Below are positions 1 through 64,000 of a stretch of DNA of 64,000 nt, piece after piece. The stretch is from NCBI RefSeq assembly GCF_000003815.2, contig NC_049986.1, positions 2,507,685-2,571,684 on the forward strand. The letters are read 5' to 3'. The notes below the pieces were generated by a model. The model made no database searches, was not told the DNA's origin, and saw nothing but the letters and a program-made list of their open reading frames with translations. A program made the translations under genes and the position numbers. Source of the DNA: Branchiostoma floridae (Eukaryota; Chordata; Leptocardii; Amphioxiformes; Branchiostomatidae). Numbering within the stretch: the stretch's first letter is position 1; each line of letters begins with the position of its first letter.

Positions 1-130
1 CGTTTCCAAAATCATATCCAGTTGCTTGAGTAACAGTACTGCTTTTTGGCATATCTTATTACCTGGATGTCACGCCATATATTGAACTATTTTGGTAGAT
101 GTTTGACTTTGAGCTGTGGAGAAATACAAT

Positions 131-205
131 AATGAATGAAAGACCTTTATTTTACATCTATGCTCAAGCAAGCTAAGTACAGGTCGTAGTGTTAAGTCAA
201 ATTTG
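131..205 (-). repeat. Retroelement tail fragment
   Basis: The segment with GACCTTTATTTTACAT followed by GCTAAGTACAGGTCGTAG resembles 32551-32612 (GACCTTTATTGCACAT then GCTAAGTATAGGTCACAA). Two diverged copies of one sequence in the window suggest a dispersed retroelement 3' end. No coding capacity is seen and the family is not identified. Confidence 0.35.
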
Positions 206-351
206 ATACGTGTATAAGAAAAGTGGTATATTTCTACATTTTACAGTATCTACTACATACTGGTATGTGCAATTTAAACTATAATACCTTTTTATTTGCA
301 AGTTCCTGTCAGAGGATGACTACAACACCTAACTTATACATTTCTATTTGT

Positions 352-460
352 TGATTCTATCAACTGTCGTAATATGTCAACAAAATGTCCCTGTAGCTCA
401 ACTGGTAGCAGCCTCATTGCTGAGGTCATTGTTCAAATTAGTTGGTAACTAACCTAACTT
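352..460 (+). repeat. Truncated tRNA-like SINE copy with shared flank
   Basis: This stretch carries an A-box-like TAGCTCAACTGGTAGC and matches 5245-5343 closely, including about 30 bases upstream of the tRNA-like head (GTCGTAATATGTCAA). The copy ends before the B box that the 5281 copy retains. Because non-SINE flank is also shared, a local duplication is as likely as two independent insertions. Confidence 0.6.
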
Positions 461-1323
461 ATAGTAATTAGAAAAGAATGACATAGTGCGAGAGAACAAT
501 GCTATTCGAATATTAATAAGAAATGCTGATCATGATCTAAGCCTTTTGGATTTGACTTTTTTTAAACAAGAGTTATTGTAATATTTGGTACGTTTGTTAC
601 CTGTCAGTATATAGGACGGGAATGGTGTATTAGAATATGATGACTCACGAGAGCTAGTCTCTACCTGTGTCTCTACCAGACTCCCGCCTGGCCGAATAAT
701 ATAGGGGACTTTGGCCAAGTTATGAATAATAGTATAGTAGGAGCTAATTGGCCTAGGAGTGAACTGATCGGTCGGTGGATAGCTGGATAGACTGCAAAAG
801 ACTGTCTGAAATCCCATGGCAACTTATTTGTCCCTATTTGGCCAAATTCTCCTGTTTTTTTCATTCAGCTGACACGCGTACGTCTGCTTGGAGACAACAC
901 GAAAGCAGCCATACGTCTGGGCATTAAACAATAACACGTTAGAGCTTGTGTCATATGGCATCATATTGTGGTTGATGTTTTTTGGCTTGTTCATCCATTC
1001 TTGATTGAGATGAATTTGAATGTTTCTTTTTTCTTAATTCTTACATCTTAGAGGATAGTGGGATGGGTGTGCCAGAGATTTTATGATTAGCTGAGATTTA
1101 AGCTAGAGAACAAAGTAGCCTATGTTATCTCCATTTCTCAATCGATTAACGATACAAGACGGCCGGCCTCAGTGACCAAAACTGACATGCGGCGAAGATG
1201 ATGATGAATGATACACGATGAAGCAAAAAGAGTTTACAAAATATTTCAAGTTGGTATGAGATCTCCGAACACTTGTTTTTGTTTGTTTGTTTATTTGTTT
1301 GTTTGTTTGTTTGCTACTTGTAG
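461..1323. other. Non-coding stretch, no gene seen
   Basis: No exon-like ORF was found on either strand. A (GTTT)n tract at about 1277-1312 forms the pyrimidine-rich end of the intron before the acceptor at 1322-1323 of the CUB gene. Confidence 0.5.
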
Positions 1324-1994
1324 GGCACTTCTGGAGAGCCGTCTAAAAAACGAGAGACTCTGACGACGTCTGTATCCCCGTCTCTAGTGAGCAAAACTTT
1401 CCCGAAGCTTCAGTCCAACCCGCCGGCTCCCCTCGTCTCTACCCTTCCGAGCGCTGTTCGTAACATCAGTCCTTCCCCGCCTCGCACCCTCGCTCACGGC
1501 TCACTGCCGGTGACTTCTCCTCGCCAAAACGCTATACCCATTTCACCTCCAATGACCACCCGTGCAACCTCCATCTCCACCCGCACTACCCTAATAACCA
1601 CCCGTACAACCTCCATATCCACCCGCACTACTCCAATAACCACCCGTACAACCTCCATAAACACCCATACTACTTCAATAACCACCCGTGCAACCTCCAT
1701 ATCCACCCTCACTAACCCAATAACCACCCGTGCAACCTCCATAACCACCCTCACTACCCCAATAACCACCCGTGCAACCTCCATAACCACCCTCACTACC
1801 CCAATAACCACCCGTACAGCCCCAATCATAACCTGCCCACCCCCAGTCATGACCGTTGAGTCCGCCACTCCTTGTCCTGGGAACGACACCACCAGGGTAT
1901 TTGTGGACAACGGGACGGTGTCGTCCCCAGGGTACCCAGAGGAGTACCCTCCATGCATGTGCCGCACGTGGATATTTTGGACCAGTCCTGGAAA
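1324..1994 (+). CDS. CUB gene exon A: Thr-rich linker plus first half of CUB
   Basis: The exon opens after a polypyrimidine/GTTT tract and TTGTAG, and closes at the strong donor GTAAGT (1995). The frame is open throughout and includes about 21 codons upstream of the GTG at 1387, which is not a start. Residues encoded by about 1552-1830 are almost purely Thr, Ser, Ile and Arg, as expected for an O-glycosylated mucin-like stalk. The CUB domain begins at CPGNDTTRVF near 1870 and is cut by the intron just after RTWIFWTSPGK. Confidence 0.75.
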
Positions 1995-4900
1995 GTAAGT
2001 TCAGATGAGTAATATCTTATCTGAAAGTTGCATTTCTTGTTGTTGTTACCTCCATGAAAAATGGAGGTATAGTTTTTGGTGTGTCTGTGTGTGTGTCTGT
2101 CTGTTTGTTTGTGTTTGCGGATATTTGTGGTAAGTATAACTTTAGAACCTCTTGATGGATTGTAATTACATTTAGTATGTGGGTAAGTGTTGGGAATACA
2201 AAGGTCAAGGTCAATTTTGGGCCCCCTAGATCTTGGTCTGCAGCAGAACTTCAATTTTATGTATCCTTTGACCTGGACATGCTATGGTCTTGATTTTCAG
2301 GTGGCTTATAGCTTGTGTTATAGGTTTGGGCCTCCGAGTTTTCATATTGTAGCCTGGTATCCAGTTATATAGCTCCCGAGTCTCTTCTGTCCTCTCTGAA
2401 AAGGAAAATACACACAGAAAGGACAACAGAGTCCAAAAGCTGTAATACGGCTGGATACCAGACTATTCATATTGTACTGTTAAGTTTTTCGTGATTATTC
2501 AGCCAAAAGCATTTTTTGTCAGACTGAAACCCAACAGTCATAAGTTCAATTTTTTACTCTGTGACACTGGAGGGTAACCTCCAGTAACAGAGTATTGTAA
2601 TCACTTTGTGCGTTGGCTGTTCGCACCCATATCTCTATGTTCCGTATGCCGCAATCGCATGTGGATTGGCATGTCGTCTGTACTCGGTTAGGAAATGATG
2701 CACGTTGGTGTTTTTTTCGCCGTAGCTGTTTTTATTACGGAAGTAATAATTTCAGTTTTCACCCCTACGCCGTCCGGTTTAGTGGTTCAGGTCTTCCTTA
2801 TGATTGTGCCTTAAGCGTTGTAGTTATTTGATAACGTCAAGCAGATGTTGGCCTCGTCGGAATATGCCATCTCGTTCGGGCTTTGCGTTTCCAATATTGA
2901 GGTTGGTTTGACATAGCATACTGTTAACATTTTGCGCGGTTGATAGTCATATGCATGTTATGGTTAAAATGTGTTTGATCTTTGGGAGCCTTTTTTTTCG
3001 CGGTAGCTATTTTCATTATCGATGTAATAATTTGAGATGTCACCCCTATTTCCCTGGTATTGTAGACCAGCTGGCTTATAGACGCTGGGGTCTGGCAATT
3101 ACTTATCTCGAAGCAGATATGGGGTTATTTCCACAGCTGTGGTTGACCTACTTTTTAACGTGGTGTACGTCTCAAGTATCCATTGTGAGGCGCTGTTGTT
3201 GTTACCTCCATGAAAAAATGGAGGTATAGTTTTGAGTGTGTCTGTGTGTGTGTCTGTGTGTGTGTGTGTCTGTCTGTGTGTCCGCATATTTGTGGTCATC
3301 ATAACTTGAGAACCTCTTGATGGACTACGATGATATTTGGTATGTGGGTAGGGGTTGGGAAGACGAAGGTCAAGGTCAATTTTGGGCCCCCTGGTGTGTG
3401 ACCTTGGTACTGCAGCGCAACTTCCGGTTTTGCTCTCTCGGTGTTCTGAACATGCTATGGACAAGATTTTTAAGTATTAGATAGCTCTTGCGCTCAGGAA
3501 AAAATTACGTAAGTTTGGGCCCCCTAGCGTCTAGTTTGGGGATAGCAGGGGCATTTTTGTCAAAAACTTCTGACGAGGATAACTCAAGAAGGGAACAACG
3601 GATTTTCATCATTTTTGGTATGTAGGTACCTTAGACAATGTTGTACAAGATTAAATACTAATTATGCAAAATAGGAGTACATTTGCATAATTAATGAGGA
3701 TATTATATCATGGCAGTTTTTTCAATGTATCTCTTGTTCTGGATGTGATATGGTCTTGACATTTGGCTGGTAGATAGCTTGCAGTGTCATGACAAAGTGG
3801 GGCAGGTTTCAGCCCCCTAACATGTAATTTCGGAACTGCAGGGGCGTTTTTGTCAAGACATTCTAAAGAGGATAACTGCAGAAAAGATTGATGGATTGGC
3901 ATCATTTTAGGCATGCGGGTACCTTAGGCAAAGATGTTCATAATGATATACATTTTATGCGAATTAGGACCTAATTTGCATAATTAATGAGGAAATTGTA
4001 TAATTCCATTGTTTTCAATAACTGGACTTCAATAAGTGTAACACATGTTAAGTATGATGGGTGGAATATAAGCAGATACCAAATATGGTAATGAGGAACT
4101 TATTTGCATAATTTATGTAAAAATTGCAAAAACGCTTTATGATTAATAATGGGAATTTTATAATTGTGACATGTGTATGTTAGTCAATGATGAACAATAC
4201 CATGCATAAATTATGTTAATGTGTTAGTCAATTGCATAAAATTTACAAAAGCTCTAAATTTTCATGGAGGTATGAGGTCGCCGAACTCTAGTTTCATTTG
4301 TGTCGTTCGATTGAGACGTTGACTTAAATTTGTTTTGTTTGTTTTGTGTTTTAAATTTGGCAGTGATAGGTATCGTAGCTTTTAAGTAAGTTTTTTGTAT
4401 TAGCTGATGTGATGTGTCTTGTATGCGAGTCACTACTATATAGGTGGGGTGGCCATGCTATTAATCTGTCGGGTAGGAACGTGTCTTTTGTGACCGGAAC
4501 ACCGAAAGTAGAGGGAATTAGAAGGGACAGAAGGGGTATGATCTTGGAGGGAAATTATATTTTACACCAGGGATTGAAGGGTAGTTTTCATGAATGGAAA
4601 CTATATATTTCGCATATACACAGAATTAAGCCATTGTCGGTGGGAACTCAAACTTTAGGAAATTATTTCTGTACCTTGTATTTGTAGGACTTGGAGGAGC
4701 GTGTGCGTTGTATACGACATAGGTTGAGTATGTTTCGTCCCGGCTCACCGAAAGAAAGGCGTTATGATCAGGAACAGAACGGGACTGTTATGAACGGTGA
4801 TTATATTTGAACCATACACACAGATTGTTATGTCTGTAAACCAACCGTACAAACAAATACAGAAGCATTTACCTGCTTATCCTCATCATTAACAAACCAT

Positions 4901-5209
4901 TGAGTTTGTTACCTACGGTCACTTGTTCAATTTTTTTATTTGTTTGTTTGCAGACGTGTCGTCCTAAAGTTTCTCCACCTTGTGGTTGAGGAACACTACA
5001 AATGCAAATTCGACAACGTGACGATTGTCATCGACGGCAAACGCCCCGGGCAGACGTTCTGCGGCGGCGGGAATAACCAGTACGTCCCCCGCCCGCCTCC
5101 ATCCTCCATCACCGGTAATACCACTGTAGAAGTCACGATGAAGACTGACGACAGCGAACAGAATACTGGCATACAGCTCCAGTACAGCAGTATGTCAGAT
5201 CGTGGGTAG
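1324..5209 (+). CDS. Mucin-like/CUB domain gene, partial (join 1324-1994, 4954-5209)
   Basis: Two exons encode a Thr/Ser/Pro-rich region followed by a CUB domain, an extracellular beta-sandwich module used in secreted and membrane proteins for protein or carbohydrate binding. Splicing after 1994 (GAAA|GTAAGT) to 4954 (TTTGCAG|ACGTG) keeps the frame (phase 2) and joins the two CUB halves. The first half has CPGND, VSSPGYPEEYPPC and RTWIF. The second has LHLVVEEHYKCKFDNVTI, TFCGGG and MKTDDSEQNTGIQLQY. The acidic residues in EEHYKC, KFDNV and TDDSEQNTG are where calcium-binding CUB domains carry ligands. No signal peptide or start codon is visible, so upstream exons must exist. The frame closes at TAG 5207-5209, but a weak donor at 5204 (GTAGTA) could continue into further exons. 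The specific protein is not identified. Confidence 0.8.
1552..1829 (+). repeat. Coding minisatellite, 42-bp unit (Thr-rich)
   Basis: About six and a half imperfect copies of a 42-bp unit encode the 14-residue pattern TTRATSITTLTTPI and variants (TTRTTSISTRTTPI). The unit is divisible by three, so gain or loss of copies keeps the CUB frame. The array is expected to vary in length between individuals. Confidence 0.85.
2038..2350 (+). repeat. Dispersed element, 5' part (CTCCATGAAAAATGGAGG start)
   Basis: This stretch starts with GTTACCTCCATGAAAAATGG, runs through a GTGTGTCTG tract, then AACCTCTTGATGGATT and AAGGTCAAGGTCAATTTTGG. The same order occurs at 3199, 63440 and, inverted, at 20455. It lies in the intron of the CUB gene and is interrupted by a small MITE at 2351. 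Confidence 0.8.
2351..2462. mobile_element. Small MITE with 11-bp target duplication
   Basis: Terminal inverted repeats (CCTGGTATCCAG and CTGGATACCAG) flank about 112 bp. TTCATATTGTA occurs on both sides, which looks like a target-site duplication made by insertion into the 2038 element. CTGGTATCCAGGCTAG-like sequence also occurs near 59708, 59852 and 62338. Confidence 0.7.
2603..3198. other. Intronic sequence with diverged duplicate blocks
   Basis: Two blocks share T-rich motifs (TTTTTTTCGCCGTAGCTG near 2710, TTTTTTTCGCGGTAGCTA near 2992, each followed by TAATAATTT and CACCCCTA). This suggests an old tandem duplication. No coding signal is seen. Confidence 0.45.
3199..4291 (+). mobile_element. 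Complete non-coding element, about 1.1 kb, in CUB intron
   Basis: The element begins TTACCTCCATGAAAAAATGG and ends TTTTCATGGAGGTATGAGGT then CGCCGAACTCTAG. The sequence TTTTCATGGAGGTA at the 3' end is the inverse of the start. It contains the GTGTGTCTG tract, CTTGATGGACTACGATGATA and AATTTGCATAATTAATGAGG motifs seen in the copies at 47755 and 63440. No ORF of note is present, so it is probably a non-autonomous DNA element. Its superfamily is not identified. Confidence 0.75.
4292..4953. other. 3' part of CUB intron
   Basis: No gene is seen. Short similar segments at about 4498 and 4748 (ACCGAAAG followed by GGGA and TATGATC) suggest an old internal duplication. It ends in (TTTG)n and the acceptor CAG at 4951-4953. 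Confidence 0.5.
4954..5209 (+). CDS. CUB gene exon B: second half of CUB domain
   Basis: The acceptor is TTGTTTGCAG at 4953. The frame continues from exon A with phase 2 and reads KRVVLKFLHLVVEEHYKCKF, then DNVTIVIDGKRPGQTFCGGG and ends QLQYSSMSDRG before TAG. Cys in YKCKF and TFCGG are the third and fourth canonical CUB cysteines. Either the gene ends here or a weak donor at 5204 leads to more domains. Confidence 0.75.
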
Positions 5210-5280
5210 TAACACTTGCTTTTCAACACATCTATTCCATTTTGTTGATTTCTATCAAGTGTCGTAATATGTCAAAGGAA

Positions 5281-5395
5281 TGTCCCTGTAGCTCAACAGG
5301 TAGCAGCCTCATTGCTGAGGTCATGTTTCCAATTAGTTGGTAACTTTGAAACTTCGGTTCAATCCTGGGGAGGGCATCTCGGTTTCTTACAAATA
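5281..5395 (+). repeat. tRNA-derived SINE head
   Basis: An RNA polymerase III A box (TAGCTCAACAGGTAGC) and B box (GGTTCAATCC at about 5359) are spaced as in a tRNA-derived promoter with a long variable loop. GTCCCTG near the start pairs poorly with GGAGGGC at the end, so it is not a functional tRNA. A truncated relative lies at 352. Confidence 0.7.
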
Positions 5396-5969
5396 AACTT
5401 GTCAATATGGGCGTGTTTTGCATGAGTTTAATTCCTGATACCTCCTTTCCATTAAAGGAAAGGGGGATCGCTGCGCTCTCTCTCTCTCTCGCTCTCTCTG
5501 CGACAGAGAATTTAAACATATTGCATAGAAAAGAAACGATTTTATTTTACACTTTGTGTGTTTTGTTGTCAGCATTTACATGCTGTATGATATACCCAGT
5601 ATGAAAGCAAAGGTTACAAATATCCTATTTACGTCGCATTGAGAGCGCAGCGCGATTGCCGTCTAGTGGAATGGAAAAGTTTTACGTTATTTAAGTCTGC
5701 CAAAACCGCGGCTTCCGACCTTCTCATCAGCTATTCCATCTTGAGTAGCATGAGTTGATGTTTCTGAAAGCACTTAACATGTGATATTGATATAAGTTTC
5801 ATGCACCTTTTTCAGTGCAAATAAGCAAGTCTATTCTTTCTCTTGTCAATCTGTCTAATAGTAGCAATTGAAATGTACCAGAGAAATGAAAATATCAGAC
5901 GTTTTATGGAGATTGTGATTTTAACAAAGATATAGCTTTATGTGTCCTTGTTTTGAATTACCGAGAAAG

Positions 5970-6190
5970 GTTCCATCTAAGTAATGCAAGTAAACCTTTC
6001 TCCGCGAGTAGCCTATATCCGCTTTATCAAAAAACAGGATATAAAAGGATAGCAAGTTGACAGAGCTAGAGGGTGGTTTCAAACTGCAATATTAAAAAAT
6101 GACTTCAAACAACCGTCCGTCGATTCGATTTCCTTAAATACAGCGGATATAGGTTACCTCGCGGATAATGGTGAACTAGGGTTAAATCTT
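5970..6190. mobile_element. MITE, copy of the 10629 family
   Basis: Inverted ends CCTATATCCGC (about 6013) and GCGGATATAGG (about 6142) sit with CAAACTGCAATATTAAAAAA inside. The outer part AATGGTGAACTAGGGTTAA resembles the 10629 copy, which has the same internal CAAACTGCAATATT. Confidence 0.65.
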
Positions 6191-6795
6191 AAGCCGTGCC
6201 AAATGTGTCAGATGAAGTAAATCACAGTCACAGTCAAGGCGGCATGTGCAAAACAACTTTATTTGAGAAACCACAAGACTGTGTTGTCATATGTGACTTA
6301 CCATGCAGGATATTAACCAAGTTGACAATATAGTCCAGGTACTCACCAGCAAAGACATTTCTACAGCTCTGTCGGTGCCATTGAAGACACAGATAAATGC
6401 CACTTTATTCTAGCATAACGACCAGGTGAATTACCCAGCATGCAACGTCGTAGAAACGGGGTTGTCATTTTTTACTTACATACGGCCATGTTGATTTGAT
6501 TACATATATGACATCCGCGCGCATCAATTTTCGGCCATTTCCAAAAATACAAAAAAAAAGGTTTTCAGTCATACTTTGAATCGCACAAAGCAGCTTCAAA
6601 ATAAGCAAATATATGCCGTGTGTTCCACAGAAAAATATCGGAAAACGTATACTAATTTGAAAGAACATTCCAAGGTCAAAGAGGAGGTGAAAGAACCAAA
6701 ATGAAGAATCTATACTTCGGTATACTATATTTTGTGTGTTCCGTTACTTACTCAACCTTCCTGACCACTTAGTTTTCATAATGAAGGCAACTTTT

Positions 6796-6801
6796 TTTAT
6801 T
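6796..6801 (-). terminator. Candidate polyadenylation signal AATAAA for the nuclear receptor
   Basis: AATAAA on the minus strand lies about 410 nt past the receptor stop codon. Other minus-strand AATAAA copies occur further out, so the choice is a guess. Confidence 0.25.
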
Positions 6802-7209
6802 CTTACGCTCGCATCAGTTTTTAAATTCCCAGTGGATGTCATCCATATAGTCAACTAAACATGGCCTTTAAACATGTACACCAGCTGTACATGCTTTTGT
6901 ACATAGTATAGCATATCACACACACAAAGGAAACCATACAACATGTTACGTTGTGTGGCTTTGGCACAGTTTCTGACACACACAAAAAAACATTGAGTAT
7001 TCAGTAATGCACAACTACTTGAACTAGAGACAACACATATTGTCTACTTATAACAGGAAGAGACTTATACTAGTTTGTTACTAGTACACATTTTTGTAGC
7101 ACCAATGGTATATAGCTATGTTTGACGTCTAACAGTCAGAGAACGGAACGGAATAAAACTATAGTGCAGCCTGTATTGTTTAACATTGAGTAAACAAAAA
7201 GGCACATCT

Positions 7210-7403
7210 TCATCTACAAAGAAGCGCGTCCAAGAAGAATGGTAGTCTGCCATCTTCTTCCTTGACGATTATGGCAGCAGTGGTAAGTTCAGGTAGACGG
7301 ACTAGCAGCGACCCCAAGCGACAAGGATCTGCACGGCAGTTTTCCGTAAGGCACAGCTCGTCCAGCAACTGGTACAACACAGGCGTCGTGTCGAAGGGGC
7401 CAT
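7210..7403 (-). CDS. NR6A-like: Nuclear receptor exon 8: LBD helices 10-12, stop
   Basis: The acceptor CTTCCTCAG precedes 7403. The frame runs [20 protein letters not shown] through [16 protein letters not shown] to [13 protein letters not shown] and TGA (7212-7210). SLLVRLPEL is the helix 10/11 region and LPFFLDALL sits where the AF-2 helix lies. The usual acidic Glu of a strong AF-2 is replaced by Asp within FFLDAL, and GCNF also lacks a classical AF-2. Joining to exon 7 makes LFNQD, the form seen in NR6A proteins. Confidence 0.88.
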
Positions 7404-10400
7404 CTGAGGAAGTACCGCGAAGTCGTTAAAATGACTGGATCTTTCCCACTACAACCTTCCAAATTAATTTTTCCTAAATTCTGTAACGTTTTGAAAAAGT
7501 CATTGCCTTGTCCTAACATCTAAGTTGCCCATCTAACCAATATATATAATATTTGCCTCATATCATATTCTATGGCTGTTGAAAGGGGTGGGTACCGGTA
7601 CAGAAAATTCAGGTACATGTACGGTCCAGGTCCAGAGGATCATGTCCAGGTCCGGACCTGAACCTGGACCTGATCATCTGTGAACATTTGTAAATGGTTG
7701 ATACTCAAAACAATGGTCCATTTCGCTACAAAGGAACCGGTTTGCTGGAATATCCGACGTCCATTTGCGTTTTAAAATCCTATCTTCATATGCACGTAAA
7801 CAACTCTAAATGCTTCTGTTTTATACCAAATTTGACAGTAGAAACTCGGTAAAAATAGCTATCATAACTTTCGAATCGGTCCAAAACCCGGTTCACTGAT
7901 TTTTTTTCAGGTGCGGTTTTTCGTGGACCGGTTTAACAAGAAATCGGTTTTGTACCGGTACACCGAACCGGTACTCACCCCCTATCAGCTACCATTCAGG
8001 TAGGAAAAGAGGAGTTGTTAATGACCTTGATTGAAAAGCACCATGGCCTTCAAAATGACGTATTCTTCCCTGCTCATGTGCAACTTCTGCAACGTCGTGG
8101 TCACGTGGTGCAGACGCTCCAATACGCCAGTAAGTTCGTCTGTCTGTCCTTTTCTCTCCCCGCTGTCCCGGATGCTGTTGTGAGGCGTAGATCCTGTGTG
8201 CAAGAGACATGAAATGAAATGCATATAAATTATAATAAGAACAATGTTCTTCATACCATCGACACAGTGGAGTTTGAAAGGAAATTTAGACAACACATGT
8301 GCCAGCACATGTTGTGCAATTATCCAGATGGTGCAATAAAGCGTAGCTATCAAGCTGGACCGCATCAATACGGGACTTTGGTATTCCGTGCAATTTACAG
8401 AAGTGTGCAGTTATCCGTTGTGCAATTAACTTCTACCGTATCTTCTACCGTACTAGTATGTCTATGTTTGGTTGTGTCGTTGCAGAATGTAGTACAGTAG
8501 AAGCCACAACGGATAACTGCACACTGCTGTTAATTGCACGGAATCCCAAAGTCCTGTAGTGATGCGGTCCAGCTTGATAAATTTGCTTTGTTGCACCACC
8601 CGAATAATTGCACAAAATGTGCTGGCAAATGGGAGTGCAATTAAACGACTTCTTCTGTAATATATATATTGGGTGCATTTGCAGCCACCAGGTACCCAAT
8701 GTGTTGAGTATTGAGGCTGATTAACGTGGTCGACGCACGTCCCTACCGGAAGACAATTTCGTGGAATTCTTCGTGAGGCTACAGCATAATAGTAGATTGG
8801 ACTCGTTCCTCAGCTAACCGACATAGTGCGATAGATGTCGGTTAGCTGAGGAATGCGTCCACTCTACTATATACTGTTTGTGTCGTTGTCTTTTGAGCAA
8901 GCTTGTTGGGTGTGTTGGTGTGTGGCAGTATGAGACAACGAGACAGAAAGAGAGAGAGGAAGAGACACTTGCAATTTACCTCGCAAAGTGGCGAGGTACT
9001 TCTGTAGTCTCAGCTCATTGTAGTAGATCCTCTGCATCAGCGTCATCCGGGGTATTTCTGTGACGTCATCCTGTTGCCTTGGATACAGCCTGGGCTGTAT
9101 GATGCTGTCCATCAGAGTCAGCTCCATCCACTTGTTGCTGAGAAGTCTGGACAGGTCCTGCTGTCCGAACTTCTCCTGGAAAGGGAACTTCTTCAGCCAC
9201 CTGAAAAGTGACACAGACGAGCATTTAGGGCTGAATTATAGATTTATGAATATATTAATTGATATATTACTATTTATATATTACTATTCTTGTGCATTTG
9301 TCTGTCTCTGCTTATAGACTACAATATCACCAAAGTTGCCAGAGAGTCTGTGTAATGTACTTGTGACATTTCCTAATAAATGAATAAAATAAATTATAGA
9401 TTTAAATGTAAACTTGGGTGCACCCCTCCCACGACCCTTACCCAATGCATGGAGAATGGATAAAATGATCTCAACGATGCTACGATATATAAGGCATTCA
9501 GGTTATTTGTGGTGCCTCTTCCATGAGTCAACAAAGATGATTAATTTTGTACCATTGGAAAAGAAATTACACACGCGTTTTATTGATGTAACGTTATAAT
9601 TCATTGAGATTAATGCAGAAACAATGCAAATATGATTTGCCAAAGTTGATACAAGTATTCCAAACTTTTTGTGCCGAGTTTAGTATAAATCACAGAATGG
9701 TTGTGAAAACAAGGCTGTGACTAACGAAACTAACCGTACAAGCCTCGCCACCAAATAGTTGCCCAGGTTCTGTATCGCATGCGCAGTATCGCACCGCGCA
9801 TCCTCCAGGTCGTACAGGATATGCGCATGCTCAGTTGCCTCTCCGTTAATCTTTCCGTTCGCCGCTGGTTCTTCGCACTTAATTTGAGGACAAAAAATGC
9901 CTTGATTAAAGTTCAATTTCTACACATTCTTCTTATATTCTTGCAAAATTAAGGACACTTGTGATCCTAAATCGTATCCACATTCTCAATCATTTTCAAT
10001 CTCCAAATGATAATAACCTTCTATTTGAAATGTCAAAGCTATTGGCTAATATGACAAGCAATAAAATAGCAATATTAGATCGTTGGAAAAAGGAAATAAT
10101 CTAAATAAGGCAATCTGTATAATAATGACATCTAGTGCATTTTTTAGCACAATATGTCTTATTTTGGGGATTTCAATAATAAGGAATATCCTAGTGCGCC
10201 TGGTCTCTGGGCCGTTAACCACTCGAATGATGAGATAATGATGGGAATACAGTGCAGTAGATGATAATATCATACAGATTGTCTCATCCAAAATATTTCC
10301 ATCTTTAACGCTGTAATATTGCTAAGGTTGTCTTTAATGAACACTAGAACTACTCAGACAATTGAAGCAACATCTTTTCTACCAACCGCGAGAAGTTCTT

Positions 10401-13400
10401 GCACAAGCCTGCTGTTGGTGACTACCGGATGTGACGTCAGACTTTCTCGGCTGTCCACGTCATATCCTGTCTCTGTGTCAGGAGAAACAGGTGGTTCTTT
10501 TGTGACGTCATGTTTCTTGTTGATCCACTCTCGTCTTTTCCGTTTGAGTCGTCCTCCGGGAACACGGTCCTCCCGAACAGCTGGGAAAATAAAACTTTCG
10601 TCAAGAAAATGCAGGGATCGTTTACATGTAACGCTAGTTCACCTAATTTTTCGGTGGGATAACCTATATCCGTTGTTGTATCAAACTGCAATATTTACAA
10701 ATATCGGGGTAACCTTTATCCGTTATTCGGTTGTTATATTAAACTGCAATATTGTCAAAATGCCACCGTCCGACGACTTGCTATCCCTGAATAGCCCGGT
10801 GTTTAAAAACGGATATAACGTTACGTTACCCTGTGGATAAAAGTGAACCAGCGTTAATTCGCTTTTGCAGCGTCGTTTGTTTTGTTGTTACCTTTCTTAA
10901 ACTTTGACTATACCTGTCCGTTATGTTTGTTTTTCTGTCAGTCTGTCTGTCTGCCTGTCTAACTGACTGACTGTCTGTCTGTCTGTCTGACTGTCTTACT
11001 GTCCGTCTGTCTGTCTGTCCGTCTGACTGACTGACTGTCATACTGTTTGTCTGTATGTCTGTCTGACTGACTGTCTTACTGTCTAACTGACTGTCTGTAT
11101 GTCTGTCTGACTGACTGTCTTACTGTCTGTCTGACTGACTGCCTGACTGACTGACTGACTGACTGTCTGTCTGTCTGTCTGTCTGACTGACTGACTGTCT
11201 GCCTGTCTGTCTGCCTGCCTGTCTGTCTGTATGTATGTATGTATGTCCGTGCGTTTATCTGTCTGTCTGCCATTGTGTCTGTCTGTCTGTCTGTCTGGAA
11301 GCACGAAATGACGATATGCAGCTACATTGTATGATACGTCAGGCGGAAGTACCTAACCCTAACCTCCAAGCAGATCCTACGGTAGCATAAGATAGTATAA
11401 AAAGCTGGCAGAAGAGTGAAGCCGGCCTAGGAGTGTGTGTGCGACCGGAGGTTTCACTCCTCTGTCAGCTTTTCTATCTTATGCTACCGTAGGATCTGCT
11501 TGGAGATTACATGACCCTTGTAGTGGGCCTTAGAAAAATAGATATCTAACAGTATGTTACGTCGTATCTAAAGCTCGACTCAATGATACACTGGCCCTCA
11601 CCTGCGATCATCATCCCTTTGCGCATGCACCGTCGCAGCCGGCAGCCCTGACAGAGGTTCCTCTTCTCCATCACCACCTCACACCTGTACTCTCCACGCA
11701 CGCATGCGTACAGACGCCTGTTCTGTACCTGTAGGAGAGATCACATGCATGCATGTCACAACGATATGTTCGTCCATAACTAGCCCCCCATAGCAGGCTC
11801 TCTGNNNNNNNNNNNNNNNNNNNNNNNNNNNNNNNNNNNNNNNNNNNNNNNNNNNNNNNNNNNNNNNNNNNNNNNNNNNNNNNNNNNNNNNNNNNNNNNN
11901 NNNNTCAGAGAGCCTGCTATGGAGGCTAGTCCATAACACGGCTAAGCTTGCAATGCAAACTCTAGTAGACTCTAGACTATGGCGTAGGTCCTATTTCCGG
12001 TCGGAATGTTTGCGGAAACGAAAAATAAAATCGGTTACAAAGGAATATACACAAACGATTCCCCTAGCTATTTTATTTCAAGTTCTGTGTCTTTCCTTGC
12101 CTTTCTCGCCACATTTTTCGTTTCCGAAAGCTACCCGGCCGGGTAATTGGAAATTGGGACCTAGGCCTCAGGCAACGTCACATTTTGAAACCGGGGCCCT
12201 GTCGGGCTGCTTGGGGAAACGCAAAATAGAAATGTATATGTAAATATTACACAAATAACGCCCACGACTATTCTCTTTACGTTTTGTGTAGTTTAGTGAA
12301 AAGTGTAGGGGTTCATCCCGGTGTAAGTTGATCAAATAAATCTGTCCGGATATGCAGTTTGTAAAAAAAAAAACCTGGTGTTATATATGACCTAAGGCGG
12401 TTTACCGGGTATGCAAAACAAAACAAACTAGCACTAACCGTCCGTTTGAAGAAGCCCTTGCAGCCTTCACACGCCATGGCTCCATAGTGTAGCCCGGACG
12501 CCTTGTCCCTACACACCACACACAACTTCTCAACTGGAACAGACGACAGAACAATGAAAATATGAGTGATTTGTGAACACGTAGGTTGCTCACAGTTTGT
12601 TTAAGTGACTGTAAATCTACAGAAGTCTTCGACAAGGGTGTAACGTATCGTTAGATCTGCCTTCGGAGTAAAACTTATAAGCAACACTATAGTCGCTAGT
12701 AGGGGTGGGTAACGGTACGGAAAATTTAGGTCCAGGTACGGTCCAGGTCCAGAAGATCAGGTCCAGGTCCGGACCTGAACCTGGACCTGATTTTCTATGA
12801 AAACTGTGAATGGACGATGCACAAAACAATGGTCCATTTCGCTTCAATTGATTCTCTTTAGTGACTTCCAGTGACGTTTTGAAAGCCTATCTTCATGTAA
12901 ACAAAACTAAATTTGAGCAAGTTTGACTGTAGAAACTTTTTAGAAATGACTATGAACGCTCCTTTAGATCTACTTCGCTTTTGTTATTTTCTTGGACCAG
13001 GAAGCCCCAAAACGCGTGAACGCCTGCCGATATAATCTGTTCCTTTTCTAAACGGTCCAAGATTTTTTTCAGGTCCATTTTTTCTGGACCGGTCCAACAA
13101 GAAAAAACTGGTTTTGTACCGGTACCGGTGCCCACCCCTAGTCGCTGGACCTTAGAATTCAGTCGCCCGTTTCACCCATTCAACATGTAGCACAGAAAAT
13201 ATCCTCATATCTAACGATTTGTTTAAAGAACAAACACAAACATAACGTCCGCATGGGTGTGACACCATAGCAACAGTGGAGACCGGCCATTTTAGTCTGT
13301 ATGTGTTTTTCCTGCACGTGCCCATCACGTGCACGTTCGGAGAGGGCATTCGCGAAGAATTCGCGTCCGACACTGTAAATATTTTCACCCTGTAAGTTTA

Positions 13401-16400
13401 TCCTTTTTACAAATTTACTAAACATATCCTTTCCAAATATCAACTTTTTTTCTAAAAGCTCTCAAACTTTTCTTTAATCGGAAGAAACGTTCTCAAATCT
13501 GTGGTGTAATATTTGATTTGGTCATTAGGCCATACGAATTGACTGCATAAGGCTTAGGTCACATTTCCAAACCGAGGCCCGACCGGGCAGCTTTCGGGAG
13601 CGAAAAGAATGATATAAAGACATGAAAATTCACAAAATGTCAAAATAAGATTCATGGGCATGGTTTCTGCATATTTCTAGGTATACATTTTAATTTTTCG
13701 TTTCTTAAAACATCCCGACCGGGCCCCGGTTTGGAAATGTGACCTAAGCCGAATAGATACAAGAGGACAGCTTTTCAAGTTTCTAAACATGTAAAATAAA
13801 ATGTTCCCTTACCTCGTACATGCTCCATTGGTCCCGTCCTAGGCAGGAGCAGCCTGTGTATTCCTCCATTGGCCTCTGCCTCCTGGAGACCGTACTGAAG
13901 TTCCGGGCTGGCCCGGGGGGTGGACTGGGGTGTCGCCGACAGACTACCCGTCCTTGGCGACGTGGAGCCTCGGAAAGGGTTTGGTGCCTGGTCATGTCTG
14001 GAGGCGTTTAGAATCTTGTATAAATCTGATGTACTGTTGTTTGTCGAAGGCTGGGTGCCATACGATGATTCTCTTGGAAGAGGGTTGGTTTGGATTAAAT
14101 GAGATGCATTTTGACCATGAATTTCCTGACGTCTTACTGGCCAATAGATATGGGGTGACTTTCGGGTAGCTTGACCAGGCTGGGAGTGACCAAAACCTTC
14201 GGTGGTCAGTTGCTCGACTGGACTCTGATTCGTAACATTTGTTTCCAACAACAGTTGTTGAACACTTCGGTTAACCATGGGCGAGGGTTCTCTTAGCCCA
14301 CTTTGTCCCGGAGAGTACTGTGGATTGTTCGGCACCATGACGGAATGTTGCTTGTTTGGGACAGGTTGTTGTTTAGTGACATGAGTTTCCAGCATTATGC
14401 TGTGAATATCAAAGTCAGGCGACTGAAACATCAGGTTTTCGTAGTTTGTTGTCATTGCGAATGGAGGCTGCCCTTGTAGTAAGGATTCTACGCTCTTGCG
14501 TCCTGCTGTAGCATCTGACCGCATGACAAGGTGGGACATGTCCTGACTACCGTTGGAGAACGTTCTCCCTTCACCAGAGGTGTAACATGGTGACATGTTA
14601 GCTGTTGGAGCAAAGCCTGTTGTAGTGAAAAGTAAGTTCGGAGCTGACGGATACTTGACGGGGCCTTCACTTCCACCATGAGGCCTCCCTTCCCCGCCAT
14701 CCTGCCCGGACAGTTTTCTAGCCGGCAGGTCAGAGTAGGTAGCGTCGAAATGCTTCCCGGTGTCCTGATTTCCTATACCTTGACAGACATTAGGTAAATG
14801 TCCCTGCAGTGTGATGTCTTTATGAGGAAAATAGTCATGATGTCGCTGTTGAAGTGGCACCGCTGGCTTCCCTTGTTTGTAACAGCTGTACGACACAGTG
14901 TACTGTCCTTCTCGGCTTATAGTGGTTCCGTTTAGCCTCAACTGTCCGACAGGAGACGTTTCGACATCAGTTGTTGCTGAAGATGTCAGACCAGGACGGT
15001 CCTGGCAGCTGGCAGATGTGTAGGCCTGTTTTACTTGATGTTGGTTTGTCTTAGTCATGATCTCGCGTTCTGAGACTGCAGTAGTGTTTTGTCCGATGAC
15101 AGTCGCCATTTGGTGCGACTGTGCAACGTCAGGATGGATAACATTGATACCATTGCCTTTCAAGAGCATTTCAAAAGACAAGATTTGAGGTTGGACGCTT
15201 TCTGCAGGAGGTGTGGATTGTTGGGCCAGCTTTGCTTCAACCGGCAGCTGATGCGATGATATGTTCTGCATCATCATCTGAGGAACGTCATTCGGAACGT
15301 CATTCGGAACGGGCCTACATTCGGAGTTTAACGTTATGACGGGTTGTTGAGACACCTGTTGCGAGCTGCACGGCAGGGACAGGGGGATCTGCTGTGGGTG
15401 GAACATCAGCACAGCCGGTACTTCGATCTGTATGGTCGGTTGGAATGGCGTAAAAACCAGTCCTCCGGGCTGCAGTTGCTCCATACCTTCAGTTTTCGTC
15501 TCTGGATACATGGGTTTATCTCCGGGTTGAGATGTTTGGGCTTTACGCACAGACGAATTCACCGTTTGTGTTCTGACTGTGCTTTTGTTCTCCTGACCGC
15601 TTGCAGGATGCAGCGCGTTCGTACAGACAGGGGGAACCGTATGTTGGCCTGAATGTGCGGCTTCTTGTGGCACAGCCGAAGCTACATGACCTCGAGCTAA
15701 GTATGAAGTGTACCGCTTCTTTGGGGGACTACAATAGTCGAAGTTTTCGTTCGCTGTGGGAACCGAAGATGTCGCCTTTCTTTTAGCTGAAAAGTCCTGC
15801 ACAGCAAACTTATCTACATGCAGATTTTCTGGCAATTGCTCTCCACCTTGGTATGGTCTGATTTTACCGTTTGGTATTGACTTTGAATCAGTGCGTGAAT
15901 GACCGTTTAAGACTCTGTCGACCGATTTTGTTCTCGACGCTTGAACTTCGCCATTTTCACACCGTTGCTCTCGTATTTTTGAAGTTATCACCTCTTTTGC
16001 GACGGACCCGCAAATCTGTACGTGTGTGTCGTTCGTTACGGACTGTGTCCGTGCGGTAGCAGGCTCTGTGACCCCCTTGGTACTGTTAGGAGGTTTACAA
16101 CAACCGTTCATACTAGCGACTGCGAGCCATTGTGTCCCAGCTGTCCTGTACTCTTCTGTACCCGCTCGTCGCAGTCGACTAGTCGCTAAATAAGCGCGAT
16201 GTTCGGTACAGCTTTCCTCCTGTGATTTTTCGGGGTAAATGTTCTCTGTGCTGTGGTCAGTGTGGTTCCAAACGTTCTCCTGTGCCCCGGTGACGGCCAG
16301 TGTTTCGTCATTCATGCCGCACCCGGTGACCCCGTCTTGCCCATGATTTGCGCAAGGCGCCACCTCTTCAACCCCCAGCATGGTTCTGTCTCTGTATGAT

Positions 16401-16417
16401 GCAATCAAAGTGGCCAT
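7210..16417 (-). CDS. NR6A-like: NR6A (GCNF/HR4)-like nuclear receptor with giant N-terminus, 8 coding exons
   Basis: The gene encodes a zinc-finger ligand-type nuclear receptor, a DNA-binding transcription factor. Coding exons are 16417-13813, 12533-12439, 11728-11602, 10580-10387, 9877-9735, 9200-8980, 8193-8026 and 7403-7210; phases agree at all seven junctions, giving about 1248 residues. Order: residues 1-868 low-complexity N-terminus; DNA-binding domain about 873-942 with all eight zinc cysteines and P-box CEGCKG; extension [11 protein letters not shown] (943-953); LBD about 1005-1248 with helix 3-5 signature WLKKFPF...LLSNKWMEL, then [16 protein letters not shown] and AF-2-like [24 protein letters not shown] and REDRVPGGR point to the NR5/NR6 branch. 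The LBD fits vertebrate NR6A1 best, a family that binds extended AGGTCA-type sites, mostly as a repressor. Vertebrate NR6A1 is only about 480 residues; arthropod HR4 has a long N-terminus. A lineage-specific NR5/6 relative is the main alternative. Confidence 0.92.
7583..7984. mobile_element. hAT-like MITE (GGGGTGGGTACC family), intron 7
   Basis: Ends are AAGGGGTGGGTACCGGTACA and GAACCGGTACTCACCCCCTA, with the stepped GGTCCAGGTCC / GGACCTGAACCTGGACCTGA palindrome near the left. Copies lie at 12700, 18443, 39166 and 58346. No clear 8-bp target duplication is seen at this copy. It sits between exons 7 and 8 of the nuclear receptor. Confidence 0.8.
8026..8193 (-). CDS. NR6A-like: Nuclear receptor exon 7: LBD helices 7-9
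   Basis: The exon encodes [15 protein letters not shown], a linker, then [20 protein letters not shown] and [12 protein letters not shown]. The segment Leu-x-x-(S/N)-x-EEY-x-x-(M/L)KA-x-x-(F/L)-(L/F)NQ is a strong NR6-type LBD signature. The acceptor is TTGCACACAG. The donor is GTCATT, a weak site, but the frame stops two codons later and both phases (1/1) fit the neighbours. Confidence 0.88.
8301..8626. mobile_element. Long palindromic MITE, intron 6
   Basis: Two arms of about 150 bp are inverted copies. GCCAGCACATGTTGTGCAAT (8301) mirrors ATTGCACAAAATGTGCTGGC (about 8607-8626). CAAGCTGGACCGCATCAATA and CAGTTATCCGTTGTG have inverted mates at about 8560 and 8500. The loop is about 30 bp. ORF calls here on both strands are by-products of the palindrome. 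Confidence 0.85.
8789..8870. repeat. Hairpin, about 36-bp arms, intron 6
   Basis: ATAGTAGATTGGACTCGTTC then CTCAGCTAACCGACAT is mirrored after a short loop by ATGTCGGTTAGCTGAGGAAT then GCGTCCACTCTACTAT. A few mismatches show it is aged. It lies about 110 bp from the donor of exon 6. Confidence 0.8.
8980..9200 (-). CDS. NR6A-like: Nuclear receptor exon 6: LBD helices 3-6
   Basis: The exon encodes [20 protein letters not shown] and [15 protein letters not shown], then [20 protein letters not shown] and [18 protein letters not shown]-(L/I)-KK-(L/F)-PF...LL-S-x-x-W-x-EL is the nuclear receptor LBD signature, in the form typical of NR6A. The acceptor is CACTTTTCAG and the donor is CGAG|GTAAAT. 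Phases are 2 in and 1 out. Confidence 0.9.
9735..9877 (-). CDS. NR6A-like: Nuclear receptor exon 5: start of LBD
   Basis: The exon encodes [20 protein letters not shown] then [20 protein letters not shown] and YLVARLV. It aligns with the LBD helix 1-3 region leading into WLKKFPF. The acceptor reads TCCTCAAATTAAG, not a strong polypyrimidine tract. The donor is GTTAGT. In phase 0, out phase 2. Codon phase with both neighbours supports the model, though the acceptor could be off by a few bases. Confidence 0.78.
9901..10386. other. Intron 4 of the nuclear receptor
   Basis: AT-rich sequence with no repeat family recognised and no extra exon seen. Confidence 0.5.
10387..10580 (-). CDS. NR6A-like: Nuclear receptor exon 4: C-terminal extension and hinge
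   Basis: The exon starts with [19 protein letters not shown], the C-terminal extension of the DNA-binding domain, with a basic cluster KRKRR that can act as nuclear localisation signal and DNA contact. The hinge follows: [20 protein letters not shown] and [16 protein letters not shown]. The last part matches the NR6A position before helix 1 (Leu-x-x-x-LL). The acceptor is TTTATTTTCCCAG and the donor GTTGGT is moderate. An alternative donor GTAGAA lies 4 nt further. Confidence 0.88.
10629..10857. mobile_element. MITE in intron 3, about 50 bp from the exon 4 acceptor
   Basis: Terminal inverted repeats are AACGCTAGTTCACC and GGTTCACTTTTATCC-type (GTGAACCAGCGTT at the right). Sub-terminal CCTATATCCG and CGGATATAACG mirror each other, and CAAACTGCAATATT occurs twice inside. 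It belongs to the same family as 5970-6190. Confidence 0.75.
10920..11299. repeat. (TCTG/ACTG)n simple repeat, intron 3
   Basis: About 380 bp of imperfect TCTG, ACTG and TATG units. Apparent ORFs rich in RQTDRQ on the minus strand are translation of this tract, not genes. Confidence 0.95.
11364..11506. mobile_element. Palindromic MITE (CTCCAAGCAGATC family), intron 3
   Basis: CTCCAAGCAGATCCTACGGT then AGCATAAGATAG is mirrored by CTATCTTATGCT then ACCGTAGGATCTGCTTGGAG. The centre GCCGGCCTAGGAG also folds. Relatives occur at 27925, 29504 and 34326, and its outer end ATCTGCTTGGAGA opens each unit of the 84-bp array at 29714. Confidence 0.9.
11602..11728 (-). CDS. NR6A-like: Nuclear receptor exon 3: second zinc finger
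   Basis: The exon encodes [20 protein letters not shown] then [20 protein letters not shown] and IA. The four second-finger cysteines are present. There are six residues between the first two (CVRGEYRC) where most nuclear receptors have five. The acceptor is CTCTCCTACAG and the donor GCAG|GTGAGG; both are strong. RTVQNRR agrees with the NR5/NR6 branch. Confidence 0.93.
11805..11904. other. Assembly gap (100 N) inside an inverted repeat
   Basis: Exactly 100 N mark a gap of unknown true size. Left flank CATAGCAGGCTCTCTG and right flank CAGAGAGCCTGCTATGG are inverted copies, with CTAGCCCC / GGAGGCTAGT beyond. The missing sequence is therefore probably the inside of a palindromic element in intron 2. 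Confidence 0.95.
11980..12300. mobile_element. Two adjoining degenerate copies of the GGCCCGGCCGGG MITE
   Basis: The first copy (about 11980-12170) runs from GGCGTAGGTCCTATTTCC to GGAAATTGGGACCTAGGCC with CCCGGCCGGGTA inside. A second, half copy follows (GTCACATTTTGAAACCGGGG at 12177 onwards). The family also occurs at 13551, 21061, 25712 and 31375-31745. Confidence 0.7.
12439..12533 (-). CDS. NR6A-like: Nuclear receptor exon 2: first zinc finger and P-box
   Basis: The exon encodes [20 protein letters not shown] then [12 protein letters not shown]. The four first-finger cysteines and the P-box CEGCKG are intact, predicting AGGTCA-type half-site recognition. The residue after the second Cys is Arg (CRDKASG) where Gly is usual. 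The acceptor is GTCTGTTCCAG and the donor is GTTAGT. Phase 1 in, 0 out. Confidence 0.95.
12700..13140. mobile_element. hAT-like MITE with 8-bp target duplication, intron 1
   Basis: The 441-bp element starts TAGGGGTGGGTAACGG and ends ACCGGTGCCCACCCCTA. It is flanked by GTCGCTAG and GTCGCTGG. An 8-bp duplication with T at position 2 and A/G at 7, plus AGGGGTGGG termini, is typical of hAT transposons. No transposase is encoded. Confidence 0.85.
13141..13550. other. Intron 1 of the nuclear receptor, middle part
   Basis: Unique-looking sequence with a palindromic GCACGTGCCCATCACGTGCA at about 13314 (two CACGTG E-boxes). No exon seen. Confidence 0.45.
13551..13750. mobile_element. Palindromic MITE, 200 bp, near-perfect ends, intron 1
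   Basis: GGCTTAGGTCACATTTCCAA at the left is mirrored by TTGGAAATGTGACCTAAGCC at the right, with CGACCGGGCAGCTTTC / CATCCCGACCGGG inside. It ends 63 bp from the donor of exon 1. Confidence 0.9.
13813..16417 (-). CDS. NR6A-like: Nuclear receptor exon 1: 868-residue N-terminal domain
   Basis: A single 2605-nt coding exon begins [18 protein letters not shown] and ends GPMEHVR before the strong donor GTAAGG (13812); past the donor the frame reads only 12 more codons. Met at 16417 is the first in frame, just after an in-frame TGA region. The sequence is rich in Ser, Gln, Thr and Pro and is predicted disordered. A likely bipartite nuclear localisation signal is KRKATSS...PPKKRY (residues about 212-236). 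Six short hydrophobic motifs resemble NR boxes: FEMLL (415), VESLL (643), IHSIM (671), VQQLL (719), LYKIL (799) and IHRLL (853). Two of them lie in a duplicated motif, [11 protein letters not shown] and [13 protein letters not shown]6A of vertebrates lacks such a region, while arthropod HR4 has a long one. Confidence 0.9.
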
Positions 16418-16560
16418 CAGTTTTCTTTAACTACCCGACAGTGCTGTACAACATACATCGCATATCTGGGTAAAGCTGACGTAATGTCTGCAATCATCAT
16501 TGTCATAGCAACGCCACGTTAGCCAATCAGATACTGTCCCTGAAATTTCCCGTATAGGGA
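16418..16560 (-). promoter_or_regulatory. Candidate promoter/5' UTR of the nuclear receptor
   Basis: On the minus strand a CTGATTGGCTAACG inverted CCAAT box lies about 100 nt before the ATG, and TGACGTCA-like TTACGTCAG lies at about 16478. No TATA box is obvious. Non-coding upstream exons cannot be excluded. Confidence 0.4.
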
Positions 16561-17435
16561 CCCGACGGAACAGCTTTATAGATAACTTTATTGCGTAACA
16601 AGTTTACAAGGTACAAAGCATAGCATCTTCTAATACATAACTGCAGTTCTATAACGCCAATCTACTTAGTACAAGGGTGCATAGAATAGGATGAAAATTG
16701 GAGGGATTTCTAGCGTCTAGACATTCTTTCATATATGAATGTATACCATGTATATAGGCGTTGTCACATGTCATAATGTATTTAGATTTACATTGAGTCC
16801 AAAGTCCATTGAGGTAGGTCCTGGTATGTAGGATGATAGCCCGGTGTACAGTGAATCGCGTGTAACAGAATATTTGGGGCAAACAATTTATAGAAGACTT
16901 AGGCTTGGGCAAATAAGAAAAGAAGAATAAGAAATATCCAATGCAGTGAATATCCCTCTGCACTGTGATTGGAGGTTTGCAGTTTGTCGTTACCAGTGTA
17001 TTTTGAATTCTGCCGGGAGAGATCCGGATCAGAGTTTACAGGCTCATTCCCTTCAAACAATCAAAACTTTTCACCTTCGATTCGTGTCGCTTTAGATTAA
17101 TAGATTGACTTGAAACTAAAGATTAATGACTAGGACACCGCGCTAACATATTCCTGATATTATTTAACATATCTTATGATAACCAATGATATGTAAGAGC
17201 ATGGCTTGACATGATCCTCGCTGTACAAAGGACAAAGGTGGTACAAGTACCACCAAACCACCTGATTGCTGTGGTACCGGGTTTGCAATTAAAGTACGGG
17301 AACATAGGAAGGGGATCTCTCAATGAAATAGACGGTGGACAAGAAAGCAAGACGTTAACAAGGGCTTTTAAATATTTCACTTTCCTAAAGAAAAATCGAG
17401 CCAATGGATGTTTGATAATACCGAGCCCGATTCTC
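16561..17435. other. Intergenic, no gene seen
   Basis: Short unsupported ORFs only. The stretch upstream of the receptor start may hold regulatory sequence. Confidence 0.4.
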
Positions 17436-17750
17436 TAAGGGCACAGCAAGTAAATTTTATGGATGACTTTCTTTGCAGAATGCAAAAATAATGAGATAGC
17501 ACGAAAAAAAAAATCGGTAAAAAAAAAGATGGCCAAATTTTCCAAATATACGCAATAAGCATTGTAAAAAGGCAAGATGGCTACATCGTTACGAGTGTCA
17601 CTTCTACAATTACGATCATTAGTCTACAGCACAGCATATTTGACCATTTTGGTACTTTCTCGTTAAACAAGTCTTGTTTTTTTCTTAAATCAGGCGAAAA
17701 TTAATGCGTGCGCTGATGTCGTCCGTAAAATTTACCTGCTGCACGGGCTA
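17436..17750. mobile_element. Inverted-repeat MITE (CACAGCAAGTAAATT family)
   Basis: Left end GGGCACAGCAAGTAAATTTT and right end AAATTTACCTGCTGCACGGG are inverted copies, followed inside by ATGGATGAC / GATGTCGTCC and AATAATGAGATAGCACG / GCGCTGATG. Relatives are at 21972, 42600 (fragment) and the ends of the 43591-45250 element. Confidence 0.75.
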
Positions 17751-17854
17751 ATTAATGAAAAATTCCTGCCAGAGTTTTGATTTTGTCCGGTTATTGGAAG
17801 TCGTTACCCTCACGAAATCCTGTCGGCCGTCCGAGTGTAGAAAGCGATTAACCC

Positions 17855-18125
17855 ACGTGCCCTGTTGACTGAGCAAATCGGACGATATATAACATTAGCG
17901 TTCAGCAGTTTCTAGAGTGCACAGCAAATACAGACGTTTGACACGGAGAAGAGCCGAGTGTTCACGCGTGCATACCTTCCCACTGCGATTTCACGCGTGC
18001 ACACCGGTACCGTGTCACGGAAGCTGAGGCAATTTAGAGCGACAGAACGATTTGACAGAGCGCTCAACGAATTTCATCGATAGAAAACTCATTTTTTTAT
18101 GCTTTGTGTGTTTTCCTGTCCTTTT
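17855..18125. repeat. Duplicated CpG-rich block, copy 1
   Basis: This block shares CCCACGT(G/A)CCCTGTT then CTGAGCAAATCGGACGA, ACAAATACAG(A/G)(C/T)GTTTGACA, GTTCACGCGTG and TTTTGTGTGTTTT(C/G)(C/T)TGTC with 20085-20300. Order is kept over about 220 bp, at roughly 75-80 percent identity by eye. It could be a TE fragment or a duplicated promoter. Confidence 0.6.
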
Positions 18126-18169
18126 ACTTTTATATTTTTCATATTCCCGTTATAAAGTCACGGTTAACA

Positions 18170-18425
18170 CATAGAACTAGAACGCAGGGACGCCGCCAAC
18201 GTGCCACTGTCCGGACAGTGCTTGGATGGGGGACCAACCAAGGACATCCAAATTGCTGTAGCCTCACGAAGCTTTCCACGAAATCGTCTTCCGGGAGGGA
18301 CGTAAAACGGGGGTCCCGTGCTCGAGGAGGTGCCTCGACCACGTTAAACAGCCTCATTACCCACACTTTGGGTACCCACTGGCTGCAAAATACACCCGAT
18401 ATCATCATTATTATTATTATTGGTG
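18170..18425 (+). repeat. 5S rRNA-derived SINE
   Basis: GTGCTTGGATGGGGGACC and GCTGTAGCC correspond to the 3' part of 5S rRNA (CTTGGATGGGAGACC ... GCTGTAGGC). A SINE body follows (GGGAGGGACGTAAAACGGGG, GTCCCGTGCTCGAGG) and it ends in (ATT)n. The body shares words with the tRNA-headed SINE at 36945, implying a common tail with exchanged heads. Confidence 0.7.
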
Positions 18426-18442
18426 CTATCATAGCTTGCACA

Positions 18443-18882
18443 TAGGGGTAGGTACCAGCACAGAACCGGTTTTTCTTGTTGGACCAGTCCAGAAAAAAAC
18501 GGACCTGAAAAAAATCAGTAGACCGAATGCTGGACCGATTCTAAAATGAACAGAATATATCGGCAGGCTTCCACGTGTTTTGGGCTTACAGGTTCAAGAC
18601 TTGAAGAACAATAGCGAAGTAGAGGAGAATTGATAGTAATTTTACCAAGCTTCAATAGTCAAACTTGGTCTAGAACAGAGGCAGTTAATGTTGTTTACAT
18701 GAAGATAGGATTTTTAAATACCAATAGACATCGGAAACTCCATCAAACAGTATCCCCAGGGCCCTGTAGCGAAATGGACCATTTCAAAAGTTTTCACAGA
18801 TAATTAGGTTCAGGTCCGGACCTGGACCTAATCCTCTGGACCTGAACCGGACCTGATTTTTCTGTACCGGTACCCACTCCTA
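18443..18882. mobile_element. hAT-like MITE with 8-bp target duplication
   Basis: 440 bp from TAGGGGTAGGTACC to GGTACCCACTCCTA, flanked by CTTGCACA and CTTGTACA. Contains the AGGTCCGGACCTGGACCT core in the opposite orientation to 12700. Confidence 0.85.
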
Positions 18883-19703
18883 CTTGTACATGATAGATCT
18901 CCGGTCCATCCTTTCATACTCATCATTTTTTTGCTTTTGCTGACATTGTGTTGCTTTACAATCGCTATGCTGATATAATGAATGTACCCGTTTATTCGCC
19001 CAAAGATGAAACACTACAAAAGTAAGATATACAAAACTATCTCACTTGTTCAGCTAATAATTGATGCCTTACGACGCATGTACAAGTATCCTGCTCTTAT
19101 CTAAGAGTACGGGTACGGTACTGTTAAGTGATCGTATAATTCTGAAGACCAATGATTCAAGATGTTCAAAATGATGCAAGTCAGTTGATGGGTGTGTTGT
19201 CACGTCCATTAATGTTGATGTTTTTTTCATATGGTCTAGCGAAATACCATTTCTGTTCCTAATGTATTCTTAAAAAACTATCATAAATCATGCTAAACTT
19301 TGATTTGTAATTGAGGACCCAAAATTGAAGCTGATCCAAAAAAATTGGAACATTTTATCTAACATTTTATCCAAAGTCAGACGGCTCCTCTATTCTGCAG
19401 ACTAGTCTGAGGGTGACGCCAGAATTAGTGCAGGCGTCTAGAGCTCAAATAATAACAAGGCTTTAAACCATTGCAAAGCCTTTCTTGGTGGGATTTTATG
19501 TGAAATCTGGGCATTTTTGGAGTGGCTATGGTAGGAAAGACCCAGTACTTGTTGCATCCATTTAAAAAAATCATCTTCTCCACCCCACCCCCTGTTTTGA
19601 GCCTAAAGGACGAAACCAAGGCCTCTGGTTAGGGGGTGTATCTAAAGACTAGACCTATAGAAATTCTTGCAATGAATTTGATAAGACTGGACACAGTAAG
19701 CTA
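18883..19703. other. Intergenic, no gene seen
   Basis: AT-rich and unique-looking. No exon or repeat family recognised. Confidence 0.4.
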
Positions 19704-19994
19704 TCATTTGAGGGTAAGTTTGTATGGCTTGAACTTGTCATTCTTGAGATAATTGCACATTTGTTTTCCCAACTCTCCCATTGGATTACATACATATATT
19801 ACTGAGGAAAATTCTAATTCTGGCGTCAACCCTCTGGCGAAAACTTCAGTCGCTTTTCCTTTAGACCAATCATCACAAAATACGAGAGTTTGTACAAGAC
19901 GACAGGCGTCAAAGCGGCGACATGGACTTTGTACTCGGTGGTCGTAGAGGTCGTTCACCTTGCGGATATGTTTGCTGGGCGGTAGACCCTTCAT
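19704..19994 (-). CDS. Unidentified small ORF, 96 codons
   Basis: An open frame reads MKGLPPSKHIRKVNDLYDHR through KATEVFARGLTPELEFSSVI to KPYKLTLK and stop. Composition is balanced and protein-like (Cys, Trp and charged residues spread evenly), unlike the repeat-derived ORFs around it. No family is recognised, no splice partners were found and no signal peptide is present. It could be an exon of a gene, an old TE fragment or chance. Confidence 0.25.
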   Translation of the reverse strand: MKGLPPSKHIRKVNDLYDHRVQSPCRRFDACRLVQTLVFCDDWSKGKATEVFARGLTPELEFSSVIYVCNPMGELGKQMCNYLKNDKFKPYKLTLK

Positions 19995-20084
19995 GATCCT
20001 TCATGTCATGATCACTCAGTGTGCATAGCGGGGTGAGATCGCTTCAGTGAAAAAGTGGGAACGAGGAAAATATGACCCATTTGC

Positions 20085-20300
20085 CCACGTACCCTGTTCA
20101 CTGAGCAAATCGGACGAAATATTACCTCAGTTTTCAGTAGTTTGCGCACTGCACGACAAATACAGGTGTTTGACATGGTGAATATTGGGTAACAGTAGAG
20201 CGTTCACGCGTGGACACCTTTTTTGGAGGGCGCTTAACAAACTTGATGGATTAAAACGATTTTTCTACGTTTTGTGTGTTTTGTTGTCTTTTTAGTTAAA
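20085..20300. repeat. Duplicated CpG-rich block, copy 2
   Basis: Second copy of the 17855-18125 block, 2.23 kb away in the same orientation. It ends with TTTGTGTGTTTTGTTGTCTTTTTAG, which could serve as a splice acceptor, but no exon follows convincingly. Confidence 0.6.
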
Positions 20301-20454
20301 TGACATATTTTCTCCAGACCATGGTAGGGAGTTTGTCGTGAGAAAGGTCATCTTTGGTTTGGAGTTTAATAGACTTTCAAAGTCGTCTGCATCAGCACCA
20401 TATGATTTTTGTCAAATCAAATTCGGAAAAGCCTATAGCATGACCAGGTCAAAA

Positions 20455-20665
20455 GATACAAAAAATCGAAGTTCTACTGCAGTACCAAGGTCACATACCA
20501 GGGGGCCCAAAATCAACCCCGACCTTCATCTTCCCAATCCCTATCCACATACCAAATATAATTTTAATCAATGGAGAGGTTGTTGAGTTATGCTGAACAA
20601 AAGTATCCGGACACACAAACAGACAGACACACCAAAAACTATACCTCCATTTTTAATTACCTCAG
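20455..20665 (-). repeat. Fragment of the CTCCATG...GGAGG element, minus orientation
   Basis: Reverse complement of the 5' part of the 3199 element: GTACCAAGGTCACATACCAG, GGGGGCCCAAAATCAA, CCACATACCAAATATAATTT and AAACTATACCTCCATTTTT appear in inverted order. Confidence 0.8.
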
Positions 20666-21060
20666 GTAAGAGAAACGAAATATGGGTCCATTATTGGCAT
20701 ATCTCCATCCTTGTCATCTTTACAGTTATCTTCATGATTTACTATATTGATTCTCCTCTCTTTTATCATTTCATAGTTTTGTTACTGTTTCCATCCGCGT
20801 CTTAATCAAATAGTGCAATGCGTATCTCTGCTAGGCTAACAATTCAAATTAGATAGCGTGTTCCAAAGTCCAAATATCGCACCAGTATACGGGCCTCAGG
20901 CAAGACGATCACGTCATTTATTGTGTTTGTTCGTTCATACCCTTGTAGTATTTAGTGTACATAGCGAGTTTCTTTGCCGTTTCGGCAGCCCATTCCAGCA
21001 GCCAATTCATCAGTAGGGTATATCTTCACAAGGAGGGGCTGATATAGCCTTTCCCCTTGA

Positions 21061-21262
21061 GGCCTACGTCACATTTCCAAACCGGGGCCCGGCCGGGCAG
21101 CTTTCAAGAACGAAAAAATATGATACCAAAGACACCAAACTACACAAGACGTAAAGAGAATAGTCGTGGGCATTATTTGTGTATATTTTTACGTTAACAT
21201 TTCTATTTTTCGTTTCCACAAACAGCCCGGCCGGGCCCCGGTTTGGAAATGTGACGTTAACC
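21061..21262. mobile_element. Palindromic MITE, GGCCCGGCCGGG family
   Basis: ACGTCACATTTCCAAACCGG then GGCCCGGCCGGGCAGC mirrors CCCGGCCGGGCCCCGG then TTTGGAAATGTGACGT. The middle carries AAAGAGAATAGTCGTGGGCA. About 200 bp with near-perfect arms. Overlapping ORFs on both strands are artefacts. Confidence 0.9.
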
Positions 21263-21539
21263 TCCTCGAACATGGGATATCGGTTTTACGTCCCTTCCGA
21301 AAGACGGGAGCAATCCCAACCAAAATGTCCTACCTATGTCCCCTTTGTCCAGTTACCGTAACCATCAGTTTGATTTCAAACGGAATCTGAAAATAAGTTA
21401 TTGCCCAATCATAGCATTTCATTAAGATTTCATATATTTTGTTCGCCCACAGATCTTTCTAGCATTTACGATTAAGATTTATTGTTTTATTTATTGAAGT
21501 TCACTTCTTTGATGAATTTATGTTAATAAAACAAATTCT

Positions 21540-21900
21540 TCACACAAAAGCATGGCGAGCGCGAAACAAAGAAACACGAATTCCTGCGACACCACGGGCA
21601 GTGCGCTCGAACACACCGGCACCACATGGGTGACGTCATCCAGGTGAGGACAGGTGCGTGTTACCTGCGTGAACCAGGCAGACGGGCAAAGTCCACCTGG
21701 TCAAAGTCCGCAGACCGAAGAGTCGTTTCCTCTGGCGGGATTTCGAACATGATGCAAGAATCTGTTCTCAAACCCACGTTGGTCCACTGATATAATAACG
21801 CTGATATAACCGGATATTACTGGACATAACTGGATATAACTGAATCTGATTATCCCTGTCAGTGACAGCCATAATCATGTACCGTTATGTGTCCGTCAGA
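21540..21900. promoter_or_regulatory. CpG-rich stretch with CRE, function unknown
   Basis: Unlike the surrounding AT-rich DNA, this stretch has many CpG and a perfect cAMP-response-type TGACGTCA at about 21631. GGATATAACTGGATAT-type short repeats follow at about 21790-21845. No ORF is seen. It could be a distal promoter or enhancer. Confidence 0.3.
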
Positions 21901-21971
21901 ATGAAATTTAGACAAAAAATAATTACTAACCTAAGCTTTATCCTGTCAGGCTTTTCGCGAATTATTCATAT

Positions 21972-22139
21972 AAGGCCACAGTAAGTAAATTTTATGGATG
22001 ACATCCTCTGCAGATTGCAAAAATAATGAGATAGGGCGAAAAAAAAACAATATGGATATTGAAGAAAGCTGCTAATGTAAACGCCTTAAGCGTTGTAACA
22101 AGAGTTGAAATGAGAAAATTTACTTGATTTAGCCTTAGT
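21972..22139. mobile_element. Short MITE, CACAGCAAGTAAATT family
   Basis: Left TAAGGCCACAGTAAGTAAAT and right ATTTACTTGATTTAGCCTTA are imperfect inverted repeats about 165 bp apart, with AAAAATAATGAGATAGGGCG inside. Confidence 0.7.
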
Positions 22140-22547
22140 CTAGATCGCTGGAAAAATATGTTTTTTTAAGCTGGAAGAAATGCATTTTAATAAGAAACTA
22201 ATAATCGATTTCGAGTCCGTGCCTTTTTCTTTAGAGGGTAACCGAGTTCAAGAACTTGCTTCTGTGGGTGGTTAATTCCGTTCTTACAGCACTTTTTATG
22301 GCCTTTACTAGTATTCTAGAGTGTTTGAAGGAACCATTCAGAGCCGGTGGTCTGTCGAGAAAAAAGTCAACAGTGCCCGGATGTGAGTTTGCACGGTTTT
22401 ATTTACTGCCAGTGGGTCCAAGGGTCGGGGTTTCTTTAGGAGAAGGCTGCATAAGGCCAATGACCCCTCAGTGCAAGGCGGGAACGCCCTAGTCATGGAA
22501 TAGTACGAGTGCAAAGCAAATGAAGATATAAGAAAACCTACCCTTGG

Positions 22548-22770
22548 TGCCAGACAGGGTCGGGCAGCTAACCAGTTTGTTCGGAGGCCCAAGACAGTTA
22601 ACCCGCCGATCTCAAATTAGCGCTCCAGGCAGTTTCAGCCCAAAGGAGATTTCGCTGCCCATTCCTCCTTCGGGCATAAACTCCCCGGAGCTAGCTTTAA
22701 TTTGAGATCGGCGGGCTGACTGCCTTGAGTCCCCGTATAAACTGGCTAGCTGCCCGATCCTGTCTGGCAC
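22548..22770. mobile_element. GC-rich palindromic MITE, 223 bp
   Basis: GTGCCAGACAGGGTCGGGCA mirrors TGCCCGATCCTGTCTGGCAC. Inside, CCCGCCGATCTCAAATTAGC mirrors TTTAATTTGAGATCGGCGGG. No TSD was resolved. Confidence 0.85.
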
Positions 22771-25371
22771 ACAGGATTAGAAAACCTAACGATTCTATTA
22801 CATATGCTTTGACTACCCTCATAACTATCTCCGTATCTCTCTCAAAAAGAGTGTGCCACTGAACATATAGAAGGGGAAGCAATAAGTGAATAAGCTTGGT
22901 GCTACGTGGTAAAGATAGTACTTGGCACAATCAAAAGTCCTGTAAAATGTCATAGTTACTAGTTTCTCACGGACGTATCTGTCTGCGCAGACTCTGTCAC
23001 TACCTAATGGCTCGCGGACATGACAACAAAGCTGACTTGACCGAGAGAAGAACGGCTTTGCGGTTTTCATTGCGGTTAGGAAATATTTGGCCGCAAGCCA
23101 TGTTTGTGCCGGGGCGGGCAATGTCGTCATGTCTCTAGGCTCTGTACTTTGTGTACAAATACAAGCGCGCGGGCAGCGATGGCTCGGGTCTAGAGATTAT
23201 ACTACAGGGTCCAGACATTTCGTGCTTTGATACGTTGTAGATACTTGTACAATAGAGATTATAACGTTACTTCTTTTTCGGCGTGGTGTTAACTTAAGTT
23301 TTGTGATAGATATTGTCTGCACGAGTTACAGATGATGCAACGTATGTTTGTTTTCGAGATGGGTAAATGTTTATCTAAAACACAGTCCTTTTGCCTTTCG
23401 GCGTTGTTTAAAGCTTTCGCTGCCACAGTTCCGCCATCAAAATCCACCCACATTGGACACGCAACTTGAAATCATTAAAAGGTACTGCAAAGCGCATGAT
23501 GCTAAAATAAAACAGTTTTTGGCCGATAATCATTGAATAAGCTCCTGAAATTGTGGGACTTGTAGTAGCGGGAACTTGACATTTGCATTGGAGTTGAATT
23601 TGAAGTCTCGTCCGAAACAAGATGGCGTCCGTCATCTTCCAAGGCAGTAAACACAGTTGGTTAAGAATTGAGACCATGAATCAATATAATGATTCGTAGA
23701 TTATGCATCTAGCAAAAGTACTGCAAGCATTTCATCTTATTTCTCGCTCACTCCTGCTTCATAACAATATGAATACATAAAAAGTGCACTTTATCGTCTG
23801 TATACTCTTGGACCTTGTAAAATTTATAAAAAGTATACCTACATTCTTTCAAATTGGATGCTTTATTTCTCTGCAAGAATAATTGCTGGAACCACCACTT
23901 CCATTACAAAAAGAGAGAATGTCATAAACTGACCTGTAGCCATACTACGACCGATTGAGAAAAGCTTTTGAAGCACGAGACAAGTTCGCAACGTTTTTAT
24001 GTGCTCTCCAATTTCTAAAAGTCGGTTGGCTGAAGAATTACTAGAAAATTAACGCCTTATGGAAGAAAATAGAAAGGAATTGATGACAAGGTCTGCTACT
24101 CAACATTGTGTGATTTGGCAGTAGTAAAAGTCGTTACTTGACAATGGATTAACCGAATTAGTAGAGAAACTTTTCTTTGCTTAGAGTCTTCTGTATTGCC
24201 CCACCAATATAGAAAAATATAGCAAAAGACAAAAGTCTTTGTACCGAGTATCATATGCCTATCATGTCATGGAATACCTTTGACGAATACAAGACAGACT
24301 ACACATAATTATCCACACCAATATGAACCCAAAACAGAGCGCGGACATTCAGTGTGAGGCAGTCTTCTCGATCAACGATTGACGTTATCACCTAACGAAG
24401 ACCAAACATAAAGCTCACTTTACCTTTTAGCCACAGACCGCCAGTTCCAGCTTCTAGCTGCCGTTTTCCAGCTTTGCGTCGAACCACAACATCAGAGGTA
24501 CCAAAATTAAAGAGAACACAATAATTGTTCTCAGTCGTCAAACTTTTTTCTGAGGTTGAGAGTTATATAGGACTTTTCCAGACAACTTGTTACACGCTCA
24601 TGGCACTATCCAGACGTTAAGGTCAGTCACTGCTCACCTTTGGTCAGTTTCTGGCAGGTTTACCTGGCGCTTTACACTGCAAACCCCCGATAGTAAAGGT
24701 GTCACAAGGCTTTACCAATAGCTACCATGTCTGGCTTTTCCAGGGGGCAAAGTCCAACTTGGTGAGCACGGTGGGATCGCATGCGTCTCAACATCGTGAC
24801 TGGTACATGTCAGAAAGGGAAAAGAACAAAACGTACGGATTGTGTTCTGTATTATTTGTAGCATCCTGGGTTTTTGCTCGTTATGTTTTTTTAAAGTTAA
24901 GAATATAGTTAACATAGTATTATATGTCGTGTTTGTTCATCTAAGTGCGCCTCTTGGCCGATACAATACAACGTTCACAGCGTTCCCAAAAAGTTTCATT
25001 TTTTTTAGAAATGAACGGCAAGGAATGTTAAAACGGCGATGACAAGTACGATAGCTTAAGTTACACCCATTCTATTGTCTTTATGAATTGACGTTTTATA
25101 TATTCAACTATCTGTCTAGGTTCTACGCGTGGGGCATGTCATTCCAAATGTTGGACAAATGCTGAACATTACATGTCAATAGCTTTTCGCAACGTTTACA
25201 TCTACAGGTAGGAAGGCAGATGAGGTGAAGGTTCGGTTCACGTGAACACCGCATGAACAGAGCGTGATCAGATGCCAGTCACAATTACGTCATAAATCTA
25301 TCAAGAGACTGACCATTGCTTTCAAGGGGGGGGGGGGGGTATATTGAGAGATTCGAGACCCGGTAGGCTTA
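22771..25371. other. Intergenic, no confident gene
   Basis: One weak ORF at 23348-23536 (+, ends QLEIIKRYCKAHDAKIKQFL then ADNH) has protein-like composition but no context. Poly-G lies at about 25326. Otherwise AT-rich with no repeat recognised. Confidence 0.35.
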
Positions 25372-25554
25372 GTGAATTCAGTGGTCAATGATCCACAGAA
25401 AAGAAAAGAAGTAGTATATAAACCAAAGTTGCAATTTCCAGTGTGGTTGGAAAGATTGATAAATGGATTAAAAGACATACCAAACAGTCATCACGTGATC
25501 AGGGCACACTTGATAGACGCAATAAGAAATTGTAAGAATATTTTCGAAGAATAA
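25372..25554 (+). CDS. Unidentified protein-like ORF fragment
   Basis: The frame after the TAG near 25363 reads SVVNDPQKRKEVVYKPKLQF, PVWLERLINGLKDIPNSHHV and IRAHLIDAIRNCKNIFEE, then TAA. Composition looks real (amphipathic, few low-complexity runs), with AT-rich codon use. It could be a terminal exon or part of an old transposable element. No start codon or neighbour exon was found. Confidence 0.25.
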   Translation: MNSVVNDPQKRKEVVYKPKLQFPVWLERLINGLKDIPNSHHVIRAHLIDAIRNCKNIFEE

Positions 25555-25711
25555 TATTCACCGCGTACTACAAAGGAATCCACTGAACTTAGCAAAAGGA
25601 ACATCGTTGTTGTTAACTGCTTCCTTTCTCTTTTTTTGCTTGTAAGATAGAAGATACAACTTTATCTCCAACCAACATGCCATTAGCCTAAGTATCAGCC
25701 TGGTTAGTTTA

Positions 25712-25795
25712 GGCTTAGGTCACATTTCCAAACCGGGGCCCAGCCGGGATGTTTTAAGAAACAAAAAAATTAAAATATGTACCTAAAAATATACA
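25712..25795. mobile_element. Half copy of the GGCCCGGCCGGG MITE
   Basis: GGCTTAGGTCACATTTCCAA then ACCGGGGCCCAGCCGGGATG then TTTTAAGAAAC matches the left half of 13551 and 21061; the right arm is missing. Confidence 0.75.
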
Positions 25796-26218
25796 GATAT
25801 AATACCAGGTGACTCTACCGGCCTCCAGGTCGCTGAAAAAATAGTAGAAATTGGACAAATAAGACAGAAAAATACTCCAGAGGAGTTAGATGACCGAGGA
25901 GTACAATTAACTCTACTAACGTTAGTACTAGGCTTTTATTCCTAACTTGGCCAAAGTCTACTTTTCGGCCAGGCAGGAGTCTAGTAGAGACTGAGGTGAC
26001 ACTATGATTTCCAAAGAATTTATTCCACCGGTAGTACCGATTAAAACGTACTTTAATAGCTTAATAGATTCTGTGCTGTACTCTGCTAGATTCTTTGCAC
26101 TTTGGCTCAACATTAAGGTCGTATCGACCTTCAGCTAAACCACAAAGGTTGCGACAGTATTTGCCTAATGTCTGGTTTTCCACTTCAGTGACGGATTTTG
26201 TGGGCGGGGAACACTGTC

Positions 26219-26590
26219 TGGGATCCAAGGGTCAACAGGGACAATACACAGGTTTATGGTCAACTCGGGACAAATGTTGGGGTCGGCAAACATTGCCCCA
26301 AACTTTCTCCGCAATATTATCTGAACTGTGAATGAGAGAAAGCTGCACAACCGCTCTGTGTTTTACGTATTCCGCATGGTGCGCTCTTGTACTGTATGGG
26401 ATCCAAGGGTCAACAGGGACAATACACAGGATTATGGTCTCTACAGGACCGTGTCTCGGGACAAATGTTGGGGTCGGCAAACATTGCCCCCAACTTTCTC
26501 CGCAATGTTATATGAACTGTGCAGGAGAGGCTGAGCTGCCAACTGCTCTGCGTTTTACACTTATTCCGCACGGTGCGCTCTTGTACTGAT
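26219..26590. repeat. Two-copy tandem repeat, about 180 bp unit
   Basis: GGGATCCAAGGGTCAACAGG then GACAATACACAGG, then GGGACAAATGTTGGGGTCGG and CAACTTTCTCCGCAAT occur in both copies (26219 and 26397), followed by CTCTG(T/C)(G/G)TTTTAC and GGTGCGCTCTTGTACTG. Copy 2 contains a 15-bp insertion. Confidence 0.85.
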
Positions 26591-29217
26591 CGGCCAACCC
26601 CCGTCTTGCGTAATGTACATAAACGTCTATTTCTGTTCTCCCATTGCCAACATCAAATTTAAAACCGTGCTCGGTGCAGTTTCTAGTAACAGTCTAGCCT
26701 GACTAAAATCGCGCTCCTAGCGGCTGGCCTTACAGTTGCCAGCCAGTGAGAGATTGTGTAGACACAGGCTAGTAGAAAGAGTCCACGAAGTCTCCTGCCC
26801 GATTTGTGCTCGTCCGAAGAATTTATTTCTGCTATTGTATTCCTTACTGATTACAATGATACTATGGTGCAGATTTGATCAAAATGGCAAAACACGTTAC
26901 AATTTTACCACCATTAACTGTAACTGGTATGATTGAACCTTGATGAAACAGCCGAGTTGCCGAAACGTTGCCTAGACGAAACCCTTTCAGGTGTACAAAA
27001 ATATCTTCAAAAGCCTTACCGAAGTGCATGATGAAGCCATTCACTGAATCAACCGGCTGTTCGTAACGTTACAGAAATCAACCTCACCTATTCTGTCAAC
27101 TCCTTTGACGTTGTTGCGGCACTATTGTTCACCTGGCCGTCAGTCTCATCATCCATTGTCTCTTCTCTTCCCCTCCACAGAAACTAGCCATGATAATTGG
27201 TATTGAGATGTATTGTCGACGAGCCTTAGATTGTTCCTTGGTCACAGTCCATTCCGCGTGTCTTTTCACGCCCCTTTTCAGCTATATCATTTGAAGTTCT
27301 CCTAGTATCAATTAGAGTTTCTGAGTGTCTACTTGTTGTCTACTTAAAAAACGTTGTAAAGGTACTTAGACATAATAAGATGGTGAGTAGGCTTTGAAAG
27401 AGCTACAACTTGTGGGTGTTCACCGGTGTTCAAAAGGACTTTTCTGAGACATAAAAATAAAACTTAAATCTGTGTCATCATAACGTCTATCTTTAGTCTA
27501 ACTTTTTGACAGAAGACTTGACAACCTTCTCGGTCAAGTTCCTTGGTGTCATGCCTGTCCATTCTCTGAAATTATCCTCTCATATATATGTGCATGTTTT
27601 CCGTTGCCTATCCCAATCTTCCTCCCTGGACGGTCCCTTGCATGATAGTTTTGGCTAGTTTCGATGACCTAGTTTTTCCCAGTGAGACGGCCAGTTTTTC
27701 TGTAGGGTGTAGTAGAAGGTCCGTTTTGCCTGGGTACCATGAAAATCAGGACAGACCCAGGAGTAATCGGATGGTATCGTCATGGCTAGGGGGTCTTCGT
27801 GTGGACCGATGTTTTACTTGACTACATTCCAAACACAAAACTTCATACTTCTAGTGTTCTACTGCTCTTTAACCATCATCTATTAACACATGTTACAGTT
27901 TTTCACATTTCTATGGGAAGAAGGACACTCCTAGGCCGGCTACACTCCTCTGTCAGCTTTTGATACTGCTACTGTATGATCTGCTTGAAGATAACACAAA
28001 GGCACTTGTTTTCTGTACCAGTAGTTGCACTTGAGACTGAACTTGAGACTTTACTGAAGTGGATTGTCTCCGTTGACTCAAAAGTAAATCATTACAAACT
28101 CCAAGTTCACGGCAGACATAAGTGAAGGCCATGTTCTGTTAGTACAGGTATTGTTTTTTTTCCTGTGCGAATTTTCCACCAAAACTCTGAAGCCTTGCTC
28201 GATACAATGTTGACGTTGAATGCCAATGTGTCTATTAAAACATCAAAGATGTTGCTTTGATTTTGTAGCTTTAGTCTCCCGACCTTTTCCTCGTCACACT
28301 CTGACCTGTAACTCGGTAACAAAGTTCACATGGAACATATAACAATATATGTCTATTTTTCTTAAGTTTCCTCGGCGCATTTTCAAGAGACCACGTCTGG
28401 ACACAGAACAAAGTTGCTGCAAAGAGATGATGGTGAGTTTTTTGGTCGGGTTTTTGGTCGTAACGTTATTCATATCGTATTTATACATACCCTATGGTAC
28501 TATTGCCCTAAGTAAACAGTGAAAAAATCTTTATCTACCTTTGATATGACTGACAGAAAGCCCAGTCAACTCTATACCGCATAGGCCTTGGCTCTTACTT
28601 CAGGGGCTAGAAAGATAATAAAAAGCTTCATTTATCGTGGTCAATATAGTTTTCCACGTCGCGTTACGTACAGTTTGGCCAACCTTTTAGGGTGATCCAG
28701 GAAAGAAGCTAGCTATCTTTACCACAGGTAAGAAGCAGCATCATTTGCTAAGTATTTCATAGTTTGCAGCTTTGCCGTGAAATACCAATGAAAATAACAT
28801 TAATGTTTTTTTTTTCTATACACAGTATCTATGTAAAAGTTATTCTAAATAGAATGGATAAAAGCACCAATCGTTTCAAGATCAGGGTCAACACTGAATA
28901 TTGCCGCCATATTGTCGTTAGTTTGATTTCCATCACATGACTTCCGATCGGTAGGAACTAAAGGTGGATTGATGGCCTACCACCACCAAGTTTGATTATA
29001 GAGATAGGAAAACAATGACTGAATGACACCGGAATTGTAGACCTGTGGCGTAGAATGGGACACACAGCCGCAAAGGGCGAATGCAATATCTGGAAGAACG
29101 GCCTGATGTTAGGAAAGAAAAGCTGCTCCATTTTTTTCCGTCGGGGTCTGAAAAAAGGAGCATTCAAAATCGTTGTTGAGTAGGGGCTACCGATGGCACA
29201 TTTCCATGGGTGGAATC
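26591..29217. other. Intergenic, no confident gene
   Basis: Short ORFs only. A fragment of the CTCCAAGCAGATC hairpin MITE lies at about 27925-27995 (GCCGGCTACACTCCTCTGTC then AGCTTTT). Confidence 0.35.
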
Positions 29218-29641
29218 TCCAAGCAGATATTAGCTGCAGCTTCCTTTGCGTGTGTTTTGCTGTTGTGTTCTCTAGTGACGATGATCTCCATTGTTCGTAG
29301 AGGTTAGCCTCTACCAGGCTCCATAGGTCACTGAAATAATAGCAGAAGTTGGCCAAATGGACAGGGAGCTTGTCGGAAGTCGCCATCACTCCTTAGGTCG
29401 TAGTCCTCGGCCAGTTAACTCCTCTGGCATGTTATCTGTCTATTTGGTCAATTTCTACTATTTTTCCAGTGACATGTGGAGCCTGGTAGAAACTTGTAGA
29501 GGTAAATCTCCAAGCAGATCGTACAGTAGCATAAGATAGTAACAAAAACTGCCAGAGGAGCAAGCCAGAGTGTGTTTGGCTACTTTGGGCCAGCTTTGAT
29601 ACCATATTATGACACACACGGTAAATCTGCCTGGAGATTAA
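29218..29641. repeat. Degenerate copies of the CTCCAAGCAGATC hairpin MITE
   Basis: ATCTCCAAGCAGAT at 29214, and a fuller copy at 29504-29641 (CTCCAAGCAGATCGTACAGT, AGCATAAGATAG, then TCTGCCTGGAGATTA). The stretch between, about 29240-29500, has an inverted pair around GAGGTTAGCCTCTACCAGGC / GAGCCTGGTAGAAACTTG with TGGCCAA/TTGGTC motifs, suggesting another hairpin element. Confidence 0.6.
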
Positions 29642-29713
29642 GTAGAGGTAGCTTGCCAAGATGCATACCACTGGAAAACCTACGAAGCGCTACAAACGCG
29701 TTTGCCATAGCCA

Positions 29714-30266
29714 TTGCATCTGCTTGGAGATGCCATGTACAATTCCCACAAGCTGTCGTGTTCGCACCAAGCGCTGCATAAAGCTTTTGTCATCCTACAT
29801 CTGCTCGGAGATGCCATGTACAATTCCCACAGGCTGTCCTGTTCGCACCAAGCGCTGCAAAAAAAAGCTTTTGTCATCCTACATCTGCTCGGAGATGCCA
29901 TGCACAATTCCCACAGGCTGTCCTGTTCGCACCAAGCGCTGCAAAAAAAAGCTTTTGTCATCCTACATCTGCTCGGAGATGCCATGCACAATTCCCACAG
30001 GCTGTCCTGTTCGCACCAAGCGCTGCAAAAAAAAGCTTTTGTCATCCTACATCTGCTCGGAGATGCCATGCACAATTCCCACAGGCTGTCCTGTTCGCAC
30101 CAAGCGCTGCAAAAAAAAGCTTTTGTCATCCTACATCTGCTCGGAGATGCCATGCACAATTCCCACAGGCTGTCGTGTTCGCACCAAGCGCTGCAAAAAA
30201 AAGCTTTTGTCATCCTACATCTGCTCGGAGATGCCATGTACAATTCCCACAGGCTGTCGTGTTCGC
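29714..30266. repeat. 84-bp tandem array, about 6.5 copies
   Basis: Units start at 29714, 29798, 29882, 29966, 30050, 30134 and 30218 with CATC(T)GCT(T/C)GGAGATGCCATG and contain AAGCTTTTGTCATCCTACAT and TGTTCGCACCAAGCGCTGC. Middle copies are almost identical. 84 is divisible by 3, so several frames on both strands stay open; the resulting proteins are artefacts. The array runs in frame into the LINE remnant. Confidence 0.97.
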
Positions 30267-30985
30267 GACATTATCCAACAGGCATAGATATAGCAATCCG
30301 CATAGTTAAGTACTGGCTACGCCTTAAACAGTTAGATTACTCTACACACCCTTTACAAATAGACGCACTACTCTGTCAACAAAATGTACCTTTAAACAAT
30401 CATAAGAAAACTTGGCTCCAACATGTAAAACAAATACTTGATGATAATGGTTATTCCTATCTATGGAACTATGCTCACTCTAGAATAGACAACAAACATA
30501 TTTGTACATTGTTAAGGAAAAGACTGTCAGACGTGTATGTCCAAACCTTTTTCCAGCAATTGTCTAAAGATAACGGCAAACTAAGATTTTACAGACATAT
30601 CAAAACCGAATATGCCATGGAAACCTATCTATACCAGAACGACGCTGACAAGAGATCCAATGTATGTAAGATAAGAATCAGTGCTCACTCACTAGAGATA
30701 GAAAAGGGTCGTTATAAAAAAGTGCCAGTTCAAGATAGATTGTGTAAATACTGTGCGACGGATGCAGTGGAAGATGAAATACATTTTATATGTAACTGCC
30801 CCCATTATGAGGACGAAAGAAACAACCTTTTTGACACAATCAAAACATTATTTCCAACTTTTCACCAGTTAGTAGACCTCAAAAAAACTATATTTCTGTT
30901 AAAATCACAGAACCCACTAATCATTAAAGAAGTGGGACTTTTCATCAGCCACTGCCTCCAAAGAAGAAGTCAAACCACCCAGTAA
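30267..30985 (+). pseudogene. C-terminal remnant of a non-LTR retrotransposon ORF2
   Basis: The frame encodes YPTGIDIAIRIVKYWLRLKQ and onward through DRLCKYCATDAVEDEIHFIC and NCPHYEDERNNLFDTIKTLF to GLFISHCLQRRSQTTQ, then TAA. The C-x2-C ... EDEIH-x3-C-x-C pattern with a following RNNLF is the zinc-knuckle-like tail found after the reverse transcriptase in CR1/L2-like LINEs. Reverse transcriptase and endonuclease are absent, so the copy is 5'-truncated with the 84-bp array in their place. A related tail lies at 46138-46281 and 47208-47250. Confidence 0.7.
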
Positions 30986-31059
30986 AGAAAGTAGAAGCAT
31001 GTACATAGATAGCTGACGTGTGTGTATTTAGAATAGACACTTGTTACTTTTCACTGTCT

Positions 31060-31374
31060 GTATCATTGCAATTAGCCTACGGGCATGGATTTGCAAATAA
31101 ATTATCAATAAATTATCAATATTATTGAGAGGATATCGGGGTTGATGAGGTCACCGCGCTCGATTATCGCGTGCCGCTGCCCTGACCGGCGGGTGTGAGT
31201 GCGTGACTGGGCGGCAGACTCTGACATTCACCCGTCACCTCCACTACACACGGACAGCCCCCACCTAACCGCAGCCTCCTCCCGGGACACGGGCTCAGAG
31301 TAGGGGTTCAAGTGATTGTTCGCTGTACAAATCCTCTTATAAACGTTTAACATCAACTAAACCGCTTGAAGCCT
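31060..31374. other. LINE 3' end, then CpG-rich stretch of unknown role
   Basis: ATTAGCCTACGGGCATGGATT (31071 onward) is also found at 47212. After it, 31131-31310 is CpG-rich (ATTATCGCGTGCCGCTGCCC, GACCGGCGGGTGTGAGTGCG), with no ORF or known repeat. It may be promoter-like or part of an unidentified element. Confidence 0.35.
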
Positions 31375-31745
31375 AGTTCCCAATTCACAACCCGGGACCC
31401 GGCCGGGTAGCTTTCGGAACACGAAAAATATGATAAGAAAGGCAAGAAGACACATAGAACTTTTTAAAAAATAGTCAGGAGCATAATTTGTGTACTATTA
31501 GTAAGTATATTCCTTGGTAAACAGTTTCATTTTTCGTTTCCGCCACGTTTCAGAAATAGCACCAGTTCGTGGTCACATTTCCAAGCCGGGGCCCGGCCGG
31601 GTAGTTTCTGGAAACAAATAGAAATGTGTACGTAAAGATATACACAAATAATGCTCACGACTATTCTCTTTACGTCTTTTATATCATACTTTTCCTGTTC
31701 CCGAAAGGTGCCCGACCGGGCCCCGGTTAAGAAATATGGCTTTTG
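31375..31745. mobile_element. Two adjoining GGCCCGGCCGGG-family MITEs
   Basis: CCCGGGACCCGGCCGGGTAG then CTTTCGGAACACG begins one copy, whose right arm seems replaced. TCACATTTCCAAGCCGGGGC starts a second at about 31572 that ends CGACCGGGCCCCGGTTAAGA. Both carry ATAGTCGTGAGC-like or GACTATTCTCTTTACGTC centres. Confidence 0.75.
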
Positions 31746-31859
31746 ATGACAGTAAATGCCGGAGGAGGTTTTAATGTTATACTTTAGAGTTAAGACATAA
31801 ACTGTGCGTGTCCATATCCTCCTTGGGCCGGCCATCCTTTTCTAATATATCTAAGACAT

Positions 31860-33190
31860 GGCATAAGTACAAAATAAGGCAAGCCAGGTGAGTCTGTCAC
31901 ACTGTAAAAAACGTATTTTGTGGGGGATGTGCAGATATGAACAGGGAATAATGACAACATATCGTACATCTTTCTTCAACGAGAAATATTTCATGTTAGG
32001 GTCCTTTCGAATGTGCTAATGCATATGCGTTTCAGAGTTTGCAGCCATTTGAACATCTTGCTTTACAAAGGAAGTTCTCAAAATTGTCGACACTCCGAAT
32101 AAACCTACTGACTATAAGTAGTCAAGTCAAGTCAAGTTTATTGCACAACGATTGCATCAGGTACAATGTATGGCAAATAACATGTATTACTAACAACTAT
32201 AAAGTAACTACATCAGTAAACTAATCTAACATCATTACATATTACACAGAATATGGTGGTACAGTGCATTTCACGTTGTTATCTTTTGTATAGCATTATA
32301 AATATATTGGCCTTGGTGGATAGATATGCACGAGATTCGTATTTCGAATTTAGACTGATGTGATCGACCCACGGAATGGGCGTATACCCTTCCTCTTATA
32401 TCAATACTTTCTTCTTCATACACGAACCTCTAGCTTAACGTCCCATCCGACTGGGACTGTAACCTCTTCCAGTAGGGCATGAACGGCGGAGTAGGGAACA
32501 GACGGTCCGAAGTTTAGCAACCGGAAAATCGTGAATATATTAGATATAGATTGAAGACCTTTATTGCACATTTTTGCCACACCGGGCTAAGTATAGGTCA
32601 CAACGAGACTTGTTAAAAAGATTCAGTTCACAGATACAAAATGAAACTATCGTTGGATAGATTCAAGAATAGCTATGCCGAAGTTTATAATAGATGGATT
32701 GTTTAGTTGCATTAGGAATATGAATTTTTTTACTAGTTTATTGCACGTGCTTGTTTTGTTACGTACTTAAGTTGAATACGTCCTTCAAACGTCAGAAGGC
32801 TAAATGAATGCGAAATATTGGACCTGAGAAATACAAATTCAGAGATGTATGGGTATGATTCCGTGCAGATATTTGACAATGGACTACTGACAGTAACCGC
32901 AGCATCACAATGGCGCCCCTGCATTCGAACAATGGAGCACACAGCTAACCATCTCTGTCGCATGATCATGATTGATAAATACTTCATTTGCGGCAAGTTT
33001 AATTTTGTTAATGCCAAAGCTGCACGCTATCCTTTTATTCGGTGTGACTGATCGGAATTTCCAAGTTGATGATCGCAACATTTCACATCAGTGCCGAGAT
33101 AACTGGGGTGGCGAGTAATGAATTATTCATAGCGCACTTGAGAAAAAGCAGAGGACCTTCCTGTGAGTTCAGCATGTGTAACACACTCCG
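31860..33190. other. Intergenic with retroelement tails
   Basis: GTCAAGTCAAGTTTATTGCA at 32121 and GACCTTTATTGCACAT at 32553 look like 3' ends of retroelements. No coding exon recognised. Confidence 0.4.
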
Positions 33191-33197
33191 GGAAAAT

Positions 33198-33660
33198 TAA
33201 AGTGTGTGTGTGTACGTGTGTGTGTGTGTAACAGTGTGTCTGTGTTTGTGTGTGTATGTGTATGTGTTTGTGTGTGTGTGTGTGTGCATGTGTGTGTGTG
33301 TGTAATTCTGTGTGTGTGTGTGTGATTGATTCTGTGCGTGTTTGTGTCTGTGTTTGTGTGTTAGTGTTTGTGTTTGTATGTTTGTGTGCGTGTGCTCGTG
33401 GATCTGTTTGTATCTGCGTATGTGTGTGCGTGTGCGTGTGTACGACGCATGTGTGTGTCTCCGTATGCATGTGTGCGTAAGCTAGTCTGCGTGCGAGTGT
33501 CCGTCCGTGTTTGTCTTTGTGTGCTTCACGCGCGTCACTGCGTTTCCGCCTGTATGTATATGTCTGCATGTATGCAAAGTGTGCGTATGTGCATGTATGT
33601 ATCTATGTGTTTGCCTGCGTATGCCAGTGCTCGCTTGTATGTACCTGTGTGCATGTAGAG
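33198..33660. repeat. (TG)n-rich simple repeat
   Basis: Long imperfect TGTG tract grading into TGTATG and TGCGTG. Overlapping ORFs rich in CVCVCV or THTHTH are its translation. Confidence 0.97.
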
Positions 33661-33699
33661 AATATGACATATATAGCTTGAAGGAATATCACTTAATAA

Positions 33700-34325
33700 C
33701 TTGAAGTAAGCTTTTTTACACCTTATATTTCCCAAGAAAATGTGACGGAAAAGACAAGAAATGTAGCATTTACGATATTCGTCCAGATGAAGCTGAAAAA
33801 GAAAACGTTGACCTTAGGAAGCACTGTCCTTTTCTGTCATCCAGATTTCCGTTCCGTGACCTGAACACAACCACCGCTAAGTAATTGCTAATTGAAAGTG
33901 GCAGTAAAAGATGGACTTGTAGATGATCCATATTCTCCTCTATCTACACCAAGATTACTGTCAACGGTATATTAGTGAGATATTAATTATTCAGAGTTGC
34001 ACGTCTCTCCTGGCTAACAGAAGGTTGGGATATATTTCTTTCAGAAGGCCAAGGATAATATCATCGCAGTAGATGGGTAAGTAAAAATTCTATTTTTATG
34101 GCATACAAAATATGGAAAATGTGAATTGGTTATTTTTTTTCCGTAAAGCGGAATGTAAGATTGTTATAACCGAGTGTCTTCGTCTCCCTGAGGTGAAGAC
34201 ACATTGCGAGTGACTAGAGTGTAAATGGGATTTTTTTTCTGGGACATTTTCAAAATACACCAAGCAAAATTAGTCTCTATTAGACTTCAAGACTAGACTT
34301 CAAGACGCTATCGTCTCTTGCAATC
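33700..34325. other. Intergenic, no gene seen
   Basis: AT-rich with T-runs. Nothing recognisable. Confidence 0.4.
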
Positions 34326-34405
34326 TCCAAGCAGATCTTGCGTGGCTTAAGGCCGTATCATAAGCTGGGGAAGGAGTTTAGCCGGCAGAGGACCTTGGAG
34401 ATTAA
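34326..34405. mobile_element. Short hairpin copy, CTCCAAGCAGATC family
   Basis: CAATCTCCAAGCAGATCTTG ... TTTAGCCGGCAGAGGACCTT then GGAGATTA retains the outer ends of the 11364 family with a collapsed middle. Confidence 0.6.
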
Positions 34406-34485
34406 AGACACGCTCCAAAACCGTAGTCTCAATCAGACTCTTAGGCTGTCATGAACATGTGTCAAGGTTCACCCCTACTAGAGCC

Positions 34486-34612
34486 TACTCTCCAAGAAGA
34501 GGTTGAGCCGCGTAGATATCGTAGTAATCGGAATGAGGAGCGCCGGTGTAATTTTTCCGACTACTACGATATCTACGCGACTCAACCTCTACTTGGAGAG
34601 TACCCTAAGCCT
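34486..34612. mobile_element. Palindromic element, about 55-bp arms
   Basis: TACTCTCCAAGAAGAGGTTG then AGCCGCGTAGATATCGTAGT mirrors ACTACGATATCTACGCGACT then CAACCTCTACTTGGAGAGTA around a roughly 25-bp loop. Only a few mismatches, so it is recent or maintained. Confidence 0.9.
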
Positions 34613-34625
34613 TCAAATCACCACA

Positions 34626-36087
34626 GACACTGCGTGTGAAGTCTGGTCTAGTCTAGTACCTAACATGTCACTTTACAACACATTTTGTCATAGCGATGGT
34701 TGCTATTTACCACGGTTGCTATTGTTACGAGACGGTGATCAAGTACTACTAGTCAGGTAATACTAGCCTCCATAGAAAGCTCCCTGGGCCTGTTTTGTGA
34801 TCATAATACACTTTAGCTGGCCATTTCTTTTTGTACTGGGTCTTTACTGGCCGGTGCCACAAAAGTGTACTATTATGAGACAAAAACAACAACGGAAACA
34901 GCTCAGAGGGCCTGTGATGGAGGCTAGTGATATGCACTGGCCTGAGGCAGTCGCACTAGGGTGCTACGGCTGCAGATGCTAGCTAGGGTGGTTGTTCGTC
35001 AAAGTTAGAATCCAACAGAAAAGTGTAACTTTCCATATGATAATGCAAAATGAACAACCAGTCACTTTATTTAAACAGGTCAAAATGGCTTCCAAGATCC
35101 TCCAAAGCCCAGAACAAACACTCAAAAGAAAAGTTTTTCTTACAGAATGTCCAGCACATGGTTTGAAATTGTTACAGCAATATATAGATATTTTTGCTAT
35201 TGTATATGACCTTAAGTAGTATTTTTGTCAAGTGTGAATTTTATGTACATTGTATGGTTTGCATTTTTTTCCAGTGCGTCAAGTTTGTGTCCTGTTATAT
35301 TTGTTGATAAGGACCACAGGAAGAGTAACTACGTAGATAACATACTTGTATATTGTTAAGCTAATTGTGGATCTTTATAAAGTCAAAGTCACTAATCAAC
35401 TCTATTTCCAAGTCTGTTTCGGTGTTAAGTGTAACAAAATCATAAGATGAATCAGTTCGTTTTTTGAAGCATCTTCGTCTATGATGGCATGCACCGTTTA
35501 ACAGGACATAGCCTGATTTGATCGCGCTTCTTAGGCCCGTCCTACATTGCCTCTCTACCAGCTCTGGATAGCGGAGTTTGTGTTACACAGACTATCTATA
35601 CATGACAGTCTAACGTTAAACTCCAGAGGGGGGTGTTGTTTTCCAATAGATTATGTATCAATGAATACACAACCAGCCGACTTTTTTCGTAGAATTTCGC
35701 TTGTGTTGAAATATGCAACGTGTGTTTGTACCAAAATATGACACTCACTAAACCCATGCAGACCCTACCCATGCATTTCCTATACGTATACGCTTCCTTC
35801 ATAATGGATATTTTCGGCATAAATGAGGGGCCATGTGCATATCAAGAAGGGCAATTGTTCACAAGCTATCAAAGAACGCATAACAGGACGACTTTTTAAC
35901 ATCGTCCCTCAAATTTTGTGACCTAACTTTTGCCAGAACTTGCCAGGCACCTTGTATTAAGCCATAGGCTGACATTTAATAAGGACTACTCTCGTTGGTA
36001 TATTTTGCTTATTTGGACACATCTTGCCAGAATTATTTTTAGTTTTTTTTTTTTTTTCACCCCAGTGCCATTTCAGAAATGACAGAT
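34626..36087. other. Intergenic, no gene seen
   Basis: An inverted pair AGCCTCCATAGAAAGCTCCC (34765) / CAGAGGGCCTGTGATGGAGG (34904), with CTGGCCATTTC / TACTGGCCGGTG inside, marks a probable short MITE at about 34765-34928. Otherwise short ORFs only. Confidence 0.45.
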
Positions 36088-36089
36088 GA

Positions 36090-36153
<64 letters not shown>

Positions 36154-36155
36154 AA
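36088..36155. repeat. (GAAA)n microsatellite
   Basis: About 17 uninterrupted GAAA units. Confidence 0.98.
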
Positions 36156-36944
36156 CGTCCGGTATCGGGGCCATAGACGTCAAAACTGAGATTTCGCAGT
36201 CTCTGTGTGATTGACATGTAAACAAAGGTTACCATAGCGACGGTGTTCATATGAAGACAGTTATGGACGTGCATATAGTCACATTACTAATTTGATGCAT
36301 AATTCACCCTTTATGAAGGAACCTGATATCTCTGTCGTGCTACTACATTTCTTTTAGAATTACATCATTTTTTGGTGTCATCATTTTGCTGGAAATTTGG
36401 GTGAAGAGAAAAGAGGATCAGTACACTGGTGAATTGCTACGTAATAGCAACCCAGATTAGACACGGAATATATAAACAATGAATGAATAAAGAGAGTCCT
36501 TTTACACAACCAATGCTTCTCACCGACGTTTTTGTGACCGTCTGTCACCTTCTTCAGGGCAATTCTGACTGGTTCACATTGTACTGCAGGACAGGTGTCG
36601 CTGCACACCACACGAAAAGTCGGTGAGAATAAAGCATTCGTTGTGTAAAAGAGTCTCTTTATTCAGTGACGTACCAACACGATTAAACTATTCAAGGATA
36701 TAAACAATAAGGTTTAGATGTTTATCTTATGAATATACGAAGTGTTGTAAAATCCCTACATCGCGCACTGGCACGTCCATTGTAGATAATTTGTTGTCCC
36801 TTGTGTCAGGGTACAAAATAAAAAAAAATCTTCCAATTGTTAGAATACCACATTTCGACAAGATAACCAATTTAGATTTTAAAAGAGCAATTTGCAACTT
36901 TGCTGTTTATTATACTAGTGAATGCATTAGTGTCTAATTCTCAG

Positions 36945-37250
36945 ATATGAAGGGCAAACGATCGGGTGGCAGCGCTTTGGGCTCCGGCCCAAGAGGTCCT
37001 GGGTTCGAAACCTGCATGTCACCGATCTTATGCTCTTGAGATAGGCACTTTACACGACTTTCCTCACTTCATTCAGGTGAAAAATGAGTACCTAGCTTCG
37101 GCTAGGGCCGTCTAACGGATAGCACGTTAACTGAAGGTCCCGTGTTCAGGGAGAGCCACACCTCGAGCACGTAAAAGAACCCATCGAAAAGAGTAGGGGT
37201 CCTTTCCGGTGTGAGTGGTTCAAAACCTACAGTCCTTTATTTGGCCACAA
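36945..37250 (+). repeat. tRNA-derived SINE
   Basis: The head has an A-box-like GGTGGCAGCGCTTTGG and a B box GGGTTCGAAACC. The body has GGCACTTTACACGACTTTCC, TCACTTCATTCAGGTG, CTAGCTTCGGCTAGGGCCGT and GAGCACGTAAAAGAACCCAT. The first body segment recurs inverted at 39585-39690, and the CGTTAACTGAAGGTCCCGTG part resembles the 5S-headed SINE at 18170. Confidence 0.75.
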
Positions 37251-38204
37251 CTGGGGCAATTTCTGTCGTATTGAGGTCATTAGGCGCTGTATACAAGCCC
37301 TTGCGATTTAACCCCGTCTATTGTAAGCCCCTCGCAATTCACCCCCTAGCTGCAAAGAGAGAGTAGTCGGGCCGACCAATAATAATGATAAATTAAAAAA
37401 AATGATATAATAAAAAGCGAGGCAAACAAACAGCAACGTATGTGAATTGTCTCACCACCACAATAGCACCCTTTATTTTTACCATACCGTGCACATATTG
37501 TACAAATGTTTAGTGGTTTCGGTAACACAAAACATAAGACCTGATTATTTAACACATTCATTTAGCCCTGAATTGTATTCTAGGAAAGAAAACGTAATAG
37601 TTGGACAAGTTGTGATAACTTTTTATTTAGCTGTTATTGCAATTATTGTCTACATACTAGTGAAATAATGTGATAGAGGGGTGTTGTCACATTATTTTTC
37701 TAGTAGAGACGCATTAAGACTATTTGTCAATCCTTTACAAGTAAAATAATGGGACAAAGTGGTGATATCACATTGTAGACACCTTTTTTACCCTATTGTA
37801 CACATTGGGGAGAGACACTAGCCTTAAAAACACCTGTTACATATCATTGTCACCTTTCCTTTGATCGCTCTGTGTATTTGTGTGTGTGCACATATTCGTT
37901 AATGGCACTCAGCTCCAACTGTAATTCCGCTAATACACGTTCCGTCAGAGTGAAAGGAACGGTATGATTCAAGGCCAGTTAGTGTATAGACATTTTGACA
38001 CGCAGGCTGAACTCTTTGTTTACTGACAGTCGTCCGAATGATTCATGGTGCAATCAAGGTGATGAGCAAGTCCTGACAAAGAGAAGATACCATCGTTAAA
38101 TCGTGTGTGAAGGGGTCAACAACCCCAAACAATGTCAGTGACCTTAGAGGTATATAAAATGTGAGAATAGCCATATGTTTGTTTATTCTCATTATCTATA
38201 ATGA
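37251..38204. other. Intergenic, no gene seen
   Basis: AT-rich. ATAATGTGATAGAGGGGTGT and AAATAATGGGACAAAGTGGT with GTCACATTATTTT suggest a diverged local repeat at 37665-37780. Confidence 0.4.
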
Positions 38205-38645
38205 ACGTTAGAACCAATAAAGTTTTGCGTGAAATATTGCATGTTAAAATGTATGACCGTTTGCTATATATATATACATGCAAAGTGTGCAATTTGCAAT
38301 GATTAATTATTGTTTATGAATAGGCGTTTATTTCAGGGTCTATTTTTATCTTGCGCATGCGCGTTACAACCTATTGGCCAGGTGTTGTCCGTACTTTAGC
38401 CCAACGGCCCGACGTTAGAACCAATAAAGTTTTGCATAACTTGACGTTATGTAAGTTTTACATAACTTGACGTGAAAATATTACATGTTAAAATGTATGA
38501 CCGTTTGCTATATATGCATGCAACGTGTACAACTTGCAATGATTGTTTATGAATAGGCGTTTACTCAGAGGGTCTATTTTTATCTTGCGCATGCGCGTTA
38601 CAACCTATTGGCCAGGTGTTGTCCGTGTTTTAGCTCAACGGCCTG
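38205..38645. repeat. Two-copy tandem repeat containing promoter-like motifs
   Basis: ACGTTAGAACCAATAAAGTT starts each copy (38205 and 38412); both contain GTATGACCGTTTGCTATATA, GAATAGGCGTTTA, TCTTGCGCATGCGCGTTACA and CCTATTGGCCAGGTGTTGTC. Copy 2 has an insertion with CATAACTTGACGT repeated. TGCGCATGCGC resembles an NRF-1 site and ATTGG an inverted CCAAT box. Confidence 0.85.
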
Positions 38646-39165
38646 GCCTGAATGGTGGCACATTAATATGCATAGAAGAGCATGTAGTATGCAGTATGCA
38701 CACATGCACCTTAAGTTACGGTGGTATCTCACTGCACTTGGGGCACCGGTGTGGCACTGCGGTGTTCGTTCACTGCGGCACTGTTGTGTTATGTTCACCA
38801 ATATCCAATAATTTAAAAATTGCGTATACGTAAAAGTATGATTTATAAAACAACAAAATGTACAAAACGTAAGAAAATTCGCTCTCGTTCAGCAATATTT
38901 CAAACCCCGCAGTGCCGCATCGGTGCCCCAAGCGCAGTAAGATACCACCTTTATGGTGAAAGATGCTTTACCCACAGAATAGCCTAATCAATGAGGTTAT
39001 ATGGAGATATAGCCTCCTTGGCCTAACCGATTTAATCTGTGTGATAATACAAATCCAACCCTTGTCCAGAAATTTGATCCGTGTCCTTGTTCATGTCATG
39101 TGGTATTGTGTTAGGGAGCCCGGTAGGGTAGTTTGCGGGAACGAAGAAAACGTATACCCATTCAC
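38646..39165. other. Possible diverged palindromic element
   Basis: GGTGGTATCTCACTGCACTT then GGGGCACCGG near 38720 is mirrored by CCGCATCGGTGCCCCAAGCG then CAGTAAGATACCACC near 38915, so 38720-38950 is probably another inverted-repeat element. 39115-39160 has a fragment of the GGCCCGGCCGGG MITE. No gene seen. Confidence 0.55.
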
Positions 39166-39583
39166 TAGGGGTGGGTACCGGTACAGAAAATTCAGGTACA
39201 GGTACGGTCCAGGTCCAGAGGATCATATCCGGACCTGATCCTGGACTCTGGACTTAACTGTCTGTGGAAACTTGTGAATTGGCAATACTCAAAACAATGG
39301 ACAGGTGCATTTCGCTACAAAGGAATCTGAAGTTGATGGAGTATCCGACGTCCATTGGCGTTTTAAAATCCTCTTTGAAATCTTCATGTTAACAACACTA
39401 ACTGCTTCTGTTTTTTTTTTACCAGGTTGGACTGTAGAAACTCGGTAAAAATGACTATCAGTTCTCGTCTACTAAAACAAAACACGTGAACGCCATTTTC
39501 CGATCGGTCCAACATGCGGTCCACTGCCTTTTTTTCAGGTCCGTTTTTTTTCTGGACCGGTCCAACAAGAAAAAACGGTTTTG
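39166..39583. mobile_element. hAT-like MITE, right end truncated
   Basis: Starts TAGGGGTGGGTACCGGTACA and carries the GGTCCAGGTCC core, but after AACAAGAAAAAACGGTTTTG it runs directly into a reversed SINE fragment instead of the CCCACCCCTA end. Confidence 0.8.
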
Positions 39584-39584
39584 T

Positions 39585-39690
39585 GAATTACACCTGGGTG
39601 AAGTGAGGAAAGTCGTGTCGAGTGCCAGGAACACCTGAATAGATGGGAGTCGAACACGTGGCCTCACAGTCCCGTGTCTTACATACCTGG
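39585..39690 (-). repeat. SINE fragment, reversed
   Basis: On the minus strand a B-box-like GTTCGACTCCC is followed by GACACGACTTTCCTCACTTC and ACCCAGGTG, matching the 36945 SINE body. It abuts the truncated hAT MITE. Confidence 0.7.
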
Positions 39691-40668
39691 TGATAAAATG
39701 ATGAAATAAATTTGTTTGCAATTTCCCCTGTCCTTGAGGGTATATTGCTTGTTACTCAATGTTATACGTACAGCAGGAGGCATTCAATTATTCATCATTT
39801 TGGCACAATCATTCGTCAGGAAAGGGCGTGACACAGCACAAAATAAAAGAGAAACTGAAATTTCCAGGATATCAGGTATATCATGCTACGTTATAAGTGT
39901 GTCCGTCACCTAAAATCACGATCGCGAATCCTAGCTACGAAAGGCATAATGTGTTATGTATTACACGGTGTATATATAACGTTAAAGTTTGAACTTTGTT
40001 TATCCATGAAAAGTTCAAATCAAAACCTGTAGGCCTCTTCTCACTGAGGTCTTCAGGCAGAAGGTTAGGGACGGATAAAATTCGGTAACATAGGTACAGA
40101 TCCCTTATACATATGTACATATCTGCACATACAGAGTGTCTCAAAAACACATAACGGGTTGTATCCGTTCGTTCTTGTTATTTGACTTTTTTCCATGGAG
40201 TTTTCTAGGTGTGTACGTGTCATGTACCACCTAACGCTTTTCCCGACTAGTAAAAGACCGGCTGCAGTGCTATTTAATCATTTTGCTTCAGATAAGTACA
40301 TTTGTGCACACGCATCATACTTAACTTTTTTTAATAGGCATGATGGAGAAAGGAATCATATTAGGAGTTAGTAATCATGTTACCGCCCTGTTTGGTGTTT
40401 TGTTTCGATCCTCTTCTTTGCACTAAAGGTGTTGTTTTATGGTCATTTTCTAACAATCGTTTCTCAGTGCAGTTTCTCAGCTCGACTATCTATTTCATGT
40501 AGCCATAAAATTTCATGTCAATCAGGACAATAGGATGAGCATCGGGACCAAAAATATTTGATACTGATTTTTAGGTTAAGGAGATTTGATTGGTCCAAAA
40601 TTGACGCAGTCTTGAATGATAAAGCACCATTGTTCCGGTTCGGTCCCTCTGTGCACAATATTACTCTG
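39691..40668. other. Intergenic, no gene seen
   Basis: Short unsupported ORFs. No repeat family recognised. Confidence 0.4.
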
Positions 40669-40796
40669 CATACATCATACATTAGAGCAAGAATGAGCCG
40701 GAATGCAGAGCATGCATACATCATACATTAGAGCAGGAATGAGCCGGAATGCAGAACATGCATACATCATACATTAGAGCAAGAATGAGCCGGAAA
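40669..40796. repeat. 46-bp tandem repeat, about 2.8 copies
   Basis: CATACATCATACATTAGAGC then AAGAATGAGCCGGAATGCAG and AGCATG is repeated almost exactly. The AGAATGAGCC part is also the outer end of the adjoining inverted-repeat element. Confidence 0.9.
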
Positions 40797-41205
40797 GAAG
40801 TCAGAATGAAAATTCTTTTCTATTGCTGGGAATTCGTATTCTAGAAATTCTCGCTGCATTCCAGATATTTGTGCCCGTTGTTTTGGCTGGCCCAAAAGTT
40901 TTTGCTAAATCTTTTGAGGTGCATTTGAAGTGGAGAAATATCGAACGGCATTCAAAGTGTATTCTAAGTGTATTTTAACTATTCTAACTGCAGTATAACC
41001 ACATTCTACGGTATTCCAACATTATTCGAAACATTCTTATCTCATTCGATAGAGAACCGAAACGGCAAGCACTTCGAATCCTGCCAGAATATGGCCAAAA
41101 TGATATCTGGAATGCAGTGAGATTTCTAGAATACACTACGAATTCACAGGAATAGAAAAGAATGTTCATTCTGTAGGCATTTTGGCTCATTCCTTCTCGT
41201 GTGAA
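40775..41205. mobile_element. Inverted-repeat MITE, about 430 bp
   Basis: CTTTTCTATTGCTGGGAATT then CGTATTCTAGAAATTCTCGC and TGCATTCCAGATAT mirrors GATATCTGGAATGCAGTGAG then ATTTCTAGAATACACTACGA and ATTCACAGGAATAG. Outer parts AAGAATGAGCCGG and TTTTGGCTCATTCC extend the arms to about 100 bp. Confidence 0.8.
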
Positions 41206-41539
41206 GGGGATATAAGGTCCATTTGGAATTCCCACTCGGGATGGCCCCGAATGTGGCACGAATTTTGCAAATACTTCATTCCGACTGGTTCTGCTTGATT
41301 TCTGCTAATTCGGTTTCAGTGTGAGACAAAATACTTTACTACGCAATACGTATTCACACAAAACACTAGTATACCTTTTGATAAATAGAGCAATTGCAAA
41401 TAATCAGTATGCCCTAGCCAACCAAGTGAGGTTCAACTGATTTTGGACAAGTCCTGTGGCAAAATAATTCGCGATGTCTCACATAGCAACCTCGAAACGG
41501 CCTCATCACCCATGCAAAAGGCTACAAACTGGCCGGCAC

Positions 41540-41758
41540 TCAATGTGGAAATTGTGGATACTACAGAAATTTTCGCTGGTTTTATGTTCGCTGTTTTTGC
41601 GTTGCCATTTCACCGCGAACTTTTTCCGTGGCAGTAAGAGACTACAGTGCATGGTGCTATTGCGAACTTGAATTAAAACCACCACGAACAGTCCTTTTCC
41701 CGATACCGCGAAATTAAATCTCCGCAAACTTTTGAAATGCATTTACAGTACGTCTTTA
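41540..41758. repeat. CGCGAA-rich MITE-like repeat
   Basis: TTTCGCTGGTTTTATGTTCG, CACCGCGAACTTTTT, CTATTGCGAACTTGAATTAA, AAACCACCACGAACAG and ACCGCGAAATTAAAT form spaced internal repeats and end TTTGAAATGCATTTACAGTA. The layout resembles MITEs with sub-terminal CGCGAA motifs. The left end is unclear. Confidence 0.5.
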
Positions 41759-41764
41759 CTGCCA

Positions 41765-42140
41765 CACGTCGACTGCTCAGCTACGGCATCAGAACGACGC
41801 GGCCGCTAGGAGGCGTACCTTTCGCTTCGTAGGTACGTCTTCGCTTACCGCAAGGAAGACTGGAAACTTCACCCTTGTTTTCGGCGGGACAACACAAAAT
41901 TAGACCGGTTACTCCGCCCAGTGAGGCTGCGCACATGCTTCGTACATCCATCAACCAGTTAAAACGGCTCAACGTTGGGAATGGTTCGCGCTCATGTGTC
42001 GTCAAGGGGGCGGAGTTAACATTTTCTCTGGAAGATGCGGAATGGTCTAAAATACCTCCGACGATGCCATTGGCCGTCCTCACGCTAAATTTAGCACAAG
42101 TTTGGATCAAGGCATCCCGTCCAAGTCAACAATGAGAGCG
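41765..42140. promoter_or_regulatory. CpG-rich, GC-box/CCAAT-bearing stretch
   Basis: CACTCCGCCCAGTGAGG-like (ACTCCGCCCA) and GGGGGCGGAG GC boxes and CCATTGGCC lie within 200 bp, with CpG content well above flanks. Two overlapping ORFs exist (41781-42110 minus, 109 codons; 41875-42135 plus, 86 codons) but neither is recognised. It could be a bidirectional promoter or first exon. Confidence 0.3.
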
Positions 42141-42384
42141 CAGTCAACATTCTTTTCTGTTTTCCCTGATAGGCTACGTTCATAACGTTCCTTGATACCA
42201 GGCATTCAACAATTCCACCTGTGAATGTGTTAGATGTTATATATAAATAAAAAAGACTAATAAATGTCAATTGAGACGATGATGTATGAAATACTTGACA
42301 TAACCAAGGAGCTTCACAATTTAAAGCCCTTGACGCAGCTACTGTAGCCAATCTCTAAGCAGGTGTTCTCTAAGCAGGAGTTCA

Positions 42385-42480
42385 CGTTGTTACCTCAGTG
42401 AAAATGGAGGTTGTGTTTTCTGCTTGTTTGTTTGTCCTTGTGTGTGTCCGTACTTACTTGAAGACTTTTGAGTGACGTGA
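42385..42480 (+). repeat. 5' fragment of the CTCCATG...GGAGG element
   Basis: GTTACCTCAGTGAAAATGGA then GGTTGTGTTTTCTGC and GTGTGTCCG resembles the start of the 2038 and 3199 copies. Downstream, GATGCCATCCATAATATCTA then CTTGCTGTGGCC at 42596 is an end fragment of the CACAGCAAGTAAATT MITE. Confidence 0.55.
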
Positions 42481-42920
42481 TCTGAGGTGGAAGATGTTGT
42501 ACTAATAATCGGAGATGGGTAACAACGTCTTTATTTTGAGAACTTATGCATCTCGTTTTATTCCTCGGTCTTGTATAAGATTCTGTGCTTCAGAAGATGC
42601 CATCCATAATATCTACTTGCTGTGGCCTATTTGATAAAGACTTGCTGAGGAAGAATCTGCATCGCAGCTGTGACATCAGAGTAAAGAGCTGTACCGGCGG
42701 CAGTGACGGCTTTGCCTGCTTGTCACATGTGAAACCAATCGTTGTTTCTTAGTAGTTCTCTATGCCTTTCCTAACTGTGTTTAGTAGTACATCTTCAGTA
42801 CAAATTCTAGCAACTGGACTTCGCATTTCATATAAATTCATAAGCCATGTGTCATCTATGATTTACATTCATGCAAGGCTTTATGTTATCATATTGTGTT
42901 AGCACTGAACGTTATGTGTA

Positions 42921-43498
42921 CGAGGGGCGTGCAATTAGTAATGGTCCTGACCCATTTCCCATAGCAGGAGATTAATGAAACTTGGCACAGTTATTAATCT
43001 TTCTCTTCATAGGAATCACACAGAGTTATGCATTTCTCCCATCGTTTGATGCAGCTCTGGACACCGATTTTGTAGGACACCCCAGGTTGGTCCTCCAACT
43101 GATGCCTCATCAATGGCACAAGAGGGACGACCAGGTCTGGGAGCTGTTTCCACAGACTTCCAGCCACGTTTGAATTCAGGATGCCAGCGTTTTACAAGGT
43201 CATATGATGGGGCATCATCACCATAAGTTTCATTTATTTCATCAAAAGTCTTCTTTGGTGTGCGTCCTTTCAAATACAAAAACCGGATCACTGCGCGACA
43301 CTCAACTGGTTCCATTTCACACCTGGTCCATTTCGCACCTGACTAAGTTCAAACACCAGGAAATCAGAAACCACAATTAGTTCAGAGCTGTCTTTTGCAA
43401 CATAACCCATAGAGATATGAATTATTACACATACAAAATTTCATTTAGATCAGACAACTGGAAGTGGGTCAGGACCATTACTTATTGCACGCCCCTCG
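42921..43498 (-). mobile_element. Mariner-like element, 578 bp, internally deleted
   Basis: Terminal inverted repeats CGAGGGGCGTGCAATTAGTA then ATGGTCCTGACCCA and TGGGTCAGGACCATTACTTA then TTGCACGCCCCTCG are flanked by TA on both sides (42919-42920, 43499-43500), the mariner target duplication. It contains a remnant of transposase on the minus strand. Non-autonomous. Confidence 0.93.
43016..43315 (-). pseudogene. Mariner transposase remnant (N-terminal HTH)
   Basis: The frame MEPVECRAVIRFLYLKGRTP, KKTFDEINETYGDDAPSYDL and VKRWHPEFKRGWKSVE then PRPGRPS is the paired-like helix-turn-helix of mariner transposases (Mos1/SETMAR type). After about residue 70 the frame jumps to NRCPELHQTMGEMHNSV, similar to the family's extreme C-terminus. 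The DDD catalytic core has therefore been deleted. Not an active enzyme. Confidence 0.88.
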
Positions 43499-43747
43499 TA
43501 GAATAGTCCAAATGACATGATAATTTATTAGAGGGAAATATATGTTGCTTTCATTCCCTTCATTGATCACCAAGTGGCTGTCAGTATAAATGAGGTTAGG
43601 CCACAGCAAGTAAATTTTATGGATGACATCGACCAGCGCGCTCATTAATTTTCGCCTGATTTCAGAGAAAAAAAAAGAATATTTTTCCTCTTTGGGGATG
43701 GTCAGATAGACGACTAGAAAGGCCGACATTTGCTTGAGAGCAAATAC

Positions 43748-44832
43748 AGCATATTTCAGCCATCTCCCTCATGCAACAATAGGCCTTGAGGTCGTTGACC
43801 CCTTTGGCCATTCAAAAATGACCAAAAAACCCACAAATATATCATTTTAAAGTGGTCCATGCCAAAAAATATACATGGGTCATTTGAATAAATATCTAGA
43901 GCACCCCTTTACCAATTTACGGGTCATTAGGTTGTAAATCGAGGGAACAGGAGCCAAAAATGTCAAAATTTTGTCAAAAAATGGCCATAAAATCGCAAAA
44001 TTAAGCATTTGTTGTACCGTATGGGAAAAATTTTATTGAATTTATGTGCACATAATTGAAGGGCACTTTTATACCAAATTTCAGATCATTTGGTTGTAAA
44101 ACGAGGCTACAGGAGCCAAAAATGTCCTTTTTTGGTCAAAAAATGGCCAAAAATCGCAAAATTAAGTATTTTGTTGTACCGTATGGGAAAACTTTTATTG
44201 AATTTATGTGCACATAATTGAAGGGCACCTTTATACCAAATTTCAGATCATTTGGTTGTAAAACGAGGCTGCAGGAGCCAAAAATGTCCTTTTTTGGTCA
44301 AAAAATCGCAAAATTAAGCATTTTGTTGTACCGTATGGGAAAACTTTTATTGAATTTATGTGCACATAATTGAAGAGCACTTTTATACCAAATTTCAGAT
44401 CATTTGGTTGTAAAACGAGGCTACAGGGGCCAAAAATGTCCTTTTTTGGTCAAAAAATGGCCAAAAATCGCAAAATTAAGCATTTTGTTGTACCGTATGC
44501 CAAAACTGTTATTGAATCTAGGTGAGCATATGATCAAGGCACCTCTGTATCAAATTTCATGTCATTCGGCTGTAATACCAGGGTACAGGAGCCCGAAATA
44601 TACATAAAAATTGACAATAACCTCAATAAAATCATTTTAAAGGCAGATATGAAAAAAATGAAAAAAACACCTGAGGGTATTGGCTTACTCTACCTTTGTG
44701 CCAAATTTCAAGTCAATCGGTTAAAAAATGGCGGAGTTGATTCGATTTGAAGATTTGACAGGAGAAAGAAAGAAAGAAAGAAACATTACGAATACAATAT
44801 ATTTCACCATACCTATGGTATGGCTGAAATAT
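43748..44832. mobile_element. Element B nested in A, ends ATATTTCAGCCAT
   Basis: GCATATTTCAGCCATCTCCC at the left and GGTATGGCTGAAATATAAA at the right are short inverted ends. The interior is mostly a minisatellite, with (GAAA)n near 44764. Possibly a satellite-carrying non-autonomous element. Confidence 0.6.
43900..44580. repeat. Minisatellite, unit about 160-170 bp, about 4 copies
   Basis: ACCAAATTTCAGATCATTTG then GTTGTAAAACGAGGCTACAG and GAGCCAAAAATGTCC, AAAATCGCAAAATTAAGCAT, TTGTTGTACCGTATGGGAAA and TTTATGTGCACATAATTGAA recur in order. One copy lacks the AAAATGGCC segment, and the outer copies are more diverged. Confidence 0.9.
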
Positions 44833-45013
44833 AAAAATAGGCAAACATGTTGTGTTGAAGCCTGATTATTATACTTATAGAAGTGACACTAGGGAGGTAG
44901 CCATTACTATAGTTGCAGAAGTGAAGCTTGTCGGCTAGGTAGTTGTAAAAGTGCAATCAATATGGAAGCCATGAATGTAGTTGCCAGCTTGGCAAGTGAT
45001 ACCAGTGTACCAT

Positions 45014-45045
45014 ACATCATCATCATCATCATCATCATCACATTA
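45014..45045. repeat. (ATC)n microsatellite
   Basis: About ten CAT/ATC units. Confidence 0.95.
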
Positions 45046-45250
45046 ACTTGACTAGTTCACTTCTTTGATACAGGAATGAATGCCATATTAGTTGTAATGC
45101 TAGCTTTTGTCACTTGTTATGACGTTTATGGTGTCTATTTTGAAAATTTACCCATCTTGTTCTTTTTACCCATCTTGTTTGTTTTCGCGCTCTCATTATT
45201 TTTGCACTCTGCAAGGATGTCATCCCTACAATTTACTTGCTGTGGCCGTA

Positions 45251-46137
45251 GGGAATAGGCTGCACATGGTAGAGGCGGCAATATCACAGCACGCGTGCTT
45301 CTGCATTGGACTGCGCGCCTTTTCTGTACCACTGGTGTTGAATATTCAGTGTACAAGATCACGCGCTGTGCTGGGCCATGTTTACAAAATGGAACAAGTC
45401 GACACCAATCGCAACAAAACGGTGTATCTACAATCGTTCTGTGGTGTCCGGTCGGAGAATCAGAACCCTTGTATCATATCATTATATGCACACATCCACT
45501 GGATGCTGTATATTTTCATTACCACAATAATGAAGGAAATAAAACGTTATAGATTTATGAATGTAACGTTAATATTTTCAAACAGATCGTTGCCCCAAGG
45601 AGGTTATCTGAATATAACCTCCTTGGTTGCCCCTTGTTCGCTTCAATAGCGAGATCAGTGTTAGAAGCTACTGAATGTTTGATTTTTTTTCAAGTCTTTG
45701 AAAGTTTTGGACAATTTAGCACGAGTCATTGTATCATGGAAATAGAATTGTAGATGATTTGCAAATATTAGATTCCTTTCCTTTATGTATAGAATGTAGC
45801 CTGGAATAAATTACAATCCATTCAAGGATTATATCATGCCATTGATTTTAGTGACCGATTGGTCCCTTGGTATTTTGAAGATCTTAATGCGGTTTTCATT
45901 ATATAAGCACAAATCGCGCAAAGAATGCAGAACTTGCATTGATTGCATGATTACTATATTGCATCCTGCCAGATTGATAAAGAATGCAGAATCAAAACGC
46001 ACAGTGCATTTCCATATTTGATAATTGCATTAAACGTGTTTCAGAATTGACTGTATAAAATGATACTAAGTGTTACACGTATGTGTGTGTTTGCCTATTT
46101 ATTTGTGTGTGTGTGAGTGTTAACGTTTTATTACAAA
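45251..46137. other. Intergenic, no gene seen
   Basis: A small palindrome lies at about 45597-45625 (AAGGAGGTTATCTGAATATA then ACCTCCTTGG). Nothing else recognised. Confidence 0.4.
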
Positions 46138-46281
46138 CCCATTCATTTTGCAAAAAGTGGGACAATTCATTAACCATTGCCTTCAAAGAAGTTCTAAGTC
46201 AAATCCTACAATAGTAAACTTAGTACCTTATAGTAGACTAGAAGCCAATGTTATGTACGACTCTACTCTCGATACTGTGCG
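46138..46281 (+). pseudogene. LINE ORF2 tail fragment, left of mariner insertion
   Basis: The translation KVGQFINHCLQRSSKSNPTI matches the end of the 30985 ORF (EVGLFISHCLQRRSQTTQ) and is followed by the same type of 3' UTR (AGTAGACTAGAAGCCAATGT). The remaining tail continues at 47208. Confidence 0.75.
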
Positions 46282-46283
46282 TA

Positions 46284-47207
46284 CGAGGGTGAGTCAGAAA
46301 GTAATGCAAGTGGTTTCATAACAGACTCGTTTTTTTATCAATTGAGTTGAAATTTGGCACAAAAGTAGCGATATATGTCCTCTTGAGATTAAATGTTTTA
46401 AATTTGGTCTTTATTATTTTATGAGCAACTGAGTTGATTTCAAGATGAACACACCCTTAATACCTTGTGAGACTAGCGATTCCTCTAAATCTGACCCACT
46501 AAAAATCACTGTAGGAAGATGAAATTACCCATGTATGATACCAAATGTCTCTATAGATTGCGTGCCAATTTTCATCTCTAAACTCGTAATGGTTCTTTAT
46601 TTACAGCTGCTAGGATGCAGTAAGTTGTGTTATAGAGCTGTTGGATTTATACACGAATTCGTGAGTTGTTGGTTAAAAGACTACTTTTCCATTAACCAAA
46701 AGAAACGAAACTTTACACAGTTATTAACTGTTTAAAGGCCAAAAAGTGTGCTAAGTTTCATTTCTCTTTGTTAATGGAAAAGAAGGCTACAGAAAGTTTT
46801 AATCATAACACCGCAGATCTCATGACCCTGAAGACCGCGCATACCTCACTCTACACCAGCAACGAAAAAAGAAAAACTGCTCAGATTTCAGAGTTGAAAT
46901 TAAGCATGTGGCTTATAGAGAAATGCAGCCTATTACATGTGCAGGCTTAGTCTCCTACAACAGCAAACATTGGTTTAGGGATATTCTTAATTGTACGTTA
47001 ATTGGACCTCTCTTTTCTTCTGACGGGATACCAAGGGTGTGGTCACCTTGAAAGCAGCTCAGTCACTCATAAGATAATGAGCAACAAATTTTGATATTTC
47101 AATCTCAAGAGAAGATATGTCTTAACCTTTGTGCCAAATTTCAACTCATTCGATCAAAGAACGACTCTGTTATGAAACCACTTGCATTACTTTCTGACTC
47201 ACCCTCG
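46284..47207. mobile_element. Mariner-type non-autonomous element, 924 bp, inside a LINE tail
   Basis: Ends CGAGGGTGAGTCAGAAAGTA then ATGCAAGTGGTTTCATAACA are exact inverted copies at the two termini, with imperfect homology continuing for about 100 bp (GAGTTGAAATTTGGCACAAA). TA flanks both sides. No transposase is encoded. It splits the LINE 3' end. Confidence 0.92.
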
Positions 47208-47250
47208 TACAATTAGCCTTCGGGTATGGTTTCGCAATTACACTCTGTTG
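47208..47250 (+). repeat. LINE 3' end, right of mariner insertion
   Basis: ATTAGCCTTCGGGTATGGTT then TCGCAATTA matches 31071-31100 (ATTAGCCTACGGGCATGGATT then TGCAAATAA). Confidence 0.75.
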
Positions 47251-47455
47251 GTTGGGTTGACGAGACTCTTGGCACATTCATCTAGAAAGAAGAGGGTAAT
47301 AAAAGAGGAAAATGTGCTTGTACTGTGTGATGCTCCCTGATGATCAACTTTTCATCCTAGCTTTTGATGCAGATATTGAAAAAAAAAAGGCTCTTTGGCC
47401 CTATCCAACAGCGACTTTCCTCCGCCTAAGGTCATCTGAAACTCTCCATATTTAC

Positions 47456-47588
47456 CTCCCATGACCCGATAAGGTTCTCCCCCAGCTGAGGTCGTTTTGC
47501 GCGCGCTGATAGCAGAAGCAGTTGTAGCCATCGTACGGTACATGGTTTTACATTCACGCGATCGATAGAGATGGGCCGAGCTGGGCAC
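47456..47588 (-). CDS. Possible first coding exon, unidentified
   Basis: In a CpG-rich patch the minus strand reads MATTASAISARKTTSAGGEP then YRVMG and meets a donor GGGAG|GTAAAT at 47455. Alternative upstream Met codons occur at 47543 (MYRTMATT) and 47588. Codon-like composition and a donor favour an exon, but no downstream exon was found and no family is recognised. Confidence 0.25.
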
Positions 47589-47754
47589 TGAGGAGGGTTA
47601 CTATTGGCTTAGCTTACTGGATTCACTCCGCAACTCACTCTATCGCTACTGGAAATAGTAGGGACCAACCGTTTATAAGCTTGGTTAGGGATTGGGATTT
47701 TTTCATCACAAGGTCAAAGGGAGGGGAGGCGGGTTCAACCAAAAACTGTAACTT

Positions 47755-48560
47755 GTTACTTTCGCCAATATGGTTGATCATGGTTATGTTCTCTCTCTCT
47801 CTCTTTCTGTGCGTGTGTGTGCTGCGTGCGTGCGTATGTGTGTGTGTAAGACCAGCATAACTCCAGAATGCCTAGATGATCGATTGATATTAGATATGTG
47901 AGCAACTAGGTCTTGATGAGACCAGGAAAAGATGAGATTTCTCTTGCCACCCCCCCTAGCGGTTTGTTAAAGTACTGCAGTAGAACATCCGGGTTTGATA
48001 TGTCACATTTTTTTCAGACTTCGAAAGAGAATACCTCAAGAAGGGGTTGGCAGATTTTTTATATGGAGATAGCTTAAGTGATGCTTCATATAATATGATA
48101 TACTTGAATATTAGTTATGGAAATATGAAACTAATTTTCATAATTGAATTTTATAAACCAACTCTGTTCCATCATAGTACTGGTACTACATGTATTTCTA
48201 CACGTGGCACTTGCAACTGAGAAACGCAAGAACATGGAGAGATAAACATTATGCAAATAAAGACTTAATTTGCATAATCAAAACTATAATATCATTGTGG
48301 TGAATGACGGGAATTTCTACAGGTGAGCGTTATTGAGCATTAATTTTGTAAATGATGATCTCATTTGCGTGAATTATCAGAAAATGCTATCAAAGATAGA
48401 TTGTGTACGTCTGTTAGTTGGGTAGATGAGATGATCAAATTATATAATCATATATATGCAAATGAGGACCGTTCAAATGTGCATACGCAATGACAAACAC
48501 AATACATCAGCTGTAAGGGTTAAAATCATTTGGCGAAGGTATGGTGTCGTGGAACTCTAG
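47755..48560 (+). mobile_element. Relative of the 3199 element
   Basis: Starts TTACTTTCGCCAATATGG and ends TTTGGCGAAGGTATGGTGTC then GTGGAACTCTAG. Contains CTCTCTCT/GTGTGTG tract, GCATAACTCCAGAATGCCTA and AATTTGCATAATCAAAAC. Layout and 3' end follow the 3199 copy (GGAGGTATGAGGTCGCCGAA then CTCTAG). Confidence 0.75.
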
Positions 48561-50099
48561 CTTCACCAAGTCTTGCCAAGCCGCTTGCATAAGACATACC
48601 GTACACAGAGTCCTCCCCAAAGGATGGAATAAGGGAGGCCCTCCACTATACTCCTAGCCAGTTCCACTATACTACTTTTGTAATTTAGTGTGTCTCTTCC
48701 CTATTTTCTTGGTTAGTTTTGCTAAAATTAATGAAAATTCACAGATTTTTGTGCCAAGTGGCATCACCTTTCCAGTGGGCATTGTCTGCAAAAACCTGTG
48801 AATGGGCGATGATCAAAACAATAGTTGTTTTGCCACTTCACAACAAAGGAATCACTATAATATATTATACTTGTAGTATTTGACACCCTCTGTCATTGCA
48901 AAATGAATGCATTTTCATGAAAGCACAAAGCGTTGGTTCCGGTTATTTTTTCCAGCCCCTCCACTATACTAAAAAATTCTGGGGAGAACCCTGCCGTACA
49001 CAATGGCAAGCACCTGTTGATTTTACCTCAAGGAAAAGCGGCCTGCAGGGCGATCTGAGATTCTCATGAATAAATAAAGTTCAAACATATCAATTTTGTG
49101 CAGGCACATATATAGGATAAAGCTGGTGACGACAGTGTTGTTTACAACAACAAGAAGCAAACAAGAAAACAAACAAATAGTTAAGAAAGGGATTGTGTTC
49201 AAAATAAAAAAGATATTTCCTTATTCCATGTTGGACAACTATATTGTCTTAAAAGTAATTTTGCAGCTAGATTGTGATGTTTCAACTCGTGTTGCTACTT
49301 TGGTCATTCGGTAATACTAGTATATATTGAGATATTATGTGCAGGTTTAAGAAAATGACGTATAGAAATAAGTGCTGACAACCCGACAAAAGCACATGTA
49401 CGTACATATCTACCATAACGTTATATTCGTAACCAATGACAAACGATTTTACAGCTATCTTAACGTTAGGCTCCTATTTTTCATTGGATAGTTATGAATG
49501 TTGAAGCTTTTTGGTTCAAAACATGGAATCAAACAGGTGTGACATATACAAAAATAAGAAAGACGTACTACGTTAATGGGACGACGACGCCAAATGTAAT
49601 AGATACCACATTAATATCCATTGAATAAGAAATGTTGTCGCTAAGGTTTCAAAACAAACAAACTATCAAACTATCAGAAGATGCCAATAGGCAATTTCAA
49701 CAGAAACAAACCTCGAAGATATGATCACAATAAATGTCTCTATTAAGCTTATGGCGGATATATGAAACTGAGCGTGCGCCGCCACCTAATTTCATAACGT
49801 ATATCAAATAACATGCGGTCCATATATTGTATATGGCGGATAGAATTGCGCACGTACAATGCAAGCATTTGTATAAGCGGTGAAAATTGCAAAATGAAAT
49901 TGTGGTCTTTTTTGTATTGTACATGTTTGGCCCAACTGGTTTCTCAGCTGTTATCATTTTTAACATGCTTCGAATCTTCACATCATCTTTTCTTTTATCA
50001 TGATGTAATAGACCTCTAATGGCCATGCCAATAACATTATATAACGTCCTACGTGCATGTAAGCTAGCTTGCAGCGGTATTGTCTATAAATGTCATTCT
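48561..50099. other. Intergenic, no gene seen
   Basis: CCTCCACTATACTCCTAGCC and CCCCTCCACTATACTAAAAA at 48640-48975 suggest an element with TTGCACCA-poor ends related to GGTGGGTA hAT MITEs (GGGCGATGATCAAAACAATA inside), with ends unclear. ORFs here are not convincing. Confidence 0.4.
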
Positions 50100-50811
50100 T
50101 TGAATGCTGTTTGATCACCACTTTGCTAACAGGGGTGGTCTTCAGCTGACGGACGGTCGGTTAGAGTGTGAAGGACGGCTGTGTACTGTGACCAGTCCGC
50201 GTGGCTGTCCCTGTATGGAAGGCGTGTTATGGACTGTCCCTCCGAGCCACGCGGTTGTAAACTGACCCTTCCTGTGATGATGGGCGGGGCACGTCCCAGC
50301 AGGTGTATGCGCATGTCCTTAGAAACTAGGTCAGCCCCTCATCCAAATGCAAATCGCAAGTTGGAGGATTGTGGGTGTATGTAAATGTCGAAAGGTCATG
50401 AGGCTTGACCCACCGCTGCACGCACCCACCGCCTCCGCGAGCCCTTGTCTGCGGACAGAAAATAGATCCTCGTTGTTGACCTATGAAATGATACATAACA
50501 AGTCAAGTGCAACTGTGGTGTATCAGCGTATGCGTAAGAATATAAAGACATTTTTTGACAATTTTAAGAGACATAGGAATGAGCTGGACGACTGGGAAGC
50601 GATAACTTCCAATGTTGTTCCGCGGAGGGATATACTGCTACAAAGGAAAATCTAGGTCAAGTGCGCGGTGCGGGTTTGAATCTTGCACGCCATACATTTA
50701 GCTGGACGGAAGATACGGCCTGAACCGACTGTCCGCCGGGCCATGCGATCCTAGGAAGGACGATCAAAACCTCCACCTGTGACCTCAACTACCTCAAGAC
50801 AATAGTCACCG
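50100..50811 (+). promoter_or_regulatory. CpG-rich upstream region of the 50812 exon
   Basis: A GC box (GATGGGCGGGGCACGTC at about 50280) and many CpG lie within 700 bp of a good initiator Met. An inverted pair GTCCGCGTGGCTGTCCC / GTCCCTCCGAGCCACGCGG at 50193-50250 can form a hairpin. TSS not determined. Confidence 0.4.
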
Positions 50812-50962
50812 ATGGACATGGACAGAAGTCCCGGCCTTGGCGCTGGGGGCGTGCCGGGAGGAGGCTCCGCATCGTCCCCGGCCTTCCCCGGGTCCCTTCT
50901 CCTCGGTCAGGCCAGCCCGCTGGCCGTGACAACCGCTGCCGGTGTTTCACCCGTTTCACCAA
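50812..50962 (+). CDS. Probable first coding exon of an unidentified gene
   Basis: The ATG in CACCGATGG opens MDMDRSPGLGAGGVPGGGSA then SSPAFPGSLLLGQASPLAVT and TAAGVSPVSP, and a strong donor GTAAGT follows at 50963 (phase 1). The Gly/Ser/Ala/Pro-rich, disordered N-terminus in a CpG-rich setting is typical of the first exon of a regulatory or nuclear protein. No domain is visible, so no family is named. Read-through past the donor continues about 80 codons but is probably intronic. Confidence 0.5.
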
Positions 50963-53900
50963 GTAAGTCCCCGTCGTGTAGGCAACTTCACCGTAAACAT
51001 AGGGAAGTAGGGCACGTTACCGCGTGGTACAACGTGGCTTTTGCCGGCCCTGGCCGTGTGCCGTCCTGGATAGGAGGACTAGTTCAGTTCAAAAGCCCCG
51101 GCAACGACAACAGCGCTGCTTTTCCCCTCTCCGGCCGCCCGCCTCGGTTGAACTGTGCCGGCCGGGTAGGGGTTCCCGATCGGCGCTGGGCACAGGTTTA
51201 AAGTTGTTGTTCCTGGCTCGGTGGTTGATTAAAGTTTGTGTAAAAATGCACGCAGGTTGCGAAATGCAAATTTTTAACAGGTGATTGTGTGTGGCGTGTA
51301 TGTGTGAATGGCGGGTCGTTGTTTATAGGGAACTGCACTGGGGCAATCGCTCTCCGCTTGACCATCAAACTTGTGATCGGTTTGTCTTACCTAAATGAGC
51401 TAGGACGTAGTTTAGAAGCAGCATTGGTTTCAGAGAAGAAGGTTTATCGTACTTAATGTACACCACGTTTTTCTAAAAGGAAAACACTCCCGGTTGTAGA
51501 GTTTGCTCGATAAACACTACTATCCCCGGGCGGGATTATGACCACTCGTTCCCGCCGCCGGAGTGGTGTGATGTCGGTTACAGAGCCACGACCTTCCGTG
51601 TTTTTACGGTGTTGATTACAACAATTCTCCGAAATCAAGTTAGGTCTACGTGTACAACGAACCTTATGGCCTTGTTCGTTGTTGATGAAAAGTATTTTTG
51701 GTTTATTTTTCTGTCCCTCAGTGCTCGTTTCACACACGTAAAAGATTCACGAGTTCACACTACACACACGAAGATAATCGGGTTCCAGCAAGTGGGGGCG
51801 GCGGGCAATTTTCAGTTTTTAGAGACCTTGTCCTCCTCTGAGGCGACTGTTTTGTCCGCCTTTCCAGTTCTCGTCTCCATGTGAAAGGCCGTAGATTTTC
51901 ACCATGACCGAGGGGTTCCCTTTTTGCCCTGGTCAGCCCTTTGTCCGTGGTTCCCTTCTTTTCATCTGTCATGGTCAGCTATTGAGGATGGTCAGCAGCT
52001 GGGGTGCTTATTTTTCCCAGGCCGCTAACCCTATCTCATTGTGTGCCCTTGGAACAATGGCATTGGGCATTTCTGGAGCCACCCTTACACACACACAAAA
52101 TCTCCAATAAAAACAAAATCTATTAAACTTCAAACTCCCAAAGGAAGACACATGCATACATTTGCTTCTTGGACAGAGCTCCCAACATTTACAATGTCTT
52201 TTATGCTACTGTACTGAATTTTACGGAGAAACTTGACCAATTTCGGACAGCCGCCGGTTTTCTCACAGTATTTTCTTGTAACTGAGGTGCAGTGGAAGAG
52301 TGTGTATCAGAAAAAGTAGAACCTATCTATTGTATATAATGTTTTCAAGCAACGGATTCTTCCATTTGCATGTTTAACGTTGCGATTAACAGATTTTGTG
52401 GTCAAAGTTTTGGAAGCATTTTGTGAAAATTGTGAAGTGAAGTAACCTTGGGTTGACCAGGTCATGGCCAGGGTCGCACCCTTTTGTCCCCCAGATGCCA
52501 AATGTCTCTATAAGGACTGGACTAAACCTGACCCCAAATGCAGCTCCCTTCGCACCAGAAGTTCTACTAGCTTTATCACCCATTTTCTCTGTCACAGAAT
52601 GATCTGGTAGCAATATGGTACTTGAAAAGATAGAATTATGCCGTCTATTTAACCCTATAACCTCCTTGCTGGTAGAATGGAACAAAGCAACCCAAGTTTT
52701 CAAGTACATGTAACGTTATCAGAAATGGAGTTATTGTGTTGGAATAGTATGGGTTATTGGGAGATGGGATAGGGTTGGAATGTGTCTGTTCCATTGTTTT
52801 CTCCTATGAGGAATGGTTTCCAATGTTCACGTTTTCCGAAAAAGTTTGTCAAAGTTTACCATTTAAATCTGTGGGAGCAAAATTTACATTTTTGATTTTG
52901 TATGTATGCTTTTCTATTTTACATATACTTCTTGTTTCTCCTGACCGCACTGGTCTGTATTTAGGAAGAACAATACTCCGAGCAAGGCTTCTTTTATAAA
53001 ACCCAGAAACTGTCCAATATTTGGACAGTGCTTATGCCAAATATGCTACCAATGATTAGATAGGATCTGATACCAATGTTTTGAATGTAGGTGTTCTTTT
53101 TCTTTCCAGTTTTGAAGAGTTCCATCTTCGATGAAGCCCACAAACCAAGTTGCTTTTCCCAAGACCAAACTGAAAAAGTGTTAGTAACCTACAAGTCCTG
53201 AATGTGATGATCAGTTGTGTTTAGCATCATCTGTCATTATACAAGGAAGGAAATCTTTTATAGAGATAAATGCTGTTGTTTACAGCAGAACTCGTTGGGT
53301 TGCTTCAGAAAAAAAGGTACTGATCACTCTAGAGAGAGCATTCTTCGCTTTATCAATTTTATGAGAAGCACTAAATGTGTATTTGCTTCCTTCTCAAACT
53401 TTGAGTCATAGGAAGAAGATATGTTTTACTGTAGTTTGTGGGGATGGCACCAACAAATGAAGCTCCAGCTAAAGGATAAGAGACCTTTCTCGTTTGGATT
53501 AGCATGGAGTGAATTGTTTTGGGTGAGGCATGGAGATCGGGCGCTGGCTGCCCATTGTCCCCTCCCTAGGGAGAAAGGGGGTCAGGCAAACAAGGCAACC
53601 ATTGAACCCTGCATTCGCCTATTAGGGAAAGGTCACTTGACAACCTCTAACATCATCATTCCAAGTCTTGTTTTCTGTTCATCACAGTCTACTTGATTTA
53701 ATTTACTCCTGTCTCCTCACCAATTGATTCTCCGGGTTTCAGCAAAATCGAGGTAGATTAAAAAAGAGATGAGTAAAGCTGGCTCTCGGAGAAGGATCTC
53801 TCTTTGATGTCCATTTTGTATCCAAACAGGAGGGCCTGCCAGCCCTTTGTCCGACAGAGCTCTTCATGCCTGTTCGGTTATTTAGAAAAGGACGGTTTAG

Positions 53901-56900
53901 TTCATTGACAAACAGTGTGTTCAAACAGATGAACTCTGTCTTCAGCTGGTGCAAACTATTTTAAACCTAAGGTACAATATGTTCAGGTAGAAATACATGT
54001 ATGTTAAACAATGCATCCCACTTAGAAGAGTTCATTTGCGTCAGTTAATTCTACTTTTAAATGAGTCACTGCCTAACTGTAATGTGGAGGTGTAACAAAG
54101 AAAAAATAGATGCAAATTGTTAGCTAAGCTAAATTTAGCAGAAAGGAGGTAAACATAAAATTACCCGAATTAGATCTATTCTTTTTTTTTTAAATTAGAG
54201 TTGATTGTTCATGCATCTGCACTTTTAGATTGGACTTTTTGGAGACAAAGAAATGTTAAATTTTTTTGTACAGAACTACAGATAGTTGATGGCCTCATCT
54301 CAAAGCAAGATTGAAGATACAGCTTTTATTCCTTGGGGTTTTAAACACACATTTTCACATTTTTCTTTTCTTTCAAAAATAGAATTCCATGCAGGACTTG
54401 ACACATCTGAAGAACAGCCAATTAGTATATCTTGTGTAAAATCTTCTATTTATGACATTATGACTTTTGTATGCAGTGAAATTATACATGTAAATTCTGA
54501 ACTTCAAGCGAGTAAGTCCAAACCAATATCAAACTCGTAGGTAGACATTGTAAAAAAGAACTGTTCCAAAGTTTTAAACCCAAGGGTGATATGATGTTTA
54601 ACTTTAACTTAAGTTTAAGTTTCTTTTAAAGAACAAGTTAGCTTGTTAAAGAAGTAGTTTTGTAGTCTTGTATTTTAGTGGTCATGCCCAACTTGAATGT
54701 TTTTGCCACAGTTACCATAAATATGTGCAAAAATAGGTTATAGATAAACTAGTTGTGTACAGTCATTACTCAACTCAACAGGAAAAAGTAAACAACAGTT
54801 TGTATATGGCCATTTAATGTTTTAAGATTACCAAGAATGCCATGGATTTTTTTTTCAAAAAAACTTTTTGACAAGTTTGTAATGCAGACATGGAGTAGCT
54901 AAGGTATGTTAAGTTTAATCTTTTTGCGTTGTTTGTTCATAAGAGGATGGGTAAAGTTTTTCCTGTCTGGAAGTGTGTCATCTTTTGTAGCTCCTGTATT
55001 AACTGGGTTATGAGTATAATGTTTCAGTAGATACAGGGAAGAACTTACTAATCAAACATCTGCCTGAGTGGCAATGTATACTACACAACAGTCCAAAGGC
55101 TAAGATATTTTATATCACATGGTTATCTGGGTCAGATAACTCAAATTGACCTAATGAACTCTTTGCATTTAAGTCATAAGAAAAGCATTTATGGTTGGGC
55201 AAAATATAGTAAAAAGCCCTAATAAGTCCATAAACAGATAAAAGTAAGTTCTATTGTAATTACCAAACGATCAACATTTTATTCATGAAGAAAATTGTAA
55301 CAGGTAGACAAAGTGAGAAAAAGCAAGGAGGCATAGTGACAAATGTTTAGCCCATATATCTATAGACTATTGAAACCGGATGATTCGAGTTGCCATTGGC
55401 AATTTATCATTGATCTTTATCTGACATCTTCCCAAGCCAAAACCATGGAATCCTTGCCAAACAAATGGTCAGCTATCACCTTTTCTCTAACCAAAGAATA
55501 TAATGTGAAGCTTAACACAAATCTTGTATCCAGCTTTTCGATGTGGTAGTTAATATCAAGACCCCCGCCTGGATAGCTCCTTTCTTAAGGTGCGTGGGAA
55601 CTTCTTGACAAACCTGTTGGAAGTCTGAAGTCCAATTTTCCACCTGAGGAGACAATGGCCCCTCCCTGAAACCCTGACAGGTAAATCAGATAGATGTGAG
55701 GTCGGGGTGCCATGTTTGTGTAAGGGAACAATAGAGAGATGGCCGACCAGGAAGGGTTTACTTGCCCTGACACTAATAAGGATTGATTTGAGGAACTTAA
55801 AGAAGAACAAATTGAAGGAGTTGAGCCAGAATGTTACTGTGTGTAGCTCAACTTTTTGACCATTTGATAGAGAAAATTAGAAAGACAGAGGACAAATTAT
55901 AAAAACCCTGTTTGTATTGAAAGGATCGCGAAGTTTCAGAAAATGCAGAAAATGTACCAACTAGCTGCAAGTGGAAATTTTCAAACAACCTGTTGTGTAG
56001 CCTTCAGCCAGTTATGGTAGCCATTTTGCACAAAACTTGTAATTGCTTGCAGCTGGGAGAAAATTAAGGAACCATTTATTATCCTTTTTTTAAACTTCAT
56101 CTGATGAGTTAATAGCAGTCATCGGAGAACTTCTACTTCTTGCCTCTGTTTGAATTCAGAACTGGGAAGGACAAAGCAGTTGGAGAATTTTAGCCCACAA
56201 TGGTAGATTAAAGAAGGGAACAGTAACTGATATCAAGACAATGCTCCATGTAAAAGCAGAAAGACCAGTTCACAGATTAAAATCACCACTGAGAAGTAAA
56301 CCTCACTGGTAGCTCTTGGCGCTAAGACTAGATTGACTAGATGTAGTTAGGTACACACCATTGTTGCCGCGCCATTAAGTAAGGCAAACTTTGAGCGGGA
56401 CGTTGTCCCACTTGTACCCCAAACCCAATAACCTACTTTTTTTTGAGGCCAAGGACCTTCAGTGCATGTGCCCTTTGACCCTTGTAAATGATGTGTAGTT
56501 GCTAGGAATGCTGGGAGATAAGGGATAGATCAATCAGATAATGCACTGTCTTATTGAAAACAAAAGATTCTATTTGCAACATCAGCACACAATGTGACAT
56601 TCAAACACTGTATTACCACCTTTTGTAAGATGTATTTCAACCTCAAAACATGTTATTGTATCATTAGAAAATAGAGTGGTTGTTTTTGAATCAGCTATTA
56701 AAATTTAGGACCAATGCTTGCTGTTGGAAGATAAACAATAGGGGAACAATAGCATTGTGAGGGCTTACAACCATGTTGATAACCCGTTTCTTTTAGCAAT
56801 GCAGGTTTCCAGTCACTGCTGTTCTTGATAAATCTTAGAATTGTCAGAAGAAGAAGAAACACCAGCAAAAGCAGTGTACAGCCAAAAACTGTCTCTAGAC

Positions 56901-58345
56901 TAGTGCTAGTAGTTATTCAGGCAGAATATAACTACTGTACGCAGGTCATGTTAAAAAAATAGTTAGTTATTGTATCATGATACATTTAATACTTCCTAGA
57001 GGTTAGTTCCTTCGGTGAATAATTTTGTTGTCAATGTCTTCAAGCAATAAAAAAAGCAGCAAAAGATGAGGACCTGATATTGTAGTTCCTCCAGCCTTAA
57101 GTTTAAGCAAAACCTACTCCCAGACCAATTAATCATAGTTATAAGATGCTGTGCCGGTCAGGCCTGCACGCGAGCTGCCAAATCCAATAGATATTCAAGA
57201 CCTTGCCCAATTCATTAATTTTTCTCTTAAGCATTTTTATCTTACCCGCTCTTTTCTTGGAAAAGCTTGGCTCATGTTTTTCATCGGGAACTAAATTTGC
57301 AGAGACTCCAGTCCAGGTATACCAAGCAACCACAGATGTCTTCAGACTTCCCCACCTGCCCTGCAGTCCATAGTACTGTGGTTACCGTTGGTGGTTAGTA
57401 TGATCGCCCTGTGTTTGTTGTTAAAATTAAGGCCGTGCTTGTCATTTTGTATTGGTATATCTTTATTATGCCAGTTTGTGCTAGTATTGTGGCAAATTAC
57501 AGAGGGTGATAGATCGCCATTGGGGTAGGTTACCTGGTATTGGAGATTAGAGTCCTGCAGTCTAACCCCATTAATCATAACAAATTCTGTGCCTATTGCT
57601 TATTGGCTGCCCTGGTAGGTTGAAGGTTGGAATAGGCTGTCTCTGGCCATTTTTTGAGCAGTGAAGCATGTTGTCTTTGAACTTGGTTGTATTGTTTAAC
57701 TCGCTGTGGAATGGTATTTCAGGAAAAGAAGTATTTTAGGACATTCCATAACTGCCTAGAAGTCCCCACATAACTGTGTGACTAAGCAGAAGCCATTGGT
57801 GATCATGATAGGCTTTGTTTTTTAAAAGTCTGTTTCTTTCATTCTACCCTCATTGTAGGTGTGGCTTTGAGAAAGCTTGCAATAGAATTATGAAATGGGT
57901 AAATTCCTTGGTTCTAAAACACCCCGTACAAATGCTATCATTGCTTGTATCTATGTGTTCCCCTTGAAGTTGAATACAAGCATATTATGAGATATCTGGA
58001 AAACCTTGGTACATCACATGGCAAGAGCAACCTGTCTGTTTTCCCTCATCTCTATTTATGCAATTACCTGCTATAGACTAATGTTTTGAAATTGTCAGGT
58101 ACTTAGAAATGAATTTTCTCTAGTTCATGATTGTTATTTTGTCTCAAGGTTCCTTGTGTAGGCTGAAAGAAAAATTTTGAGTAAAAATAGATACCAAGAC
58201 TTTTGGGGAGAGACTGTTTTGTTTACAAGGCAGATGTGACAACATTCTTTTGGTTCCAATGTTATTCAGTCATTTGATGTTCTGCCCAAATGAATTATGC
58301 AACATGTCCCTGCAGAATTGTTTACCATTGTTACTTAATGTCCAC
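50963..58345. other. Long AT-rich, transposon-poor stretch (probable first intron)
   Basis: After a CpG-rich first kilobase, the sequence is AT-rich with no member of the MITE families so dense to the left. A weak candidate exon lies at 53110-53179 (CTTTCCAG then KSSIFDEAHKPSCFSQDQTE in the phase expected after 50962). GC-richer islands occur at about 53500-53660 and 55555-55700. ORFs are short and unconvincing. Confidence 0.45.
53110..53179 (+). CDS. Weak candidate second exon
   Basis: An acceptor TTCTTTTTCTTTCCAG ends at 53109, and in phase 1 the frame reads ILKSSIFDEAHKPSCFSQDQ then TEK before a possible donor GTTAGT at 53180. The phase fits the 50962 donor. Without a recognised domain or a following exon this could easily be chance. 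Confidence 0.2.
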
Positions 58346-58776
58346 TAGGGGTGGGTACGGTCAAGGAGGTTTTATCTCTTGATAAAACATCCTTGGTATG
58401 GTGTACTGGTCCAAAACCAATTTTTCTTGTTGGACCGGTCCGGAAAAAAAGGACATGAAAAATCATTGACACGGATGTTGGACCGATTAAAAAATGAACA
58501 GAGTATACCGGCACTACGGCGGCAGGCGTACATGTGTTTTGGGCTTATTGGTCCAAGGAAATAGTAAGAGTGAAGTGTAGGAGAGTTGATACCCGGTAGT
58601 CAATTTTACCAAGTTTCTACAGTCAAACTTGATCTAAGTTATAAACTGAGGCAGTTAAATAGGATACTCCACCAAACAGATTCCTTTGTTTATGTATTGC
58701 TCATTCACACACAATTAGGTCCTCTGAACCTGGACTGAAGCTGGACCTGAATTTTCTGTACCAGTACCCACCCCTA
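58346..58776. mobile_element. hAT-like MITE with perfect 8-bp target duplication
   Basis: 431 bp from TAGGGGTGGGTACGG to CAGTACCCACCCCTA, flanked on both sides by ATGTCCAC. T at position 2 and A at 7 fit the hAT preference. A short palindrome (TCAAGGAGGTTTTATCTCTT then GATAAAACATCCTTGG) interrupts its left end, a secondary insertion. Confidence 0.93.
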
Positions 58777-59526
58777 ATGTCCACCTTTGGCCATCACCAG
58801 GGCTCTAGCCAGCATCCGTTTTTCTGTCAAAACAGAACTTTTGTTGGCTGGGATGGAAAAGTGTTAAAAACAATCTGTCAACCTTCACGGGAAAAATTGT
58901 GTATAAAGGTTAAAAAATAAATTACAGAATATGAGCAAATCATCACGAAAATGTAATAGAAAGAAATTTATATGTCTCGGATCAAACATTCTGCCGTATT
59001 CTTTATCAATATCTCCTTGTTACTATAACAACAAGGGCTGCAATATTGTTGGCCTCCAACTTATTCCCGCAGCAGACAGCGTTGATTGAATCGGTTGTTG
59101 GCATTGGTAAGGCTGTTTCCCAGACTGACAGTCAATCAAAGTGCCCTGCACGTTGGGACGTCTTTGCTGGCGGAAAAAAAAGCTTGCTAGAGCCCTGGCC
59201 TTCCCAAAAAGTGTTAGGTGCACTAACTGTCTATCTCTAAGGTCAAATGGGTGTAGTACCTAGATCCAAGGACATTTTTATAACATCCTTGCTAAACCTT
59301 AGTTAGCAAACACACCATGCGTCGCTAACTGACTAACTTACAATCGTATCAAATTATGCAAAAGCTTTATTGATAATTGCAGATGGTTTTGTCAAATTTT
59401 CATTGTGATAATTTCACTAGTAAGTTATCATCTAAGCTAACATCCAAATTTGAGTTCAGTTATTTCCCGAAGACTTTTACACTACATATCTGTATATCCT
59501 GGATACCAGATCTCAAATATATCTAT

Positions 59527-59968
59527 CTTGTCGTAGATATATTTGAGATTGGGCTGGGGTCTGGTTTCCAGGATAGCATCTGTAAATTGTGGTCACTTTT
59601 TTCATTCACCATCCCCCTGCCCCCCTCCCCTCTGTTCACTCCCATGTGAGCAGTTCCTAGCCCAAACATCATCAGCCTAAGTAGATATTTTTGAGATCGG
59701 GCAGCGGTCTGGTATCCAGGCTAGTGTCTGTATTGTGGTCACTTTCATTCACCATTCCCCCTGCCCCCCTCCCCTCTCTTCACTCCCATGTGAGCAGTTC
59801 CCTACCCAAACATCATCAGCCTAAGTAGATATTTTTGAGATCGGGCAGCGGTCTGGTATCCAGGCTAGTGTCTGTATTGTGGTCACTTTCATTCACCATC
59901 CCCCTGCCCCCCCTCCCCTCTCTTCACTCCCATGTGAGCAGTTCCCTACCCAAACATCATCAGCCTAC
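59527..59968. repeat. 144-bp tandem repeat, about 3 copies
   Basis: CATCATCAGCCTAAGTAGAT, TTTTTGAGATCGGGCAGCGG, TCTGGTATCCAGGCTAGTGT and CCCTGCCCCCCTCCCCTCTC recur with ends at 59671, 59815 and 59959. The first copy is the most diverged. An inverted TCTCAAATATATC/GATATATTTGAGA hairpin opens the array at about 59512. Confidence 0.92.
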
Positions 59969-60529
59969 AGCAGGATATATGATTAGGTCACGACCTAGTT
60001 TATTGCCTGTTTGTCATGAGGACTCAGAGATCTTGTTATTGAAGTTATTTGCAACAAAGATGATGTTTATTTTTTAGAAAAGGTTAGAATATGATAGTAC
60101 AAATTAATGGAAGTACAGTTGATTTACATGATTTGCCCTAAAGAAATGCAGGTGTTATATAAATGTCTATATAAATATTTCTAAGTAACCGTACGTTGTT
60201 CTATGAAAGTATCACTCATAAGTTGGTGTGAAATGTAGAAAAGAATTTTGTCAAACAAAGTACGAACATGTTACTAGAGCTTTGAGTTTGAGGTTGGAGT
60301 TCCACATTTGCATTTTCAGCTCAGCCCTGAGTGAAAAACAAGTGTTGAGGTACAGTATCAGTTTTGAGCCACATAAAGGGTTGCTCTTTACCAGTAAGCC
60401 CTGGGATTTAAAATCTGCAGTTGTTCCGAGCTCCCTCCAGCTGTCCAGCATGTATAAAGGTCAATGGCCAGTCATATCACATTACCCTACAAGAGCTGGA
60501 CCATGCTACATGCAAAATCCAACCGGCAA

Positions 60530-60835
60530 TTCCACATTCTGGAGGCCTAATTGTAAGTGAAGAAGTAGGTCGGACTTGTAGAGCGCTCTTGGTCCAGCCA
60601 ACAGGTGGTAACCTGGCGTGGTGCCAGTCCAATCACAGAAGCTAGAAGAACCTCTCCCCTCTTTAGCCCCACTGTTGACCTATCAGCAGGCTCTGCTAAT
60701 TTGCGCCCCCGTGAAAAGTGGCTAATGTTACAGCACCCGCTTTACAGCATTAGAAGCGCTACCGTTATTGCGGGCGGGCTGACGTCCTCTGAAATTGAGA
60801 TCTGTGCCGCTAATAGATGAAAAATGAAGTCCCGT
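60530..60835. promoter_or_regulatory. GC-richer island, possible enhancer
   Basis: Within AT-rich DNA, this stretch packs CTAATTG, CCAATCACA, GTTGACCTATC, GCTAATTTGCG, GCTAATG and TGACGTCC. Dense TF-like motifs without coding signal suggest a regulatory element. There is no direct evidence. Confidence 0.25.
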
Positions 60836-63439
60836 CAATGGAGGTTACTTGAAAAGTGTTTTCCTTTCAGAGGCCCCACAGAATGTGATTCAGGTCATAA
60901 TACCCTGGGGCCCCAACCTGGGAGCCAGTGTTGAAGGGTTATGTAAACAGATCTCTGTCCAGTCCTGGGGCAGAGAAGAAAGACACTGCTGTGGTACACA
61001 CTGACACCTTGTCATCATCAGCATGATACTGCTGAACATTAGAAGCAACACAAATGCAAATAGGAAAACATAAAATGGGATGTATTTACAATCGTGTTTG
61101 CTGAAGTGCTGTTATTTATTGTAAACAAAATTTTAAGCATCATCATTTGTTTGTTTAAGTCAAGTGTGATAGGATGTTTTTACCTCTTTTTTACCTTGGG
61201 ATTAAAGTGCATTACAATTTACAGAAAATAGGGCGAGGCACTTTATCTATGGAAAAGGATGTTCTGAGTCATGTTCGGATGCAAACTAGCTCAGTTTTTT
61301 TCTTCTTTTTCTTTCTTTTCATATATCTGGTGAATTTTACTAACAGTAACACAATGATGAGTATAGTCAGAAGGTAAGATATTTTAAATAACAGGCAGGG
61401 CTTCATTTTCAGAAGCAACATTTTCAAGATCACTGAGGCCTGTTCCATTTGAATCTGGGGTAGGGATCGAAAATAAAAGACGTTTCTTTCCTCTTTCTAA
61501 GTATTTATCACACCCCTACCCGTTTCCACACTCTCATGTACATAATCCGTTACCTAAATAGATTAGAGGCTGGGGATTCACAAAATTTCAACTTACAGAC
61601 TTCTGTGCATCATCTTGAATAAAATCTTCCAAACTGTAAATTGAATGTTAGAAAGGGAAGAGCTGTCACTTTGTAGCTTTGTAGTTTTGTAAATACTGGC
61701 AAATATTGATGAGGCATTGTGCTGTGCAATAAGGAGAATGGAGGTTGTAATTGTTTTTTGAATAGGTGCTGACAAATGTTGAAGGTAGGGTCCAGGAGAA
61801 TGATTGAACGAAAGATGGGTTAAGCTGGTTGGCCCTTTGAAACACTGAGACGTGTGGCACGTGTGAATTGTCATGGTAATGAAACTAGAGACCAAATGAA
61901 AGGCTTCCAAATCTAGGTGAATTTCTGCTGCGATTTTTCATGGAAGTGAGGGGCCTGAGAAAGGAGTGATAAATGACCAGTCTTGGCGATCAATCTTTCC
62001 GTGATAATTGGTGAGTGATGTGAAAAACTGGAGGAGGGAGGAACAATTGAAAAAAGGGATTTGTAAGTAAAGATGAAGCTATAGACTATATATTATAGCA
62101 ACATTGCCTCTGCCATGTTCAAGATCTACTTGATATTGTAACCCTTACAATAATTCTTAGATTCGAAAAGAAATTTACTATCTTGCTGTTCACTCTTGGT
62201 GAGTATACAGATAATTTTTGTCATAGTAATCATAGATAAAGCTGACAGTGTCATAGCATAGACTGAGTTGAAAACTATGTTAATATTCCATATAATAGGT
62301 AACTTCTGCTATATCTTGTCAGGTCATTAACTGGGGTCTGGTATCCAGGCTAGGTTTGGGATTGTTGGACAAAACAGGTGAAAATGGATAGGTCAAACCT
62401 GTTAGTAGTTCATGAGCTATTCCTTGGCAGATGGACATAACCAGAAGAAGAAGAAAATTTTTTTTTTTTCCGAGGAATTGAAGTGAGGAAGGTGTCAAAG
62501 CTGTCAGTGTTGTTTGCATGGCTTGTTCTCTGCAGGGCCAACATGATTGTCAGGTAATCTGTGACCAGGGTACAGAGGGCAGAGGCAAGGCCTGTGGCTC
62601 TTATGGCAAGTGAAAGAACTACATTGTAGGTCACCAATGTTTATGTAAGACTCACCCTTTGCCATTCAGGTAAATACGTTTGGCAGTACTTTATGTTGAA
62701 AACAAGATGGGAGTACTTCGTCCTCAAGCCTTTGCCAGTCTAGTCTGTTTTTCATGGAAATGTTGTCTTCTCCACGAGTTGATTTTAAATCGTGGCGCGG
62801 ATAATCGTGTAGTGCTTCCGTAAATGCGCACTGTAAGTGAATTCTTGCTAACAGTCCTTGATTGGCTGGTAGTGGAGCAGTGACCCGTGGTGACCCCGGG
62901 TCAGAACCCTGGGAGTGTTTCGCATTCTTGCCTGGAAGTTTAAATTTACGCGCCAAAAGTAGAGCCCATGGCAAGAGCTCTCAGTGTTGCAGACAGACGC
63001 ATAATATTTTACAGAGCAAGAATTCCTTCAGTGTTCTCTTTATGACTTATAGATAAATGATGATTGTGTTACTGTAATAAACAGATTTATACAACCATGA
63101 TTTTATTCATAGGCCTTTATTCATTGGTATCTATTTATTTATCTATTTATTGGTTTGGCTGTTCCCAACACACAGCCAGGGCTGCCCAACTAGACAATAC
63201 ATATGGATTTGGACAGGATACTAATCAAGAACAATTTTCTAAGTTCATAATGGTTAGAAATGAAAACAAAAAAAGAACATATCTATTAAAAGTATATATC
63301 TATTAAGTAGGCATATCTATTAATATCTATTAATATCTATTAAGTAGGCACTTAGGCAGGTAGGCATTAAAGTATTTTTAGGTGGTATTAGGTGAAAATC
63401 AAGTTATGATAATGCATACTGTTGCCTTGTCTTTTTTAT
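60836..63439. other. AT-rich non-coding stretch
   Basis: No exon accepted. A GC-richer island lies at 62770-62960 (AATCGTGGCGCGGATAATCG; GTGACCCGTGGTGACCCCGG). GTCTGGTATCCAGGCTAGG at 62336 is a trace of the 2351/59527 repeat. Confidence 0.4.
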
Positions 63440-63935
63440 TTATCTCCATGAAATGGAGATATTGTTTTGGGCGTGTCTGTCTGTGTGTCTGCATGTGTTT
63501 GTGTGTCCAGATTTTTGTAGTCAGCATAACTCAAGAACCTCTTGATGGATTCTGATGATATTTGGTATGTGGGTGGGTGTTTGGAAGACAAAGGTCAAGA
63601 TCGATTTTGGGCACCCTAGTATGTGCCCCTGGTACGGCAGCAAAACTTCCATTTTTTGTATCTTTTTACCTGTACATGCTATGGTCTTGATTTTTGGTGG
63701 CAGATAGCTTGTTAGGAAGAAGTGATTTATGTTTGGACCCCTAGCAGCTTGCTCTGGAACTGCAGAGCCGTTTTTGTCAAAATCTTCCAAGGAGCATAAT
63801 GGAACATAGGAACAATGGATTTCCATGATATTAAGTATGCAGGTATAATGTATTTGGCAGAGATGCACATAATTGAGGTACAAATTATGCAAATTAGTAT
63901 TTTTCCTTCTGTATTCAAATCCAGTTATTGAAACT
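63440..63935 (+). repeat. 5' half of the CTCCATG...GGAGG element, continues off window
   Basis: ATCTCCATGAAATGGAGATA, GTGTGTCTGCATGTG, AACCTCTTGATGGATTCTGA, CAAAGGTCAAGATCGATTTT and AGGTACAAATTATGCAAATT follow the order of the 3199 element. The 3' end may lie beyond the window. Confidence 0.8.
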
Positions 63936-64000
63936 TAATACTGGTTATTACTACTGAATATGATGTACTTCTTGGTTCAGACATACTGGCAGTCAGTCTA

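What the first reader, a model, noticed from the sequence alone, without database searches (positions are those of the whole stretch)
7210..16417. NR6A/HR4-type nuclear receptor with an 868-residue N-terminal exon
Eight exons with matching phases give about 1248 residues, of which two thirds precede the DNA-binding domain. Vertebrate NR6A1 (about 480 residues) has almost no such region, while arthropod HR4 does. If this is the amphioxus NR6A, a giant N-terminus may be ancestral to bilaterians and lost in vertebrates. It would be missed by gene models starting at the DNA-binding domain.
Basis: partly seen in the sequence, partly recalled or inferred. Interest (0 to 1): 0.8.

Follow-up and report, generated by a model that had tools for sequence, protein, structure and literature searches.

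The report
Second, divergent NR6-like amphioxus nuclear receptor
The window holds an intact, fast-evolving nuclear-receptor gene with an 868-residue disordered front end, but the animal's true NR6A/GCNF gene lies 129,000 bases away, so this is a second NR6-like gene and its long front end does not show what vertebrates lost.

Summary
On the minus strand, eight exons (16417-7210) with GT-AG introns and matching phases encode 1248 residues: 868 in one exon, then a C4 zinc-finger DBD and a weak LBD (Pfam 2e-24 and 1.1e-8). The 883-codon open frame far exceeds chance (longest 254 in 60 simulated windows) and shows period-3 signal. No transcript was available. The host genome (513 Mb, amphioxus-like) has a clear GCNF/NR6A orthologue at C8:2653436-2663291, head-to-head with this gene and 129 kb away. 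So this is not 'the amphioxus NR6A', and 'giant N-terminus ancestral, lost in vertebrates' does not follow. Combined DBD+LBD does not resolve it, and its branch is very long. It has a 6-residue D-box and an AF-2-like end that GCNF lacks. Best reading: a second, divergent, probably HR4-like NR6-class receptor. The bold reading, that GCNF and HR4 are ancient paralogues both kept in amphioxus, is open.

The parts
13813..16417 (-). Exon 1: start codon and 868-residue N-terminal region (S/T/P/Q/G-rich, predicted disordered), ends in phase 1
   Evidence: exon, donor CGAG|GTAAGG; open frame far beyond chance; TOP-IDP mean 0.170 against 0.073 for the LBD; only itself found in the genome
12439..12533 (-). 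Exon 2: first zinc finger of the DBD, P-box CEGCKG
11602..11728 (-). Exon 3: second zinc finger of the DBD
11684..11701 (-). D-box of six residues (VRGEYR) between the 5th and 6th zinc-binding Cys; five in GCNF
   Evidence: alignment; Cys positions
10387..10580 (-). Exon 4: C-terminal extension of the DBD, hinge, start of LBD helix 1 (helix by alignment)
10549..10575 (-). REDRVPGGR, the RED..PGGR signature shared with GCNF (NR5 has RADRMRGGR)
9735..9877 (-). Exon 5: LBD, after helix 1
8980..9200 (-). Exon 6: LBD helices 3-5 signature (RWLKKFPF...LLSNKWMEL)
8026..8193 (-). Exon 7: LBD, ends NQ|D in phase 1 as in the GCNF orthologue
7210..7403 (-). Exon 8: end of LBD and stop codon
7219..7239 (-). 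AF-2-like end FFLDALL, with an acidic residue where GCNF has Lys
   Evidence: alignment

Best explanation
The gene is an intact second NR6-class nuclear receptor of amphioxus, HR4-like and fast-evolving, separate from the GCNF/NR6A orthologue 129 kb away. Shown: the exon structure, the two domains, the separate GCNF gene, and two intron positions shared with that gene. Inferred: it works as a DNA-binding transcription factor. Two intact zinc fingers with the GCNF-type P-box and an NR6-type C-terminal extension would read an AGGTCA-like site with a 5' extension, probably as a homodimer. The six-residue D-box would change dimer geometry relative to GCNF. The 868-residue disordered N-terminus, with repeated short hydrophobic motifs (PhixxPhi[LM]), would recruit cofactors as the main activation or repression surface. 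The LBD keeps a lysine in helix 3 and an acidic AF-2-like end, so unlike GCNF it could in principle dock LxxLL coactivators. The giant N-terminus belongs to this gene, not to NR6A.
For: Gene model. Domains. NR6A1 is the best PDB match for the DBD. RED..PGGR and GLHYG shared with GCNF. Window+GCNF in DBD trees 84/79 (36), 85/80 (66), 90/78 (82); with the recalled HR4, NR6 clade 96/92 (40), 95/92 (66), 95/91 (82), and window+HR4 95/80, 92/80, 96/86. In the tree with recalled HR4, holding the window with the human NR5 pair is rejected at p 0.032, with ERRA 0.029, with TLX/PNR 0.003. GCNF orthologue on the same contig. Introns K|A[IV]RED and NQ|D shared in place and phase. N-terminus finds only itself in the genome. 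Motif 10 against a mean of 2.97 in 1000 shuffles, pattern chosen after looking. NR5-like L001 and L007 also lie on C8.
Against: The branch is long (about 1.0 on the DBD, 2.17 on DBD+LBD), and the combined tree does not recover NR6. By pairwise BLAST the nearest DBD in the genome is an unclassified receptor at C1:9160841 (54%, 70.4 bits), just ahead of GCNF (52%, 68.0); pairing with it is not rejected (p 0.11 and 0.15), nor is pairing with the NR5-like L007 (p 0.08 and 0.11). In plain identity ERRA ties with GCNF. LBD PDB hits are led by USP; no NR6 chain is among the 60 of 109 hits shown. No RNA. Codon-usage test uninformative.
Confidence: 0.7

Rival explanations
1. It arose as a cephalochordate-specific duplicate of GCNF that then evolved very fast; the HR4-like look is convergence or kept ancestral residues.
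For: Same contig, 129 kb apart, two shared introns. Without the recalled HR4, sisterhood to amphioxus GCNF on the DBD is not rejected: p 0.33, p 0.056.
Against: Rejected with the recalled HR4 DBD (p 0.0015, 0.0005) and on DBD+LBD without HR4 (p 0.0019). The human and amphioxus GCNF DBDs pair at 97/94 and 99/98 and exclude it.
Confidence: 0.3
2. It is a divergent receptor of another class (NR5-like, or kin of the unclassified receptor at C1:9160841), and its NR6 look is weak.
For: Near ties in identity, slightly better BLAST score to C1:9160841, pairings with L003 and L007 not rejected, unresolved combined tree in which pairing with NR5A2 (p 0.14) or ERR (p 0.43) is not rejected.
Against: RED..PGGR signature, best PDB match NR6A1, grouping with the human NR5 pair rejected on the DBD at p 0.032.
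Confidence: 0.2
3. Exon 1 is a separate gene or exon, and the receptor starts elsewhere with a short N-terminus.
For: No transcript; the frame runs 12 codons past the last exon-1 residue before a stop; codon test uninformative.
Against: Same strand, 1.28 kb upstream, good donor in the right phase, exon 2 needs a phase-1 partner, composition typical of a receptor A/B region.
Confidence: 0.12

Closest known systems
NR6A1 / GCNF (vertebrates) and its amphioxus orthologue at C8:2653436-2663291
   Same: P-box, RED..PGGR extension, GLHYG, short helix-11 region, two intron positions with the same phase
   Different: DBD about 51% identical; six-residue D-box; acidic AF-2-like end instead of Lys; four further introns after the DBD start; 868-residue N-terminus, against about 60 in human (recalled)
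HR4 / NR6A2 (arthropods, molluscs)
   Different: No verified HR4 sequence was available, so N-terminus and LBD were not compared
NR5A / NR5B (FTZ-F1, HR39)
   Same: KRTVQN, AVR.DR..GGR; two NR5-like genes on the same contig; the NR5-like L007 also has a long single-exon N-terminus (466 open codons before the DBD)
   Different: P-box CESCKG and RADRMRGGR; grouping with the human NR5 pair rejected on the DBD at p 0.032, not rejected with NR5A2 on DBD+LBD (p 0.14)
NR7 of amphioxus (PMC9535869)
   Same: An amphioxus receptor lost in vertebrates (passages seen, two from the abstract)
   Different: Described there as dimerizing with RXR on DNA; no chain named NR7 among the 60 of 109 LBD hits shown

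Membership tests
Nuclear receptor superfamily | C4 double zinc-finger DBD with eight zinc-binding Cys | tested here: met
   Pfam PF00105, 2e-24, 86.3 bits; Cys in register
Nuclear receptor superfamily | Ligand-binding domain | tested here: met
   Pfam PF00104, 1.1e-8, 35.2 bits, cut-off 23.5
NR6 (GCNF/HR4) | DBD phylogeny within NR6 | tested here: met
   84/79, 85/80, 90/78 without HR4; 96/92, 95/92, 95/91 with recalled HR4; moderate, long branch, pairings with L003 or L007 not rejected
NR6 (GCNF/HR4) | DBD+LBD phylogeny within NR6 | tested here: inconclusive
   7 rows, unresolved, end branch 2.17
NR6 (GCNF/HR4) | RED..PGGR C-terminal extension | tested here: met
   Aligned to 5krb
   That gene is at C8:2653436-2663291
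HR4 (NR6A2) | N-terminal similarity to HR4 proteins | not testable with these tools
   No animal protein collection held; scans of viral contigs and genome contigs with the recalled HR4 DBD found no relative

The most novel reading that the evidence does not exclude
GCNF and HR4 are ancient paralogues from a tandem duplication before the bilaterian radiation. Amphioxus still keeps both within 130 kb on one chromosome, vertebrates kept only GCNF, arthropods only HR4, and the giant N-terminus is an HR4-side trait.
Probability: 0.25. Interest if true: 0.7.

Novelty: new member of a known kind. Interest (0 to 1): 0.42.

Why it matters
If the bold reading holds, HR4 and GCNF are not simple orthologues, and functional comparisons between insect HR4 (ecdysone timing) and vertebrate NR6A1 (trunk, germ line) compare paralogues. 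Even if not, amphioxus has a second NR6-like receptor that should be separated from NR6A in receptor counts, and the window cannot be used to infer that vertebrate NR6A1 lost a large N-terminus.

Tried and rejected
Rejected: that this is the amphioxus NR6A orthologue. Rejected: exon 1 as a repeat or mobile element, since its protein finds only itself in the 513-Mb genome and has no Pfam or PDB match. Not supported: membership in TLX/PNR despite their six- and seven-residue D-boxes (p 0.003). Considered: Groucho-type eh1 motifs in the N-terminus (recalled motif; one paper search, listing only); by eye one stretch (FDIHSIM) looks like it, and no test of binding is possible, so not claimed. The patterns tried for LxxLL, PxDLS, a SUMO site and a four-basic-residue stretch found nothing in the N-terminus.

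Led nowhere: scans for relatives in viral contigs and genome contigs; codon-usage test; combined DBD+LBD tree. 'NR6B' with 'nuclear receptor' and 'NR6A' finds no paper in the held library. 'amphioxus' with 'GCNF' finds 10 papers; in the five of these in which I searched passages (PMC2749838, PMC7827873, PMC4388693, PMC8222990, PMC8363021) the passages shown did not describe this gene; the other five I saw as a listing only. Of the nine papers opened I saw passages alone. Two amphioxus receptor surveys cited there (Schubert 2008, Lecroisey 2012) were not read. I did not look for existing gene annotation of this locus.

Full report
What is there. The gene reads on the minus strand. Eight exons with GT-AG introns and consistent phases give a CDS of 3747 nt and 1248 residues. 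Exon 1 (16417-13813) carries the start codon, with an in-frame TAA starting 12 nt upstream, and 868 residues. Its 883-codon open frame compares with a longest frame of 254 codons in 60 order-2 Markov versions of the window and 344 in 300 Markov versions of the exon itself. Its period-3 signal is 8.3, against a median of 0.86 and a maximum of 6.3 among 240 stretches of the window and the neighbouring 81 kb. A codon-usage score trained only on exons 2-8 did not separate the sense frame from the others, so the coding case rests on the open frame, periodicity and splice context. No RNA was available.

Domains. Pfam finds the DBD (2e-24) and a weak LBD (1.1e-8). The N-terminus has no Pfam or PDB match, is rich in S, T, P, Q and G, scores as disordered on the TOP-IDP scale (0.170 against 0.073 for the LBD; scale recalled), and finds only itself in the genome. 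Short hydrophobic motifs of the form PhixxPhi[LM] occur 10 times, against a mean of 2.97 in 1000 shuffles (one shuffle reached 10). The pattern was chosen after looking, and the classical LxxLL box is absent.

The genome. The window lies at C8:2507685-2571684 of a 513,431,437-base, 431-contig assembly. Size (recalled) and receptor set fit Branchiostoma floridae, but no call names the species. A zf-C4 search gave 55 exon matches. I fetched 27 receptor loci and compared them with 24 DBDs; the ten matches of one cluster at C4:21.59-21.64 Mb were left out. Best matches among the 27 cover RAR, ROR, THR, RXR, HNF4, PPAR, REV-ERB, ERR, ER, PNR, TLX, COUP-TF, NR4A, NR5 and LXR/FXR types, some of them weakly or in near ties (L003, L039, L040, L042, L043). 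Only L004 matched GCNF best, and none matched the window gene or the recalled HR4 best.

The decisive finding. L004 is the GCNF orthologue: its DBD block aligns to human GCNF at 79% over 91 residues including divergent flank, and from CLICGD to GMNRK it differs at two positions. The LBD-side exons follow at 43-55% identity and the REDGMPGGR piece at 90%, giving the five-exon model C8:2653436-2663291 on the plus strand. The window gene is C8:2514894-2524101 on the minus strand, so the two lie head to head with 129 kb between the window start codon and the GCNF DBD exon. The window gene is therefore not the amphioxus NR6A. No open frame above 127 codons lies on the GCNF strand in the 82 kb upstream of its DBD exon, so nothing there suggests a giant single-exon N-terminus for the true NR6A. 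A multi-exon one is not excluded.

Where the window gene belongs. PDB ranks NR6A1 first for the DBD by a small margin: 95.3 bits, NR5A2 93.5, ERRA 92.7. DBD trees group it with GCNF at 84/79, 85/80 and 90/78. In the tree, forcing the window with the human NR5 pair, with ERRA or with TLX/PNR is rejected at p 0.032, 0.029 and 0.003. Results against: the combined DBD+LBD tree of seven rows is unresolved with a window branch of 2.17, and there neither NR5A2 (p 0.14) nor ERR (p 0.43) as partner is rejected; on the DBD, pairing with an unclassified receptor at C1:9160841 is not rejected (p 0.11, 0.15), nor with the NR5-like L007 (p 0.08, 0.11); and BLAST puts C1:9160841 marginally ahead of GCNF. Sisterhood to amphioxus GCNF is rejected when HR4 is present (p 0.0015, 0.0005) and on DBD+LBD (p 0.0019), but not on the DBD without HR4 (p 0.33, 0.056). 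The grouping of the window with both GCNFs against HR4 was not rejected (p 0.20), nor that of HR4 with both GCNFs against the window (p 0.22) (p 0.21 for HR4 with human GCNF). So the order within NR6 is open.

Structure of the gene. Two introns match the amphioxus GCNF gene in place and phase: K|A[IV]RED and NQ|D, both phase 1. The window gene has four further introns after the DBD start that GCNF lacks, and GCNF has two that the window gene lacks. These shared introns may be older than NR6. In the LBD the window protein and GCNF both lack part of the helix-11 region; the window protein has about 25 extra residues after helix 5 and ends in FFLDALL, where GCNF has LLFKVVL. The D-box has six residues, not five.

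How it most likely works. A transcription factor reading a GCNF/NR5-like element through zinc fingers and the RED..PGGR extension, with its regulatory surface mainly in the long disordered N-terminus. The acidic AF-2-like end leaves room for coactivator docking. All of this paragraph is inference from sequence.

Context. A long single-exon N-terminus is not unique in this genome: the NR5-like gene at C8:15.87 Mb has 466 open codons before its DBD. Lottia gigantea is reported with two HR4 genes that cluster with Drosophila HR4 (PMC4388693, passages). NR6 genes are reported as absent in the Pacific oyster (PMC4070562, passages).

Noticed in passing
C8:2653436-2663291 (L004, L017, L018): Amphioxus GCNF/NR6A orthologue on the plus strand, five exons from the DBD on; its N-terminal exon(s) were not found.
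   Followed up: partly
C8:2504800-2505319 (L022), copy of window 6850-7369: A 520-bp inverted copy (97.3%) of most of exon 8 and the sequence beyond it lies about 2.4 kb outside the window; the copied exon is cut at its 5' side and preceded by a stop, so it looks like a recent dead duplicate.
   Followed up: yes
C8:15831544-15834747 and C8:15874191-15877358 (L001, L007): Two NR5-like genes with DBDs about 43 kb apart on the same contig as both NR6-type genes.
   Followed up: partly
window 11805-11904: A 100-N assembly gap in intron 2 flanked by near-perfect inverted sequence.
   Followed up: no
window 1324-1995 and 4904-5206: Thr/Ser-rich frame with a 42/84-bp tandem repeat and, further on, a CUB domain (6.2e-5) on the plus strand; the repeat-rich part has a similar stretch in L022.
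   Followed up: partly
window 43019-43342 (-): Mos1-type transposase helix-turn-helix (HTH_48, 1.3e-10).
   Followed up: no
C8 about 2678595-2683142 (minus strand, L019-L020): A 1516-codon open frame downstream of GCNF, with a second copy of its first part next to it; looks like a mobile element, not identified.
   Followed up: no
C1:9160841-9161047 (L003): Receptor DBD of unclear class, the window DBD's nearest pairwise match elsewhere in the genome.
   Followed up: partly
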